Source: Candidatus Tenderia electrophaga
Lineage (GTDB): Bacteria > Pseudomonadota > Gammaproteobacteria > Tenderiales > Tenderiaceae
Length of the DNA: 64,000 nucleotides
Assembly: GCA_001447805.1 (NCBI GenBank)
Contig: CP013099.1
Location: forward strand, 1,054,001-1,118,000
Reading direction: 5' to 3'
Part shown: in pieces, positions 1-64,000 of the stretch
Numbering within the stretch: the first letter of the stretch is position 1
Layout: each line of letters starts with the position of its first letter
Translations under genes and position numbers: made by a program
Notes under the pieces: generated by a model
What the model was told of the DNA's origin: nothing
What the model saw: the letters and a program-made list of their open reading frames with translations, nothing else
Database searches by the model: none

Positions 1-138
1 CAGTCCATCCGCGATGTGATGGCCTTTCCCAAGACCCAGACCGCCAGTTGTCCGCTCACCGCGGCGCCGACCGAGATCAGCCCTGCGCATCTGCGCGAGC
101 TGGGCCTGCGCCAGCGCCAGCCTGCAGCGACGGAATGA
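1..138 (+). CDS. aspS: Aspartyl-tRNA synthetase, C-terminal end (partial)
   Basis: The window opens inside a gene that ends with TGA at 136-138. The 45 visible residues contain [21 protein letters not shown] followed by a short LRELGLR tail. This matches the conserved C-terminal end of bacterial AspS, where the R-D-V-hAFPKT segment closes the class II catalytic core. AspRS charges tRNA-Asp with aspartate in the cytoplasm. The start and catalytic motifs 1 and 2 lie upstream of the window, so full length cannot be judged. The assignment rests on this tail only, but the tail is very characteristic. Confidence 0.85.
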
Positions 139-195
139 TTCTGTTATAAGATTGAACCTGTACCGTCAAATTAGGACTAAAGCACAATATATGGG

Positions 196-313
196 GTAGG
201 TTGGGGTAAGCGCAGCGCACCCCAACAGCCCCCCGACCGGCACCACCGAGCGTCGGGTGGTTCGGCCAGGGCGCCGCGTTGGGGTGCGCGAAAAACGCTT
301 ACCCCAACCTACA
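196..313. repeat. Palindromic intergenic repeat, family A copy 1
   Basis: A 17-bp arm, GTAGGTTGGGGTAAGCG, at 196-212 is matched by its exact reverse complement at 297-313. A second nested pair (GCGCACCCCAAC at 215-226 and GTTGGGGTGCGC at 278-289) lies inside. The whole 118-bp unit can fold into a long cruciform between aspS and nadA. A related unit built on GTAGGGTGCGCAC is at 30788-30869. It has no coding content and looks like a dispersed MITE or REP-type element. The rest of the aspS-nadA gap shows nothing else. Confidence 0.85.
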
Positions 314-339
314 TGTAATAGCGAGTTCACGGTGAAGTA

Positions 340-1443
340 ATGACAGCGACAGCAGCAATCAAGATTCAGCGGTTTTCAGAGGTCAGCGACGACGATTGTC
401 AGGCCCGCATTCAGGCCGCCAAAGAGGTCCTGGGCGAGCGCCTGTTGATTCTCGGTCATCACTATCAGCGTGAAGAGGTGTTTCGCCATGCCGACGCCAG
501 CGGCGATTCGCTCAAGCTGTCGCGTGTGGCGGCGGCCTCCAGGGCCGAGTACATCGTCTTTTGCGGCGTGCACTTCATGGCCGAGGTGGCGGACATCCTG
601 TCGCGTCCGGACCAGGTCGCCATCCTGCCCGATCTGGCGGCCGGTTGTTCCATGGCCGATATGGCCAACCTGGCCAAGGTGGAGCGCGCCTGGCGTGAAC
701 TGTCCGAGGTGATCGACCCGGACCAGACGGTGACGCCGGTGACCTATATTAACTCCGCCGCTGATCTGAAATCCTTCTGCGGCGAGCACGGCGGCATCGT
801 CTGTACCTCCACCAATGCCCGGCACGTGTTGGAGTGGGCCTTCGAACGGCGCGAAAAGATCCTGTTCTTCCCCGACCAGCACCTGGGTCGCAACACTGCC
901 TACAAGATGGGTATCCCTCTGGATGACATGGTGGTATGGGATTTCGATCAGCCCATGGGCGGCCTCACTGCCGAGCAGATCAAGAATGCGAAGATGATCC
1001 TGTGGAAGGGCTTTTGCTCCGTGCATCAGATGTTCCGTCCCGAACACATCGATGCCTTCCGGAAAAAGTTTCCCGATGGCAAGGTGATTTCACATCCGGA
1101 GGCTTCCTTCGAGGTGTGTCAGAAGTCCGATTACGTCGGTTCCACCGAGTTCATTATCAAAACCATTAATGAATCGCCGGACGGCAGCCGTTGGCTGGTC
1201 GGCACCGAACTCAACCTGGTCAAACGTCTGGCCGAGCAGAACAAGGCGCGCGGTACCCACGTGCACTTCATGTCGCCGACCCTCTGCATGTGTTCCACGA
1301 TGTTCCGCATTGACCCACAGCACCTGCTTTGGACCCTGGAAAACCTGGTCGAAGGCAAAGTGGTGAATCAGATCAAAGTGCCGGAAAAGACTGCCGCGCA
1401 GGCGCGCCTGGCGTTGCAACGCATGTTGGATTTGAATATATAA
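340..1443 (+). CDS. nadA: Quinolinate synthase NadA
   Basis: NadA condenses iminoaspartate with dihydroxyacetone phosphate to give quinolinate, an early step of de novo NAD synthesis in the cytoplasm. The 367-residue protein has the expected family length. It carries the family signatures LGHHYQREEV near residue 38, GDSLKLSR near 55, and the three cysteine segments AGCSMADM (about 101), GFCSVHQMF (about 226) and LCMCSTMFR (about 318), which by homology ligate the oxygen-sensitive [4Fe-4S] cluster. The ATG at 340 is preceded by a GGTGAAG ribosome-binding-like stretch. nadB is not next to it, and the gene appears to stand alone behind the family A repeat. Confidence 0.96.
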   Translation: MTATAAIKIQRFSEVSDDDCQARIQAAKEVLGERLLILGHHYQREEVFRHADASGDSLKLSRVAAASRAEYIVFCGVHFMAEVADILSRPDQVAILPDLAAGCSMADMANLAKVERAWRELSEVIDPDQTVTPVTYINSAADLKSFCGEHGGIVCTSTNARHVLEWAFERREKILFFPDQHLGRNTAYKMGIPLDDMVVWDFDQPMGGLTAEQIKNAKMILWKGFCSVHQMFRPEHIDAFRKKFPDGKVISHPEASFEVCQKSDYVGSTEFIIKTINESPDGSRWLVGTELNLVKRLAEQNKARGTHVHFMSPTLCMCSTMFRIDPQHLLWTLENLVEGKVVNQIKVPEKTAAQARLALQRMLDLNI

Positions 1444-1464
1444 TCTGATGGAAGAGTTGCGCCA

Positions 1465-1599
1465 GTGATCAAAATAAAATGCTTCGCTCTTTTGGCTGCA
1501 TTATCATTGATCACGGCATGCGCCGAATTGCAAAAGAATGCCGAGGAGGGGCTGGATAACGCCTCGGACATACCGGACAAGGTGTGGACGTCTAAATAG
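1465..1599 (+). CDS. Small entericidin-like lipoprotein (44 aa)
   Basis: A GTG-started frame of 44 codons follows nadA by 21 bases. It begins with a basic N-terminus and a hydrophobic stretch (FALLAALSLITAC) ending at Cys19, which fits a lipobox cleaved by signal peptidase II. The mature part would be only about 26 residues (CAELQKNAEEGLDNASDIP and a few more), a size and layout like the entericidin family of tiny envelope lipoproteins, although sequence identity to that family is not obvious. A GGAAG stretch lies about 10 bases upstream, and a strong intrinsic terminator follows at 1624-1650. Function is unknown. Confidence 0.6.
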   Translation: MIKIKCFALLAALSLITACAELQKNAEEGLDNASDIPDKVWTSK

Positions 1600-1623
1600 T
1601 CTGGCCTGCCGAGCCCGATCCAG

Positions 1624-1650
1624 AAAGCCGCTTCGATAAGCGGCTTTTTT
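1624..1650 (+). terminator. Rho-independent terminator after the small lipoprotein gene
   Basis: A 10-bp perfect stem (AAAGCCGCTT / AAGCGGCTTT) with a CGAT tetraloop runs directly into a run of Ts. It ends the nadA/lipoprotein transcription unit and lies upstream of the next gene's ATG at 1721, which argues against any start for that gene before 1650. Confidence 0.85.
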
Positions 1651-1720
1651 GCGTTTGTATAATGATAGAGTGGCGGCATGCCACACACCGGGTTTTATCA
1701 CTAAAAGGGCCTCAACCCCC

Positions 1721-3412
1721 ATGGCAAAGCGCAATCCTCCGACCATTGACCAAGCGCAGCGATTGTTGCGTGACAAGCAGTTGCCGGCGGCACGCACGGC
1801 CTATAGTCGACTTTGCCAGCAATATCCGCATGACACGGCCGCGTGGCTGGGGCTCGGCGCGGTAAACGCCATGTTGGGCGAGTTGGAAAACGCACAGCAG
1901 GCCTTCACTCGGGCGCTGGCGCTCCAGCCGGATCTGCCCCAGGCCCATTTCAATCTAGCGCGTCTGGCGGTCATGCGCGAGCAATGGCCGGTGGCCGAAA
2001 ACCACCAGCGCGCCTTACTGCGCCTGCAGCCCGACAACCAAAGGATCTACCTGGAGCTGGGCGTCACGCTGGAAAAGTTGGGTCGATTGTCGCAGGCGGA
2101 GCAAAGCTATCGTCAGGGACTGACCCTCGATAATAATCGCGCCGAGTTGCACACGGCGCTCAGCAGGGTGTTACGGGAACAAGGTCGGCTCGCCGATGCC
2201 GAAGCACCGATCGCGCGCGCCCTGCAATTGCAACCCGACATGGCCTTGGCCCATCTGGAAAAGGGCCACCTGTTGCGGCGGCGCAAACACTACGATGCGG
2301 CACTGGCGTGTTACCAACGCTTCGGTGAATTGGCGCCGCAGCAGCGCAAGACGTTTTTGTGCAACAGTGGCGGTGTGTTGGCGCAACAAGAGCGCTATGA
2401 AGAGGCTCTCACGTGGTTCGACCGGGCGCTCGCCGAATTGCCGGACGCGGCGGACGTGCATCTCAGTCGGGCGCAACTGTTGCTGGGGCTGGGGCGTTTC
2501 GAGGAAGGCTGGCCGGAATACGAATGGCGCCTTCAAGATCCGGCCTGGCGCCAACGGGATTCGTTTGGCTATGGCGCGCTCCGGCCCGTATGGCAAGGCG
2601 AACCGCTGCGGGGCAAGCGGCTGTTAGTCTACGCCGAACAGGGTTTCGGCGACACGCTGCAATTTTGTCGTTTCCTGCCGCAACTGGCCGACCGGGGCGG
2701 GCAGCTGTGTTTCCACGGCCCTCCCGGATTGCTTGATCTGGTGGCCGGTCTTCCCGGTGTGGAACAGGTGGAACAAATTGACCCCGGCAAAATCGGGCAG
2801 CTCGAGTTCGACTATGTTGTTCCGCTGATGAGCCTGCCGTATCGCTTAGGTAGCCGCCTCGACAATATTCCCGCCGCAGTACCGTATCTGCACGCCGATC
2901 CGACACGCCAGCGCCGCTGGCGTGAGCGGATGTCGGGAGACGCATTCAGGGTCGGGCTGGTGTGGTCCGGCGGCGGCGGGAATGTCAGGGACGCGCGTCG
3001 TTCGCTGCATGTCTCTTTGCTGGCACCCTTGTGCGAGGTGGCGGACGTCGCCTGGTACAGCCTGCAAAAAGGGCCGCCGGCAGGGCAGTTGGCCGAAACC
3101 GATGTGTCGCTGCAAGTGACAGATTTAGGGCCGGAGATCGAGGATTTTTCCGATACCGCGGCCATCGTCACGAATCTCGATTTGGTGATTACGGTCGACA
3201 CCTCGGTCGCGCATCTGGCCGGGGCCCTGGGCCGGCCCACATGGGTGATGCTTTACAACAGCCCGGACTGGCGTTGGCTGTTAGGGCGCGAGGACAGTCC
3301 CTGGTATCCGACCCTGAGATTGTTTCGTCAGGCGCCGGGCCAGCCATGGTCGGCGGTCATTAAGCGGGTGGCGGCGGCCTTGCGCCGGCGCGTCGGCGAG
3401 TGCCGGGGCTAG
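1721..3412 (+). CDS. TPR-repeat protein with C-terminal glycosyltransferase-9-like domain
   Basis: This 563-residue cytoplasmic protein has about seven or eight tetratricopeptide repeats in residues 10-270 (units such as AWLGLGAVNAMLGELENAQQ and AHFNLARLAVM). A second half of about 280 residues resembles the heptosyltransferase/GT9 fold, with EQGFGDTLQFCRFLP near residue 303, FRVGLVWSGGG near 409 and DTSVAHLAGALGRPTWVML near 493. Such fusions are known as TPR glycosyltransferase-like proteins, and their substrates are mostly undefined. I chose the ATG at 1721 because upstream in-frame starts overlap the terminator. The TAG stop lies in the end of the repeat at 3409-3658. Possible roles in surface glycan or protein glycosylation are inference. 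Confidence 0.8.
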   Translation: MAKRNPPTIDQAQRLLRDKQLPAARTAYSRLCQQYPHDTAAWLGLGAVNAMLGELENAQQAFTRALALQPDLPQAHFNLARLAVMREQWPVAENHQRALLRLQPDNQRIYLELGVTLEKLGRLSQAEQSYRQGLTLDNNRAELHTALSRVLREQGRLADAEAPIARALQLQPDMALAHLEKGHLLRRRKHYDAALACYQRFGELAPQQRKTFLCNSGGVLAQQERYEEALTWFDRALAELPDAADVHLSRAQLLLGLGRFEEGWPEYEWRLQDPAWRQRDSFGYGALRPVWQGEPLRGKRLLVYAEQGFGDTLQFCRFLPQLADRGGQLCFHGPPGLLDLVAGLPGVEQVEQIDPGKIGQLEFDYVVPLMSLPYRLGSRLDNIPAAVPYLHADPTRQRRWRERMSGDAFRVGLVWSGGGGNVRDARRSLHVSLLAPLCEVADVAWYSLQKGPPAGQLAETDVSLQVTDLGPEIEDFSDTAAIVTNLDLVITVDTSVAHLAGALGRPTWVMLYNSPDWRWLLGREDSPWYPTLRLFRQAPGQPWSAVIKRVAAALRRRVGECRG

Positions 3413-3658
3413 CCCGCATTTCTCACAGGAACAGCGCGAATGAGCACAAACAAATTGATTTTTAAAACATTAGTTGGCAGCAATAGCCGAACAGCATGCA
3501 CGGATCCGAAGCTTATCCCGGCCCTGGCTCGATCTTGCACGTCTGAACTTGCGCTTCATTCAAGTTGTAGCTACGGCTACAACTTTCACTCCAGCGCGGC
3601 GTTCACACGCACAATCTCTTCGCCATCATCCGGGATTCCTGTGAGAAATGCGGGCTAG
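3409..3658. repeat. MITE-like element, family B copy 1, with perfect 23-bp terminal inverted repeats
   Basis: Positions 3409-3431 and 3636-3658 are perfect inverted repeats of 23 bp beginning CTAGCCCGCATTTCTCAC. The 250-bp unit fills the gap between two convergent genes, and the TAG at each end is the stop codon of the flanking gene. Inside is a perfect hairpin around 3565-3588 with 10-bp arms and a TACG loop. No credible coding frame is present. Degenerate relatives lie at 19644-19805, 51514-51622 and 60710-60780. The structure suggests a non-autonomous transposable element, and no matching transposase is seen in the window. Confidence 0.85.
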
Positions 3659-4464
3659 GTTTCGGATTTGTCCGAGTCTTGTTCTTGTTCGCGGCGGCTC
3701 TCGGCATCCTCGTCGGCCTGTTGCTCGACGACCTTTTGTTGTTCGGCCTTGGCCTTTTTATGTTCTTTCTCGCCCCTGCGGCCGCGGCGTCTTTCATCCA
3801 GTTCTTCCAGCGCGTCATAGCGTCCATAGGCGATCATGATGTCCCCGGCGCTGACGGTGGTGTCGCCCTGCGGCACGCCCAGGTAGGTATCCTTGCCGCG
3901 TTGAATGCCCAGCACGATGATGCCTTCATCGCGCAATTGCAGTTCACTCAGGGTCTTGTTACACATCCAGTCTTCCGATTGAACTTCGATCTCAATGACA
4001 CGGTAGTCACCCGAGAGCTGTAGCAGGCTGGCATAGTCCTTAACGTCTAGCCGGGTGTAGCGGTGCAGGGTCCAGTCGATGAGTCGCGCCAACTTGCGAT
4101 CGACCCAGGGGCTGGTGGCGATGGCCCACAATATGGCCAGGCCGAGGGTGAGCATGACGATGCGCAGGGTCAGCGATGAGCCGTCGTCGCCGCTGTCGAC
4201 AAAGGTGAGAATGAGCGAGGAGACAGCGCTGACAATACCGGCATTGCCTAACAACATCAGTACCAAGACGATACGCCGCCGCACCGGATGGCTCACCACG
4301 CGTTCCGATTCCCCGGTGGTAAACCCGGCGCCGGTGAAGGCGGAGCGCGCCTGAAAGCGCGCCGTTTCCCGCGACAGCCCGGTGTGCGCCAGCATGATAG
4401 CGGCGATCCGGGTAATCAGGATCGATACCGATACCACGACCAAGAGTGAGATTGCGGCAACCAT
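3655..4464 (-). CDS. Membrane protein with TrkA-C (RCK_C) domain
   Basis: The 269-residue product starts at the ATG at 4464 (MVAAISLL...). It has three likely membrane helices, at about residues 2-24, 65-88 and 98-118. Between the first two is the segment ARSAFTGAGFTTGESERVV, reminiscent of pore-loop sequences of TrkH-like cation transporters. Residues of about 145-220 form a TrkA-C/RCK_C ligand-binding domain (LQLRDEGIIVLGIQRGKDTYLGVPQGDTTVSAGDIMIAYG in two pieces). The last 45 residues are an extremely charged Glu/Lys/Arg/Gln tail. No RCK_N (NAD-binding) domain is present. A role in potassium or nucleotide-gated ion homeostasis is inference from the domain. The stop codon is in the family B repeat. 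Confidence 0.75.
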   Translation of the reverse strand: MVAAISLLVVVSVSILITRIAAIMLAHTGLSRETARFQARSAFTGAGFTTGESERVVSHPVRRRIVLVLMLLGNAGIVSAVSSLILTFVDSGDDGSSLTLRIVMLTLGLAILWAIATSPWVDRKLARLIDWTLHRYTRLDVKDYASLLQLSGDYRVIEIEVQSEDWMCNKTLSELQLRDEGIIVLGIQRGKDTYLGVPQGDTTVSAGDIMIAYGRYDALEELDERRRGRRGEKEHKKAKAEQQKVVEQQADEDAESRREQEQDSDKSET

Positions 4465-4575
4465 TGGGACACTATGAAACGAAGTGCTCGGCAAATCAAA
4501 CCGCCAGGCCTGCGTTTGGAGACCTTGCGGGTGATGGGCGACAATACCCCATATCCGTTGATTAATTATGTGACC

Positions 4576-5388
4576 ATGTCTGAAAAAACACTGTTTGAAG
4601 CTGCCGCCGAGTGTCTGGCCGCCAGCGCTATCGAGGATAAATTGCAGCTGACGCGGCACTATGTCCAGGCTTGGCGCGACGCTGAGCTGTCGCTGGCCGC
4701 CAAGCCTGCGCCTGCGCCTATCGACAGCCCCGGTCGTCCGGCCAAGCCGGCGTTGGTAATACCCGCACATGTGCCCAGGCGCGGCCTGGGCACGGCGGCG
4801 GGGCGTGCCGCCATGCTCCATGCCGTCACCCATATCGAATTCAATGCCATCAACCTGGCCTGGGACGCGGTGTATCGCTTTCGTGATTTACCGCGACAGT
4901 TCTATTCGGACTGGACGCGCGTGGCGGATGAAGAGGCCTATCACTTCCAATTGTTGCGCCAGCGCCTGCAGCAGCTGGGCTATGACTATGGTGATTTTCC
5001 CGCCCATAACGGCCTCTGGGATATGGCGCAAAAAACGGCTTTCGATCCCATGGTGCGCATGGCGCTGGTACCGCGGGTGTTGGAGGCGCGCGGTCTGGAC
5101 GTGACGCCGGGCATGATGCAGCGCCTGCGTCAGGTGGGTGATCTGGAATCGGTGGCGGCGCTGGAGATTATCCTGCGCGACGAGATCGGGCATGTGGAAA
5201 TCGGTTCACGCTGGTTTAAGTATTTTTGCGATCGCCGCGGCCTGGATATGGAACAGACGTTTCGTGATTTGATCAGCCGCTATTTCGCCGGCCAATTACG
5301 CGGCCCCTTCAACGATGCGGCGCGTCTGCAGGCAGGCTTTAGCGCGGCGGAATTACGCGCGCTTGAAGCGCTGGGGGCGGGCGCGTAG
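4576..5388 (+). CDS. DUF455 ferritin-like protein
   Basis: The 270-residue protein matches the DUF455 (COG2833) ferritin-like family. Its di-iron type helices carry the E/H residues HIEFNAINLAWDAVYRF (about residues 89-105), DEEAYHFQLLRQRL (about 118-131) and RDEIGHVEIGSRW (about 200-212). These four-helix-bundle positions would hold a non-haem di-iron or di-metal centre. The reaction is unknown for the family. The ATG at 4576 gives the usual MSEKTLFEAA start, and the 34 upstream in-frame residues look non-coding. The gene lies 31 bases before hydB on the same strand and may be co-transcribed with it, but a link to the hydrogenase is not established. Confidence 0.82.
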   Translation: MSEKTLFEAAAECLAASAIEDKLQLTRHYVQAWRDAELSLAAKPAPAPIDSPGRPAKPALVIPAHVPRRGLGTAAGRAAMLHAVTHIEFNAINLAWDAVYRFRDLPRQFYSDWTRVADEEAYHFQLLRQRLQQLGYDYGDFPAHNGLWDMAQKTAFDPMVRMALVPRVLEARGLDVTPGMMQRLRQVGDLESVAALEIILRDEIGHVEIGSRWFKYFCDRRGLDMEQTFRDLISRYFAGQLRGPFNDAARLQAGFSAAELRALEALGAGA

Positions 5389-5419
5389 ACTCGCAAGAGA
5401 GCACAACGGGAGACAGGGA

Positions 5420-6526
5420 TTGGCGACTCAGGCTCACTTTCTGGCGCGCGAGAATTTTCAAACGCTCATCGATGCATTGACCGGCGCGGGTTATCGTTGT
5501 CTCGGCCCCCAGGTGCGCGACGGCGCCATCGTCATGGATGAACTCAGCCGCGCCGCGCAACTGCCCAGCGGGGTGCACGACCGGCAGTCACCCGGCGGCT
5601 ATCAACTGAAAACCTCCGATTCATCCCGCTATTTCGCCTGGGCCAACGGTCCGCAGGCGCTCAAGCCTATACTGTTTTCTGCGCGTGAAACCCTGTGGCG
5701 CGCCGAGCGCGATGCCGATGGCAGACTCACGTTTGTCGAGGCCCACGCCGAGGCGCAAAAGACCGCCGTCTTCGGTGTGCGCAGTTGCGATCTGGCCGGC
5801 ATGGCGGTGCAGGATAAGGTCTTTGTTACGGATGCGTACCGAGACGAGCAATACGCCGCCCGGCGCGCGGCGCTGTTCACCGTGGCGGTAAATTGCAGTC
5901 ATCCGGCAAAGACCTGTTTTTGTGCCTCCACCGGTGACGGCCCCACGGCGGAAGGAGGCTATGACCTGTTGTTGTCCGAACTGGACGAGGGCTTTTTGAT
6001 AAACGCCGGTTCAGACGCCGGTGAGGCGATCCTGGCCCGGCTGCCCCTGGACAGGGCCAGCGATCACCAGTTTTTCAGCGCCGCGCAGCAGGCCATCCGT
6101 GCGGCTGAGATGCAGACACGCAAACTGCCGCACAACGTGGTGGACGGCTTGCTCGAGAATCTCGATCACCCGCGCTGGCAGGACGTGGCTGAGCGCTGTC
6201 TCTCCTGCGGCAACTGCACCATGGTTTGTCCCACCTGTTTCTGTCACCAAGAAGTGGAGCAGCCGCAACTGGACGGCCAAAGCACTGAGCACCTGCGTGA
6301 ATGGGATTCCTGTTTTACCGATGGTCACAGCTATATCCACGGCACGGTCATCCGCGAGGACACGCAAAAGCGCTACCGCCAATGGCTGACCCACAAACTG
6401 GCCACCTGGGTGCAACAATTCGGTAACAGTGGCTGTGTAGGCTGTGGACGCTGTATCGCCTGGTGCCCGGTGGGCATCGATCTGACCGAAGAGGCCAATG
6501 CCATTGCAGGTCGGGATGATGACTAA
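5420..6526 (+). CDS. hydB: Group 3b [NiFe]-hydrogenase beta subunit (iron-sulfur)
   Basis: The 368-residue subunit begins at TTG 5420, which has a GGGAGACAGGG ribosome site just upstream. It is an electron-transfer subunit of the HydB/sulfhydrogenase beta or AsrA-like family. Two [4Fe-4S] motifs are visible near the C-terminus: [16 protein letters not shown] at about residues 257-272 and [14 protein letters not shown] at about 337-350. Upstream Cys residues (RSCDLAGM near 130 and [11 protein letters not shown] near 165) are also family features. The protein should pass electrons between the HydG flavin subunit and the HydDA core in the cytoplasm. It overlaps hydG by 11 bases, which implies translational coupling. 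Confidence 0.9.
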
Positions 6527-7352
6527 CGCCTATCTGCCTTTCGAGGCCGAAGTGGTGGAGCGGATTCAGGAATCGCCCACGGTGTTTACTTTACGCTTGC
6601 GCTTCAGCGACGCGGAGCAGCACCGGCGTTATCAGTTCGCGCCGGGGCAGTTCAACATGGTCTATCTTTACGGCGTAGGCGAGGTGCCGATTTCCATCGT
6701 CTCGGATCCGGAAGACGAGCATCTCTACGACCACACTATTCGCAGCGTCGGTCGGGTGACGCGCGGTCTGGCCCAGGTCGAGAAAGGACAGCGCGTTGGC
6801 ATTCGCGGTCCCTTTGGGCGCGGCTGGCCGCTGAGCAAGGCCGAGGGCCGCGACGTGTTGATCGTCACCGGCGGCTTGGGCTGTGCGCCGGTAGTGTCGG
6901 TGATCAATTACATCATCAGCCGGCGCGAACGTTTCGGCCGCTTGACCATTATGCAGGGCGTCAAGCACTCGGACGATTTGCTATGGCGCGAGCGCTATAA
7001 ATTGTGGAGCCGCATGCCCGACACCCAGGTGATCGTGGCGGCGGACAAGGCCGGCAAGCAGTGGCCCTGGCGTGAAGGCTCGGTGATCGCCATGTTTGAC
7101 GAAGTGGCGCTGGCGCCCGAGCGCAGTCTGGCCATGATGTGCGGTCCTGAGGGCATGATGCGCGCCGCGGTCAATCGCTTGCTGGAGTTGGGGATGCAGC
7201 CGGAAAGCCTGTTTATGAGCATGGAGCGCAATATGCAATGCGCCGTCGGCCATTGCGGCCATTGTCAGTACGGCGGTCAGTTTATCTGCAAAAACGGTCC
7301 CGTATTTGCATACCGTGAGATAAGCGATATATTTGGTGTGGCGGGGTTTTAA
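6516..7352 (+). CDS. hydG: Group 3b hydrogenase gamma subunit, FAD/NAD(P)-binding with [2Fe-2S]
   Basis: This is a flavoprotein of the ferredoxin-NADP reductase/PyrK-like family, 278 residues from ATG 6516 (6519 is equally possible). The FAD-binding barrel includes [20 protein letters not shown] near residue 40. The nucleotide-binding half starts with [15 protein letters not shown] near 115. The C-terminal C-x4-C-x2-C-x(11)-C motif ([17 protein letters not shown]) holds a [2Fe-2S] cluster as in PyrK. By family knowledge it exchanges electrons with NAD(P)(H). In other group 3b operons hydD follows directly. Here a four-helix-bundle gene intervenes. Confidence 0.9.
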
Positions 7353-7373
7353 CGGCCCTCGGGAGTGACAGCG

Positions 7374-7778
7374 ATGAACGAATATCGATTCGAAGAGGAA
7401 GAGACCTGGAAGTTGGCGCGCGAACTGGCCTGGGATGTGTACAGCATTACCAACCGCGGCGCCTTTGCCGGGGATCATCGCGTGCGCAATAGCGTGCGAC
7501 GCGCCAGTTTCGCCATCATGGCCAACATCGCCGAAGGGGTGGAGCGGGGCGGCACGCTGGAATTCGTGCGTTATCTGTCCGACGCCAAGGACGAGGTCGA
7601 AGAATTACATCATCAGTTGCAGCAGGCCGAGCAGAAGGGCTTTATCACCGAGGTCGCCCGCACGCGGCTGGATCAGACCCTCGAGTCGCTGGGGTGCATG
7701 ATCAGCGGCCTGATGACATCCATTAATCAGGAATTTCTCAACAGCGGCAGTGTGAGCGTCGATTATCAAGTCGTTTAA
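7374..7778 (+). CDS. Four-helix-bundle protein of the 23S rRNA intervening sequence (IVP) family
   Basis: The 134-residue protein carries the IVP family signature: ARELAWDVYSITNRGAFAG near the N-terminus, RNSVRRASFAIMANIAEGVERG at about residues 39-60 in two pieces, and LEFVRYLSDAKDEVEELHHQL at about 63-83. Members are pentameric four-helix bundles, often encoded in insertions in 23S rRNA or standing alone, and related to the Avd accessory of diversity-generating retroelements. The ATG at 7374 has GGGAG eight bases upstream. The gene sits between hydG (22-base gap) and hydD (overlap), in the same direction, so it should be co-transcribed with the hydrogenase. No function in hydrogenase assembly is known. 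No rRNA or reverse transcriptase is nearby. Confidence 0.88.
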   Translation: MNEYRFEEEETWKLARELAWDVYSITNRGAFAGDHRVRNSVRRASFAIMANIAEGVERGGTLEFVRYLSDAKDEVEELHHQLQQAEQKGFITEVARTRLDQTLESLGCMISGLMTSINQEFLNSGSVSVDYQVV

Positions 7779-8556
7779 GCGCAAACCCAAAATCGCCGTC
7801 CATAAATTCAGTTCCTGCGACGGCTGCCAACTGGCTTTCCTGAATCTGGGCGAGCCCTTGTTGACCTTGGCTGAGTTGGTCGATATCGTCCACTTCGCCG
7901 AAGCGGGGCCGGTGCAAGCCGATGCCGAGGTCGACATCGCCTTTGTCGAAGGCAGTATCACCACCCCCGACGAGCGGGATCGCATCCAGGCAGTGCGCGC
8001 CAACAGCCGTTATCTGGTCACCATCGGCGCCTGCGCCACCGCCGGCGGGGTGCAGGCGCTGCGCAATCACGCCGATGCCCCGGCCTGGATGGCCTCGGTG
8101 TACGCCGCGCCGCAATTCATCGACACCCTCGCCAGCTCAACGCCGATCGCCGCGCATGTGCGCGTGGATTACGAACTTTGGGGTTGCCCCATCAACAGCC
8201 GCCAGCTGTTATCGCTGGTGCGCGCCATGCTGTTCGGTGTGGCCCCGGTGATCGAGCACGACAGCGTTTGTATGGAGTGCAAACGCCAAGGCAACGTCTG
8301 TGTGCTGGTGGCCCAGCAGAAGCCCTGTATGGGGCCGGTGACTCAGACCGGTTGCGGTGCGCTGTGCCCGCGTTTCGGCCGTGACTGTTACGCCTGTTAC
8401 GGACCGGCGGAAAACCCCAATACGGATGCTTTGTCGCGCCGCTTTGCCGGGCTCGGGTTGCTGCCGCACGACATCGAGCGGCGCTTTCTGCATATCAATA
8501 ATCATGCGCCCGTGTTTGCCACGGCGGCCGGCAAGGCCGGGGCGGACAAGCCGTGA
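7762..8556 (+). CDS. hydD: Group 3b [NiFe]-hydrogenase small (delta) subunit, non-canonical start
   Basis: This is the small subunit carrying the iron-sulfur relay next to the NiFe site. Visible ligand motifs are SSCDGCQ (codons at 7810-7830), TIGACATAGG, ELWGCPINSRQ and a cysteine-rich C-terminal part with CMECKRQGNVC and CGALCPRFGRDCYACYG. In frame, a TGA at 7753-7755 precedes the gene, and the first ATG/GTG/TTG afterwards is TTG 7858, which would delete the essential SSCDGCQ motif. I therefore place the start at ATT 7762 (ATC 7765 is the alternative). The frame overlaps the IVP gene by 17 bases and overlaps hydA by 4. A +1 frameshift from the IVP frame at its GTT-TAA end is another possibility. 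Product identity is sure, the start is not. Confidence 0.85.
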   Translation: MIKSFKRKPKIAVHKFSSCDGCQLAFLNLGEPLLTLAELVDIVHFAEAGPVQADAEVDIAFVEGSITTPDERDRIQAVRANSRYLVTIGACATAGGVQALRNHADAPAWMASVYAAPQFIDTLASSTPIAAHVRVDYELWGCPINSRQLLSLVRAMLFGVAPVIEHDSVCMECKRQGNVCVLVAQQKPCMGPVTQTGCGALCPRFGRDCYACYGPAENPNTDALSRRFAGLGLLPHDIERRFLHINNHAPVFATAAGKAGADKP

Positions 8557-9851
8557 GCGAGCGTCGCGAGGTGTCCATCAAGGTGCCGGTGTTGGCCCGG
8601 GTGGAGGGCGAAGGCGCCCTCGATCTGGAGATCCGCGACGGCGCGATCAGCGAACTGAAGCTGCGCATCTTCGAACCGCCGCGGCTGTTCGAAAAGTTTC
8701 TCGAAGGTCGCGCCTATCATGAACTGCCGGATTTCGTCGCACGTATCTGCGGCATTTGCCCAGTGGCCTACCAGATGAGCGCGGTGCATGCCATCGAGCA
8801 GGCCTTTGGCTGTGAACCGGGACCGTGGGTGCGCAGCATGCGACGCCTGCTGTATTGCGGAGAATGGCTGGAAAGTCACAGCTTGCACGTGCATTTGTTG
8901 GCCTTGCCCGATTTCCTCGGTTTCAACAGCGTTACCGAAATGGCGAAGCAATATCCCGACGAAGTACGCCGCGGCCTGGCCTTGCAGGCGATCGGTAACG
9001 CCATCGTAGCTTTTTTCGGCGGCCGCTCGGTACACCCGGTGGGTGTGCGGGTGGGGGGCTTTTATAAGGCGCCTTCCGTGGCCGACGCCAAGGTGTTATT
9101 GCACAAGGTGCGCGAACGCCTTGGCGACGCTGAGGCGCTGCTGCGCTGGAGTGTGCGCTTGGACCTGCCCGATATGCCCCAGGCCTTTACCAGTGTCGCC
9201 CTGCGGCATGAGGATGAATATCCTATGAACGAGGGCCGGATTGTCAGCGACGCGGGTCACGATCTGTCGCTGGAGGAATTCGAGGATCACTTTCGCGAAC
9301 AGCAGGCACCCCATTCCACCGCCCTGCATTGCCACCTCGACGCTCAGCCCTACCTGGTGGGGCCCCTGGCGCGCTTGAACCTTAATCATGAGCGATTGCC
9401 CGCCGAGGTCCAGTCACTGCTGCGCGAATGCGCTATCAAGTTGCCCAGCGGCAACATGTTTCACAGTCTCATTGCCCGGGCGGTGGAGATCTACTACGCC
9501 CTCTACGAAGCGCAACGGATTTTGCAAAACTACTACCTGCCCGAGACGTCCTATGCGGAAACGACCCCCCGTGCCGGGGTCGGCTATGGTTGTACCGAGG
9601 CGCCGCGCGGCATGTTGTGGCATCGCTATGAATTGGATGACGCCGGTGATATCGTCAGCGCCACCATCGTGCCGCCCACCAGTCAGAACCAGGCTCGCAT
9701 CGAGGCCGACTTGCACCACAGCTTGAACGCCTTCGGCCTGGACCATGACGACGCCGCCCTGCGCCTGCATGCCGAGACGGTGGTGCGCAATTACGACCCC
9801 TGTATCTCCTGCTCCACCCACTTTCTCGATCTGCGTGTCAAACGGCGTTGA
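8553..9851 (+). CDS. hydA: Group 3b [NiFe]-hydrogenase large (alpha) subunit
   Basis: The 432-residue catalytic subunit starts with GTG at 8553, in a GTGA overlap with the hydD stop. Both nickel-binding motifs are intact: RICGICPVAYQ at about residues 64-74 and DPCISCSTHF near the C-terminus (about 415-424). Together they provide the four Cys thiolates that hold the NiFe(CN)2CO centre. After the last His a nine-residue tail (FLDLRVKRR) remains, which a maturation protease would remove. That protease is encoded next, overlapping by 17 bases. The enzyme couples H2 oxidation or H2 evolution to NAD(P) in the cytoplasm. No hyp maturation genes are in the window, so they must lie elsewhere. Confidence 0.93.
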   Translation: MSERREVSIKVPVLARVEGEGALDLEIRDGAISELKLRIFEPPRLFEKFLEGRAYHELPDFVARICGICPVAYQMSAVHAIEQAFGCEPGPWVRSMRRLLYCGEWLESHSLHVHLLALPDFLGFNSVTEMAKQYPDEVRRGLALQAIGNAIVAFFGGRSVHPVGVRVGGFYKAPSVADAKVLLHKVRERLGDAEALLRWSVRLDLPDMPQAFTSVALRHEDEYPMNEGRIVSDAGHDLSLEEFEDHFREQQAPHSTALHCHLDAQPYLVGPLARLNLNHERLPAEVQSLLRECAIKLPSGNMFHSLIARAVEIYYALYEAQRILQNYYLPETSYAETTPRAGVGYGCTEAPRGMLWHRYELDDAGDIVSATIVPPTSQNQARIEADLHHSLNAFGLDHDDAALRLHAETVVRNYDPCISCSTHFLDLRVKRR

Positions 9852-10359
9852 GGGATTGCCACCCATCCGGGTGCTGGGCATCGGCTCGCCCTTCGGTGCC
9901 GACGATGTCGGTTGGCGTTTGATCGACGCACTGACGGCATCGCCAAGCCTGGGTCCTTTTCTCAAGCGCGAGTTGCTACTGGCGTCCTTGGACCGTCCGG
10001 GGGCGGCACTATTGCGCTATCTCGAAAATGCCCGCCATGTGTTGCTGCTCGATGCCGTGGTGGATGACACATTGCCTATCGGCACCGCGCGACGTTACTC
10101 GTTGGATGACATCCAGAACGCGCCGCTGCTATCCTCCAGTCACGCCTTCGGGGTGCAGCAGGCACTCAGTCTGGCCGCGGCCCTGGATCAATTGCCGGAT
10201 AGCCTGGCGTTGTGTGGGGTCAGCATCGGCGCGGACTTTCCCGACACAAACAGTCAAACCAACGATTGGCCGACATGTATTTCCGCGATTGTCCTGTCGC
10301 TGGAAGACGACATCTTGCGTCTGTGCACTGGTCTTAGAGGGCATAATGTGACAAATTAG
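9835..10359 (+). CDS. Hydrogenase maturation endopeptidase
   Basis: The 174-residue protein belongs to the HycI/HyaD/HoxW-type peptidase family that trims the C-terminal tail of the NiFe large subunit after metal insertion. It shows the GIGSPFGADDVGW motif near residue 16, with the metal-sensing acidic residue, LLLDAVVDD near residue 67, and SSHAFGVQQALSLA near residue 100 with the conserved His. The GTG at 9835 lies inside the end of hydA, so expression is probably coupled. TTG 9856 is an alternative start. It is dedicated to HydA by position. Confidence 0.82.
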   Translation: MSNGVEGLPPIRVLGIGSPFGADDVGWRLIDALTASPSLGPFLKRELLLASLDRPGAALLRYLENARHVLLLDAVVDDTLPIGTARRYSLDDIQNAPLLSSSHAFGVQQALSLAAALDQLPDSLALCGVSIGADFPDTNSQTNDWPTCISAIVLSLEDDILRLCTGLRGHNVTN

Positions 10360-10458
10360 GCAGTTATGGCTGGATTGTCTTAAGAATGTTGAGGATTCGT
10401 CGATAAACTTATCGCGCAACAGCTAAGCACGACGATTTATCAATTTTTAGGTGCCGCA

Positions 10459-10605
10459 ATGAAACTGACAATGACTAAAATCTGGGTGATAGCAGGCTTG
10501 CTGGCCTTGATTGGTATTGCCCAGGCACAGATGGAAGAACCCGCCGACAAGGCCTCGAAAGAGCAGCAGGCGATGATCAAATCCAACCCTTACCTGGTCA
10601 AGTAA
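10459..10605 (+). CDS. Small secreted peptide (48 aa) of unknown function
   Basis: An ATG frame with AGGTG seven bases upstream encodes 48 residues. The N-terminal part (MTKIWVIAGLLALIGIAQA) is a clear Sec signal peptide with an AQA-type cleavage site. The mature peptide of about 24 residues is polar (QMEEPADKASKEQQAMIKSN, then PYLVK). It lies 100 bases after the hydrogenase protease and faces ppsA. The preceding gap contains a short CGATAA/TTATCG palindrome at 10401-10414. I do not recognise the family. Confidence 0.5.
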   Translation: MKLTMTKIWVIAGLLALIGIAQAQMEEPADKASKEQQAMIKSNPYLVK

Positions 10606-10611
10606 CCTGTT

Positions 10612-13011
10612 TTAACCCTCGATCTGAGCCTGTTCAATATCCAGCACCACCTGGGTCATCCTGATCACACTGTCGGGATTGAGTGAAATGGACTCGATGC
10701 CCTGTCCCACCAACCATTGAGTGATCTCAGGGTAATCGGACGGCGCCTGACCGCAGATCCCCACGTACTTCCCCTTTTGTTTGCAGGCCGCGATGGCCAT
10801 CGCGATCATTTTCAACACCGCCGGATTGCGTTCGTCGAAACCGCTGACGATGCCCGAGTCACGGTCCACGCCCAGGGTGAGTTGGGTCAGGTCGTTGGAG
10901 CCGATGGAGAAGCCGTCGAACAGCTCCAGAAACTCATCGGCCAGCAGGGCGTTGGCCGGGATCTCACACATCATATAAATCTGTAAGCCGTTCTCGCCGC
11001 GCGTTAATCCTTCGCGCTGCATCAGTTCTAATACACTCTCCGCTTCGGCGACGCTGCGTACGAAGGGGATCATTAACGCAATATTGTCCAGCCCCATCAC
11101 GTCGCGCGCCTGCTTCATGGCGGCGCACTCCAGCGCGAAGCAGTCGGCGAACGCCTCGGAAGGGTAGCGCGCGGCGCCGCGAAAACCGATCATGGGATTC
11201 TCTTCCGTCGGTTCAAACTGTGCACCGCCGATCAGCGAGGCGTATTCGTTGGACTTGAAGTCGCTCATGCGCACGATCACCCTTTTCGGATAAAAGGCGG
11301 CGGCGATCATGCCCACCCCTTCGGCCAGGCGCTGGATATAGAAACTTTTGGGGTCGGGATAACCGGCGATGATGGGATCGATCTGTTGTTTGATCTTGTC
11401 ATCCATCCGGTCGTATTCCAGCAGCGCCCGTGGGTGGATACGGATGCTGTTGTTGATGATGAACTCCAGCCGCGCCAGACCTACCCCTTCATTGGGCAGG
11501 CGGCTGGCCTCGAAGGCCTGCGAGGGGTTGGCCAGGTTGAGCATGATATGCGTCCGGGGCCGGCTAAGGGTATCCAGATCGATGCGTTGGCTGGCGAAGT
11601 CCTGAATGCCTGCGTAGACCACGCCTTCATCCCCTTCGGCGCAACAGACCGTGATCTCCTGCTCGTTGGCGATGGCCTGGGTGGCGTCACCGCAACCGAC
11701 GATGGCGGGGATGCCCAGCTCGCGCGCCACGATGGCGGCATGGCAGGTGCGCCCGCCGCGATTGGTGACGATGGCGGCGGCGGTCTTCATCACCGGTTCC
11801 CAGTCCGGATCGGTGATGTCGGTGACCAGCACCTCGCCCGGCCGGATGGCATGCATGTCGGCCGCCTCCATGATGACACGCGCCTTGCCGGCGGCGATGC
11901 GCTGGCCGACGCTCTTGCCGCGGCTCAATATCGGACCGCGCGACGTCAGGGTGTAGGTCTGGGCGAAGCGGGTGTCGGCGATGGATTGCACCGTCTCCGG
12001 GCGGGCTTGGACGATGAACAGTTCGCCGGTCTCGCCGTCCTTGGCCCACTCGATATCCATGGGGCGCGGCTTGCCGGCCGCCTTGGAGTAATGCGCCTCG
12101 ATGATGACCGCCTGGCGCGCCAGGCTCAGCACCTCGTCGTCGCTGAGGGCGAAGCGGTGACGGTGCTCTTTTTTGACGCGCACGTTGCGGGTGGAGTGGC
12201 CCGCCATGGGATCGCCGGTGTAAATCATCTTGATCGCCTTATCCCCCAGCTGGCGTTTCAGGATCGGGCGTTTACCCTCGGCCAGGGTGGGTTTGAAGAC
12301 ATAGAACTCGTCCGGATTGACGGCGCCCTGGACGATGTTTTCACCCAGGCCATAGGCGGCGGTGATGAACACCGCGTCGCGAAACCCGGTCTCGGTATCG
12401 ATGGTGAACATCACCCCCGCAGCACCGCTGTCGGAGCGCACCATGCGCTGCACGCCGATGGAGAGTGCCACATCCATGTGTTCGAATCCCTGATGGATAC
12501 GATAGGAAATGGCACGGTCGGTGAACAGGGAGGCAAACACCTGCTTGCAGGTGGCGATCAAGTTGTGGCTGCCGCGGATGTTGAGATAGGTCTCCTGCTG
12601 GCCGGCGAAGGAGGCGCTGGGCAGATCCTCGGCGGTGGCCGAGCTGCGCACCGCCACGTCGGTGTGCTCCCCGTATTCCGCTTCTAGATGCTGATACGCC
12701 GCGTCGATCTCCCCGGCCAGGTCGGCCGGCATTTCGGCGTGATTGATCCAACTGCGGATGCGCGCCCCGGCGTTGGCCAGGGCATGGACATCCTGGCTGT
12801 CCAGCGTGTCCAACACCTGTTTGATGCGCTCATGCAGCGTGTTGTGATCGATGTAATGACGATAGGCATCGGCGGTGGTGGCGAAACCGTCCGGGATCTT
12901 GACGCCTTTCTCCGTCAGGCTGCGGTACATCTCGCCCAGCGAGGCGTTTTTGCCGCCCACCAGGGCGATATCCTGGATGCCGAGTTGGTCGAAACGTCGA
13001 ATATAGCGCAT
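10612..13011 (-). CDS. ppsA: Phosphoenolpyruvate synthase
   Basis: PpsA converts pyruvate and ATP to PEP, AMP and phosphate, the entry to gluconeogenesis. The 799-residue protein has the full family length and domain order: N-terminal ATP-grasp (VGGKNASLGEMYR at residue 18; RSSATAEDLPSASFAGQQET near 122), the swivelling phosphohistidine domain (TNRGGRTCHAAIVARELG, active His near residue 420), and the C-terminal PEP/pyruvate barrel (GFRGAARYPSEAF; FSIGSNDLTQLTLGVDRDSG near 690; GICGQAPSD near 755). No PpsR regulator is adjacent. It lies 25 bases downstream of pgm on the same strand, so the two may form one gluconeogenic unit. Confidence 0.97.
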   Translation of the reverse strand: MRYIRRFDQLGIQDIALVGGKNASLGEMYRSLTEKGVKIPDGFATTADAYRHYIDHNTLHERIKQVLDTLDSQDVHALANAGARIRSWINHAEMPADLAGEIDAAYQHLEAEYGEHTDVAVRSSATAEDLPSASFAGQQETYLNIRGSHNLIATCKQVFASLFTDRAISYRIHQGFEHMDVALSIGVQRMVRSDSGAAGVMFTIDTETGFRDAVFITAAYGLGENIVQGAVNPDEFYVFKPTLAEGKRPILKRQLGDKAIKMIYTGDPMAGHSTRNVRVKKEHRHRFALSDDEVLSLARQAVIIEAHYSKAAGKPRPMDIEWAKDGETGELFIVQARPETVQSIADTRFAQTYTLTSRGPILSRGKSVGQRIAAGKARVIMEAADMHAIRPGEVLVTDITDPDWEPVMKTAAAIVTNRGGRTCHAAIVARELGIPAIVGCGDATQAIANEQEITVCCAEGDEGVVYAGIQDFASQRIDLDTLSRPRTHIMLNLANPSQAFEASRLPNEGVGLARLEFIINNSIRIHPRALLEYDRMDDKIKQQIDPIIAGYPDPKSFYIQRLAEGVGMIAAAFYPKRVIVRMSDFKSNEYASLIGGAQFEPTEENPMIGFRGAARYPSEAFADCFALECAAMKQARDVMGLDNIALMIPFVRSVAEAESVLELMQREGLTRGENGLQIYMMCEIPANALLADEFLELFDGFSIGSNDLTQLTLGVDRDSGIVSGFDERNPAVLKMIAMAIAACKQKGKYVGICGQAPSDYPEITQWLVGQGIESISLNPDSVIRMTQVVLDIEQAQIEG

Positions 13012-13036
13012 GAGCCCCCGCCTGTATGCTGTGCGT

Positions 13037-14733
<1,697 letters not shown>

Positions 14734-14775
14734 GCCTGCGATGCCGTAATTTATGTAGAGGGAGAATGAACCACC

Positions 14776-16665
14776 ATGTCTGTAGACGCGCATAAAGAGA
14801 CCCTGGGATTCCAAACCGAAGTGCGTCAGCTGCTCAAGCTGATGATCCACTCGCTGTACTCCAACAAGGAGATATTCCTGCGGGAATTGATCTCCAACGC
14901 CTCCGATGCCTGCGACAAGCTGCGCTTCGAGGCGCTGACCGACGAGGCCCTGATGGAGGACGACGCCGAACTCAAGATCCAGGTGGAGTTCGACAAGGAT
15001 GCCAAGACGGTCACCGTCCGCGATAACGGCATCGGCATGGACCGCGAAGAGGTGATGGAAAATGTCGGTACCATTGCCAAGTCGGGCACCAAGCAGTTCT
15101 TCGAATCGCTCACCGGCGACCAGGCCAAGGACGCCCAGCTCATCGGCCAGTTCGGGGTGGGTTTCTACTCCGCCTTCATTGTCGCCGACAAGGTGAGCCT
15201 CACCACCCGCCGCGCCGGCATGGGCGCCGAACACGGGGTGCGCTGGGAGTCGGACGGCGAGGGTGAATACACCCTCGAGACCGTCGAGCGCCCCATGCGC
15301 GGCACCGAGGTCACCCTGCATCTGCGCGAGGGTGAGGAGGAGTTCGCCGAGGCCTATCGCCTACGTCATATCATCAACAAGTACTCCGACCATATTAACC
15401 TGCCTATCGAGATGAAATCCGAAGAGGAGGGCAAGCAGGACGAATACGAGGTGGTCAACAGCGCCTCGGCGCTGTGGGCGCGGCCCAAGACCGAGATCAA
15501 GGATGAGGAGTACAACGAGTTCTACAAGCACATCGCCCATGATTTCGAGGAGCCGCTGGCGCACATCCACACCAAGGTCGAAGGCAATCAGTCCTATGCC
15601 ACGTTGTTTTATGTGCCGCAGCGCGCGCCCTTCGACCTGTGGGACCGCGACAAGCGCCATGGGGTCAAGCTCTATGTGCGCCGCGTTTTCATCATGGACG
15701 ATGCCGAACAGCTCATGCCCACCTATCTGCGCTTCATCCGTGGGGTGGTGGATTCGGACGATCTGCCGCTCAATGTCTCGCGCGAGATCCTGCAGCGCAA
15801 CAAACAGATCGATACCATCCGCGCCGCCTCGGTGAAGAAGGTGCTGGGGCTGCTGGAGGGTATGGCCAACAACGAGGCGGAAAAATACCAGGGTTTTTGG
15901 GACGAATTCGGCAGCGTCATCAAGGAAGGCCCGGCCGAGGATCACGCCAACAAGGCGCGTATCGCCAAGCTGTTGCGCTTTGCCTCCACCAAAGGCGACG
16001 CCGACAAGCAGACCGTGTCGCTGGATGAATATCTGTCACGCATGAAGGAGGGCCAGGACAAGATCTATTACATCACCGCCGACAGCTATGCCGCCGCCAA
16101 TAACAGTCCGCACCTGGAAGTCTTCCGCAAGAAAGAGGTGGAAGTGCTGCTCATGGGCGACCGGGTAGACGAGTGGATGATGTCCTTCCTGGATGAGTTC
16201 GAAGGCAGGCAGTTTCAGTCCATCGCCAAGGGCGAGCTGGACCTGGGCGAGCTGGAGGACGAACAGGAGAAGGAAGAGGCCAAGAAGTCGCAGCAGGAAC
16301 ACAAGGACCTGCTCGAGCGCATGCAGAAGGCCCTGGGCGACAAGGTCAAGGAGGTGCGCGTCAGCCACCGTCTGACCCGCTCCCCCTCCTGCCTCGTGGT
16401 GGAGGAGCACGACATGAACCTGAGCATGCAGAAAATCCTCAAGCAGGCCGGTCATGACGTGCCCACTATGAAGCCGATTTTGGAGATCAACTCCGAGCAC
16501 CCGCTGGTGCGCCAGTTCGAACACGAACAGGACGAAGAACGCTTTAGCGATTGGGCCCACGTGCTGTTGGATCAGGCCATGCTCAGCGAGGGCGGCCAGC
16601 TGGAGGACCCGGCCAGCTTCGTCAGCCGCCTCAACGAGCTGATGCTCGATCTGAGCGGTAAATAG
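14776..16665 (+). CDS. htpG: Chaperone HtpG (Hsp90)
   Basis: The 629-residue cytosolic Hsp90 has all GHKL ATPase motifs: [21 protein letters not shown] near residue 31 in one helix, DNGIGM near 82, [11 protein letters not shown] near 97 and [15 protein letters not shown] near 124. The middle-domain arginine is in [13 protein letters not shown] near residue 335. An unusually acidic stretch ([19 protein letters not shown]) sits near residue 495. The ATG at 14776 follows a GAGGGAGAATG ribosome site and a clear RpoH-type promoter. hslR follows after a terminator, so two heat-shock genes are side by side. Confidence 0.98.
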
Positions 16666-16679
16666 GCTATTATCTTAGT

Positions 16680-16705
16680 GGCCGATCATCAGTGATCGGC
16701 CTTTA
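16680..16705 (+). terminator. Intrinsic terminator between htpG and hslR
   Basis: GGCCGATCA at 16680-16688 pairs with TGATCGGCC at 16693-16701 around a TCAG loop, followed by a short T-rich TTTATT. The tail is weak, so read-through into hslR is possible. Confidence 0.65.
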
Positions 16706-16713
16706 TTGAGATT

Positions 16714-17115
16714 ATGCCCACACCAGATGCTGATTCCGACAAGACCCGCCTCGACAAATGGTTGTGGGCGGCGCGTTTTTTCAAGACCCGCAGCCTGGCC
16801 ACCGAGGCCATCAACGGCGGTCATGTCCATCTCAACGGGGCGCGGGTGAAACCGGCGCGCAGCGTTCAGCTTGACGACGAAGTACGCATTCGCAAGGGTA
16901 GTCTGGAGTTCATTATCCATGTGCGGGCCCTGTCCGACAGGCGCGGCCCCCCCAGCGTGGCCCAGACCCTGTACGAAGAGACCGAGGACAGTCATCGTCA
17001 GCGTGAGCAACGCAGCGCGCAGCGCCGCCTCAAGGCCGATGCCGGCCCCCGGCCGGACACGCGGCCCAGCAAACGCGAGCGGCGTCATATTATTCGCTTT
17101 AACCGCGGAGAGTAA
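16714..17115 (+). CDS. hslR: Heat shock protein 15, S4-domain ribosome rescue factor
   Basis: The 133-residue protein matches Hsp15, which binds free 50S subunits carrying a nascent chain and helps recycle them. The S4 RNA-binding domain covers residues 8-70 (TRLDKWLWAARFFKTRSLA, then GHVHLNGARVKPARSVQ). The C-terminal third is a very basic tail (RQREQRSAQRRLKAD, then SKRERRHIIRF). It lies 48 bases after htpG in the same direction, with a hairpin between. The following Nudix gene starts only four bases after its stop, so those two are probably co-translated. Confidence 0.92.
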   Translation: MPTPDADSDKTRLDKWLWAARFFKTRSLATEAINGGHVHLNGARVKPARSVQLDDEVRIRKGSLEFIIHVRALSDRRGPPSVAQTLYEETEDSHRQREQRSAQRRLKADAGPRPDTRPSKRERRHIIRFNRGE

Positions 17116-17118
17116 TCC

Positions 17119-17559
17119 ATGACCCGCCCCATTACCCCGCCGTTGGCCACCGATATCATCATCGAGCTCGCCGATCGTCCGGGGCGCCCGCTGGTGTTCA
17201 TCGAGCGCCTCAACGCGCCCCACGGCTGGGCCCTGCCCGGCGGCTTTGTCGATATCGGTGAGACGGTGGAGGCGGCCGCAGTGCGCGAGGCGAAAGAGGA
17301 AACCGGCCTGGATGTCGAACTCAAGGCGCTACTGGGCTGCTATTCCGAACCCGGCCGCGATCCGCGCGGTCATACCGTGAGCCTGGTGTTTGTGGCCCAG
17401 GCCAGCGGTGAGCCCCAGGCCCAAGACGACGCCAAGGATGTGCGCATCGCGCCACCGGACCAGGCGCCCGCGCCTTTGGTGTTCGACCATCCTGCCATCC
17501 TGCAACACTATTTGCGCTATCGCCAAGGTCAGCCGCTGCCGCCGCTGAATCTGGGTTAG
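17119..17559 (+). CDS. Nudix hydrolase
   Basis: The 146-residue protein contains an intact Nudix box, GFVDIGETVEAAAVREAKEE followed by TG, at about residues 42-63, so it should hydrolyse a nucleoside diphosphate-X substrate with Mg2+. The layout (short N-terminal strand, LPGGF, conserved Y-S-x-P-x-R-D-P after the box) resembles the ADP-ribose pyrophosphatase or 8-oxo-dGTPase-like group, but substrate cannot be fixed from sequence. It follows hslR by three bases. Confidence 0.88.
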   Translation: MTRPITPPLATDIIIELADRPGRPLVFIERLNAPHGWALPGGFVDIGETVEAAAVREAKEETGLDVELKALLGCYSEPGRDPRGHTVSLVFVAQASGEPQAQDDAKDVRIAPPDQAPAPLVFDHPAILQHYLRYRQGQPLPPLNLG

Positions 17560-17686
17560 TCCGCCGCGCCTGCTTTACCCCAGCGGTGGGCAGCCGCATT
17601 TATTTTCTTGTAAATCAATTTCGTGTTGTTTCAGAACAGTGGCTTGCCGGCCATTTGGGACCCTTTATAAATTCATTATAAAAAAA

Positions 17687-17733
17687 CGATTAAAACGCTT
17701 GAATCGATTAATTCGCTGTGCTAATTTTAATCG
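17687..17733. promoter_or_regulatory. Candidate operator with three related palindromic half-sites
   Basis: In an AT-rich stretch before the regulator at 17748, CGATTAAAA (17687-17695) is the exact inverse of TTTTAATCG (17725-17733), and between them lies the palindrome AATCGATT at 17702-17709. All three share the ATCGATT/CGATTAA core. The array is 15 bases from the start codon. It could be an autoregulatory site for the HTH-receiver protein. Confidence 0.45.
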
Positions 17734-17747
17734 CACGGGAGAGTACT

Positions 17748-18371
17748 ATGAAGCGGAACAGTCATGATCGTGCCTACATGACCCCCAACGAGGTGGCTGA
17801 ACTGCTCATGGTCTCTCCCGTTACTGTTAGACAGTGGGCCCAAAAGGGATGGGTCCGCGCCATCACCACCGCTGGCGGTCACCGCCGCTTCCTGCGCCAG
17901 GATGTTGAACAGTTCGCCCGCGATCGCGGTATGGAGTTGATATCGGACGGCCCGCCCAGAGTGCTGGTGGTGGACGACAATCGCTCCTTCGCCCGTTATC
18001 TGGCCGATCTGCTGGCCAACCAATCCACGTCGATTGATACCGAAACAGCCCATGACGGCTTTGATGCCGGGCGCAAGGTGTTGCAGTTTTCCCCTGATAT
18101 CGTGCTACTCGACCTAAAAATGCCCGGAATGGACGGTTTTTCCGTATGCCAGCAACTCAAGGACGACGAGATCACCCGCCACATTCGTATCATTGCCATG
18201 ACCGGTTATTACACCCCGGACAATGAGGCGCGTATTCTCACCGCCGGTGCCGAAGCCTGTCTGGCCAAGCCCTTTGATAAGCGCGTTTTGCTCCGCGTGT
18301 TGGGTTTTGAGGGCGGTGAAGAACGCGACGGCCTTAGCCTCGATAAGGGCCTCGATCAGCACGTGATGTAA
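17748..18371 (+). CDS. Excisionase/MerR-type HTH protein fused to a response-regulator receiver domain
   Basis: The 207-residue protein has an N-terminal winged helix of the MerR/excisionase type (MTPNEVAELLMVSPVTVRQW and GGHRRFLRQDVEQFARDRG, residues 8-60) that should bind DNA. A CheY-like receiver domain (about 70-190) follows: VLVVDDN, then VLLDLKMPGMDGFSV with the phospho-acceptor Asp, AMTGYY and the conserved Lys in CLAKPFD. The order (DNA-binding first, receiver second) is the reverse of ordinary response regulators. No histidine kinase is adjacent, so the phosphodonor is unknown. The ATG at 17748 has GGGAGAG upstream. The upstream DNA shows an operator-like palindrome array. Confidence 0.85.
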   Translation: MKRNSHDRAYMTPNEVAELLMVSPVTVRQWAQKGWVRAITTAGGHRRFLRQDVEQFARDRGMELISDGPPRVLVVDDNRSFARYLADLLANQSTSIDTETAHDGFDAGRKVLQFSPDIVLLDLKMPGMDGFSVCQQLKDDEITRHIRIIAMTGYYTPDNEARILTAGAEACLAKPFDKRVLLRVLGFEGGEERDGLSLDKGLDQHVM

Positions 18372-18375
18372 AAAA

Positions 18376-18393
18376 CGCCCATCCGCTTGGGCG
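18376..18393 (-). terminator. Hairpin after the HTH-receiver gene, T-run on the minus strand
   Basis: CGCCCA (18376-18381) pairs with TGGGCG (18388-18393). The six As just before it would read as a T-run only on the minus strand, so it would stop antisense transcription. On the plus strand it is a stem without a U tail. Low confidence. Confidence 0.3.
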
Positions 18394-18526
18394 CCTGACG
18401 CTCAGTTTCCTCCGCGCCCATATTCCAATCGACGGCTCCGGCTTGGTTGTTGCCACAAGTTTTTCCCGGCTCGGTATACTAGCCCCCTCTTGCATTGAAA
18501 TAGCCTTTGGCGTTAGGGAGTGGGTA

Positions 18527-19633
18527 ATGAGCAGCTATCAAGGGACCGCGGACTACGATCACAAAACCATGCCCTGCACCGGCGTCTTGCTGTGCAACCT
18601 GGGCTCGCCGGATGCGCCCACGCCCGAGGCGGTGCGTCGTTATCTGGCCCAGTTTCTGTGGGACCCGAGGGTGATCGAGGTGTCGCGACCGGTTTGGTGG
18701 CTGGCCCTGCATGGCGTGATCCTGCGCATCCGTCCCAAGCGCTCGGCGCGCGCCTACCAAAAGGTCTGGACCGATGACGGCTCGCCCCTGATCGCTATTT
18801 CCAAGCGTCAGGCTGAGGCGCTGCAATTGAGTTTGGAGTCGCGCATCCCGGGCCCGGTACATGTGGCGTTGGCCATGCGTTACGGTCGCCCTTCCATCGA
18901 TTCCGCCTTGCAGCGCCTCAAGCAGGCCAATGCCCGTCGTATCCTGGTGCTGCCCCTGTATCCGCAGTATTCGGCCACCACCACGGCCTCTGTATTCGAC
19001 GCGGTAATGGACGAGCTCAAGACCTGGCGCTGGTTGCCGGAGATGCGTTACGTCAATCACTATCACGATGACGCGCGTTACATCCAGGCCCTGGCCAACA
19101 GCATTCGGGAGCAGTTCGAAGCCGAAGGCCGGCCGCAAAAACTGATCTTCTCCTTCCATGGCACGCCCAAGCGTTACTTCCTCGCCGGCGATCCCTATTT
19201 CTGCGAGTGCCACAAGACGGCGCGCCTGACCGCCGCGGCCTTGGGTTTGAGCGATGAACAATGGCAGCTGACGTTTCAGTCGCGCTTTGGCCGGGAGGAG
19301 TGGCTGCAACCCTATACCGACAAGACCTTGGGAAAGTTGCCCAAGCAGGGGATCAAGAATATCGCCGTGGTCAGCCCCGCCTTTTCCGCCGATTGCCTCG
19401 AAACCCTGGAGGAGATCGCCATGGAGAATCGCGACATCTTTCTCGAGGCGGGCGGCGAGTCCTACCGCTATATCCCGGCCTTGAACGACCGGCCCGATCA
19501 TATCGAGGCCCTGACCGAGCTGGCCTTGCGTCATATGCAGGGTTGGCCGGAGTTGGAGGCCGATTGGAATGTGTCCCATGTGACGCGCGCGGCGGAGGCG
19601 ACCCAGGCGCGCGCGCGGGCCTTGGGCGCCTAA
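18527..19633 (+). CDS. hemH: Ferrochelatase
   Basis: HemH inserts Fe2+ into protoporphyrin IX as the last step of haem synthesis. The 368-residue protein shows GVLLCNLGSPDAPTPEAVRRY near residue 18 in one strand, LYPQYSATTTASVFD near 145, and the active-site SFHGTPKRYFLAGDPYFCEC near 206 with the catalytic His. SPAFSADCLETLEEI near 285 holds the second conserved acidic patch. The ATG at 18527 is preceded by TAGGGAG. The 28 upstream in-frame residues have no family match and were rejected. It stands alone between a regulator and a convergent lpxH. Confidence 0.96.
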   Translation: MSSYQGTADYDHKTMPCTGVLLCNLGSPDAPTPEAVRRYLAQFLWDPRVIEVSRPVWWLALHGVILRIRPKRSARAYQKVWTDDGSPLIAISKRQAEALQLSLESRIPGPVHVALAMRYGRPSIDSALQRLKQANARRILVLPLYPQYSATTTASVFDAVMDELKTWRWLPEMRYVNHYHDDARYIQALANSIREQFEAEGRPQKLIFSFHGTPKRYFLAGDPYFCECHKTARLTAAALGLSDEQWQLTFQSRFGREEWLQPYTDKTLGKLPKQGIKNIAVVSPAFSADCLETLEEIAMENRDIFLEAGGESYRYIPALNDRPDHIEALTELALRHMQGWPELEADWNVSHVTRAAEATQARARALGA

Positions 19634-19643
19634 CTCGGATGTC

Positions 19644-19805
19644 TCGCCGCATTTCTACGGCGACGGCCCCATGGCGCGTCCTGACGGGTTTTTACTCGGC
19701 GTGCTCGCCAGACCGGCACGTATGCCGGCGCGCGCCGCAGTCGTAAAGCGCCGGCCGTGCCGCAGCCTTGAGCTGTCTCGCTACAACGCTGGTGAGAAAT
19801 CCTAG
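19644..19805. repeat. Degenerate family B repeat (copy 2)
   Basis: GGTGAGAAATCCTAG at 19791-19805 matches the right end of the MITE at 3409-3658, and CCGCATTTCT at 19648-19657 resembles its left end. GCTACAAC just inside the right end also recurs in copy 1. The CTAG end again supplies the TAG stop of the neighbouring gene (lpxH). The remaining DNA between hemH and lpxH has no coding frame. Confidence 0.5.
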
Positions 19806-20527
19806 TCTTTAGCGAAATTGCTGAGCCGACAGCCCGACGCGTCACAGCGTAGGCTGCTGTCTTGTGAGTACCAGTCCCCCAGTACGATGCGGCGCGCCGG
19901 GCGGCCGTCGATCTCCAGTTCATGTACCGCCGGGCGGTGTGTGTGGCCGTGGATCAACTGTGTCACGCCGTAGGCGCGCATGGCCTCCACCACCGCCGCC
20001 GGGTTGACGTCCATGATCGCCTCTGTTTTTTCCCGCGTGCGGCTGCGGCTTGCGTCGCGGTACTGCTTGGCGATGGCCAGGCGCCGTGCCTCGCTGGCAG
20101 CCAGAAATTGCCGCTGCCAGGCCGGGTCGCGCAGTTGCCGTCGTAACTGCTGGTAATCCACATCGTCGCTGCACAGGCTGTCGCCGTGCATCACCAGCGT
20201 ACGCGTGCCATACAGGTCGATGACTTGCGGATCGTCGATCAGCTGACAGCCGCTCAGCGCCTCAAAGCCGTGGCCGAGCAGGAAGTCACGGTTGCCGTGC
20301 ATGATACGCACCGGCACGCCTTGGTCGGTGAGCCGCCGCAGGGCCTGCAACGCGGCGCGGTGCTCCGCCTGTACGGCGTCGTCGCCGATCCACACCTCGA
20401 ACAGATCGCCGAGAATATAGAGCGCCTCGCAGCCCGGCGCCTGGCGTTCGAGAAATTCGACGAAACGACGGCTGATCTCGGGGTGCTCGCCGCCCAGATG
20501 GATGTCGGCGATGAAGAGGGTGCTCAT
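19802..20527 (-). CDS. lpxH: UDP-2,3-diacylglucosamine pyrophosphatase
   Basis: LpxH hydrolyses UDP-2,3-diacylglucosamine to lipid X on the cytoplasmic face of the inner membrane in lipid A synthesis. The 241-residue protein carries calcineurin-like metallophosphoesterase motifs in order: FIADIHLGGEHPE (residues 5-17), YILGDLFEVWIGDD (about 37-50), MHGNRDFLLG (about 78-87), MHGDSLCSDD (about 113-122) and IHGHTHRPA (about 193-201). It starts five bases after the ppiA stop, so ppiA-lpxH is an operon, the same order seen in many Gammaproteobacteria. Confidence 0.96.
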   Translation of the reverse strand: MSTLFIADIHLGGEHPEISRRFVEFLERQAPGCEALYILGDLFEVWIGDDAVQAEHRAALQALRRLTDQGVPVRIMHGNRDFLLGHGFEALSGCQLIDDPQVIDLYGTRTLVMHGDSLCSDDVDYQQLRRQLRDPAWQRQFLAASEARRLAIAKQYRDASRSRTREKTEAIMDVNPAAVVEAMRAYGVTQLIHGHTHRPAVHELEIDGRPARRIVLGDWYSQDSSLRCDASGCRLSNFAKD

Positions 20528-20532
20528 GCGTC

Positions 20533-21108
20533 CTACTCGACCAGCGTCGCCTTGTCGATGATGACCGGCTTGATCGGTACGTCGCGAAACCTGTCGCGAT
20601 TGCCCGTGGCCACGGCGCGGATTTCGTCCACCGTTGCCATGCCTTCGACCACCTCGCCGAATACGGCATAGCCCCAGCCGCGACTGTTGGGTGCGCTGTG
20701 ATTAAGAAAATCATTGTCTTTGACATTGATGAAAAACTGGGCGGTGGCCGAGTGCGGGTCGTTGGTGCGCGCCATGGCGACACTGCCGCGCACATTCTTC
20801 AGGCCATTGTCGGCCTCGTTTCGGATCGGCGCGCGGGTCTCTTTTTTGCGCATTTGCGTGGTGAAACCGCCGCCCTGGATCATAAAGTCGGGAATCACAC
20901 GATGAAAGAGGGTGCCGTCATAAAAGCCGTCCTGAACATATTGAATAAAATTGTCCACGGTCTTGGGCGCCGCCTGGGGGTTCAGTTGCAGCACGATGTC
21001 GCCGTAATTGGTCTCCAGCTTGACCTTGGGCGGCGTGTCTGCGGCCAGGCTCAGCGGCGCGGTCAAGACGGCCAAGATCATGAGTAAAGCAGTGCTTAGA
21101 TTTTTCAT
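20533..21108 (-). CDS. ppiA: Periplasmic cyclophilin-type peptidyl-prolyl isomerase
   Basis: The 191-residue protein has a Sec signal peptide ([20 protein letters not shown], cleaved near SLAAD) and a full cyclophilin domain. Catalytic and substrate-pocket residues are in [15 protein letters not shown] (about residues 73-87) and [17 protein letters not shown] (about 118-134). The ending [17 protein letters not shown] is typical. It catalyses proline cis-trans isomerisation during folding in the periplasm. It is the first gene of a two-gene unit with lpxH. Confidence 0.93.
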
Positions 21109-21245
21109 TGGGTTCCCCGTGGCTAAATGGACAAAGTTTCATCATATCGGCTTCATGGTGCGGAAAAAAGCGCAACCGGAATTTTTCGCCTGGTTCCGTT
21201 AGAATGGCGCCTTTGTCAATGCGATTGTGCTAAGGGCCTCAGGCG

Positions 21246-22631
21246 ATGTTGCGGGTATTCAACAACTTAACCAAGAAAAAAGAAGTATTTAAACCCATCG
21301 AGCCGGGTCGGGTGGGCATGTATGTGTGTGGCATGACGGTGTACGACTACTGCCATGTGGGCCACGCCCGGGTGCTGGTGGTATTCGATATGATCACCCG
21401 CTATTTGCGTTATTCGGGCTATGCGGTCAACTATGTGCGCAACATCACCGACATCGACGATAAAATCATTAAGCGTGCCCACGAAAATGGTGAAGGCATC
21501 GAGCATCTCACCCAGCGCTTCATCGATGCCATGCATGAAGACGCCGCCGCCCTGGGGGTTGAGCCGCCGGACAGAGAGCCGCGCGCCACTGCCTCCATGG
21601 ATCACATTATCGCCATGGTTCAGACCTTGGTGGACAAGGGCTATGCCTATGCCGCCGCCAACGGTGATGTGTATTACGACGTCAGCAGGTTCGAGGGTTA
21701 CGGCAAGCTGTCGGGTAAGAAAACCGAAGACCTGCGCGCCGGCGAGCGTGTGGCGGTGGGTGAGGCCAAGGACGATCCCCTCGACTTCGTGCTGTGGAAG
21801 GCGGCCAAGCCGGACGAGCCGAGTTGGGATTCACCCTGGGGACCGGGGCGTCCCGGTTGGCACATCGAGTGCTCGGCTATGTCGACCCATTGTCTGGGTG
21901 AGCACTTCGACATCCATGGCGGCGGTCTGGATCTGCAATTTCCCCATCACGAAAACGAGATCGCACAAAGCGAGGGCGCGACCGGCTGTAAGTTCGTCAA
22001 CTACTGGTTGCACAACGGTTTTGTGCAGATCAATCAGGAAAAGATGTCCAAGTCCTTGGGCAACTTCTTCACCCTGCGCGAGGTGCTCAAGACCTACGCG
22101 CCGGAGGTGATGCGTTATTTTATTCTGGCCAGCCACTACCGCAGCCCGCTCAATTATTCGAATCACAACCTGGACAGCGCGCGCGCGGCGCTGGAACGTT
22201 TTTACACCGCCCTGCGCGGTGTAAAGGCGGTAGACGTGAGCGATGGCGGCGAATATGAGACCCGCTTCCGTCAGGCCATGGACGATGATTTCAATACCGC
22301 CGAGGCCATGGCGGTGTTGTTCGAAATCGCCAACCAGCTCAACAAGGCCAAGGCGGAAAACGATCCAAAGCAGGCGGCGCAGCGGGCCGGCCAGTTGAAA
22401 TACTTGGGTGGAATATTGGGCCTGCTGCAGGATGATGCCGAGACCTTCCTGAAGGGTGCTACGGTCGACGGTGGTATGAGTGACAAGGACATCGACGTGA
22501 TGATCGCACGGCGTACCACCGCCAAGCGGGACAAGCACTGGGCCGAGGCCGACCGTATTCGCGATGAGCTCCAGGCCCAGGGTATCATCCTGGAAGACGG
22601 CCCCGGCGGCACCACCTGGCGGCGCGGCTGA
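21246..22631 (+). CDS. cysS: Cysteinyl-tRNA synthetase
   Basis: The 461-residue class I synthetase charges tRNA-Cys. It shows the HIGH-equivalent [11 protein letters not shown] near residue 33, the zinc ligands ([10 protein letters not shown] near 26; WHIECSAM near 206; [20 protein letters not shown] near 227) and the KMSKSLGNF loop near 267. Its last residues and the stop codon are encoded by one arm and the loop of a perfect 23-bp inverted repeat (22603-22656), which is unusual and may control its mRNA end. Confidence 0.97.
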
Positions 22632-22656
22632 AGGCGCCGCCAGGTGGTGCCGCCGG
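22603..22656. repeat. Perfect 23-bp inverted repeat spanning the cysS stop codon
   Basis: Bases 22603-22625 are the exact reverse complement of 22634-22656. The 8-base loop GGCTGAAG contains the cysS TGA (22629-22631). The stem is very GC-rich and would be extremely stable in RNA. There is no T-run, so it is not a standard intrinsic terminator. It lies 37 bases before the glrK GTG. Confidence 0.9.
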
Positions 22657-22692
22657 CTTGATCTTGACAACAAGGAGCGCCATCGGCTTAGC

Positions 22693-24132
22693 GTGAAACT
22701 GTTGCGTCCCACCTCCATCATCCAGCTGATCCTGATCGGCTTCGCCGTGGTAGCCCTGCCGCTGATAGTGGCGCTATTGTATGCGGCGGCTTCGGTGGAC
22801 AAGCTGGCGGCCCAGAGTCAACGGGCCATTTCCCATGCCGTCAAGGCCACCGAGGGCGGACGCATGCTGGCGGAGCAGATCACGCTCATGGAGCGTAATC
22901 TACGCCAATACCAGGTGCTGGGGGATGAGGCCCTGCTGCGGGTCTACCAGGCCAACCGGGCGCGCTTTGACGAGACCCTGGGGCCGCTCAGCACGCTGCC
23001 CCTGCCGGAAGACCTGCAGCAGATCCTGGCCCGGCTGCGGGGTGAGGAGTACCAGTTCTATCAGCGTGTGCGTGATCGGCGAGACGCCCTCGGCGACCTG
23101 GATGTGGCCGACACCTTCACCCGGCTGGCCGAGTTGGCGCAACAAATCCTGGTGCAGAGCCAGCGCCTGATCGACGTCCAGGTGGAACGCACCCAGCGTT
23201 CTGCGCAGCAGGCCCAGCGCACCCTGTTTATGCTGTCCTCCCTGCTGGTGCCGGCGGTGCTGGTGTTGCTGGGGTTCGTCGTGGTGCTGATCCGGCGGCC
23301 TTTGCACCGCCTGGATGAGGCCATCCATCGCCTGGGGGCGGGGGATTTTACCGTGCCCCTGCAATTGCAGGGGCCGCGTGACCTGGAACAGCTGGGCGAG
23401 CGGCTCGACTGGATGCGCACCCGCCTGATGGAGGTGGATGAGGACAAGCAGCGCTTTCTGCGCCATATCTCACACGAGCTCAAGACGCCGCTGACCTCCA
23501 TCCGCGAGGGCTCGGAGCTGTTGGCCGAGGAGATCCCCGGTCCGTTGTCACCGCAACAACACGAGATCGCCGAGCTGTTGCGCCAGAACGGCCAGCAGTT
23601 GCAGAAGCTGATCGAGGATTTATTGAACTATAATGCCGCTACCCACGGTCCGGCGCTGAATCTGGCACCGCTGCAGCTGGACGAGCTGGTCAATGCAGTG
23701 ATTGCCGATTGTAAGATGGCGGTGATGACCCGGCGGCTCTGGTTCGAAGTGGACCTGGCCGAGGTGAGTGTGGTCGCCGACGCGGAAAAGCTGCGCGTGG
23801 TCATCGATAATCTGCTTTCCAATGCCATCAAGTATTCGCCCCTGCAGGGCCGAATCCGGGTCTGCCTCAGCCGCCGCCAGGGGCAGGCTTGGCTGGATGT
23901 GGAAGATCAGGGGCCCGGCATCCCGCCCGAGCAGCAGGAGCGGGTATTCGAGGCCTTTTATCAGGGAACCGCGTCGTACACCGGCCATGTGGCCGGCAGC
24001 GGATTGGGACTTTCCATTGTGCGGGAATACCTGCATGCCCACGGTGGCGCCATAGAAGTAGTCAACGACGGCAAGCCGGGCGCCCACCTGCGTGCCCGAT
24101 TGCCGTTGCAACAGGAGACGGCAACGGGATGA
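22693..24132 (+). CDS. glrK: GlrK-like sensor histidine kinase
   Basis: The 479-residue inner-membrane kinase starts at GTG 22693 (VKLLRPTSIIQLILIGFAVV), with the first membrane helix at about residues 8-32. A periplasmic coiled domain follows, then a second helix (TLFMLSSLLVPAVLVLLGFV, about 178-197), a HAMP linker (IHRLGAGDFTVPL), the H-box FLRHISHELKTPLTSIREGS near 255 and HATPase boxes (NLLSNAIKYSP; DVEDQGPGIP; GSGLGLSIV). Sequence style and the downstream qseG-glrR genes identify it as GlrK (QseE-type), partner of the sigma-54 activator GlrR. The GTG has no strong ribosome site, and the cysS hairpin lies just upstream. Confidence 0.88.
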   Translation: MKLLRPTSIIQLILIGFAVVALPLIVALLYAAASVDKLAAQSQRAISHAVKATEGGRMLAEQITLMERNLRQYQVLGDEALLRVYQANRARFDETLGPLSTLPLPEDLQQILARLRGEEYQFYQRVRDRRDALGDLDVADTFTRLAELAQQILVQSQRLIDVQVERTQRSAQQAQRTLFMLSSLLVPAVLVLLGFVVVLIRRPLHRLDEAIHRLGAGDFTVPLQLQGPRDLEQLGERLDWMRTRLMEVDEDKQRFLRHISHELKTPLTSIREGSELLAEEIPGPLSPQQHEIAELLRQNGQQLQKLIEDLLNYNAATHGPALNLAPLQLDELVNAVIADCKMAVMTRRLWFEVDLAEVSVVADAEKLRVVIDNLLSNAIKYSPLQGRIRVCLSRRQGQAWLDVEDQGPGIPPEQQERVFEAFYQGTASYTGHVAGSGLGLSIVREYLHAHGGAIEVVNDGKPGAHLRARLPLQQETATG

Positions 24133-24674
24133 AATCCTGGCATTTGATAACATGGGGTATAGTGCTTTGGTCTTCGCTCCTGCTGGCGGGCTGCAGCGGC
24201 CTGCCGCTGTGGCTGGAAACCCCCGAGGCAAAGCGCAACCCCGCCGCTTCGGTGGCGCCGTTGACCGCGGAACAGGCCGTATTGCAACAATTCGCCTGGG
24301 TGCAGCGCGCTGCGGCGGAGCAGCTGGAGCGGGAATTGCCGGCCCTGGAAGAAGTCTTTGCCCTCCAGCCGGTGGAGCGTCACCGGCTGCGCCTGGCGGT
24401 GACCCTCGGCTTTGCCGATTGCCGCGGCTGCGACCGGCAGCGCGCCGTCGAGTTGTTCCAGCAGAGTCAGCGTGAAGCTGAGGAAGACACCACGCGCACC
24501 CTGGCCGCTATGTTTCTCGACCTGCTCGAGACCCGTACGCAGCTTGAGGCCCGGGGCACGGAGCTGGCGCGGCAACGGCAGGCGGCACAGGCCTTGCAAC
24601 AGCAGCTGGGGGCCTTACAAGAAAAGCTGGACGCCTTGACCTCTATCGAGGAGAGTCTGCACCAGCGCGAATAA
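24129..24674 (+). CDS. qseG: QseG-like outer-membrane lipoprotein
   Basis: This 181-residue protein begins in an ATGA overlap with the glrK stop. Its N-terminus (WGIVLWSSLLLAGCSG) is a lipoprotein signal with the acylated Cys at residue 22. The mature part is helical, with a C-terminal Gln-rich coiled coil (QAAQALQQQLGALQEKLDAL). In enterobacteria the gene between glrK and glrR encodes QseG, a lipoprotein that contacts the kinase from the outer membrane. The assignment here is by position, size and lipobox, and sequence similarity cannot be scored. Confidence 0.7.
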   Translation: MKSWHLITWGIVLWSSLLLAGCSGLPLWLETPEAKRNPAASVAPLTAEQAVLQQFAWVQRAAAEQLERELPALEEVFALQPVERHRLRLAVTLGFADCRGCDRQRAVELFQQSQREAEEDTTRTLAAMFLDLLETRTQLEARGTELARQRQAAQALQQQLGALQEKLDALTSIEESLHQRE

Positions 24675-24698
24675 GATGATTAACCGCAAGGGTGGAAC

Positions 24699-26042
24699 AT
24701 GATGAATGCTGCCAAGGTAATGATAGTGGATGATGATCCGAGCCTGCTGCGCTTGCTGTCCATGCGCCTGGAGGCGGCCGGCTACGAGCCGGTGTGCGCC
24801 TCCAGCGGCGAGCAGGCGCTGGCCAAACTGCCGGTCTCCCGGCCTCAGGTGGTGATTACCGACCTGCGCATGGGAGGCATGAACGGCATGGCCCTGTTCG
24901 GTGAGATTCATGAACGCAACCCCTCCATGCCGGTGATTATGCTTACCGCCCACGGCTCCATTCCCGACGCGGTGGCGGCCACCAGCCGCGGGGTATTCGG
25001 TTTTCTGACCAAACCCTTCGACAGCAAACAATTGCTGGATATGGTCAAGCAGGCCGCCTCCTTCGGTGGCGAACAGTCCAGTGAAGCGCCGCAAGACGAG
25101 TGGTGCCGCGAGATCGTGACGCGCAGCTCCGCTATGGATGAGTTGCTCAGCCAGGCCCATCTGATCGCGCGCAGTGATGTCAGCGTGTTTATTCACGGCG
25201 AGAGCGGTACCGGCAAGGAATTGCTGGCACGCGCTATCCACCGCGCCAGCCCGCGCGCCGACAAGCCGTTTATCGCGGTCAATTGCAGCGCCATTCCGGA
25301 GCAGCTGCTGGAATCCGAACTCTTCGGTCACCGCAAGGGCGCCTTTACCGGCGCCACCCATGATCACAAGGGGTTGTTCCAGGCCGCCCACGGCGGCACC
25401 CTGTTCCTTGACGAGATCGGCGATATGCCGCCGGCCTTTCAGTCCAAGTTATTGCGCGTACTGCAGGAGCACCAGGTGCGGCCGGTGGGATCGGTGGAGT
25501 CCATTCCCATCGATGTGCGCATGATCTCGGCCACCCACCGCGACTTGGAACAGGCTACCCAAGAGGGTGAATTCCGCGAAGACCTGTATTACCGCCTGAA
25601 TGTGGTGGCCCTTGAAATGCCGGCCCTGGCCGAGCGGCGCGAGGATATTCCCCTGTTGGCCAATCACTTTCTGCACAAGCTGCGCGGCAAGGAGGCGAAA
25701 AAGGCCAAGAGTTTCTCGCCCGAGGCCGTTGCATTGCTGGTGCAGGCCGCCTGGCCGGGCAACGTGCGCCAGCTCTACAATGTGGTGGAGCAGGCGGTGG
25801 TGCTGACCACCTCGGCCGTCATCCCGGCCCAGCTGGTGCAGCGTGCGTTGCGCAGCAAGGGCAATGAGATTCTGCCCTTCGCCGAGGCGCGCCAGCGTTT
25901 CGAACGCGACTATCTCACCAAGCTGCTACGCACCACCAACGGTAATGTCACCCAAGCGGCGCGGCTGGCCCAGCGGAATCGCACCGAGTTTTATAAGCTA
26001 CTGAATAAGCATCACTTAGCCCCCGCCTTGTTTAAAGAATGA
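24699..26042 (+). CDS. glrR: GlrR-like sigma-54-dependent response regulator
   Basis: The 447-residue activator has a receiver domain (VMIVDDDPSLLRLLS; phospho-Asp in VVITDLRMGGMNGM near residue 54; Lys in FLTKPFD near 104). An AAA+ sigma-54-interaction domain follows (Walker A HGESGTGKELLARAIH near 167; GAFTGA loop in HRKGAFTGATHDHKG near 215; Walker B GGTLFLDEIGDMP near 235). The C-terminus is a Fis-type HTH (GNVTQAARLAQRNRTEFYKLL). It is paired with GlrK. The 300 bp downstream carry two exact matches to the TGTC-N10-GACA site described for GlrR and a sigma-54 promoter, so it probably controls the next gene. Confidence 0.9.
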   Translation: MMNAAKVMIVDDDPSLLRLLSMRLEAAGYEPVCASSGEQALAKLPVSRPQVVITDLRMGGMNGMALFGEIHERNPSMPVIMLTAHGSIPDAVAATSRGVFGFLTKPFDSKQLLDMVKQAASFGGEQSSEAPQDEWCREIVTRSSAMDELLSQAHLIARSDVSVFIHGESGTGKELLARAIHRASPRADKPFIAVNCSAIPEQLLESELFGHRKGAFTGATHDHKGLFQAAHGGTLFLDEIGDMPPAFQSKLLRVLQEHQVRPVGSVESIPIDVRMISATHRDLEQATQEGEFREDLYYRLNVVALEMPALAERREDIPLLANHFLHKLRGKEAKKAKSFSPEAVALLVQAAWPGNVRQLYNVVEQAVVLTTSAVIPAQLVQRALRSKGNEILPFAEARQRFERDYLTKLLRTTNGNVTQAARLAQRNRTEFYKLLNKHHLAPALFKE

Positions 26043-26046
26043 GGAT

Positions 26047-26064
26047 TGTCGCTGCATGGCGACA
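26047..26064. promoter_or_regulatory. Candidate GlrR-binding site 1 (TGTC-N10-GACA)
   Basis: TGTCGCTGCATGGCGACA is a perfect TGTC-N10-GACA palindrome with extended symmetry (TTGTCGC/GCGACAA). This is the pattern reported for GlrR upstream of the enterobacterial glmY and glmZ promoters. It begins five bases after the glrR stop and lies about 160 bases upstream of the sigma-54 -24 element, a normal enhancer distance. Confidence 0.65.
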
Positions 26065-26113
26065 AGGGGGATGGCCATCAGTTCATATACTTAGCGGTGT
26101 TTCCTCATTTGGC

Positions 26114-26131
26114 TGTCGCCGCAGGGCGACA
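26114..26131. promoter_or_regulatory. Candidate GlrR-binding site 2 (TGTC-N10-GACA)
   Basis: TGTCGCCGCAGGGCGACA repeats the same pattern 67 bases after site 1, about 95 bases upstream of the -24 element. The two sites share all outer and most inner bases. Two hairpin-forming units also fit a transcription-end role for glrR, but the lack of T-runs and the exact spacing favour protein binding. Confidence 0.65.
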
Positions 26132-26206
26132 GATTCGTGCTGCCCCGCACCGGCCGATCACCGGGCGGGATATATAAGATATTGATTAATAAATACAATC
26201 CATTGC

Positions 26207-26222
26207 TGGTATAGTTGTTGCA
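26207..26222 (+). promoter_or_regulatory. Sigma-54 promoter ahead of the exosortase-type acyltransferase
   Basis: TGGTATAGTTGTTGCA has the invariant GG at -24 and GC at -12 with exactly ten bases between them, and a full TTGCA -12 box. The predicted transcript begins near 26233, leaving an untranslated leader of about 110 bases before GTG 26343. The leader contains a small hairpin (CCCTT-TACCG-AAGGG near 26279-26293). The rest of the 26043-26342 gap holds nothing else I can name. Confidence 0.6.
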
Positions 26223-26342
26223 TGGTTCATGGGGGTATGGTGAGGCGGGTGTGCCGCGGGGGTGGTAATGACATCGGTCCCTTTACCGAAGGGGGGCGCC
26301 TTCTAATAAGGTCGCGATACGTCCGGGCGCCTTGAGAGTTTT

Positions 26343-27152
26343 GTGCGGTTCATTTGGCAAAGGATTGATCCATTGACTACTAGCTCCAGTTTATTTCACC
26401 AGAATTTCGAAATCCTAAAGGCAGACACCCCCGACTTAATCGATGCGGCGCATGAACTGAGATATCAAGTTTATTGCCAAGAGAAGGGTTACGAGGACGC
26501 CGAGCGTTACCCCGATCGGCGCGAATATGATGAGTATGACAGCCACGCCGTCCACAGTCTGATCAGGCACCGCCACAGTGGCGTGTATATCGGCGTGGTG
26601 CGGCTGGTGCTGCCCCATAGCGGGGGCGCCGATCGGCCGTTGCCGATCGAGCAGCACTGCGGGCTGGATCTGGAAAAATCCCATCCCCATCTTGCCACGT
26701 TGCCGCGACAGGCGATCGGTGAAATCTCCCGTTTTTCGGTCTCCAAGGTATATCGTCGCCGTATCGCCGAGCAGGGTCTGATCTGGGGTGTGTGCCGGGA
26801 GGGTGAGTCTTACAATGCCAATTTTCATCCCCACTTCAATCGCCGCCATCTGCCCTTGATCACCCTCGGCTTGATCGCCGCCTCGTTTCGCATGTGTGAA
26901 GAACATAAAATTCGTCACTGTTATGCGGCCATGGAACCTACGCTGCTGCGTCTGCTGCAAGGGGTTGGTATCGGCTTTCAACCGCTGGGTATGCCGGTGG
27001 ATTATCATGGTATGCGGGTGCCGGCCTATTATCCGGTGAGTGAAAGGATGCCCTGGGTGTTGAATACCCGTTCCGAGTTGCGAGGCATCTATTACGGCGA
27101 GCAGACCCAATCTCAGGAGCGCTACCGCCACAAGCAGCTGGTGGCTGTCTGA
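26343..27152 (+). CDS. PEP-CTERM/exosortase system-associated acyltransferase
   Basis: The 269-residue protein resembles the exosortase-associated GNAT-like acyltransferase family, relatives of N-acyl amino acid synthases. Visible family segments are LRYQVYCQEKGYED near residue 38, YIGVVRLVLP near 82, EISRFSVSKVYRRR near 127 and CYAAMEPTLLRLLQGVGIGF near 199. The family normally sits in PEP-CTERM/exosortase exopolysaccharide loci, but none of those genes is in this window. It may add a fatty acyl group to an unknown amine. The GTG 26343 start is supported by GAGAG upstream, and TTG 26373 is an alternative. It is preceded by the candidate GlrR/sigma-54 control region. Confidence 0.78.
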   Translation: MRFIWQRIDPLTTSSSLFHQNFEILKADTPDLIDAAHELRYQVYCQEKGYEDAERYPDRREYDEYDSHAVHSLIRHRHSGVYIGVVRLVLPHSGGADRPLPIEQHCGLDLEKSHPHLATLPRQAIGEISRFSVSKVYRRRIAEQGLIWGVCREGESYNANFHPHFNRRHLPLITLGLIAASFRMCEEHKIRHCYAAMEPTLLRLLQGVGIGFQPLGMPVDYHGMRVPAYYPVSERMPWVLNTRSELRGIYYGEQTQSQERYRHKQLVAV

Positions 27153-27236
27153 TGTGATGCCATCCGCTGCATGTGCAGCGGCTAAGGCGCTCGGTTAACA
27201 TTGATCCCATTGGATGTTTTAAAATGGGATGGGCCC

Positions 27237-28016
27237 TTGATCGAGCAAGACCGCAACTTTGATGATCTCGCCGCGCGTTTCGCCTGCAATATCTACGGTA
27301 GCGCCAAGGGCGAGATTCGCCTTGCCATCGTCTGGCAACATCTGCTTCAGACCCTGCCCCAGTTAGGCGCCAAGCAATCCCTGCGTATCCTCGACGGCGG
27401 CTGTGGCTTCGGCCAACTGGCGCGACGCCTGGCCGGCTTGGGGCATGAGCTGGTATTGAGCGACCTGTCGCGCAACATGTTGGCACAGGCCGAGCGCCAG
27501 TTCGCCGCCGAGCTGCCGGATGCCACGGTGCGTTTCGTCCATGCCCCGCTTCAGTCCCTCGATCCCGAACAACTGGGTACTTTCGATCTGGTGCTGTTGC
27601 ACGCGGTCTTGGAGTGGTTGGCTCAGCCGCAACGGACGCTGGGCAGACTGTTAGCCCTGATCAAGCCGGGCGGATACCTGTCCCTGATGTTCTACAACCG
27701 GGACGCACTGGTGTTTCGCAATCTGATCCGCGGTAACTGGCGCAAGGTGGAAAGCGGCGAGTTGCAGGGCGAGGCGGGCGGGCTTACGCCTTATCATCCC
27801 CTGAGCCTGCGGGAGGTCGAGTCCTGGTTACAGCAATGGGGTCTGTCGGTGATCGGTCACGCCGGAGTGCGGGTGATCTACGATTACATGGATACGCGCC
27901 TGCGCGATGCGCGTGCCGTCGACGAAGTGGTGCGCATGGAGCTGCAATATGCGCAGCAGGAGCCTTATTTGCATCTGGGCCGCTATCTGCATCTGGTGGC
28001 GCGCAGGCCGAAATAA
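27237..28016 (+). CDS. cmoM: tRNA 5-carboxymethoxyuridine methyltransferase CmoM
   Basis: CmoM methylates cmo5U34 of certain tRNAs to mcmo5U using SAM. The protein (259 residues from TTG 27237) follows the E. coli pattern closely: QDRNFDDLAARFACNIYGSA near the start, motif I LRILDGGCGFGQLARRL, motif II LVLSDLSRNML, LVLLHAVLEWLAQP, GYLSLMFYNRD, and the ending EPYLHLGRYLHLVARRPK. I chose TTG 27237 because the family begins just before QDRNF. TTG 27201 would add 12 non-conserved residues. The next 230 bases (28017-28249) contain no feature I can support. Confidence 0.88.
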   Translation: MIEQDRNFDDLAARFACNIYGSAKGEIRLAIVWQHLLQTLPQLGAKQSLRILDGGCGFGQLARRLAGLGHELVLSDLSRNMLAQAERQFAAELPDATVRFVHAPLQSLDPEQLGTFDLVLLHAVLEWLAQPQRTLGRLLALIKPGGYLSLMFYNRDALVFRNLIRGNWRKVESGELQGEAGGLTPYHPLSLREVESWLQQWGLSVIGHAGVRVIYDYMDTRLRDARAVDEVVRMELQYAQQEPYLHLGRYLHLVARRPK

Positions 28017-28249
28017 TTCGCACACGCGTAGGCGTTTTCCCGCTGCGTAGTCCCTCGCTGGGGGGCTGTATCTTTCTAAAGGGCAACTCTGAATATTCGT
28101 GAGCACGCATCGTGAACGCTCAGAGGTGCGCTCTTGGCGTTGCAAACCTTCCCAATAGCCTCGCTACAAGGGGAACCCCGCACGTGATCTATTCGGCACA
28201 GGAGAGTAGCGACGAGGCGCGGGCGGCGCACACGAGCCCTAATCTTACT

Positions 28250-28726
28250 TCATGCGTTTGGCGCTGCGCCGATTTTGGATGGGATTTTCAATTCTAGCGT
28301 TGATGCCGCTTTTGCTGCGAGCAGCTTTTGACGGTCGAGGATATCGGCCAAACTAAACAGAGACAGCACCTCCATAAAGCTGTCCTGGGCACGCTGCAAG
28401 ACGTATTTCAGTACGCAGTCCGGTTCGATGGTGCAGGTGCTGCCGGTTTCGAAGCACTCCACCAGGGCCATTTTTTTTTCGGTGTGACGGATCACGTCGG
28501 CGATGATGATGGCGTCGGGCGCGGCGCCCAATGTCAGTCCGCCGCTGCGGCCGCGTGTCGATTTGATGAATCCGGCCAGCGATAATTGGTGGACGATCTT
28601 GGTCAAGTGATTGCGGGAAATACGATAGTGGCCGGCCAGGTCATCGATAGTCGTGCGCCGGTCCGGATGTTGGCCCAGAAACAGAAGAACACGCAGGGCG
28701 TAGTCGCTGTATTTGGTGAGTTGCAT
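28250..28726 (-). CDS. nsrR: Rrf2-family transcriptional regulator, NsrR-like
   Basis: The 158-residue regulator begins MQLTKYSDYALRVLLFLGQH, the standard Rrf2 winged-helix start. It has the recognition helix ISRNHLTKIVHQLSLAGFI near residue 35 and wing TRGRSGGLTL. Three Cys in ECFETGSTCTIEPDC (about residues 90-104) would bind an iron-sulfur cluster, as in the NO sensor NsrR. The spacing and the ending SLADIL are NsrR-like rather than IscR-like, because no isc genes are nearby. The start at 28726 was chosen over an upstream in-frame ATG at 28756. Targets are not evident here. Confidence 0.82.
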   Translation of the reverse strand: MQLTKYSDYALRVLLFLGQHPDRRTTIDDLAGHYRISRNHLTKIVHQLSLAGFIKSTRGRSGGLTLGAAPDAIIIADVIRHTEKKMALVECFETGSTCTIEPDCVLKYVLQRAQDSFMEVLSLFSLADILDRQKLLAAKAASTLELKIPSKIGAAPNA

Positions 28727-28942
28727 GGGTCCGCCCCGGCATTCGCCGGTCTGCATAATGCAGCCGGTCTTTTTAAATCATGTTTTCAACTTACCTCAAT
28801 TCCGCTGTTTATTAAAGGCAAACTTCCATATTTTTAAAGCTTGTCGCAGCGTTTTGGTCATGCATCGACACTCTGAGAGAGAGAACCGGCGGCGCAATTT
28901 GTATGCCCGCGTCGAGACCGAAACGCCGTCTTGTCGCAAGCG

Positions 28943-29809
28943 CTACAGTACGCGGTCGTTGTGTAAGCTCTCGGCGACGTAGAGGGTGTTCTGCAGCAGC
29001 GTGGCGATGGTCATGGGGCCGACGCCGCCCGGTACGGGGGTGATCCAGCTAGCGCGTTCGGCGGCGCTCTCAAACTCCACGTCGCCATTCAGTTTGCCGT
29101 TTTCCAAGCGGTTGATACCGACGTCGATGACGATGGCGCCGGGTTTGATCCAGTCGCCCGGCATGAAGTCGGGTTTGCCCACCGCTACCACCAGCAGATC
29201 GGCACGTCCCACATGAGCTTTTAAATCACGGGTAAAACGGTGGCATGTCGTGACCGTACAGCCGGCCAGTAACAGTTCCAGTCCCATGGGACGGCCGACG
29301 ATGTTCGACGCGCCGACCACCACCGCTTCCATGCCGCGCAGGTCCTCGCCGGTGTGCTCCAGCAAGGTCATGATGCCCCAGGGGGTGCACGGCCGCAGCT
29401 GGGGGATGCGCTGTGCCAGGCGGCCGACGTTGTAGGGGTGAAAACCGTCCACGTCCTTGTCGGGATGAATACGTTCGATGACGATTTCGGAATCGATGTG
29501 TTGCGGCAAGGGCAGCTGCACCAGGATGCCGTCGACCTCATCGTCCTGGTTGAGTTGATCGATGATGACCAGCAGCTCGTGTTGGGACGTCTCGGCAGGC
29601 AGATCGAAGGACTTGGAGACAAAGCCGACCTCGGCGCAGGATTTGCGTTTGTTGTTGACATAGACCTGCGAGGCGGGGTCTGCGCCGACCAGCACCACCG
29701 CCAGCCCCGGGGCGCGTACGCCCTTGGCCAAGCGGTGCTCGACACGTTGCTTAACATTAAGGCGAACTTCGGCGGCGATGGCCTTGCCGTCAATGATTCT
29801 GGCTGTCAT
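28943..29809 (-). CDS. folD: Bifunctional methylenetetrahydrofolate dehydrogenase/cyclohydrolase
   Basis: FolD interconverts 5,10-methylene-, methenyl- and 10-formyl-tetrahydrofolate with NADP. The 288-residue protein has [20 protein letters not shown] near residue 37, including the catalytic Tyr-x3-Lys, [15 protein letters not shown] near 92 and [12 protein letters not shown] near 141. The NADP fold [18 protein letters not shown] is near 161, and the ending is [19 protein letters not shown]. The ATG at 29809 is preferred over one 36 bases upstream because the family begins MTARIIDGK. It stands alone, divergent from tRNA-Thr. Confidence 0.96.
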
Positions 29810-29969
29810 AGTCTGGCCCTTATCCCGGACTGGAAAAGCGGGCAATGATACCAGAAACCGTTCCGGGGCTGAATGTGGACGCGCCGGGCTGCCGCGGGTA
29901 TTTTCCGAGGGCTGTCTGGTCGTTTTTCGCTATCCTGTCTACAATACCCGCCGTTCCCCATCAGTGATG

Positions 29970-30045
<76 letters not shown>

Positions 30046-30159
30046 TTTCCCTGCTCAGTGATGAAAACGTGATTTTTCGCGCCGTCGTCGGGAAGCTTTT
30101 GTGATATTTGCCCTCTAATATCTAAAGTATGTCAATGAAGCAGCCGCTGGAGCAGTGCC

Positions 30160-30771
30160 ATGAATAGTCTTAAGTGCAGGTTTTTGTTATTGATAATGGT
30201 CGGTGCGGCATTTGCCTTGCCGGCGCGGGCCGCGACCGAGAGCGCCATCTTCGCCGGCGGTTGCTTTTGGTGCGTGGAAAGCGATTTCGACAAGCTCGAC
30301 GGTGTAATCAGCACCACCTCGGGCTACATCGGCGGGCATGTGGACGACCCCAGCTACAAGCAGGTGTCACGCGGCGGCACCGGCCACACCGAGGCAGTGA
30401 AGATCGCGTACGATCCCGACAAGATCAGCTACCGCGAGCTGGTGGATTATCTTTGGCATACCATCGATCCGACCGTGAAGGACCGCCAGTTCTGCGATCA
30501 CGGCGATCAGTACCGCACCGGCATCTTCTATTTAAATCAGGATCAGCGTCGCGCGGCTGAGGCTTCCAAGCAGGCGGTGCAGCAGACCAAGCCGTTTGAG
30601 GCGCCCATCGTTACCGAGATCACCGCGGCGGGTGAATTCTATCCGGCCGAAGAGTACCACCAGGATTACTACCAAAAGAATCCGGTGCGCTATAAGTTCT
30701 ACCGCTGGAACTGCGGCCGCGATCAGCGCCTGGAACAGTTGTGGGGCGACAAGGCTGCGAGTCATTCATAA
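30160..30771 (+). CDS. msrA: Peptide-methionine (S)-S-oxide reductase, exported
   Basis: MsrA reduces S-methionine sulfoxide in proteins. This 203-residue form has a signal peptide (LLLIMVGAAFALPARA, cleavage near residue 24), so it should work in the periplasm. The catalytic Cys is in FAGGCFWCVESDFDKLDGV (residues 31-49). Further family segments are GGTGHTEAVKIAYDP (about 72-86), DPTVKDRQFCDHGDQYRTGIF (about 104-124) and EEYHQDYYQKNP near 160. GGAG lies nine bases before ATG 30160. No MsrB domain is fused. It lies downstream of tRNA-Thr as an independent gene and is followed by a family A repeat. Confidence 0.95.
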   Translation: MNSLKCRFLLLIMVGAAFALPARAATESAIFAGGCFWCVESDFDKLDGVISTTSGYIGGHVDDPSYKQVSRGGTGHTEAVKIAYDPDKISYRELVDYLWHTIDPTVKDRQFCDHGDQYRTGIFYLNQDQRRAAEASKQAVQQTKPFEAPIVTEITAAGEFYPAEEYHQDYYQKNPVRYKFYRWNCGRDQRLEQLWGDKAASHS

Positions 30772-30787
30772 AAGGGCGTGCAGAGGC

Positions 30788-30869
30788 GTAGGGTGCGCAC
30801 GGCGCACCATTAACCAACTCGGTTGGCACCACCGTCCTCGGATATGATGGTGCGCGGTGCGCACCCTAC
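30788..30869. repeat. Palindromic intergenic repeat, family A copy 2
   Basis: GTAGGGTGCGCAC at 30788-30800 is the exact inverse of 30857-30869, and GCGCACCAT (30802-30810) pairs with ATGGTGCGC (30847-30855). The 82-bp element fills the gap between msrA and a convergent ABC permease gene. The CTA at 30866-30868 inside the right arm is the complement of that permease's TAG stop. It resembles copy 1 at 196-313 in its GTAGG ends and GCGCACC core. Confidence 0.8.
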
Positions 30870-32068
30870 TCGTGGCGCAACGCCTCGATAGGGTCCAGCC
30901 GCGCCGCCTTGCGCGCCGGGAAGTAGCCGAACACCACCCCCACCGCGGCGGCGAAGACGAACGCCAGCAGGATGATGCCGCCGTCCAGAATCCAGGGTAC
31001 CTGCAGCGCCCCGGCGATGAAGTAGGAGGCCGCCAACGCCAGTAAAATACCGATCACCCCACCCACCGATGACAGCACCACCGCCTCCACCAGAAACTGG
31101 CGTTGCACCTCGCGCTCCAGGGCGCCGATGGCCAGGCGGATGCCGATCTCGCGGGTGCGTTCGGTCACCGACACCAGCATGATGTTCATGATGCCGATGC
31201 CGCCCACGATCAGGCTCACCGCCGCCACCGCCCCGAGCAGCGAGGTCATCACCTCGGTGGTGCCGGTCATGGTCTTGGCGATCTCGCGCATGTCGATGAT
31301 GCTGAAGTCATCCTCGTCGCCCGGGCGGATGTGACGCCGCTCGCGCATCAGCAGTTCCATGTCCCGTTTGGCCTTGTCGGTGCCGGCGCTGTCCTGTGCC
31401 GAGAGGTAGATGTGACTCACCTTCTGCTCGCCGGACAACAGCCGCCAGTGGGCGCGGATGGGCATCAGCACCGTGTCGTTCTGATCCGACCCCATGGCCG
31501 ATTGTCCCTTGGGCGCCAAAATGCCGATCACTTCGCACGGTACCTTGCCCAGGCGGATGGTTTCGCCCAGCGGATTCTGAAAGCCGAACAGTTCGCGCCA
31601 CACCGTCTCGCCCAGCAGGCAGACCGGCGCCCCGGCGCGCTGCTCGCCCGCGGTGATGGCGCGGCCCGCGGCGATAGACCAGTTGCGCACCGTGAGATAG
31701 TCGTTCTCCATGCCGGTGACGTTGGTGCTCCAGTTGTTGTTGCCGTAGACCACGGTGATCGCCTGATTGACGGCGCCGGAGGCGGCGACGACGGAGTTGA
31801 GATTACGCAGCGCTTCGGCGTCGCTCAGTTCCAGCGGCGCGGCGGCACCGCGCGAGCCGCGCACGAAGCGCTGGCCGGGGCGCAGGATGAGCATGTTGCT
31901 GCCCAGGCTCTCGATCTGGGCGGTGATGCGCGCCGTGGTGCCGTTGCCGATGGTGACCATGGTGATGACGGCGGCCACGCCGATGATGATGCCGAGCATG
32001 GTCAGCGCCGAGCGCAGCAGATTGCGGCGGATTTCGCGCAGCGCTAGTGAGAGTGTGCTCCACCACAT
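30866..32068 (-). CDS. MacB-like ABC transporter permease
   Basis: The 400-residue inner-membrane protein has the MacB/FtsX architecture. A first helix (LLRSALTMLGIIIGVAAVITM, about residues 16-36) is followed by a large periplasmic domain with the GSNMLILRPGQRF segment (about residues 37-265). Three helices follow (LLGAVAAVSLIVGGIGIMNIML near 280; SVGGVIGILLALAASYFI near 333; GGIILLAFVFAAAVGVVFGYF near 365), and the FtsX motif ERTREIGIRLAIGA is near 308. It overlaps the ATPase gene by ATGA. With the ATPase and the adaptor it should form a tripartite mechanotransmission exporter using TolC. The substrate is unknown. Confidence 0.88.
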   Translation of the reverse strand: MWWSTLSLALREIRRNLLRSALTMLGIIIGVAAVITMVTIGNGTTARITAQIESLGSNMLILRPGQRFVRGSRGAAAPLELSDAEALRNLNSVVAASGAVNQAITVVYGNNNWSTNVTGMENDYLTVRNWSIAAGRAITAGEQRAGAPVCLLGETVWRELFGFQNPLGETIRLGKVPCEVIGILAPKGQSAMGSDQNDTVLMPIRAHWRLLSGEQKVSHIYLSAQDSAGTDKAKRDMELLMRERRHIRPGDEDDFSIIDMREIAKTMTGTTEVMTSLLGAVAAVSLIVGGIGIMNIMLVSVTERTREIGIRLAIGALEREVQRQFLVEAVVLSSVGGVIGILLALAASYFIAGALQVPWILDGGIILLAFVFAAAVGVVFGYFPARKAARLDPIEALRHE

Positions 32069-32745
32069 CAGCCCTGTCCCTCGTTTTGAATATGGCCGTC
32101 GAGAAACTGTATCCGGCGCCCGGCATAGGCGGCGATGTCGGCCTCGTGGGTGACCATCACCACGGTCAGGCCGCGTTCTCGGTTCAGGCCGGTGAGCAGC
32201 GCCATAATCTCGTGACCGCGGGCGCTGTCCAGGTTGCCGGTGGGCTCGTCGGCCAGCAGCACGGCCGGCTCGCTGACCAGGGCGCGGGCGATGGCGACGC
32301 GCTGCTGCTGGCCGCCGGAGAGTTCCGCCGGGGTGTGGTGTTCGCGCCCCTCCAGTCCCACCGCCGTCAGGGCGGCGCGGGCGCGGTCATGGCGTGCGCG
32401 CGTGGGGATGCGGCGGTAGATCAGCGGCAGCTCCACATTCTCCAGTGCCGAGGTGCGCGCCAGCAGGTTGAAACCCTGGAACACGAAGCCGATGTAGTGG
32501 CGCCGCAGCAGGGCGCGCTGGTTGCGGTTGAGCCCTGAGACGGCGGTGCCCTGAAACAGGTAGTCACCGCTGCTCGGGGTGTCGAGACAGCCGAGGATGT
32601 TCATGCAGGTGGATTTGCCCGAGCCGCTGGGGCCCATCATGGCGACGAATTCGCCTGCCCCGATATGCAGATCAATGTCGCGCAGCGCCTGTACCGCCGC
32701 CGCGCCCTCGCCGTAGGTCTTGCCCAGCCCGCGCAGTTCGATCAT
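32068..32745 (-). CDS. MacB-like ABC transporter ATP-binding protein
   Basis: The 225-residue ATPase belongs to the LolD/MacB group. It shows Walker [17 protein letters not shown] (about residues 38-53), a Q-loop in [11 protein letters not shown], signature [17 protein letters not shown] (about 138-154), Walker [14 protein letters not shown] (about 160-172) and the switch His in [11 protein letters not shown]. The ATG at 32745 is in an ATGA overlap with the upstream adaptor gene, and upstream in-frame residues have no match. In E. coli MacB the ATPase and permease are one polypeptide, while here they are separate genes. Confidence 0.93.
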
Positions 32746-33989
32746 CGCGCGGTATTGGCTACGTCCACGATCACCGCGCTGCCCGCTTGCAGGGTGTCGG
32801 AGAAGATCTGGGTCATGCGGCCGTCGCTGGGGCCGGTCTTGACTTCTACCGCCGTGGGTTGGCCGTTTTGCAGCTGCCACACCTGGTTCACCTTGCTGTC
32901 ACGGCGCGCGCGGTCACGGGCGCCCCAGCGTGGGAAGAGCTGGTCCATAAAGCCGCCCTCGTCGGCGCTGGGCGCGGGCGGCGGCACGAAGCGCAGGGCG
33001 GCGTTGGGCGCCAGCAGGGCATCGTCGATCCGGGCCACGGTGATGTGGGCGGTGGCGGTCATGCCGGGGCGTAATAATAGTTCTTCGTTGTCGAGGCGCA
33101 GGATGGTCTCGTAACTCACCACGCCGCCTTCACTGATGGGCGCCAAGCGCACCTGGGCGATCTCGGCCGGGAAGACCCGCTCGCGGTAGGCGTCCACGGT
33201 GAAGGTGGCCGTCTGGCCTGCCTCCACCTTGCCGATATCGGCCTCGTCCACCGCCACGCGCAGCTCCATCTGGGTCAGGTTTTCGGCCAGGGTGAACAGC
33301 ACCGGCGCCTGTAGCGAGGCGGCGACGGTCTGGCCCGGTTCGATCTGGCGCTTGAGCACGATGCCGTCGATGGGGGAGCGGATCACCGCCTTGGCCAGGC
33401 GGGTCTGCTCCACCTCCAGGGTGGCGCGGGCCTGGGAGACCTGGGCCTTGGCGCTGGCCAGATCAGCCTGGGCGCGGGCGTAGCCGGCCTGGGCGGCGTC
33501 CAGCTCCTGCGGCGGACAGAGCCCTTGCTTGGACAGTGTCTGGCAGCGCTTTAGTTTGAGATTGGTTTCGAGCACAGTGGCGTCGGCCTGCTGCACCCGC
33601 GCCTGGGCGACGTCCAGGGCGGCGCGCGCTTGCACCACGCGGGCGCGTTGTTCGTCGGTGTTGAGCCGCGCCAGCACCTGGTCTTTGCTGACGCGGTCGT
33701 TGAAGTCCACCAGTACCGTGTCGATGGTGCCCGAGACCTCGCTGCCCACGTCCACCTGATTGAGCGGTTCCAGGGTGCCGGTGGCAGTGACCTGCACGGT
33801 AAGATTGCCTCTTTCCACTTCAGAAGTGATGTAGCGCAGCGGGGCGGTCTCTTCACCAGTCCAGGTCCAAAAAGCGGTGACGAGAATGAGCAGGATGGCG
33901 ACCGCGGCGATGAGCTTGCCACGGCGGCGCGGACGTTCCCGGGCCAAGAGTTTTTCGACGTCACTGTCGTTCGGTTTGGATTGGGTCAT
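32742..33989 (-). CDS. MacA-like periplasmic adaptor (HlyD/RND family)
   Basis: The 415-residue adaptor has one N-terminal membrane anchor (LIAAVAILLILVTAFWTWTG, about residues 26-45). The lipoyl half-motif TGTLEPLNQVDVGSEVSG is near 72, an alpha-hairpin of about residues 100-205 contains a CQTLSKQGLCPPQELDAAQ insertion at its tip, and the second lipoyl half SPIDGIVLKRQIEPGQTV is near 207, followed by beta-barrel segments. It should link the permease to a TolC-type channel across the periplasm. It is the first gene of the three-gene exporter and overlaps the lysR stop by ATGA, so the LysR regulator may be transcribed with it. Confidence 0.9.
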   Translation of the reverse strand: MTQSKPNDSDVEKLLARERPRRRGKLIAAVAILLILVTAFWTWTGEETAPLRYITSEVERGNLTVQVTATGTLEPLNQVDVGSEVSGTIDTVLVDFNDRVSKDQVLARLNTDEQRARVVQARAALDVAQARVQQADATVLETNLKLKRCQTLSKQGLCPPQELDAAQAGYARAQADLASAKAQVSQARATLEVEQTRLAKAVIRSPIDGIVLKRQIEPGQTVAASLQAPVLFTLAENLTQMELRVAVDEADIGKVEAGQTATFTVDAYRERVFPAEIAQVRLAPISEGGVVSYETILRLDNEELLLRPGMTATAHITVARIDDALLAPNAALRFVPPPAPSADEGGFMDQLFPRWGARDRARRDSKVNQVWQLQNGQPTAVEVKTGPSDGRMTQIFSDTLQAGSAVIVDVANTAR

Positions 33990-34849
33990 GTTTTATTTGT
34001 GCAGAGTTGGATAAACATCCGGGCGGCATTGGAGAGGGTCCGCTTGGGATGATGAACGATGCCCAGGCGGCGCTCAACCACGATATGACCGCTGCCCGCC
34101 GGGCGCAGTTCCGGCGCCAGCATGTTTTCCGGCAGCAGGCTCCAGCCCAGGCCCACCTGCACCAGCATCTTGATGGTCTCCAGATAGTGGGTCTCCAGGC
34201 GTGTCTCCAGCTGGCCCACGGCCAGGGTCTGGTCGATGAGGGCGCGGGTGTAGGTGCCGTGGGCGGGGAGGATGGCGGGATGTCCGGCCAGGGTCGTGGC
34301 GTCGATATGATCAGTATGGCTGAGCGGGTGTTCCGGGCTGGCGGCCAGTACCAGGCGGTCGGTCCAGACTTCGATCAGGGTTAACGGGGTGGCATTCGCG
34401 GGCGGCAGCGTGACCAGGGCCAGCTCCAGCGCGCCCTGTTCCACGGCGCGGCTGGCCTCTTCCGAATCCATGAAGCTGAGATCGAGCTGTACCTCGGGAT
34501 ATTGCCGGGTGTAGGCGTGCAATACCGGCGGCAGGCGGTGCAGACTGATGTGGTGGCTGGTGGCCAGTTTCAACGGCCCGCTGACGTCACCGCTGAGGTT
34601 ATGGATGGCGCGGCGGCTGTCCTCGATCTCGTTGACGATACGTTGGGCGTGGCCGCGCAGGGCGCGGCCCGCTTCGGTGAGGCTCACCTGGCGGCCGATG
34701 CGGTCGAACAGCCGGGCGTCGAGTTGATTTTCCAGCGCAGCGATGCGTTTGCTCACCGCCGGCTGGGTCAGGTGCAGCGTCTTGGCCGCCTGGGAGAAGG
34801 AGGCGTGGTCGGCGACGGCCAGAAAGGCCTGCAGATCTTCGATATTCAT
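33986..34849 (-). CDS. LysR-family transcriptional regulator
   Basis: The 287-residue protein begins with a LysR HTH (MNIEDLQAFLAVADHASFSQ, then LTQPAVSKRIAALENQL) and continues with a type 2 periplasmic-binding-like effector domain (LKLATSHHISLHRLPPVL near residue 92). It is divergent from leuC, and a perfect 15-bp T-N11-A palindrome lies 11 bases upstream of its start. That layout suggests control of leuCDB and of itself. It also overlaps macA and may be co-transcribed with the exporter. The ligand is unknown. Confidence 0.88.
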   Translation of the reverse strand: MNIEDLQAFLAVADHASFSQAAKTLHLTQPAVSKRIAALENQLDARLFDRIGRQVSLTEAGRALRGHAQRIVNEIEDSRRAIHNLSGDVSGPLKLATSHHISLHRLPPVLHAYTRQYPEVQLDLSFMDSEEASRAVEQGALELALVTLPPANATPLTLIEVWTDRLVLAASPEHPLSHTDHIDATTLAGHPAILPAHGTYTRALIDQTLAVGQLETRLETHYLETIKMLVQVGLGWSLLPENMLAPELRPAGSGHIVVERRLGIVHHPKRTLSNAARMFIQLCTNKT

Positions 34850-34860
34850 CGATTAAATAT

Positions 34861-34875
34861 ATTCCAAATTGGAAT
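34861..34875. promoter_or_regulatory. Probable LysR operator between lysR and leuC
   Basis: ATTCCAAATTGGAAT is a perfect 15-bp palindrome containing the T-N11-A pattern bound by LysR-type regulators. It is 11 bases from the divergent lysR start and about 165 bases upstream of leuC. Confidence 0.6.
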
Positions 34876-34882
34876 GAATTGC

Positions 34883-34915
34883 ATGAATAATATGAATTTG
34901 AGTTATCTTTTGTAG
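34883..34915 (+). other. Possible leucine leader peptide (10 codons)
   Basis: ATG at 34883 opens a ten-codon frame, MNNMNLSYLL, ending at TAG 34913-34915. Three of the ten codons are Leu (TTG, CTT, TTG) and a GGA lies about nine bases upstream. A hairpin-forming repeat follows before leuC. It could be an attenuation leader, but it may equally be part of a promoter (TTGCAT at 34879 and TTATCT at 34903). Confidence 0.25.
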
Positions 34916-34940
34916 AGTCCTATCATGTCTCCATTGTGTT

Positions 34941-35018
34941 TTAACCGCAAAGGACCCCAAGTAACGCTAAGGGATCGAGGTTGTTTACTTAGCGCCCCTT
35001 CGCGTCCTTTGCGGTAAG
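34941..35018. repeat. Family C palindromic repeat before leuC
   Basis: ACCGCAAAGGAC (34944-34955) is the exact inverse of GTCCTTTGCGGT (35004-35015), with a CGCTAAGGG and CTTAGCGCC pair inside. Copies lie before leuD (36444-36520) and, as a right arm only, before leuB (37278-37306). This type of accgcaaaggacgc repeat is widespread in bacterial intergenic DNA. Confidence 0.85.
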
Positions 35019-35040
35019 AAAATCCAAGGAGAACATTTCA

Positions 35041-36447
35041 ATGACCGGCAAGACCTTGTACGACAAATTGTGGGACGCCCACGTGGTGCGTCAGAACGAC
35101 GACGGCAGTTGCCTTATCTATATAGACCGACAACTGGTGCATGAGGTGACCTCGCCTCAGGCCTTCGAGGGCTTGCGTCTGGCCGGGCGCAAACCGTGGC
35201 GCGCAGCCGCCAATTTGGCCACGCCCGATCACAACGTGCCCACCACTGACCGGGACAAGGGCATCACCGACCCTATTTCCAAGATTCAGGTGGAGACCCT
35301 GGATGCCAACTGCAACGAGTTCGGCATCACCGAATTCACCATGGCCGACCTGCGCCAGGGCATTGTCCACGTGGTGGGGCCGGAGCAGGGGGCGACCCTG
35401 CCGGGCATGACCGTGGTCTGCGGTGACTCCCATACCTCCACCCACGGCGCCCTGGGGGCCTTGGCCCACGGCATCGGCACCTCCGAGGTGGAGCACGTGC
35501 TGGCCACCCAGTGCCTGATCCAGAAGAAGTCCAAGAACATGCTGGTCAAGGTCAACGGCAAGGTCGGGCGGGGTGTCAGCGCCAAGGATATGGTGCTGGC
35601 GATTATCGGTGAGATCGGCACCGCCGGCGGTACCGGCTTCGCCATCGAGTTCGGCGGCGAGGCGATCATGGATCTCTCCGTCGAAGGGCGCATGACGGTC
35701 TGCAATATGGCCATCGAGGCCGGCGCCCGCGCCGGCATGGTGGCGGTGGACGCAAAGACCATCGAGTACGTCAAAGGCCGCCCCTACGCCCCCACGGCGG
35801 CGCAGTGGGAGGCCGCTGTGGCCGCCTGGCGCGATCTGCACAGCGATGCCGATGCGTCTTTCGATCGGGTGGTGGAATTGGATGCGGCGCAGATCCAACC
35901 GCAGGTCACCTGGGGTACCTCGCCCGAGATGGTGGCGCCGGTGGATGCCAGGGTCCCCGATCCCGCCGCCGAGAGTGATCCGGTCAAGCGCGGCGGTATC
36001 GAAAAAGCGCTGGTCTACATGGGGCTCAAGGCCAACATGCCCATCACCGGGATCAAGCTGGATCGCGTCTTTATCGGTTCCTGCACCAACGGCCGTATCG
36101 AGGACATGCGCGCCGCGGCGGCGGTGGCCAAGGGGCGCAAGGTGGCGGATTCGCTCAAGCAGGCCATGGTGGTGCCGGGCTCCGGCCTGGTGAAACAGCA
36201 GGCCGAGCAGGAGGGCCTGGACAAGATCTTCATCGCGGCCGGTTTCGAGTGGCGCGATCCGGGTTGCTCCATGTGTCTGGCCATGAACGCCGACCGCTTG
36301 GAGGCGGGTGAGCACTGCGCCTCCACCTCCAACCGCAACTTCGAAGGGCGGCAGGGCCAGGGTGGGCGCACTCATCTGGTGAGTCCGGCCATGGCGGCGG
36401 CCGCGGCCATCGCCGGTCATTTTGTCGATGTGCGGGATTTTGTTTAA
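35041..36447 (+). CDS. leuC: 3-isopropylmalate dehydratase large subunit
   Basis: LeuC with LeuD isomerises 2- to 3-isopropylmalate in leucine synthesis. The 468-residue aconitase-family subunit shows the cluster Cys at [17 protein letters not shown] (about residues 345-361) and GCSMCLAMN (about 407-415). Substrate and family signatures are [21 protein letters not shown] (about 127-147) and [12 protein letters not shown]. The ATG at 35041 is preceded by AAGGAGAAC. The TAA stop lies in the left arm of the next family C repeat. Confidence 0.98.
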
Positions 36448-36520
36448 CCGCAAAGGACGCAAAGTAACGCAAAGGGATTGAAGGTTTTACTTAGCGAACC
36501 TTCGCGTCCTTCGCGGTTAA
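36444..36520. repeat. Family C palindromic repeat between leuC and leuD
   Basis: TTAACCGCAAAGGACGC (36444-36460) pairs with GCGTCCTTCGCGGTTAA (36504-36520) with a single mismatch. The leuC TAA stop (36445-36447) is formed by its first bases. The repeat should form a strong hairpin in the leu operon mRNA. Confidence 0.88.
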
Positions 36521-36541
36521 AAATAAATAAAGGATGAAACT

Positions 36542-37177
36542 ATGGAAAAATTTACAACCTTGAACGGCCTGGTGGCGCCCTTGGATCGCGCCAATGTAGA
36601 CACCGACGCCATCATCCCGAAACAGTTTTTGAAATCGATCAAACGCACAGGTTTCGGACCCAACCTGTTCGACGAGTGGCGTTATCTTGATCACGGCGAG
36701 CCGGGCATGGACAACAGCCAACGGCCGTTGAATCCGGACTTCGTGCTCAATCAGACCCGCTACCAAGGTGCGCGGGTGTTACTGACACGTGACAACTTCG
36801 GTTGCGGTTCGTCACGCGAACATGCCCCGTGGGCGTTGGAGGATTACGGTCTTCGCGCCATTATCGCGCCCAGCTTCGCCGATATTTTCTACAACAACTG
36901 TTTCAAAAACGGCATCCTGCCCATTGTTCTGGATACCAAGATTGTGGATCAGCTGTTCCGCGAGACCGAGGCCAATGAAGGTTATCAACTGACCATCGAT
37001 CTGCCGGCGCAGACGGTGACCACACCCGCCGGCGAATCATTCGGCTTTGAGATCGATGAGTTCCGCAAATACTGCCTGCTCAACGGCCTGGATGACATCG
37101 GCCTGACCTTGCAGCAGGTGGATGACATCAAGGTCTACGAAGAGAAGCGCAAAGCCGAGGCGCCGTGGCTTTTTTAA
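36542..37177 (+). CDS. leuD: 3-isopropylmalate dehydratase small subunit
   Basis: The 211-residue partner of LeuC forms the swivelling domain. It has the family start ([20 protein letters not shown]), the [18 protein letters not shown] signature (about residues 87-104) and [20 protein letters not shown] (about 108-127). GGATG lies before the ATG at 36542. The gaps on both sides are filled by family C repeat sequence, so spacing in the leu operon is unusually wide, but all genes point the same way. Confidence 0.98.
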
Positions 37178-37277
37178 ATCTTATTTAAAGCTGGGAAATC
37201 AACGTTTGGGGTTTTTGCTCAATTTTAACGTGAATCATATGAAGGACGGCATTAGGCGGGTGGTTAATCAACTTTGA

Positions 37278-37306
37278 CTTCGCGCTCCTTTGCGTCCTTC
37301 GCGGTA
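37278..37306. repeat. Family C repeat remnant before leuB (right arm only)
   Basis: Bases 37278-37306 match the right arm of the copies at 34941 and 36444 (TTTGCGTCCTTCGCGGT). No left arm is found in the leuD-leuB gap, so this is a truncated copy. It ends about 20 bases before the leuB ATG. Confidence 0.7.
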
Positions 37307-37327
37307 AAAAATGAAAGAGAGAAACAA

Positions 37328-38401
37328 ATGACTAGTAAAATTGCAGTTCTGCCGGGTGACGGTATCGGCCCCGAGATCGTCCGCGAAGCTGTCAAAGTGA
37401 TTGACGCATTGAAGGCCAACTACGGTCTGGATGTTGAAATGGAACAGGGTGCCATCGGCGGTGCCGGTTACGACGCCGCCGGTGATCCGCTGCCGGCCGC
37501 AACGCTTGAGCTGGCTAAGGCCTCCGATGCGATATTGTTGGGGGCCGTAGGCGGTCCCAAGTATGACCAGCTCGAACGCGACAAGCGCCCCGAGCGGGGC
37601 CTGTTGCGTATTCGTAAGGAGTTGAACTTATTCGCCAATCTGCGTCCGGCGCTGCTCTACCCTGAACTGGCCGAGGCCTCCACACTGAAGCCGGAAGTGG
37701 TCTCCGGTCTGGACATCATGATCGTGCGCGAACTGACCGGCGATATCTATTTCGGGCAGCCGCGCGGCATCGAGGAACGCAATGGCGAGCGGGTGGGGTT
37801 TAACACCATGCTCTATAGCGAGTCCGAGGTGCGCCGGGTGGCCCATGTGGCCTTCCAAATCGCCATGAAGCGCGGCAAAAAACTCTGCTCGGTGGAAAAG
37901 GCCAATGTGCTGGAGTGCAGTGAACTGTGGAAAGAGATCGTGATCGAAGTCGGTAAGAAGTACCCTCAGGTCGAGCTGAGCCACATGTATGTGGATAATG
38001 CCGCCATGCAGCTGGTGCGCGCGCCGAAACAGTTCGATGTCATCGTCACCGGTAATATCTTCGGTGATATTCTTTCAGATGCCGCTTCCATGCTCACTGG
38101 CTCCATCGGCATGCTGCCGTCGGCCTCGCTGGATGACAACGATAAAGGGATGTACGAGCCCATTCATGGTTCGGCCCCGGACATCGCCGGCCAGAATCTG
38201 GCCAATCCCCTGGCGACCATCCTGTCTGTGGCCATGATGTTGCGTTACACTTTCGGGGATGAGGCCGCCGCGCAGCGCATCGACGCCGCCGTGCGCCAGG
38301 TGCTGGCCGAGGGGTATAGGACAGCGGATATCTATTCCGAAGGTACGCAGCGGGTCAGTTGTGCCGAAATGGGCGATGCGGTGGTCGCGGCGCTCAGGTG
38401 A
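37328..38401 (+). CDS. leuB: 3-isopropylmalate dehydrogenase
   Basis: LeuB oxidatively decarboxylates 3-isopropylmalate with NAD. The 357-residue enzyme starts [18 protein letters not shown]. It has [13 protein letters not shown] with the catalytic Tyr (about residues 136-148), [15 protein letters not shown] with the catalytic Lys, [19 protein letters not shown] (about 240-258) with the metal-binding Asp, and [18 protein letters not shown] for NAD binding. The ATG at 37328 follows GAAAGAGAG. An upstream in-frame start at 37274 reads through the repeat and was rejected. asd follows 55 bases on. Confidence 0.98.
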
Positions 38402-38456
38402 TTACCCTCCGCTCGGCGGGCGCATTCCGGGCGGTAATAACTTCGAGGAACAGACA

Positions 38457-39569
38457 ATGAAACGAGTTGGATTGATCGGATGGCGCGGCATGGTCGGCTC
38501 GGTGCTGATGCAGCGCATGCGCCAGGAAAACGATTTCGCCGACATCGAGCCGGTCTTTTTCACCACGTCGCAGGTAGGCCAGCCGGGCCCCGATGTGGGC
38601 AAGGACGTGCCGTCGCTCAAGGATGCCAACAGCATCGATGAATTGAAGGCCATGGACGTAATCATCTCCTGCCAGGGCGGTGACTATACCAAGGAGATCT
38701 ACGCCCCGCTGCGCGCCGGCGGCTGGAACGGCTACTGGATCGACGCCGCCTCGGCGCTGCGTATGCAGGATGACAGCATCATCGTGCTCGATCCGGTCAA
38801 CAAGGCGGTGATCAAGAACGGTCTGCACGATGGCATCAAGACCTATGTCGGCGGCAACTGCACGGTGAGCCTCATGCTGATGGCCATCGGCGGACTGTTC
38901 GCCAAAGAGCTGGTGGAGTGGGTGACGCCCATGACCTATCAGGCGGCTTCGGGTGCCGGGGCGCGTAACATGCGCGAGCTGATCCGGCAGATGGGTGCCA
39001 TCCATGGCAATGTGGAGGATCTGCTCAACGATCCCGCCTCCGCCATTCTGGACATCGACAAACGCACCTCCGATTTCATTCGCTCCAGTGATTATCCGCT
39101 GCAGGACTGGCCGGTGCCGCTGGCCGGTTCTTTGATCCCCTGGATCGACGTAGCGCTGGAGTCGGGCCAGAGCAAAGAGGAATGGAAGGCCCAGGTGGAG
39201 ACCAATAAGATCCTTGGGCTGAGCGATAACCCGGTGCCCATCGACGGGCTCTGTGTGCGCATCGGCGCCATGCGTTGCCACGCCCAGGCGCTGACCATCA
39301 AGATGACCCGCGACGTGCCCTTGGACGAGATCGGCGACATTCTGAGTGAGCATAATGATTGGGTGAAGGTGGTGCCGAACGAGAAAGAGGCCACCATGGC
39401 CGAGCTGACTCCGGCCGCCGTCACCGGCACCTTGGAGGTGCCCGTCGGGCGTATGCGCAAGCTGAATATGGGCAAGAGCTATCTGTCTGCGTTTACCGTT
39501 GGCGATCAATTGCTGTGGGGCGCGGCCGAGCCGCTGCGGCGCATGCTGCGCATTCTGCTGGAGCACTGA
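38457..39569 (+). CDS. asd: Aspartate-semialdehyde dehydrogenase
   Basis: Asd reduces aspartyl phosphate to the semialdehyde with NADPH, the branch point to lysine/diaminopimelate, threonine and methionine. The 370-residue enzyme shows [20 protein letters not shown] at its start and the catalytic Cys in [17 protein letters not shown] (about residues 132-148). The active-site histidine is in [18 protein letters not shown] near 270. The length fits the Gram-negative type. The ATG at 38457 is preceded by GAGGAA. Position after leuB and before usg and fimV is the standard gammaproteobacterial order. Confidence 0.97.
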
Positions 39570-39576
39570 TGTTGTA

Positions 39577-40587
39577 ATGAGCAAATCCTATAACGTTGCG
39601 GTAGTCGGTTGCGATACGCTGGTGGGGGAGGCGGTACTCAATCTCCTGGAGGAGCGGGCCGTGCCCGTCGCCATGGTTCACGCCGTGGCGCTGGAAGGTG
39701 GCGGTCGCGTTGCTTTCAAGGGTAAACAGCTGAAGGTGGCGCCGCTTGCAGATTTCGATTTTTCTCAGGCTCAGTTGGCCTTCTTTTGCGCCGACGATGC
39801 GGTGGCCGAAGCCTATGTCGCCAAGGCGACGGCCGCCGGTTGTGTGGTGATCGACGACAGCCCCTGCTTTCGTCTGGAAGACGAAGTGCCGCTGGTGGTG
39901 CCGGAGGTCAACCCCGAGGCCTTGGCGGGATACGCCAAGCAGAAGCTTGTCGCCAATCCTGGCACCAATGCCACCCTGTTGACGACCGTGCTGAAACCGC
40001 TGCAGCAGGCCGCCGGTATCGCCCATGTCGATGTGGTGGCCTTGCAGGCGGTATCGGGCAAGGACAAGGCGGGTGTGGAGGAGCTGGCGCGGCAGGCGAC
40101 GGCCATGTTCAACCTAAAGACGATCGAAAATAGCGTTTTTGACAAACAGATCGCCTTCAATCTGCTGCCGCAAATCGGTGCTATTCTGGACGACGGTTCA
40201 ACTCGGGAAGAGGCCAAGCTGGCCTGGGAGGCGGCCAGGATTCTAGGCCAGGATGATCTGCCCCTGAACGCTACCTGTGTGCGGGTGCCGGTGTTCTACG
40301 GCCATGCGCTGGTGTTGCATGTCGAAACACAGCGGGATTTGAGTCTGGATGAAGCCCAGGCCCTGCTGCAAGCGGCGCCCGGCGTTACGCTTATGACCGA
40401 GCGGGAATACCCTACCGCTGTGAGCGAGGCGGCCGGCAACGACACGGTGTTTGTCGGCCGCCTGCGACGTGATCAGACCCGCCCCCGAGGTTTAGATTTG
40501 TGGGTGGTCGCCGATAACATCCGCAAGGGCGCCGCTCTAAATAGTATTCAGATTGCAGAATATTTGCTAAAAGACTATCTGGGGTGA
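39577..40587 (+). CDS. usg: USG-1-like paralogue of aspartate-semialdehyde dehydrogenase
   Basis: The 336-residue protein has the ASADH fold: an N-terminal NADP fold (YNVAVVGCDTLVGEAVLNLL) and dimerisation part (TCVRVPVFYGHALVLHVETQ). The active-site region reads VANPGTNATLLTTVLKP, without the catalytic Cys found in the neighbouring asd. It is therefore probably not a dehydrogenase. USG-1 proteins of unknown function occupy this place between asd and fimV in Pseudomonas and relatives. The ATG at 39577 lies seven bases after the asd stop, so co-transcription with asd is very likely. Confidence 0.85.
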   Translation: MSKSYNVAVVGCDTLVGEAVLNLLEERAVPVAMVHAVALEGGGRVAFKGKQLKVAPLADFDFSQAQLAFFCADDAVAEAYVAKATAAGCVVIDDSPCFRLEDEVPLVVPEVNPEALAGYAKQKLVANPGTNATLLTTVLKPLQQAAGIAHVDVVALQAVSGKDKAGVEELARQATAMFNLKTIENSVFDKQIAFNLLPQIGAILDDGSTREEAKLAWEAARILGQDDLPLNATCVRVPVFYGHALVLHVETQRDLSLDEAQALLQAAPGVTLMTEREYPTAVSEAAGNDTVFVGRLRRDQTRPRGLDLWVVADNIRKGAALNSIQIAEYLLKDYLG

Positions 40588-40743
40588 GTTCCAGGGACGT
40601 GATCAAAGCTGTGTTTTGATTAACCAATGCCGATTTTTTGGTGCAGTTCAAAAAACGCAGCTAAATATTCAAAAAAACTGAACGATAGCCGTTATATAGC
40701 AAGGCTGGATGTGAAGTTGGGACGAATACAGGACGGGACACCA

Positions 40744-43737
40744 TTGAGTAAGGGATTCAAGAAACGCAAATTGGCGATTGCTCTGAGCGCATGTATGGCG
40801 CTGTCGTCAGGGGTAGTCCATGCACTGGGGATGGGGGAAATCGAAGTCAATACCGCCCTCAACGAGCCGCTCGACGCCAAGATCAAACTCTTTTCCGCCA
40901 CTCCCGACGAGCTGAACAGCTTGGAGGTGAAGTTGGCCTCCCAAGATGTCTTCAGCCGCATGGGTATCGATCAGGTCCCGGTGCTGCGCAACCTCCAATT
41001 CCAACTCGTCAGCGAAGGTCAGGGCGCGCCGTATATTAAGGTGTCGTCTGCCCGCCCGGTCAAAGAACCGTTTCTGGATTTTATCCTCGCCGTCCAATGG
41101 GCCAGCGGCCAGATGATGCGCGAATATACTTTGTTGCTGGATCCGCCGGTGTTTGAGCGGGATCAGCAGGTCGGCCGCGTCAGCGCCGCCACCACCCAAC
41201 CGTCGCAGGTCGTACGCGAACAAGCCCCGGCTGCCGCGCCCCAATCGCGTATCACTCCGCCGGGAAGCTATGGCCCGACTGCGCGCACCGACACCCTCTG
41301 GGCCATCGCCCAGGACATGCGGCCCAATAATTCGATCAGTGTGCCGCAGATGATGATCGCGCTGCTGAAGGAAAATCCCGAGGCCTTCGAGGATAATAAT
41401 ATCAATAACCTCAAGGCCGGCTATGTGCTGCGTCAGCCCGAGATGGACGTGATTACCGCCTTGAGCGAGCGCGCGGCCGCCGCCGAATCCAATCGCCAGT
41501 ACCAGCAATGGCAGGCAGCCAGGGGTCAGGCACCGGCCCCCACCGGTCGTCAGCAGCGCGTTGCTGAGTCCACGGCTGCGCCCGCCGCCGAAGCCGCCGC
41601 GCCGGCGGCCGTTGCGGCGCCGCAGGCCGAGCCCCAGGGTCGGCTGCAACTGCTGAGCCCGGATGAGGAGGCGCGTATTCGCGCCGGTGTCGGCTCCGGT
41701 ACCGCGGGTGGTGAAGCCAGCGAATCCTTGCGTCAGCAGCTGGCCATCGCCCAAGAGACCGCCGAAGCCACACGTCAGGAAAACGCCGAGCTGCGCGGAC
41801 GTCTCGATGAGCTGGAGCAACAACTCCAGTCAGTTCAAAAACTACTGACTCTGCAGGATGATACGCTCGGAGCCTTGCAGGCCGAGGCGCGGCAAGATGA
41901 ACAACAGCCCCAGGCTGCGGCCCCTGCGGCCGAGCAGCCCGGCGAGGTGCCGACGGCACAACAGCCCGCCGAGCCGGCAGAGACGTCCTTGTTGGATGAA
42001 GTGCTGGCCAATCCCACTTATATGTATGCCGGCGGCGGTCTGCTGATCCTGTTGTTGCTGGTGGCGCTGATGATGCGTCGCCGTCGCCAGGACGATGACC
42101 ATGACTTTACTGTGATGACGCCGGTGGCGGCGCCAGAAACTAAGACGACCGACAAGGCGTCCGCCGATGCCGCCGCCGCATCAGCCGCAGGGGTTGCCCC
42201 GGTTGCGGCGGCTGCATCCGCCGCCGCGGATGCTGAAGAAGAGGTCGCCATCGGCGATATCGGCGGTGGGCTGGGGACCATTCAGGCGGAAGAAAGCGAA
42301 ATCGATCCCATCGCCGAGGCTGATGTCTATCTGGCCTATCGTCGATATGAGCAGGCCGAGGCCTTGCTCAAGGAGGCGATCAGCGCCGATTCCGAGCGCC
42401 ACGAACTGAAGCTCAAGCTGCTTGAAATCTATCATGCCACCAAGGATGTGGATTCCTTTGAGGCCCAGGCCGAGTCCCTATATGCCGCCTTGGGCGGTCA
42501 AAATGCAGGGTTGTGGGCCCAGGCGGTGGAAATGGGACGTGAATTATTGCCGGCGCATCCGCTGTTCGCCGAAGGCGGTGCCAATGAGGCGGGCGGTGAT
42601 GTTGAGCTTGGCATCGAGCCCGCCGACGGCGGCGAACAGTTCAATTTTGATGATGAGCAGCAGGCATTGTCGCAGGATAGCGATGCTTTGAGTGATGAAG
42701 ACCTTGCCGGTAGCTTGGGCCTTGGCGGTTTAGGCGATCCGGATGAGGATATGGCTGAAGCCGCGGATCGCGCCAAACCTAAAGACGCCGCAGCCGAAAG
42801 CCTGGACGATCTGGGCGACCTGGATCTGGACCTCGATCTGGAGAGCGGCAATCTGGATTTGGACGCCGACACGCGCAGCGACAAACTCGCCGGCGCCGAG
42901 CCGGAAACGGATGAGCTCGCTCTGGGCGGTGAGGCGCTGGACGATCTAGGTGCAGCGCATGATTCCTTGGATGGATTGCCGGGTGTTGCAGCAGACGAGT
43001 CGGCCACGGCTGATGACAGTTTCAACCTGGCTGCCGAGCTGACTGGCGAGTCCGAAGCAGATATCCCGGTGCTGGATACCGAGCTGGAAGATTTCAGCGT
43101 CGATAAGGCCGAGGAAGACGCGGGTCGGGCGGAGACCTTGGACGATTCGGAAGCCGCCAAGTTGGATGCGGATGAGTCCGAATTACCAGCGCAGGCGGGC
43201 TTGTCCCTGGCGGGCGATGACGGACATCTGGACGACAGCGAAAACCCGTATGCCAATGTCGACGTCAATTCCTTTGCCTCGGAAGAAAGCAAGGATTGGC
43301 AGGTCGAGGCCGCCCAGTCGGTGTTTCATACGCATGAAGTGACCAGCGAGACCGACGGCCTGCTCGATAGCGCCAGAAAAAAGGCGGAACCCGATAACAG
43401 CATCGCGATGGACCCACTTGCCGAGCCGCAGACCGAGACGTCCGCTGAAGCAGATGACGCTGAAATTACCGAGGCCAGGCAAGAGGATGCGGAAGACGAG
43501 TTTATCGATCCGCTGGCCGATCTCAGTGAAATGGATTTCGGTAATCTGGCGGACGAGGATAATGACGACATTTTCGACAATTCTGACGATATGATCGGCA
43601 CCAAGTTGGATCTCGCTAAAGCCTATATCGATATGGGCGATCAAGACGGGGCACGCTCCATTCTGGACGAAGTTGTCGAGGAGGGCGACGACGATCAGCG
43701 CCAGGAAGCGGAGCAATTAAAGCAGCAAATTTCCTAA
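40744..43737 (+). CDS. fimV: FimV/HubP polar landmark protein
   Basis: FimV organises type IV pili, chemosensory and flagellar machines at the cell pole and binds peptidoglycan. The 997-residue protein starts at TTG 40744 with a signal sequence (KRKLAIALSACMALSSGVVHA) and the FimV N-terminal domain (LGMGEIEVNTALNEPLDAKI). A LysM-like region follows (TLWAIAQDMRPNNSISVPQM near 186), then a Gln-rich coiled coil (about 325-385) and one membrane helix (YAGGGLLILLLLVALMM, about 428-444). A long acidic cytoplasmic part contains TPR-like pieces. It ends in the conserved FimV_C helix (DLAKAYIDMGDQDGARSIL). GTG 40711 is an alternative start. Confidence 0.92.
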   Translation: MSKGFKKRKLAIALSACMALSSGVVHALGMGEIEVNTALNEPLDAKIKLFSATPDELNSLEVKLASQDVFSRMGIDQVPVLRNLQFQLVSEGQGAPYIKVSSARPVKEPFLDFILAVQWASGQMMREYTLLLDPPVFERDQQVGRVSAATTQPSQVVREQAPAAAPQSRITPPGSYGPTARTDTLWAIAQDMRPNNSISVPQMMIALLKENPEAFEDNNINNLKAGYVLRQPEMDVITALSERAAAAESNRQYQQWQAARGQAPAPTGRQQRVAESTAAPAAEAAAPAAVAAPQAEPQGRLQLLSPDEEARIRAGVGSGTAGGEASESLRQQLAIAQETAEATRQENAELRGRLDELEQQLQSVQKLLTLQDDTLGALQAEARQDEQQPQAAAPAAEQPGEVPTAQQPAEPAETSLLDEVLANPTYMYAGGGLLILLLLVALMMRRRRQDDDHDFTVMTPVAAPETKTTDKASADAAAASAAGVAPVAAAASAAADAEEEVAIGDIGGGLGTIQAEESEIDPIAEADVYLAYRRYEQAEALLKEAISADSERHELKLKLLEIYHATKDVDSFEAQAESLYAALGGQNAGLWAQAVEMGRELLPAHPLFAEGGANEAGGDVELGIEPADGGEQFNFDDEQQALSQDSDALSDEDLAGSLGLGGLGDPDEDMAEAADRAKPKDAAAESLDDLGDLDLDLDLESGNLDLDADTRSDKLAGAEPETDELALGGEALDDLGAAHDSLDGLPGVAADESATADDSFNLAAELTGESEADIPVLDTELEDFSVDKAEEDAGRAETLDDSEAAKLDADESELPAQAGLSLAGDDGHLDDSENPYANVDVNSFASEESKDWQVEAAQSVFHTHEVTSETDGLLDSARKKAEPDNSIAMDPLAEPQTETSAEADDAEITEARQEDAEDEFIDPLADLSEMDFGNLADEDNDDIFDNSDDMIGTKLDLAKAYIDMGDQDGARSILDEVVEEGDDDQRQEAEQLKQQIS

Positions 43738-43753
43738 TCTCGTTTCGCTCCCG

Positions 43754-44476
43754 ATGAGCCGTGAAACCGGATGGTACAGCAATGTGCATCCGGTTTTGCG
43801 CATTGTCAGCTTTGTGATTTTTAGCCTCTTTCTCGCGTTAGGCAATCCCGCCCAGCTGGTTGCCGCCGCCATGATTGTAGTGCTGTTATTCGCGACCGCC
43901 GGTCGTGATAGCATTGCCGGGCTGTGGAAAACCCTGCTGCGAATGCGTTGGTTTTTATTGTCCATACTCATTATTTATGCCTGGATGACGCCCGGGCCGC
44001 CATTGTTCCCGACGCCGGACTATTCTGCCTGGCTACCGACCACCACGGGTTTGATTGAGGGTGTCCGGCGCCTGCTGGCGTTGGCGCTGATCGTGGCGGC
44101 AGTACATTGGTTGTTATTCGTGACACCGCAACATCAATTGGTATCGGCGCTTTACTGGCTGGCCTTGCCGGCACGGCTATTGGGGATATCGCGCGAACGC
44201 GTTGCGGTGCGCGTGGCGCTGATTTTGAGACGCGTCGTGCAGGTGCAGGAATTGGTTGAGCGGCAGGTGAAACAGGCGGGCGTGTCCAAGGGGGATGTGC
44301 GCGGCTACGCTAAGGTGAGCGCGGGGCTGGTGGAGCAGGTCATCGTGCGGGCGGAACATACACCCTGTGAGTCGGTGGAGATTGCCGTCAGCGATCGACC
44401 GCCGCTGTGGCAGTGGATTTGGCCTGCGCTACTCACCACTTTGCTGATGTTGACGGGAGGGCTTGCGACTCTCTAG
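43754..44476 (+). CDS. CbiQ/EcfT-like transmembrane protein
   Basis: The 240-residue membrane protein has about five hydrophobic helices: residues 14-30, 33-48, 66-82, 107-125 and 220-238. A cytoplasmic amphipathic region (ISRERVAVRVALILRRVVQV, about 146-165) is typical of the energy-coupling T component of ECF/cobalt-type importers, where the helices couple to ATPases. No EcfA ATPase or substrate-binding S protein is next to it. It begins 17 bases after fimV, so it may be in that operon. Whether it works as an importer is uncertain. The 44477-44633 gap has only a short CCCCC/GGGGG hairpin. Confidence 0.65.
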   Translation: MSRETGWYSNVHPVLRIVSFVIFSLFLALGNPAQLVAAAMIVVLLFATAGRDSIAGLWKTLLRMRWFLLSILIIYAWMTPGPPLFPTPDYSAWLPTTTGLIEGVRRLLALALIVAAVHWLLFVTPQHQLVSALYWLALPARLLGISRERVAVRVALILRRVVQVQELVERQVKQAGVSKGDVRGYAKVSAGLVEQVIVRAEHTPCESVEIAVSDRPPLWQWIWPALLTTLLMLTGGLATL

Positions 44477-44633
44477 CCCGCTACCGTGCGTAGCGAGGCG
44501 TTTCAAGGATGCGGCATGGCGGGTTATTACAAGCGAGGCGCGCGCATACTTGATAGTCTGTCGAGCACTCTGAGCGCGTAAAAGCCCGCCGGGACGTGCC
44601 ATTGGGCCATTCCCCCAGCAGGGGGGCTCCGGA

Positions 44634-46817
44634 CTAAGCCTTTTTGCGCAGCACCACGGCGGCCAGCGGCGGCAGGGTCATGACGATGGAGTGATCCTTG
44701 TTCATCCAGGCCAGGGGTTCGCTCGGGACGTATTGGCCGTTGCCCATGTTGCTGCCGCCGTAGTATTCCGAGTCACTGTTGAAAATCTCTTCGTAGACAC
44801 CCTCAAACGGCACGCCCAGTCGATACCCTTGGCGTGGAATGGGCGTGAAATTAAGTGCCACCAGCACGATTTCATCGCCGTCGCGACGCAGATAGGTCAA
44901 TACCGACTGGGCGGCATCGTTGCAGTCAACCCATTCGAATCCCTCGCTTTCAAAGTCATGACGGTAAAGCGCCGGCGTGTTGCGGTAAAGCTGATTCAAG
45001 TCGCCTACCAATTTCTTGACACCCTGGTGCAGCGGATAGTCGAGCACATACCAGTCTAAGGGCGCATCGGCATTCCATTCGTTGCCCTGGCCGAACTCAC
45101 AGCCCATGAAGAGTAGTTTCTTGCCCGGATGGGTGAACATATAGGCGTACAGTAGGCGCAGGTTGGCGAAGCGCTGCCATTCGTCTCCCGGCATTTTATA
45201 AAGCATGGATGCCTTGCCGTGGACCACCTCGTCATGCGAGAAGGGCAGGATAAAGTTTTCCGTAAATGCATACAGCAGGCTGAAGGTCAGCACGCCGTGG
45301 TGATAATGGCGGTGGATAGGATCCTTGCTCATGTATTCCAGCGTGTCATTCATCCAGCCCATGTTCCACTTCATGCTGTAGCCGAGTCCGCCCACGTAGA
45401 TAGGGCGTGACACCATGGGCCATGAGGTGGATTCCTCCGCCATCATCAGACTGCCGGGGTGTTTTTCGTGGGTGACCTCGTTGAGCTGACGAATGAATTT
45501 GATGGCATCCAGATTTTCGTTGCCGCCGTACTTGTTGGGTATCCATTCGCCTTCATCGCGCGAATAGTCGAGATACAGCATGGAGGCGACGGCATCGACA
45601 CGCAGGCCGTCAATATGAAACTCCTCCAGCCAATACAAGGCGCTGGAGAAGAGAAAATTCAATACTTCGTTGCGGCCGTAATTGAAGATCAGGGTGCCCC
45701 AGTCACGGTGTTCCCCCAGGCGCGGATCTTCGTGTTCGTACAGGGCGCTGCCGTCGAAGCGCGCCAGAGCGAAGGCGTCCTTGGGGAAATGGCCGGGCGC
45801 CCAGTCCAGAAACACACCGATGTCGTTGGCGTGCAGGTAGTCGACAAAAAATCTGAAGTCGTCGGGTGAACCGAAGCGGCTGGTGGGGGCGTAGTAGCCG
45901 GTGGTCTGATAGCCCCAAGAACCGTCGTAGGGGTGTTCGGTGACCGGCAGCAGTTCAATATGGGTAAATCCCATCTCTTTGACATAATCCACCAGCCGTA
46001 CGGCCAGATCGCGGTAGTTGAGAAAACCGCCGTGCTCGTCCTTCTGCCAGGAGCCGAGATGAACCTCGTAGATGGACATGGGCTCACGCAGCCAATCGCG
46101 CTGGCCGCGATGCTCCATCCAGGCGCCATCGTTCCATTGGTGTTCGCTGTCGCCGACCACAATCGAGGCCGTGCCGGGGCGCAATTCAAATTGGCGACCG
46201 TAGGGATCGGCCTTGAGTAAAATCTGGCCACCGATGCGGGAGCGGATTTCGAATTTGTATAGGGCGCCCACATCCAGCCCGGGAATGAACAGCTCCCACA
46301 CGCCGGATCCGCCGCGCACGCGCATGGGGTGGCAACGACCGTCCCAGTGGTTGAAGTCGCCCACCACACTGATACGTTCCGCATTCGGGGCCCAGGTGGC
46401 GAACAGCACCCCCTGGACGCCATCGATCTCCTTCGGCCGTGCGCCGAGAAAATGATAGGCGTGCCAATGTTTGCCCTCGCCGAATAAGTAGAGGTCGAAT
46501 TCCGGCAGCACCGGTTCAAAGCAGTAGGGATCATGCGCGATATGCGTCTGATTTTGGGCGTCTTGCCAGGCCAGGCGATAGTGTCTCGGCAGCTCGCTGG
46601 CATTACCGCGCCATTCGAATAGATCGCTGTCGCCGACGCGTTCCAGTTGGTATTGGGTGTCGGCCAGGCGCACTTCCGTGGCACGCGGAATGAAGGCGCG
46701 AACGATGTCTTCATCCCCCTCGGTATGGCGTCCCAAAACCGAAAACGGATCGTGATGATTGGCATTGAGAATGCGCTGAAGATCAGGTGTGATTTGTGCT
46801 GCTTTCTTGGTAGCCAT
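44634..46817 (-). CDS. glgB: 1,4-alpha-glucan branching enzyme
   Basis: GlgB makes alpha-1,6 branches in glycogen. The 727-residue protein has two N-terminal carbohydrate-binding/Ig-like parts and a GH13 barrel. Catalytic residues are the nucleophile Asp in [19 protein letters not shown] (about residues 397-415), the acid/base Glu in [10 protein letters not shown] (about 455-464) and the transition-state Asp in [13 protein letters not shown] (about 517-529). The C-terminal beta domain ends [15 protein letters not shown]. It is divergent from glgC with 137 bases between the starts, so one control region can serve both. Confidence 0.97.
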
Positions 46818-46954
46818 TCTGAATGATCGCCGTTATAGTAGTTGAATCGATGATAACATAGGTAATCTGCTTCGATAGCTCAAGAGGTGTGTAATAATCC
46901 GGCAATACCGGCTGTCGAAGCGAGCCTAAACTACTGCATGAGAGGGGTGGAGAT

Positions 46955-48220
46955 ATGTCACATGACGATGCGCGTTTTGTCAGTCGATTAACTCGCGATA
47001 CGCTCGCCCTCATTCTGGCAGGGGGGCGTGGAACCCGACTTAAACAGTTAACTACTTGGCGGGTCAAGCCCGCGGTGCCATTCGGCGGCAAGTTCAGGAT
47101 CATCGATTTCCCGCTGTCAAATTGTATCAATTCAGGCATCCGCCGCATCGGCGTACTGACACAATACAAGTCCCATTCGCTGCTGCGTCACATCCAGCAG
47201 GGCTGGGGTTATTTCCGCGGCGAATTCGGCGAATTTATCGAGCTGCTGCCGGCGCAGCAGCGCATACAGGAATCCTGGTATGCCGGCACCGCGGACGCGG
47301 TGTATCAGAACATTGACATCATTCGTGCGCATAATCCCGAATATGTATTGGTGCTGGCGGGTGATCATATCTACAAAATGGACTACGGCCCCATGTTGGC
47401 CCATCACGCGGAAAACGACGCGGATATGACCATCGGTTGTCTCGAAGTGCCGCGCATGGAGGCCACGGCCTTCGGCGTGATGAGTGTGGATACAGAGGGA
47501 CGTATTGTCGATTTCAATGAAAAGCCGGAAAACCCGGAATCAGTACCGGGACACGACGATATCGCACTGGCGTCCATGGGTATCTATATTTTTAATACGC
47601 GCTTTCTTTACGAGCAACTGATTCGCGATGCCGACGATCCCGGCTCAAGTCACGACTTCGGTCATAACATCATTCCGGACGTGATCGAGCATTATCGCGT
47701 CTACTCCTATTCGTTCCGTGATGTGCAGTCGGCGCGTCAGGGATACTGGCGTGACGTGGGTACGGTGGACGCCTTTTGGTCGGCCAACCTGGAGCTGATT
47801 GATGTCACGCCGGAATTGAATCTGTACGACCGTCAATGGCCCATCTGGACCTACCAGGAACAGCTGCCGCCGGCCAAGTTTGTATTCGATGATGAAGGAC
47901 GGCGCGGCCAGGCCATCGACTCCATGGTCTCCGGCGGTTGTTTGATATCGGGGGCGACGGTACGCCGTTCCTTGCTGTTCTCTAACGTACATGTACATTC
48001 CTATTCCGAGGTCCACGAGTCCGTGATCTTGCCGGATGTGGACGTGGGCGAAAACTGCCGTATCCATAAGGCCATCATCGACAAGGGCTGCAAGATACCG
48101 CCTGGCACAGTCATCGGCGAAGACCCCAAGGCGGATGCCGAACGCTTCCATGTCAGCGAAGGCGGGGTGGTATTGGTAGTGCCGGAAATGCTAGGACAAG
48201 AATTGCATCATGTCCGCTGA
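46955..48220 (+). CDS. glgC: Glucose-1-phosphate adenylyltransferase
   Basis: GlgC makes ADP-glucose, the committed step to glycogen. The 421-residue protein shows [17 protein letters not shown] with the regulatory/catalytic Arg-rich loop (residues 15-31), [19 protein letters not shown] (about 36-54), [12 protein letters not shown] (about 108-119) and [11 protein letters not shown]-terminal left-handed beta-helix follows ([20 protein letters not shown]). N-terminal Arg and Lys positions fit allosteric control by sugar phosphates. It overlaps the GH57 gene by 11 bases, so translation is coupled. ATG 46955 follows GGGGTGGAG. Confidence 0.97.
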
Positions 48221-49922
48221 TTCCCGGCTCAAGGTGGTGCTGTGCTGGCACATGCACCAGCCCAATTATTTCGATCCTACCGCTGATCAATACATCCTAC
48301 CCTGGACCTATTTGCACGCCATCAAAGACTATGTCGATATGGCGGCGCATCTGGAAGAGGTGCCGGCGGCCAAGGCGGTGGTCAACTTCGTGCCCATCCT
48401 GTTGGAGCAGCTCGACGACTACGCCCAACAGACGGCCGCATTTTTGCGCGAAGGCGAAGCCATACAGGACCCACTGTTATCGGCCTTGGTCAGTCCCACC
48501 CTGCCGGACGAGCCCGAGCAGCGCATCGGTTTGGTCAAGACCTGTCTGCGCGCTAACGAAACCACCATCATCAAGCGTTTTCCTCAGTACCAGCGTCTCG
48601 CCGACATGGCCAAGCGCTTGTTGGATAGGCCGGATGAATGGATGTATCTCAACAGCCAGTACCTTGCGGATATCGTCACCTGGTATCACCTGGGCTGGAT
48701 GGGTGAGACCGTGCGGCGCCGCGATGCGCGCATCAAGGCCCTTATGGAGAAAGGTTGCGGTTTCAGTCTGCACGAGCGCCACACATTGATGGTGGTGATC
48801 AGTGAATTGCTCGGCGGCGTTATCGATCGCTATCGGCGTCTGGTCGAGCGCGGCCAGGTGGAACTATCCTTCACGCCCTACGCCCACCCCATCGTGCCCC
48901 TGCTGCTGGATCTCAAAAGTACCCGCGAGGCCATGCCCGACGCCCCGCTGCCGCTGGCGGACAGCTATCCGGGCGGCGCGGCCCGCGCCCGCTGGCACAT
49001 CGAAAAAGGCCTGCAGACCTTTGAGCATTATTTCGGTTTCCGGCCCCAGGGCTGCTGGCCCTCGGAAGGGTCGGTCAGCATGGACGCTCTGGCTTTGTTG
49101 GACACGTATGAGCTGCGCTGGAGCGCCAGCGGTGAGAGCGTGCTGCGCAACAGTCTCAACCTGGAACAGACGCCGGTGGAATTGCGTAAGGCGCAGACTG
49201 TCCACCGCGCCTATCGGCCCGAAGGGCAGCAGATCGCCTGTTTTTTCCGCGATGACGGTCTGTCCGACTGTATCGGTTTCAAATATTCCAATTGGCATGC
49301 CGATGATGCGGTGGCCGATCTCGCCCATCATCTGGAAAACATCGCGGCGGCCAATGCCGGCAAGCCGGATGCGGTGGTGTCCATCATTCTCGACGGCGAA
49401 AACGCCTGGGAATACTTTCCCGAAAACGGCTACTACTTTCTCAGCGCCCTTTATCAGCAATTGTCCGCCAACAAGACGTTTCAGCTGAGCACCTTCTCCG
49501 AGTGTCTGGACGATCATGAGCCCGCCGCGGCCCAACTGCCGCATATCGTGGCCGGTAGTTGGGTCTATGGCACCTTTTCCACTTGGATAGGCGAGGCGGA
49601 CAAGAACCGCGGCTGGGATATGTTGGTGGAGGCCAAGCGTTGCTTCGATCACGTCGTGGCTGCCGACCAATTGCCGGATGAACAGCTGCGCAAGGCCGAG
49701 CACCAGTTGGCCATTTGCGAAGGGTCGGACTGGTTTTGGTGGTTCGGTGATTACAATCCCGCCGAGGCGGTGCGCGATTTCGAGCGCCTCTATCGTCTGC
49801 AGTTGGCCACGCTTTATCAAATACTGGGGCATGAACCGCCCGAGTATCTGTCCCATGCCTTTACCCACGGCGGCGGTGCGCCTGCGGCCGGCGGGGTTAT
49901 GCGCCAGGGCAAGGGAGGCTAG
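48210..49922 (+). CDS. Glycoside hydrolase family 57 protein
   Basis: The 570-residue protein has the GH57 conserved regions: [15 protein letters not shown] near residue 9, [14 protein letters not shown] near 223, [18 protein letters not shown] near 284 with the nucleophile Glu, [18 protein letters not shown] near 345 with the acid/base Asp, and [15 protein letters not shown] near 395. GH57 members are alpha-amylases, 4-alpha-glucanotransferases or branching enzymes. In this operon a glycogen-trimming or alpha-1,4-glucanase role is most likely. It is unfused, starts inside glgC and is followed by malQ with no gap. Confidence 0.9.
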
Positions 49923-51398
49923 TTGGATACACCACTGAGCCGTCGTCGTGCCGGTGTCCTGCTGCACCCCACCTCGCTGCCCGGCGGTATAGGTGGCGGT
50001 GATCTGGGTCCGGATGCCTATCGCTTTGTCGATTTTCTCGCCGCCGGCGGCGTCAGCGTGTGGCAGATGTTACCGCTGGTGCCCACCCACGGCGATCTAT
50101 CGCCCTATCAGGGTCTGTCGGTGCATGCCGGCAATCCCCTGCTGATCAGTCTGTCCTTGCTGCGGGAATGGGGCTGGTTGTCGGAGGGGGCGGCGCCGCC
50201 CGAAGGCGATGACTTTATCGACTATCGTCTTGCCATGCTCAAGCAGGCCCACCAGGGGTTTCTCGCCCAGGCCGATGCCGGGGCGCGCGACGAGCTGAAG
50301 CAATTTATCTCGCGTAACAGCCATTGGCTGCAAGACTATGCCCTGTTTCAGGCCATCCGCCAGTCACAGGGTCACGGCCACTGGCTTGATTGGCCCGAGG
50401 CGCTGCGCGATCGCGCGCCCGAGGCCTTGGCGCAGGCGGAGACCAAACTGGCCGACAGCATCGAGCACATCCGTTTCGAGCAGTTCGTATTTTTCCGCCA
50501 GTGGCGTCTGTTGCACGACTATGCGCGCCGCCATGGCGTGTTTCTGTTCGGTGACATGCCCATTTTTGTCGCCCACGACAGCGCCGAGGTGTGGGCCCAT
50601 CGTGAATACTTCACCCTCGATAGCCACGGCCGGGCTGAAGTGGTGGCCGGCGTGCCGCCCGATTATTTTTCCGAGACCGGGCAACGCTGGGGCAATCCCC
50701 ATTATCGCTGGGAGCGTATGCACGCCGACGGCTTCAGCTGGTGGAAGCAACGCATGGCCACCCAGCTGTCTATGTTCGACTGGGTGCGCATCGATCACTT
50801 TCGTGGCTTTGAGTCCTCCTGGGAGATTCCTGCCGCGGAGGAGACCGCTATTAACGGCCATTGGGTCGAAGCGCCGGGCGACGAGTTGTTCGAGGCCCTG
50901 CATCAGGAGTTCGACCCCCTGCCCTTGGTGGCCGAAGACCTGGGCACCATCACGCCTGAAGTGGAGGCGCTGCGTAAAAAATATGCCTTGCCGGGGATGA
51001 AAATCCTGCAATTCGCCTTCGGCGGCGATGCCGACAATCCCTACCTGCCCCACAACCAGACGGTGGACAGCGTGGTCTATACCGGTACCCACGACAACGA
51101 TACCACCCTAGGCTGGTACGACGCCCTGCCCGCCGAGACCCGCAATCATGTCGACGACTACCTGGGATATCCCGCCGAGGCCATGCCCTGGCCGCTGATC
51201 CGTACGGCACTGGCCTCAGTGGCCTGTCTCGCCATCGTCCCCATGCAGGACCTGTTGAAGCTCGACGGCGCACACCGCATGAACACGCCCGGCACGCAGG
51301 CGGGTGATAATTGGCGTTGGCGCTTTGAATGGGGGCAAGTGGACACGGATCTGGCGCCGCAACTCAGGGCGCTGGTGCGGCAATACGGGCGCGAATAA
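49923..51398 (+). CDS. malQ: 4-alpha-glucanotransferase (amylomaltase)
   Basis: MalQ transfers maltosyl and longer glucan units between chains. The 491-residue GH77 enzyme starts at TTG 49923 directly after the GH57 stop, with AAGGGAGG upstream. Family motifs are RRRAGVLLHPTSLPGGIGGGD in the N-terminus, GDMPIFVAHDSAEVWAH near 212, nucleophile Asp in WVRIDHFRGFESSWEIP near 286, acid/base Glu in LVAEDLGTITPEVEALR near 337, and GTHDNDTTLGW near 387. It completes the glycogen operon glgC-GH57-malQ. The TTG start may keep its level low. Confidence 0.95.
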   Translation: MDTPLSRRRAGVLLHPTSLPGGIGGGDLGPDAYRFVDFLAAGGVSVWQMLPLVPTHGDLSPYQGLSVHAGNPLLISLSLLREWGWLSEGAAPPEGDDFIDYRLAMLKQAHQGFLAQADAGARDELKQFISRNSHWLQDYALFQAIRQSQGHGHWLDWPEALRDRAPEALAQAETKLADSIEHIRFEQFVFFRQWRLLHDYARRHGVFLFGDMPIFVAHDSAEVWAHREYFTLDSHGRAEVVAGVPPDYFSETGQRWGNPHYRWERMHADGFSWWKQRMATQLSMFDWVRIDHFRGFESSWEIPAAEETAINGHWVEAPGDELFEALHQEFDPLPLVAEDLGTITPEVEALRKKYALPGMKILQFAFGGDADNPYLPHNQTVDSVVYTGTHDNDTTLGWYDALPAETRNHVDDYLGYPAEAMPWPLIRTALASVACLAIVPMQDLLKLDGAHRMNTPGTQAGDNWRWRFEWGQVDTDLAPQLRALVRQYGRE

Positions 51399-51424
51399 GC
51401 CCGTCAATTGTTCCGCATCAAAGA

Positions 51425-51511
51425 TGGTGCCGGGAGCGAGAATCGAACTCGCACTCTGTTACCAGAACCAGATTTTGAGTCTGGCGCGTCTACCAGTTCC
51501 GCCATCCCGGC
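51425..51511 (-). tRNA. tRNA-Leu (anticodon CAA)
   Basis: The minus strand encodes an 87-base class II tRNA with encoded CCA. It has acceptor GCCGGGA/TCCCGGC, a D-arm with GGCGGAACTGGTAGACGC, anticodon stem CCAGA/TCTGG with loop CTCAAAA, a long variable arm, and T-arm GCGAGTTCGATTCTCGC. Anticodon CAA reads TTG (Leu). A family B repeat lies directly upstream of its 5-prime end. Confidence 0.96.
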
Positions 51512-51513
51512 TT

Positions 51514-51622
51514 AGCCCACATTTCTCACCATGATCCGCGGCAAGACGCGTGGGCCGAATGAAGGGCCGTAGTATACCCGAATCTTGGTGATCGGCAAGT
51601 CGCCGTCGGGGTGAGAAACTGG
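51514..51622. repeat. Family B repeat (copy 3) upstream of tRNA-Leu
   Basis: AGCCCACATTTCTCACC at 51514-51530 and GGTGAGAAACTGG at 51610-51622 are imperfect inverted ends matching the CTAGCCCGCATTTCTCAC ends of the element at 3409-3658. The unit of about 109 bp starts two bases from the tRNA-Leu 5-prime end and ends 15 bases before queA, so it may contain the promoters of both. Confidence 0.6.
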
Positions 51623-51636
51623 TACCATCGCCCGCC

Positions 51637-53800
<2,164 letters not shown>

Positions 53801-53867
53801 TGTGCGCCTTTATTTGCCGCGCCCCGGGGCGGAAACAATTCTGTAAGCAAACACTTGGAGAACAATA

Positions 53868-54200
53868 ATGAGTTTCTTTATCTCTGACGCCATGGCCCAG
53901 CAGGCCCCCGCCGCAGGCGCCGGCGAGCCCGGCATGATCAACTTCATCTTCCTGATCGTGCTGTTTCTGATCTTCTACTTCCTATTGCTGCGGCCGCAGA
54001 TGAAGCGCGCCAAGGAACACAAGAAGATGACCGAGGCGCTGGCCAAGAACGACGAAGTGGTCACCAGCGGCGGCATCGCCGGCAAGATCGCCAAGGTGGA
54101 CGACAGCTTCATCACCCTGCAGATCGCCGAAGGGGTCGAGGTGCAGGTGCAGAAAAACGCCATCAGCTCCCTGTTGCCCAAGGGAAGCGTGAAAGTCTGA
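53868..54200 (+). CDS. yajC: Sec translocon accessory subunit YajC
   Basis: The 110-residue protein has a single membrane helix (MINFIFLIVLFLIFYFLLLR, about residues 24-43) followed by the conserved cytoplasmic motif PQMKRAKEHKKMTEALAKND and GGIAGKIAKVDDSFITLQIA. It binds SecDF and AcrB in known systems. GGAGAAC precedes the ATG at 53868. An unusual Ala-rich N-terminus (AQQAPAAGAGEPG) precedes the helix, as in many relatives. Confidence 0.96.
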   Translation: MSFFISDAMAQQAPAAGAGEPGMINFIFLIVLFLIFYFLLLRPQMKRAKEHKKMTEALAKNDEVVTSGGIAGKIAKVDDSFITLQIAEGVEVQVQKNAISSLLPKGSVKV

Positions 54201-54233
54201 TCGATAACACAGCAAGTTTGGGGCAATGCCAAT

Positions 54234-56093
54234 ATGATTAATCAGTACCCGTGGTGGAAAAATCTGCTGATCGTCGTCGTGATCGCGGTCGGCGCGCTGT
54301 ATGCCTTGCCGAACCTTTACGGCGAGGATCCGGCATTGCAGATCTCGTCCAGCGGCGCCGCCGATATTACCGATATCACCCTTGCCGATGTGCGCGGCGA
54401 GCTGCAGCGCAGTGGTATTGATCCGGTCTCTATCGATCTCGAGCCGCAAGGCTTGGTGGTGCGCTTTGCCAACACCGAAGATCAGCTCGAGGCACGCGAC
54501 CGTCTCGGTCTTGCCATGGCGGATGATTACACGATTGCCCTGAACCTGGCGCCGGCCACTCCCGATTGGCTGCGCAAGCTCAACGCCCTGCCCATGTACC
54601 TGGGTCTGGATCTGCGCGGCGGTGTGCACTTTTTGATGGAGGTGGATACGGATGCCGCGGTAGAGATGGCGGAAGAGCGTTATGTCGATGACTTCCGCGC
54701 ACTGTTGCGTGAAAACCGGGTGCGTTATCTGACCGTCAGCCGCACCTCCGAGGACGGGGTGGATATCAAATTCCGCAGCGCCGAGGAGCAGCAGCAAGGC
54801 CTGAGTCTTATCCGCAAGGAGTTTCGCAACCTGCTGTTGGATGACGAGCAGCGCGGTGACGCCTTCTATGTCAACGCCCGCCTCTCGGAAGACGAGATGC
54901 GCGAGACACGCAAGTTCGCCGTACAGCAGAACGTCACCACCCTGCGTAACCGCGTCAACGAACTCGGCGTCGCCGAACCGCTCATCCAGCGCCAGGGTGA
55001 AAACCGCATCGTGGTGCAGTTGCCCGGGGTGCAGGATCCCGCCCGCGCCAAGGAGATCCTGGGCGCAACGGCGACCTTGGAATTCCGCCTGGCGGACGAG
55101 GGCGGCAATGTCCAGGACGCCCTGGCCGGGCGTGTGCCGGCCGGTTCCAGGCTCTACAAGGAGCGCGGCGGCAATCCGGTGTTGCTGAAGAAGAGTGTCA
55201 TCATCACCGGCGACGCTATCACCGATGCCGCCTCCGGGATTGATTCGCGCGACGGCAGCCCGGCGGTGTTCATCACCCTGGACGGCAAGGGCGCCAAGAA
55301 GATGCACAACGTCACCAAGGAGGCGGTGGGCAAGACCATGGCGGTGGTGTTCATCGAGCAGAAGACCGACACCAAACGGGTCGGCGATGAGCTGGTTAAG
55401 ACTAAGCGCAAGGTGGAGGAGGTGATCAGCCTGGCCACCATCCGCGAGCCGCTCAGCAAACGTTTCCAGATCACCGGCCTGGACAACACCGATGAGGCGC
55501 GCACCTTGGCCTTGCTGCTGCGCGCCGGTGCCCTGTCCGCGCCCGTCGAGATCATCGAGGAGCGCACCGTCGGCCCCAGCCTGGGGCAGGACAACATCGA
55601 AATGGGCTTCAAGTCGGTGGTGATCGGCTTCGTGCTGGTGCTGATCTTCATGGCGATCTACTACAAGATATTCGGCCTGGTGGCTAACCTGGCATTGACC
55701 TTGAATCTGGTGCTGATAATCGCCGTGCTCTCCATGCTGCAGGCCACCCTGACCCTGCCCGGTATCGCCGGCATCGTGCTCACCGTGGGTATGGCGGTGG
55801 ATGCCAATGTACTGATCTTTCAGCGCATCCGCGAAGAGCTGAAAAACGGCAACTCGCCCCAGGCCAGCATCCATGCCGGTTACGGCAAAGCGGTATCAAC
55901 CATCGCCGACGCCAATATCACCACCCTGATCGCGGCGGTAGTGCTGTTCGGCTTGGGTACCGGTCCCATCAAGGGCTTCGCCGTAACCCTGTCCATCGGC
56001 ATCATCACCTCCATGTTCACCGCCATTATGGTGACCCGCGCCGTGATCAATGTGATCTATGGCGGCAAGCGGGTCGCCAAGCTCTCTATTTGA
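54234..56093 (+). CDS. secD: Protein translocase subunit SecD
   Basis: SecD uses the proton gradient with SecF to pull preproteins out of SecYEG on the periplasmic side. The 619-residue protein has a first helix (LLIVVVIAVGALYALPNLYG, about residues 9-28) and the D1 segment LGLDLRGGVHFLMEVDTDAA (about 123-142). A large periplasmic P1 domain follows, then the C-terminal five-helix RND-like part with GPSLGQDNIEMGFKSVVIG near 446 and VLTVGMAVDANVLIFQRIRE near 514, which carries the proton-relay Asp. It is followed by secF after 34 bases. Confidence 0.97.
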   Translation: MINQYPWWKNLLIVVVIAVGALYALPNLYGEDPALQISSSGAADITDITLADVRGELQRSGIDPVSIDLEPQGLVVRFANTEDQLEARDRLGLAMADDYTIALNLAPATPDWLRKLNALPMYLGLDLRGGVHFLMEVDTDAAVEMAEERYVDDFRALLRENRVRYLTVSRTSEDGVDIKFRSAEEQQQGLSLIRKEFRNLLLDDEQRGDAFYVNARLSEDEMRETRKFAVQQNVTTLRNRVNELGVAEPLIQRQGENRIVVQLPGVQDPARAKEILGATATLEFRLADEGGNVQDALAGRVPAGSRLYKERGGNPVLLKKSVIITGDAITDAASGIDSRDGSPAVFITLDGKGAKKMHNVTKEAVGKTMAVVFIEQKTDTKRVGDELVKTKRKVEEVISLATIREPLSKRFQITGLDNTDEARTLALLLRAGALSAPVEIIEERTVGPSLGQDNIEMGFKSVVIGFVLVLIFMAIYYKIFGLVANLALTLNLVLIIAVLSMLQATLTLPGIAGIVLTVGMAVDANVLIFQRIREELKNGNSPQASIHAGYGKAVSTIADANITTLIAAVVLFGLGTGPIKGFAVTLSIGIITSMFTAIMVTRAVINVIYGGKRVAKLSI

Positions 56094-56127
56094 GTCGGGA
56101 ACGGAACCAGAATTTAGGACGCAAACG

Positions 56128-57063
56128 ATGAACAACCTGGCAGCACAGAACACTATCGATTTCATGAGTCGGCGCAATCTGGCATTGGCATTCTCCGCCG
56201 CACTGCTGCTGGTGTCGATCGCCTCGCTGGCCCTGCGCGGTCTCAATCTGGGCATCGATTTTACCGGCGGCACCCTGGTGGAGGTCGGTTATCCGGACAC
56301 CGCCGATCTCACCGAGGTGCGCGCGGCGCTGGAGGCGGGCGGCTTCGAAGGAGCAGTGGTACAGCACTTCGGCACCTCGCAGGACGTGCTGATCCGGCTG
56401 TCGCCCAAGGTGACCGAGGGCTCGGCCGATATCAGTACTCGCATCCTCACCACCTTGCAAGGCGGTGGGCAGACGGTGGACCTGAGGCGGGTGGAATTCG
56501 TCGGGCCGCAGATCGGCGACGAGCTCACCGAGGATGGCGGCCTGGCCATGTTGGCGGCCCTGTTCGGTGTTTTGATCTATGTCTATTTTCGTTTCGAGAT
56601 CCGTTTCTCGCTGGGGGCGGTCATCGCCCTGATCCACGACGTGGTCATCACTATGGGTATTTTCTCGCTGTTTCAGTTCGAGTTTGATCTCTCGGTGCTG
56701 GCGGCGGTGCTGGCGGTGATCGGCTATTCCCTCAACGATACCATCGTGGTCTACGATCGTGTGCGCGAGAACTTTCGCAAGATGCGCAAGGGCACGCCCC
56801 TCGACATTGTTAATCGCTCCATCACCCAGACCCTGTCACGGACCCTGGTGACCTCCTTGACCACCCTTTTGGTATTGTTTGCCTTGTTTGTCTTTGGCGG
56901 CGAGATCATTCACGGCTTTTCCCGGGCGCTGATCATCGGCGTGGTGGTGGGGACCTACTCGTCTATCTACGTGGCCAGCAGCGCGGTGCTGATGCTGGGC
57001 GTGAGCAAGGCCGACCTGATGCCGGTGGAGAAAGAGGGCGCCGAGCTGGATAATGTTCCGTAG
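56128..57063 (+). CDS. secF: Protein translocase subunit SecF
   Basis: The 311-residue partner of SecD has six helices. Family motifs are NLGIDFTGGTLVEVGYP near residue 44, IGDELTEDGGLAMLAALFGV near 130, and AVIGYSLNDTIVVYDRVREN near 203 with the conserved Asp and Arg, followed by RSITQTLSRTLVTSLTTLLV near 231. The ATG at 56128 was chosen over one 69 bases upstream, which overlaps the secD end without similarity. After it, a CCGGGTG/CACCCCGG hairpin near 57147-57165 may end transcription against the convergent lipoprotein gene. Confidence 0.97.
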   Translation: MNNLAAQNTIDFMSRRNLALAFSAALLLVSIASLALRGLNLGIDFTGGTLVEVGYPDTADLTEVRAALEAGGFEGAVVQHFGTSQDVLIRLSPKVTEGSADISTRILTTLQGGGQTVDLRRVEFVGPQIGDELTEDGGLAMLAALFGVLIYVYFRFEIRFSLGAVIALIHDVVITMGIFSLFQFEFDLSVLAAVLAVIGYSLNDTIVVYDRVRENFRKMRKGTPLDIVNRSITQTLSRTLVTSLTTLLVLFALFVFGGEIIHGFSRALIIGVVVGTYSSIYVASSAVLMLGVSKADLMPVEKEGAELDNVP

Positions 57064-57166
57064 TTAGCGTCGCCGGGCGGGTCGAGAAGCGCCGCGTCGA
57101 ACTGCACATCAAAGAATAAAACCAGTACGGCGCGTCATCACCGCGGGCCGGGTGTTTCACCCCGGG

Positions 57167-57772
57167 CTAATGGTTCGCGGCCCCGTCTTGCGCCCGATTC
57201 AACGCAGCGGCGAGATCACGACTCAGCGCGCCGACACAGCGACTCAATGCCCGTACCCGTGCTTCATAGTCGCCGCTGTCGGCGTCAATCACGTATTCGC
57301 GACTTTGCGGCGGATAGCGCATTTTCCTGCTGGGTTCGCTGAGTTCCCAGCGTGCGCTGAGCCGCGCGTGGTTCTGGGTGTTGACATCGAAGCGCCCGAC
57401 CTTGAGACGTATCTGCACATCGGGTTGTACGCCCGAGTGCCAGGGATAGGTGTACACCTCCGCGTCGGGTATGTGCGTCGCCAGGGCCTGCGCCAGCACG
57501 CGCGCGAAATTGCTTTGCAGGGGCTCGGCCCAACGATGATATTCGGCCACCTGCAGGCTGTTGTCGCCGCTGCTGATGACGATTTCGTTACGGTCCAGGT
57601 AGGCCGGAAAATCGATGGGACCGAGACCGACAACGAGACGGTTCGGTGTCTGGATGGATGAGCTCGGCGCCGCGCTTGAACTGAGCAGGTAGTAATTCGA
57701 GGAGGGGGTGGTGCCGCAGGCGGCGAGGGCGCCAAGCAGTGTCAGCAACAGTGTGATACGGGCAGTGCGCAT
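57167..57772 (-). CDS. ABC-type transport auxiliary lipoprotein (PqiC/DUF330 family)
   Basis: The 201-residue protein has a lipoprotein signal (LLLTLLGALAACGTTPSSNYY, acylated Cys19). Its body carries the PqiC-family features NYYLLSS, LVVGLGPIDFPAYLDRNEIV (about residues 46-65) and EPLQSNFARVLAQAL. In Pqi and related systems this lipoprotein sits in the outer membrane and docks the MCE tunnel. It is the last gene of a four-gene MCE operon, overlapping the MCE gene stop by one base. Confidence 0.88.
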   Translation of the reverse strand: MRTARITLLLTLLGALAACGTTPSSNYYLLSSSAAPSSSIQTPNRLVVGLGPIDFPAYLDRNEIVISSGDNSLQVAEYHRWAEPLQSNFARVLAQALATHIPDAEVYTYPWHSGVQPDVQIRLKVGRFDVNTQNHARLSARWELSEPSRKMRYPPQSREYVIDADSGDYEARVRALSRCVGALSRDLAAALNRAQDGAANH

Positions 57773-58797
57773 TATCGCTCTCCGGGATCGGGTTTGCCTT
57801 TTAACAAGGCCTCGGGATGCCTTTCCAGGGTGTCCGCCAACAGGCGTAGTGAACGGGCGGTCTTGGCCGCTGCCTCCAGGGCCTGGGTAAGCTGGAAATA
57901 GACCTGCGAATCGGGTGCGATGAGATTGCCGGCGGCGTCGGCAGCGGCCTGTATCTCGGCCAGGGTCGTGGCGGCGCTTTGGCTGAGGCGCTCGGCGTCG
58001 TCGTGCAGACGCCCGACCAGTCGAGTCGAGTCGTCGACCAAGACCTCGCCCGAGGCTATCAGCGCGCGGCTGGAGGCCAGCGTTGCGCGCATGTCGTCCA
58101 GCGTTGCGCGCAAATCGGCGGAGACCCGCGCCGCTTGCCCATCCAGTTGCTGGGCCAGGCGGCCGTATTGTTGCAATGTGGTGTCGAGCCGGGCGATGGC
58201 CTGGGGCAGGTCTTGGTTGTTGACCAGCTTGTCGATGCCGGCGATGGCGCCGGCAAAGTTGTCCAGCACCTGGTCGACGGGAAAGTCGTCCAGTTTGCGC
58301 GTCAATTGCTGGATTGGCGTGGGTATGGTGGGGATCTCTTGATATTGATCGACCGCGCCGACCAGTTCGATCGGCTTGTCCGGATGCATATCGAGCTGGA
58401 TGGAGAGTTGGCCGGTGAGCAGGCTTTGCGTCTGCAGCTGGGCACGCAAGCCCTGCTGCACCATGTCGTCCATGCGCTGGACGCGCAGGGCGGTCATGTC
58501 CTCGCCGCTGATGAGTTTGACGCGTTGTACTTCCAGTTCGACATAGACCGGAATCATGACCTTCAGGCTGTCGGGGTCGAGCAGCAGGCCGATGTCGCTC
58601 ACCGTGCCGATCTTGACGCCGCGAAAATAGACCGGCGCCCCCATGTCCAAGCCCTTCACCGAGCTGTCGAAAAACATGACAAAGCGATGTTTGTCACGTA
58701 ATAAACCGCTGCCGAACAGTAAGGCCGCGGCCACGGCCAGGATGGCGGCACCGACGATGAACAGGCCGATGATGGTGGCATTGGCGCGCCGAGTCAT
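57772..58797 (-). CDS. MCE (MlaD/PqiB) family lipid-binding protein
   Basis: The 341-residue protein has an N-terminal membrane anchor (TIIGLFIVGAAILAVAAALL, about residues 8-27) and one MCE domain (FFDSSVKGLDMGAPVYFRGV at 43-62, then IGTVSDIGLLLDPD). A long helical C-terminal region (about 170-320) rich in Ala, Gln and Leu could form a periplasmic channel. It should carry lipids between the membranes. It overlaps the ATPase gene by four bases. Confidence 0.92.
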   Translation of the reverse strand: MTRRANATIIGLFIVGAAILAVAAALLFGSGLLRDKHRFVMFFDSSVKGLDMGAPVYFRGVKIGTVSDIGLLLDPDSLKVMIPVYVELEVQRVKLISGEDMTALRVQRMDDMVQQGLRAQLQTQSLLTGQLSIQLDMHPDKPIELVGAVDQYQEIPTIPTPIQQLTRKLDDFPVDQVLDNFAGAIAGIDKLVNNQDLPQAIARLDTTLQQYGRLAQQLDGQAARVSADLRATLDDMRATLASSRALIASGEVLVDDSTRLVGRLHDDAERLSQSAATTLAEIQAAADAAGNLIAPDSQVYFQLTQALEAAAKTARSLRLLADTLERHPEALLKGKPDPGER

Positions 58798-59546
58798 ACA
58801 TTCTCCCGGTTGAGGAAGGCGTGCACGCGTGCGTCGTCGCAGGCGCGCTGGAGTTGTTTCGGATTGCCGCTGGCGATCATGGTCTTGGCCTCCGCGTCGA
58901 GGAAGATTGAATTGTCGCCGATGGCGAAGATGCTCGCCAGTTCATGGGTCACCACCACAATAGTAGTACCAAGATTGGCGCGCAGTTCAAGGATCAATTC
59001 ATCCAGGCGGCGTGAGTTGACCGGGTCGAGGCCGGCCGACGGTTCGTCAAAAAACAGGAGTTCCGGGTCCAGCGCCATGGCGCGCGCCAGGCCGGCGCGC
59101 TTGCGCATGCCGCCGCTGATCTCGGCGGGATACAGCTCCTGGCAGCCGCTCAGGCCCACCAGCGCCAGCTTATAGTCCACCACATCGCGGATCTCCGCCA
59201 CGCTGAGCTGGGTGTTTTCGTTCAGCGGCGTGGCGACGTTTTCAGCCAGGGTCAAGGAGCTGAACAGGGCGCCGCTTTGGAACAGCACGCCGAAACGGCG
59301 TTTGATCGTTTCCTGTTGCCCATGGCTGGCATGGCTGAACTTGCGTTGCTCGATAAACACCTCGCCCGTGGCTGGCGCTTGTAGTCCGATGAGATGACGC
59401 AATACGGTGCTCTTGCCGCTGCCGCTGCCGCCCATGATAATGAAGACCTCACCGCGCTGCACGCTGAATGTGAGCCCCTGCTGAATGATGCGATCGCCAT
59501 AGGCGGCGGTAAGATCGCGCACTTCGATATGGGGGGCGCCGGCCAT
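58794..59546 (-). CDS. MCE-system ABC transporter ATP-binding protein (MlaF-like)
   Basis: The 250-residue ATPase has Walker A MGGSGSGKSTVLRHLIGL (about residues 38-55), Q-loop in RRFGVLFQSGALF, signature EISGGMRKRAGLARAMA (about 143-159), Walker B LLFFDEPSAGLDPV (about 163-176) and the switch His in VVVTHELASIFAI. The ISGGMRKR signature is the mark of the Mkl/MlaF group. It starts one base from the permease stop, so coupling is tight. Confidence 0.95.
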   Translation of the reverse strand: MAGAPHIEVRDLTAAYGDRIIQQGLTFSVQRGEVFIIMGGSGSGKSTVLRHLIGLQAPATGEVFIEQRKFSHASHGQQETIKRRFGVLFQSGALFSSLTLAENVATPLNENTQLSVAEIRDVVDYKLALVGLSGCQELYPAEISGGMRKRAGLARAMALDPELLFFDEPSAGLDPVNSRRLDELILELRANLGTTIVVVTHELASIFAIGDNSIFLDAEAKTMIASGNPKQLQRACDDARVHAFLNRENV

Positions 59547-60691
59547 TAGATGCCCAATTCCTGATAGATAATGGTCATGATGGAGGCGGTAATGACGATG
59601 AAGACGATGCTAGTCACCACCGCCGAGGTGGCGGCCTGACCCACTGCGGCGGCGCTGCGGCGACACTGGATGCCGCGCAGGCAACCGGCGATGGCAATAC
59701 AGATGCCGTAGACCACGGCCTTGCTCAGCCCGACCAGGATATGATTCAGATCCATAATACGCAGAGTCTGGACGTAATACTCGAAGGCGCTGATATCGAA
59801 GACGGTGATGGCCACCGCCATGCCGGCCAGGATGCCCACCAGGTCGGCATACAGAGTCAGCAGCGGGATCATCAGCACCAGGGCCAGCAGGCGCGGTATG
59901 ACCAGGTATTCAATGGGCGAGATGCCCAGGGTCTTAAGGGCGTCGATCTCTTCGTTAACCTGCATGGAGCCGATCTCGGCGGCATAGGCGGCGCCGGTGC
60001 GACCGGCGATAATTACCCCCGTCATCAGGGCACCCACCTCGCGCACCATACCGATGCCCACCAGGTCGGCGATGTAGATTTCGGCACCGAACAAGGCCAG
60101 CTGATTGGCGCCCATGTAGGCCAGGATCAGGCCCACCAGAAAACTGATCAGCGAGACGATGGGCAGGGCCTGTGGCCCGACGCCCTGGAGCAGCAGGCCG
60201 AGATCGACGCGGCGAAAGCGGGCCCGGCCGCGCAGGGTATTGAGCAGGGCGATGCCGCAGTCGCCGATAAAGCGCAGCGCCTTAGGGGTGCCGTACCAGA
60301 AGTCAATAGTGGTCTCGCCGACGTAGTTCAGTACCGAGTCGGCGTCGTAGGGCTCGTCTTCGCCATCGCGGTGGGGCGGCGCGTCGGCCAGCTCCAACAA
60401 CCGTCGCGCACCGTCGGGCAGGCCGCTTTCATCCACCTCCACGCCGCGCGCCCGGCAGTGGTGGATGAGATTGCGCAGCAGCACCGCCAAGGACGTGTCC
60501 CAAGCCTCCAGGTCGCGGCTGTCGAAGCTGATGCGTTTGACCGGGGCGTGGGCGTCGATCTGCGCCAACAGGGCGTCGACACGCGGCATGCCGCGTTGCA
60601 GGCGCCATTCACCCGCCAGCCGCAGTTGCAGTCCTTGATCTGCTTGCGGCTGCAGTTGGTAACTCCATGTTGACGACGTGCTTGACTCCAT
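59546..60691 (-). CDS. MCE-system ABC permease (MlaE-like) with N-terminal STAS-like domain
   Basis: The 381-residue permease is about 120 residues longer than MlaE. The extra N-terminus (residues 10-110, GLQLRLAGEWRLQRG and VKRISFDSRDLEAWDTSLAV) looks like a STAS domain, which in Mla is a separate protein (MlaB). The MlaE core follows with ALPIVSLISFLVGLILAYMG near 168, VREVGALMTGVIIAGRTGAAY near 217 and EIDALKTLGISPIEYLVIPR near 250, plus five or six helices. It is the first gene of the MCE operon. The fusion explains why no mlaB gene is present. Confidence 0.93.
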   Translation of the reverse strand: MESSTSSTWSYQLQPQADQGLQLRLAGEWRLQRGMPRVDALLAQIDAHAPVKRISFDSRDLEAWDTSLAVLLRNLIHHCRARGVEVDESGLPDGARRLLELADAPPHRDGEDEPYDADSVLNYVGETTIDFWYGTPKALRFIGDCGIALLNTLRGRARFRRVDLGLLLQGVGPQALPIVSLISFLVGLILAYMGANQLALFGAEIYIADLVGIGMVREVGALMTGVIIAGRTGAAYAAEIGSMQVNEEIDALKTLGISPIEYLVIPRLLALVLMIPLLTLYADLVGILAGMAVAITVFDISAFEYYVQTLRIMDLNHILVGLSKAVVYGICIAIAGCLRGIQCRRSAAAVGQAATSAVVTSIVFIVITASIMTIIYQELGI

Positions 60692-60709
60692 GCGCTCCCG
60701 CGGTCCTGT

Positions 60710-60780
60710 CCCGTATTTCTCATCACCCTTCTACCACGTGCCCTTGACCCGTCTCGCCACGAACGGTGAGAAATCCGGGC
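60710..60780. repeat. Family B repeat (copy 4), short form
   Basis: CCCGTATTTCTCATCAC (60710-60726) and GGTGAGAAATCCGGGC (60765-60780) form imperfect inverted ends of the CCCGCATTTCTCAC type seen at 3409-3658. The 71-bp unit lies between the divergent MlaE-like gene and parC. The rest of this gap up to 60912 has a weak parC promoter region and nothing else I can support. Confidence 0.6.
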
Positions 60781-60912
60781 CAGGCATTTGTTCTGATTGT
60801 AGCGTACTGGTTGTAGCACAGCGGCCGGTGCCGACCCAACGCGCCCCTTTCGAGGCGTCGCCGAGCCGGTATAATAGCCGGCTTTATCGCAATCAGGGCA
60901 CGCCACGGAATA

Positions 60913-63162
60913 ATGAGTAACAGCGAACCACGCCAGGACCAGGGCATCGAATATCTGCCGCTCAAGAGCTTCACCGAGAAGGCCTATCTCGATTACTCCA
61001 TGTACGTCATTCTGGACCGCGCCCTGCCCAATATCGGCGACGGCATGAAGCCGGTGCAGCGGCGCATCATCTATGCCATGTCCGAATTGGGGTTGTCGGC
61101 CAGCGCCAAATTCAAGAAGTCGGCGCGCACCGTGGGTGACGTGCTGGGTAAGTTTCACCCCCATGGCGACTCGGCCTGTTACGAGGCCATGGTGCTGATG
61201 GCGCAGTCCTTTTCCACCCGCTATCGCTATGTCGACGGCCAGGGCAACTGGGGCTCACCGGATGATCCCAAGTCCTTCGCCGCCATGCGGTATACCGAAT
61301 CGCGCCTGGCGCCCTACGCCGAACTGCTGCTGAGCGAGGTCTCCCAGGGCACGGTGGCGTGGGTGCCCAACTTCGACGGCACCCTGGAGGAACCGGCGGT
61401 GCTGCCGGCGCGCGTGCCCAACGTGCTGCTCAACGGCGCCACCGGCATCGCTGTGGGCATGGCCACCGATATCCCACCGCATAACATGCGCGAAGTGGTG
61501 AGCGCCTGCATCCGCCTGCTGGAGGACCCCAAGGCCGATCTGACGGCGCTGTTGGAACATGTGCAGGGGCCGGACTATCCCACCGAGGCCGAGATCATCA
61601 CCCCGCGCGCGGAGATCAGAAAGATGTACGAGACGGGCGGCGGCAGCATCCGCATGCGCGCCGTCTATGAGCGCGAGGAGGGTGACATCATTATCACCGC
61701 CCTGCCGCACCAGGTCTCCGGCGCCAAGGTGTTGGAGCAGATCGCCGCCCAGATGACGGCCAAGAAGCTGCCCATGGTGGAGGACCTGCGTGACGAATCG
61801 GACCACGAGAATCCCACCCGTCTGGTGGTCACGCCGCGTTCCAACCGCGTGGATATCGAAGGGTTGATGTCGCACCTGTTCGCCACCACCGACCTGGAAC
61901 GCACCTACCGCGTCAACTTCAATCTCATCGGCATCGACGGCCGGCCCCAGGTGAAGAATCTGAGGCAGATTGTGCAGGAGTGGTTGGAGTTTCGCACCGA
62001 GACCGTACGCCGTCGTCTGCAGCACCGCCTGGATAAGGTCAATCGCCGTCTGCACCTGTTGGAAGGTCTGCTGGTCGCCTTCCTCAATATCGACGAGGTG
62101 ATCCACATCATCCGCACCGAGGACGAGCCCAAACCGGTGTTGATGAAGCGTTTCGAGCTCTCCGAGGCGCAGACCGACTATATCCTCGACACCAAGCTGC
62201 GCCAGCTGGCGCGCCTGGAGGAGATGAAGATCAGGGCCGAGCAGGAGGCGCTGGCCAAAGAGCGCGATAATCTGGAGAAGACGCTCAAATCCAAGCAGCG
62301 CATGAAGACCCTGATCCGCAATGAGCTGACGGCCGACGCCGAGAAATACGGCGATGCGCGTCGCTCGCCCATCGTCGCCCGTGAGGCGGCCGAGGCCATG
62401 AGCGAGACTGATCTGGCGCCCGCCGAGCCGGTCACCGTGGTGCTCTCGGAGAAGGGCTGGGTGCGTTCGGCCAAGGGCCACGACATCGATCCCATCAGTC
62501 TCAACTACAAGTCCGGCGACGGTTTTCTCTCCGCGGCGCGCGGCAAGAGCAATCAGCTGGCGGTGTTCATCGATTCCACCGGCCGTTGTTATGCCCTGCC
62601 AGCCCACAGCCTGCCCTCGGCGCGCGGCCAGGGCGAACCGCTCACCGGGCGCGTCAGCCCGCCGCCCGGCGCCACCTTCGTCGCCGTGATGATGGGCAAC
62701 GATGATGACCGCTATCTGCTGGCCTCCGACGCCGGCTACGGCTTTGTGGCGAAACTGGGCGATCTGATTGCCAAGAACAAAAACGGCAAGGCCATCCTCA
62801 ACGTACCCAAGGGTGCCAGGGTGTTGCCGCCGGTGCCGGTGAAAGAGGTTGAATCGGATGTGGTGAGCGCCATCACCACCGAAGGGCGTATGCTGGTGTT
62901 TCCGCTGAGTGAGCTACCCGCGTTGAGCAAGGGCAAGGGCAACAAGATCATCAGTATCCCCTCGGCGCGCGTCGCCAACCGCGAAGAGTACGTGGTGGCC
63001 ATTAACGCCGTGCCTGAAGGTGAAAAACTGACTCTGTATTGCGGTCAGCGCCACACCTCGTTAAAGCGCGCCGATCTGGAGCACTATCACGGCGAACGCG
63101 GTCGGCGCGGCAACAAGCTGCCGCGCGGTTTCCAGAAGGTGGACCGGACCGAAGTGGCGTAG
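60913..63162 (+). CDS. parC: DNA topoisomerase IV subunit A
   Basis: ParC with ParE decatenates daughter chromosomes. The 749-residue protein starts with the conserved [20 protein letters not shown], then [21 protein letters not shown] near residue 37, [19 protein letters not shown] near 77 and the catalytic Tyr in [19 protein letters not shown] (Tyr120). The C-terminal part (from about residue 490) has six shorter beta-pinwheel units, and the GyrA-box of gyrase is absent, which fits ParC rather than GyrA. The quinolone-pocket residues D-S-A-C-Y-E are wild-type in appearance. parE is not adjacent. Confidence 0.96.
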
Positions 63163-63229
63163 CGGGGTTTCGCCGGCCGGACTTTCTGCTACAGTAAGCC
63201 CCCTGAACACATTGCGGACACATGCCGTC

Positions 63230-63520
63230 ATGAGAATCGCGCCAAGGGCGCCACTGGTCTATTTGCTGTTGCTGTTCAGCCTGCTGTCATTGCAGGCCGA
63301 GCAGTTGCATGCCGCCGCCCATGATGATGGCGCGGAGTGCCAGATTTGTCTCCATGCCCTCCAGGCGCAGAAGAGTCTGCATGTCGGCGCGACAGCAGTA
63401 CCGTTACCTTTGCCGCTTACCGACCAGGTAAGCGCTGCGCCAGCCCTTTCCCCTTATCGACAGCTGCCGCGTCGCTATTATCGCAGTCGTGCCCCGCCCG
63501 TTTACACCTCGTTTCTTTAG
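63230..63520 (+). CDS. Small secreted Cys/His-containing protein (96 aa)
   Basis: The 96-residue protein has a signal peptide (LVYLLLLFSLLSLQAEQLHA, cleavage near residue 29). The mature start HAAAHDDGAECQICLHALQA has a C-x2-C pair and three His in 20 residues, a layout that could bind a metal. The rest is Pro/Ala-rich with a basic C-terminus (YRQLPRRYYRSRAP). I prefer ATG 63230 to the in-frame TTG 63212. It sits 70 bases before an outer-membrane barrel gene, and small peptides of this type with a DGAECQICLH-like motif are known next to such genes. Metal handling is inference. Confidence 0.55.
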   Translation: MRIAPRAPLVYLLLLFSLLSLQAEQLHAAAHDDGAECQICLHALQAQKSLHVGATAVPLPLPLTDQVSAAPALSPYRQLPRRYYRSRAPPVYTSFL

Positions 63521-63590
63521 CGCCAGTCAAATTTAATGATTCAACGCCGGTTGCCGTGTGTTCGGCAGCCCTTGCTATGAGGTGTAATAC

Positions 63591-64000
63591 ATGTACAAGT
63601 ATGCTTTTTCCGCGGCGCTGTGCTGCGTTTCTCTGTCAGCGGTCGCCGCTTCCAATCAATTCAATCCTGCTATCTCGCTCATCCTGGAGGGCCAATATGC
63701 GGCCTATGACCAGGATCCTGAAAACTATGAGTTGCCCGGCTTTATGCTGGGCGGCGAGTCCGAGTTGGTGCCCGAGGGCTTTGCCATGGGGCACAACGAG
63801 CTGGTGCTGGACGCCAATATCGACGATCGCTATTACGGCAAGTTCACCCTGGCCTTCGCCGAGCATGAAGGGGAGATGGTCACCGAAGTGGAAGAGGCCT
63901 ATGTCGAGACCCTGGGGTTGCCCGCCGGCCTAAGTGTACGGGCCGGGCGCTTCTATTCCGGTATCGGCTATCTCAACAGTCATCATCGTCATGCCTGGGA
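63591..64000 (+). CDS. Outer-membrane beta-barrel/porin-like protein, N-terminal part (runs off window)
   Basis: An open frame without a stop starts at ATG 63591, preceded by GAGGTG. The first 20 residues (MYKYAFSAALCCVSLSAVAA) are a signal peptide. The visible mature part, with NPAISLILEGQYAAYDQDPE, YELPGFMLGGESELVPEGF and VEEAYVETLGLPAGLSVRAG, and the ending FYSGIGYLNSHHRHAWD, resembles a family of uncharacterised porin-like barrels with alternating strands. The end is beyond the window. It follows the Cys/His peptide gene and may share its transcript. A link to zinc or cobalt handling is only a suggestion from such gene pairs. Confidence 0.65.
   Translation, partial: MYKYAFSAALCCVSLSAVAASNQFNPAISLILEGQYAAYDQDPENYELPGFMLGGESELVPEGFAMGHNELVLDANIDDRYYGKFTLAFAEHEGEMVTEVEEAYVETLGLPAGLSVRAGRFYSGIGYLNSHHRHAW

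Follow-up and report, generated by a model that had tools for sequence, protein, structure and literature searches.

To our knowledge, GlrKR (QseEF) is known almost only in enterobacteria, through glmY and rpoE. As set out in the cited parts of the literature, the target of enterobacterial GlrR (QseF) encoded next to qseEGF is a small RNA, glmY, which is known to be assisted by integration host factor (IHF; PMC6075780). Acyltransferases associated with PEP-CTERM/exosortase systems are described, in those parts of the literature that treat them, as N-acyl amino acid synthases. The locus described here joins these two subjects. It lies in the window (the whole stretch of DNA analyzed, 64,000 nucleotides of contig CP013099.1 of Candidatus Tenderia electrophaga), and its features, in window coordinates, are as follows:

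22705..24132, + strand: GlrK/QseE-type histidine kinase, start approximate (HisKA, HATPase_c and HAMP domains)
24129..24674, + strand: lipoprotein in the QseG position, lipobox LLAGC (phmmer matches to counterparts)
24699..26042, + strand: glrR, NtrC-type sigma-54 activator (best NCBIfam model GlrR)
26047..26064, + strand: GlrR-type site 1, TGTCGCTGCATGGCGACA, exact TGTC-N10-GACA
26114..26131, + strand: GlrR-type site 2, TGTCGCCGCAGGGCGACA, exact TGTC-N10-GACA
26175..26187, - strand: IHF-like site, AATCAATATCTTA (exact WATCARNNNNTTR), an exact consensus match between enhancer and promoter
26207..26222, + strand: sigma-54 promoter (-24/-12), TGGTATAGTTGTTGCA, fitting the consensus and kept in relatives
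26233..26372, + strand: predicted transcript start (placed from the promoter) and untranslated leader
26359..26364, + strand: ribosome binding site AAAGGA, kept across most of the genus
26373..27152, + strand: TIGR03694 acyltransferase, probable N-acyl amino acid synthase by family score and fold, TTG start
27201..28016, + strand: CmoM-like methyltransferase, possible read-through neighbor

We named the regulator GlrR because the best-scoring model, the operon (which also encodes a GlrK-type kinase and, at the position of QseG, a lipoprotein) and the recognition helix agree, the helix (RNRTEFYKLL) being identical to that of enterobacterial GlrR (L166, L169 and L173). Its score against the GlrR model is 642 bits, below the cut-off of 763 for this equivalog model, versus 393 bits against PrsR (TIGR02915, cut-off 502.6), and GlrR is the best family model by 205 bits. 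A kinase likewise precedes glrR in the GlrR loci of other Proteobacteria, with identities of up to 48%. The lipoprotein gave no match in Pfam and NCBIfam searches and matches enterobacterial QseG weakly; its best phmmer match to lipoproteins encoded between glrK and glrR in other lineages reached 2.9e-09.

A preliminary description of this DNA had placed two TGTC-N10-GACA palindromes just past glrR, and a sigma-54 promoter of the pattern GG-N10-GC at enhancer distance from them. Both palindromes are present and exact at the positions claimed; site 1 begins 4 bases past the glrR stop, the spacing from site 1 to site 2 is 67 bp, and each palindrome extends beyond the core to TGTCGC-N6-GCGACA. 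The promoter, 75 bases from site 2, is better than the pattern originally noted, because it agrees with all fixed bases of the -24/-12 consensus. Single exact sites number 59 in the 3.76-Mb genome, as compared with 49 for the reversed pattern used as a control; this count is near background, and a lone site therefore carries no meaning (a third exact site in the window, a single one at 10295-10312, compares with 0.7 expected by chance). A genome-wide search for further pairs and for sites with promoters, which the preliminary description had proposed, returned this locus alone on both counts: it is the one exact pair at 62-68 bp (0.006 expected per genome) and the one match to a site with TGG-N8-TTGC 55-85 bp downstream. 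Looser patterns were less discriminating: the extended palindrome at two mismatches gave a higher count for its control (in a listing without the exact window sites, which was set aside), and a site combined with the loose GG-N10-GC pattern showed no excess over the control in several relatives.

The IHF-like site has a preferred position. At 34 GlrR-type promoters, a minus-strand match to the same sequence with at most one mismatch is found at offsets 33-35 from the promoter in 25 cases, of which 16 share one exact position, with 5 matches at all other minus-strand positions and 4 on the plus strand. This offset was seen in the data before it was counted, and we therefore regard it as a strong pattern and not as a pre-planned test.

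The preliminary description had made its reading depend on conservation in close relatives, and here it held: all six readable relatives (five from the genus and one from another genus of the family) have glrR, the two sites, the promoter and the enzyme in the same order, with the twin sites 67 or 68 bp apart. Both sites are exact in two of these genomes (G005 and G009), and one site of the pair has one mismatch in three (G006, G007 and G008) and two mismatches in G002. Neither GlrR nor the linked enzyme was found in a sixth genus member, G004, whose genome is 77% complete. In G001, a family member that lacks the enzyme, glrR is followed by a GlrR-type site, a second site with one mismatch and a sigma-54 promoter, and these precede an unrelated open frame of 166 amino acids; going by its sequence, the module stayed in this genome and the target differs. 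One of the relatives also has a second TIGR03694-like gene at a contig end (L025, G009:C10), preceded at about 500 bases by twin sites and a promoter of its own.

The gene behind the promoter, previously described as an exosortase-type acyltransferase, is indeed a TIGR03694 member, scoring 238.5 bits against a cut-off of 111.95. Its start is most likely the TTG at 26373, which lies behind AAAGGA and is kept in the genus; this corrects the earlier GTG at 26343. The sequence around it, AAAGGATTGATCCATTGA, is nearly constant in most of the genus. The leader, earlier given as 110 bases, thus comes to about 140 bases. The best fold matches of the enzyme are the acyl-homoserine lactone (AHL) synthases TofI and BjaI, and FeeM (PDB 2g0b) also matches (E about 1e-6, probability 1.00) at 13% sequence identity. 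Glu117, in the motif GEISRF (E-x-S-R), is invariant; in a related enzyme the catalytic glutamate of such synthases was shown by mutation, according to the cited part of that study (PMC4897644), and the motif suggests that Glu117 corresponds to it. Family score and fold point to a probable N-acyl amino acid synthase, which most likely attaches a long acyl group to an amino acid or another amine, yielding a surface-active or membrane aminolipid. The CmoM-like neighbor is found likewise in three genus relatives; a perfect hairpin, CCGCTGCATGTGCAGCGG (27164-27181), without a T-run, lies between the two genes.

We evaluated how often the module and the enzyme family occur together elsewhere. Pairs at 62-68 bp lie upstream of 16 of 74 TIGR03694 genes (14 distinct regions, two of them common to divergent genes); the count was 0 of 74 with every control motif and 0.1 in shuffles. 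A sigma-54 promoter follows the twin sites, in one direction, in all 14 regions. Several of these genes are away from glrR (in genus g26 of family f22, G215, G317 and G367). Every genome with a twin-site TIGR03694 gene has GlrR; among enzyme-carrying genomes, twin sites occur in 8 of 26 that are GlrR-positive and in 0 of 16 that are GlrR-negative (p = 0.013, uncorrected for relatedness). In the other 18 of these 26 GlrR-positive enzyme carriers twin sites were not detected, and the link is therefore recurrent, neither obligatory nor general. Twin-site genes fall in three places on the enzyme tree. A single origin of all of them was rejected by an AU test (p = 0.0003), which did not reject one for the two nearer groups, f1 and f22 (p = 0.385); the statement supported by tree and tests is that there were two or more independent recruitments. 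At L234 (G367) and L246/L070 (G317) two divergent TIGR03694 genes, from different subfamilies, flank the twin sites, and the assignment of the served gene rests on promoter direction because of this position; a good promoter is found in one direction only.

The same sites mark glrR loci well beyond the family. In 260 kb surrounding 30 glrR orthologues of other Proteobacteria and of Nitrospirota we counted 35 exact sites; 419 kb surrounding 50 other members of the NtrC family, taken from the same search, contained 4 (1.35 versus 0.10 per 10 kb, about 14-fold), and twin pairs numbered 10 versus none. An unbiased search across 369 genomes of the class gave exact twin pairs in 26 and the control pattern in 1; several of the 26 contain unrelated perfect repeats (G269, G282 and G240), and most of the remaining pairs stand before envelope genes, among them the TIGR03694 enzymes of G352 and G367.

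Other putative targets were seen at individual loci. In three of them (L152, Dechloromonas; L157, a metagenome-assembled genome labeled Gammaproteobacteria; and L168), GlrR-type sites and a sigma-54 promoter on the minus strand upstream of glrK precede a bactofilin gene and then a GNAT gene. The GNAT gene in Dechloromonas belongs to the FeeM family (178 bits), which would place a second synthase family under GlrR-type control. Twin sites with a sigma-54 promoter stand ahead of OpgG (periplasmic glucan synthesis) at L164:5335-5420 and L282:1501-1585, an arrangement that adjoins glrR in Rubrivivax and occurs too in G117. Downstream of glrR in Burkholderiales (Janthinobacterium and Duganella among L171, L172 and L147), the module precedes small secreted BON-domain proteins, and the similar BON arrangement at L147 (Methylophilaceae) has one exact site. 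In several gammaproteobacteria (L291, L298, L293, L304 and L148) it precedes small secreted proteins with EF-hand-like sequence, a group for which the Pfam comparison covered the L291 product. Our search of the open-access literature found no paper joining GlrR/QseF with N-acyl amino acid synthases, OpgG regulation, bactofilin or BON proteins, and a GlrR module ahead of N-acyl amino acid synthases is a link absent from the literature searched.

Taken together, these comparisons establish, as a pattern in DNA, the module, its conservation and its repeated occurrence before members of one enzyme family. We consider it highly likely, with respect to the full mechanism, that 26043-26372 is a GlrR-dependent sigma-54 enhancer-promoter driving a probable N-acyl amino acid or aminolipid synthase. 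The broader reading, which we hold with moderate confidence, is that GlrKR acts as an envelope regulator across the Proteobacteria and that its enhancer module (palindromes paired at 62-68 bp, a fixed IHF-like site and a sigma-54 promoter) was kept while its target was swapped between lineages, synthases having been recruited at least twice within TIGR03694 and once as a FeeM-type enzyme in betaproteobacteria.

Several other explanations were weighed against this one. The locus might represent ordinary PEP-CTERM regulation by PrsR, with the GlrR label a misnaming, since TIGR03694 is named after exosortase systems and PrsR sites, too, precede a sigma-54 promoter by about 63 bases (PMC1569441). 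The scores given above speak against a PrsR identity for the window regulator, and the genome has a separate PrsR that scores 726 bits, over the cut-off, near the exosortase (C1:3019555-3020886), so that the locus is not a case of ordinary PEP-CTERM regulation. The sites differ as well (PrsR motif 1 ends in TTTACA and the window sites in GACA), and TGTC-N10-GACA was not found in 38 kb around the exosortase locus. The exosortase and the true PrsR are about 1.9 Mb from the window, as are a PEP-CTERM tail (IPEPSVLGLMGAGLLAGGLVARRNKK) and two more TIGR03694 copies, which lie about 11 kb from the exosortase; the window enzyme is thus a third copy under different control, the exosortase-side copies being distant and free of GlrR sites. 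(The PEP-CTERM tail protein near PrsR is encoded on the minus strand of L338, at about 14780.) We consider regulation by PrsR highly improbable. The earlier suggestion that GlrKR controls a PEP-CTERM or surface-lipid function accordingly divides: the surface lipid, or N-acyl amino acid, is favored, and direct control of PEP-CTERM protein sorting by GlrKR is not indicated.

A product other than a protein was also suggested, namely that the leader is a GlmY/GlmZ-like small RNA made from this promoter and that the acyltransferase is incidental. The precedent of glmY beside qseEGF and the size of the leader favor this idea, which did not stand up: Rfam models of GlmY and GlmZ found no match in the leader even at E 10, its fold is no better than that of shuffles (z = +1.08), and, in a further argument against a GlmY-like RNA, its sequence and length vary within a genus in which the enzyme is kept along with its TTG start. 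Other families, moreover, carry the module ahead of unlinked copies of the same enzyme family, and a small RNA appears very unlikely. That the palindromes are RNA hairpins ending the glrR transcript, and not protein-binding sites, is a reading to which we give hardly any credence. Each could form a 6-bp stem, and site 1 is close to the glrR stop; against this, no T-run follows the palindromes, the twin spacing and the distances to the IHF-like site and promoter are kept, and pairs of this kind are also found away from glrR, as well as on the opposite strand upstream of glrK. A rather doubtful alternative, but one deserving more weight than these, accepts the promoter control and holds that the enzyme makes an OlsB-like membrane aminolipid precursor or a signal and no free N-acyl amino acid. 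It draws on a weak similarity to OlsB, on AHL synthases as the best fold matches and on a related meningococcal enzyme that gave N-acyl ornithines and lysines (PMC9762135); membership in TIGR03694, the literature name for exosortase-associated enzymes and the failure to notice a second acyltransferase of the OlsA kind beside the enzyme weigh on the other side.

For GlrR-dependent control of the synthase, we infer the following course of events. GlrK, probably with its partner lipoprotein, would sense an envelope signal and phosphorylate GlrR; GlrR dimers on the two palindromes would assemble the AAA+ activator; IHF would bend the DNA at its candidate site, bringing the activator into contact with RNA polymerase carrying sigma-54; and transcription from near 26233 would yield the acyltransferase (GNAT/AHL-synthase fold), which would then form its acylated amine product. 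If the broader reading of GlrKR is true, the physiological setting for these lipids would be envelope stress. The conserved GlrR-sigma-54 switch would tie GlrKR to acyl amino acid synthesis in several lineages and raises the question of whether envelope stress, through GlrK, turns this synthesis on; the module also provides a sequence signature sharp enough for GlrR targets to be predicted throughout the Proteobacteria.

Compared with known systems, the locus is closest to E. coli GlrR (QseF) with glmY and rpoE. In both, as far as the cited parts of PMC6075780 and PMC8745638 describe the E. coli case, upstream activating sites of the form TGTC-N10-GACA (TGT-N12-ACA), a sigma-54 promoter and IHF assistance (predicted here) recur, and a glrK-qseG-glrR operon adjoins the target. 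The E. coli target is a small RNA before glrK, with three sites, whereas the locus here has two sites, 67 bp apart, and a protein-coding lipid enzyme after glrR. The PrsR/PrsK regulation of PEP-CTERM genes (Haft 2006, PMC1569441) is alike in having an NtrC-family regulator and an enhancer about 60 bases ahead of a sigma-54 promoter, and differs in regulator protein and DNA motif. The window enzyme resembles the exosortase-associated TIGR03694 acyltransferases in family score, AHL-synthase/FeeM fold and E-x-S-R motif but differs from them in lying outside an exosortase locus, under GlrR-type control and without a PrsR-type motif. FeeM itself shares the fold at low identity, and a true FeeM-family gene sits under the GlrR module in Dechloromonas.
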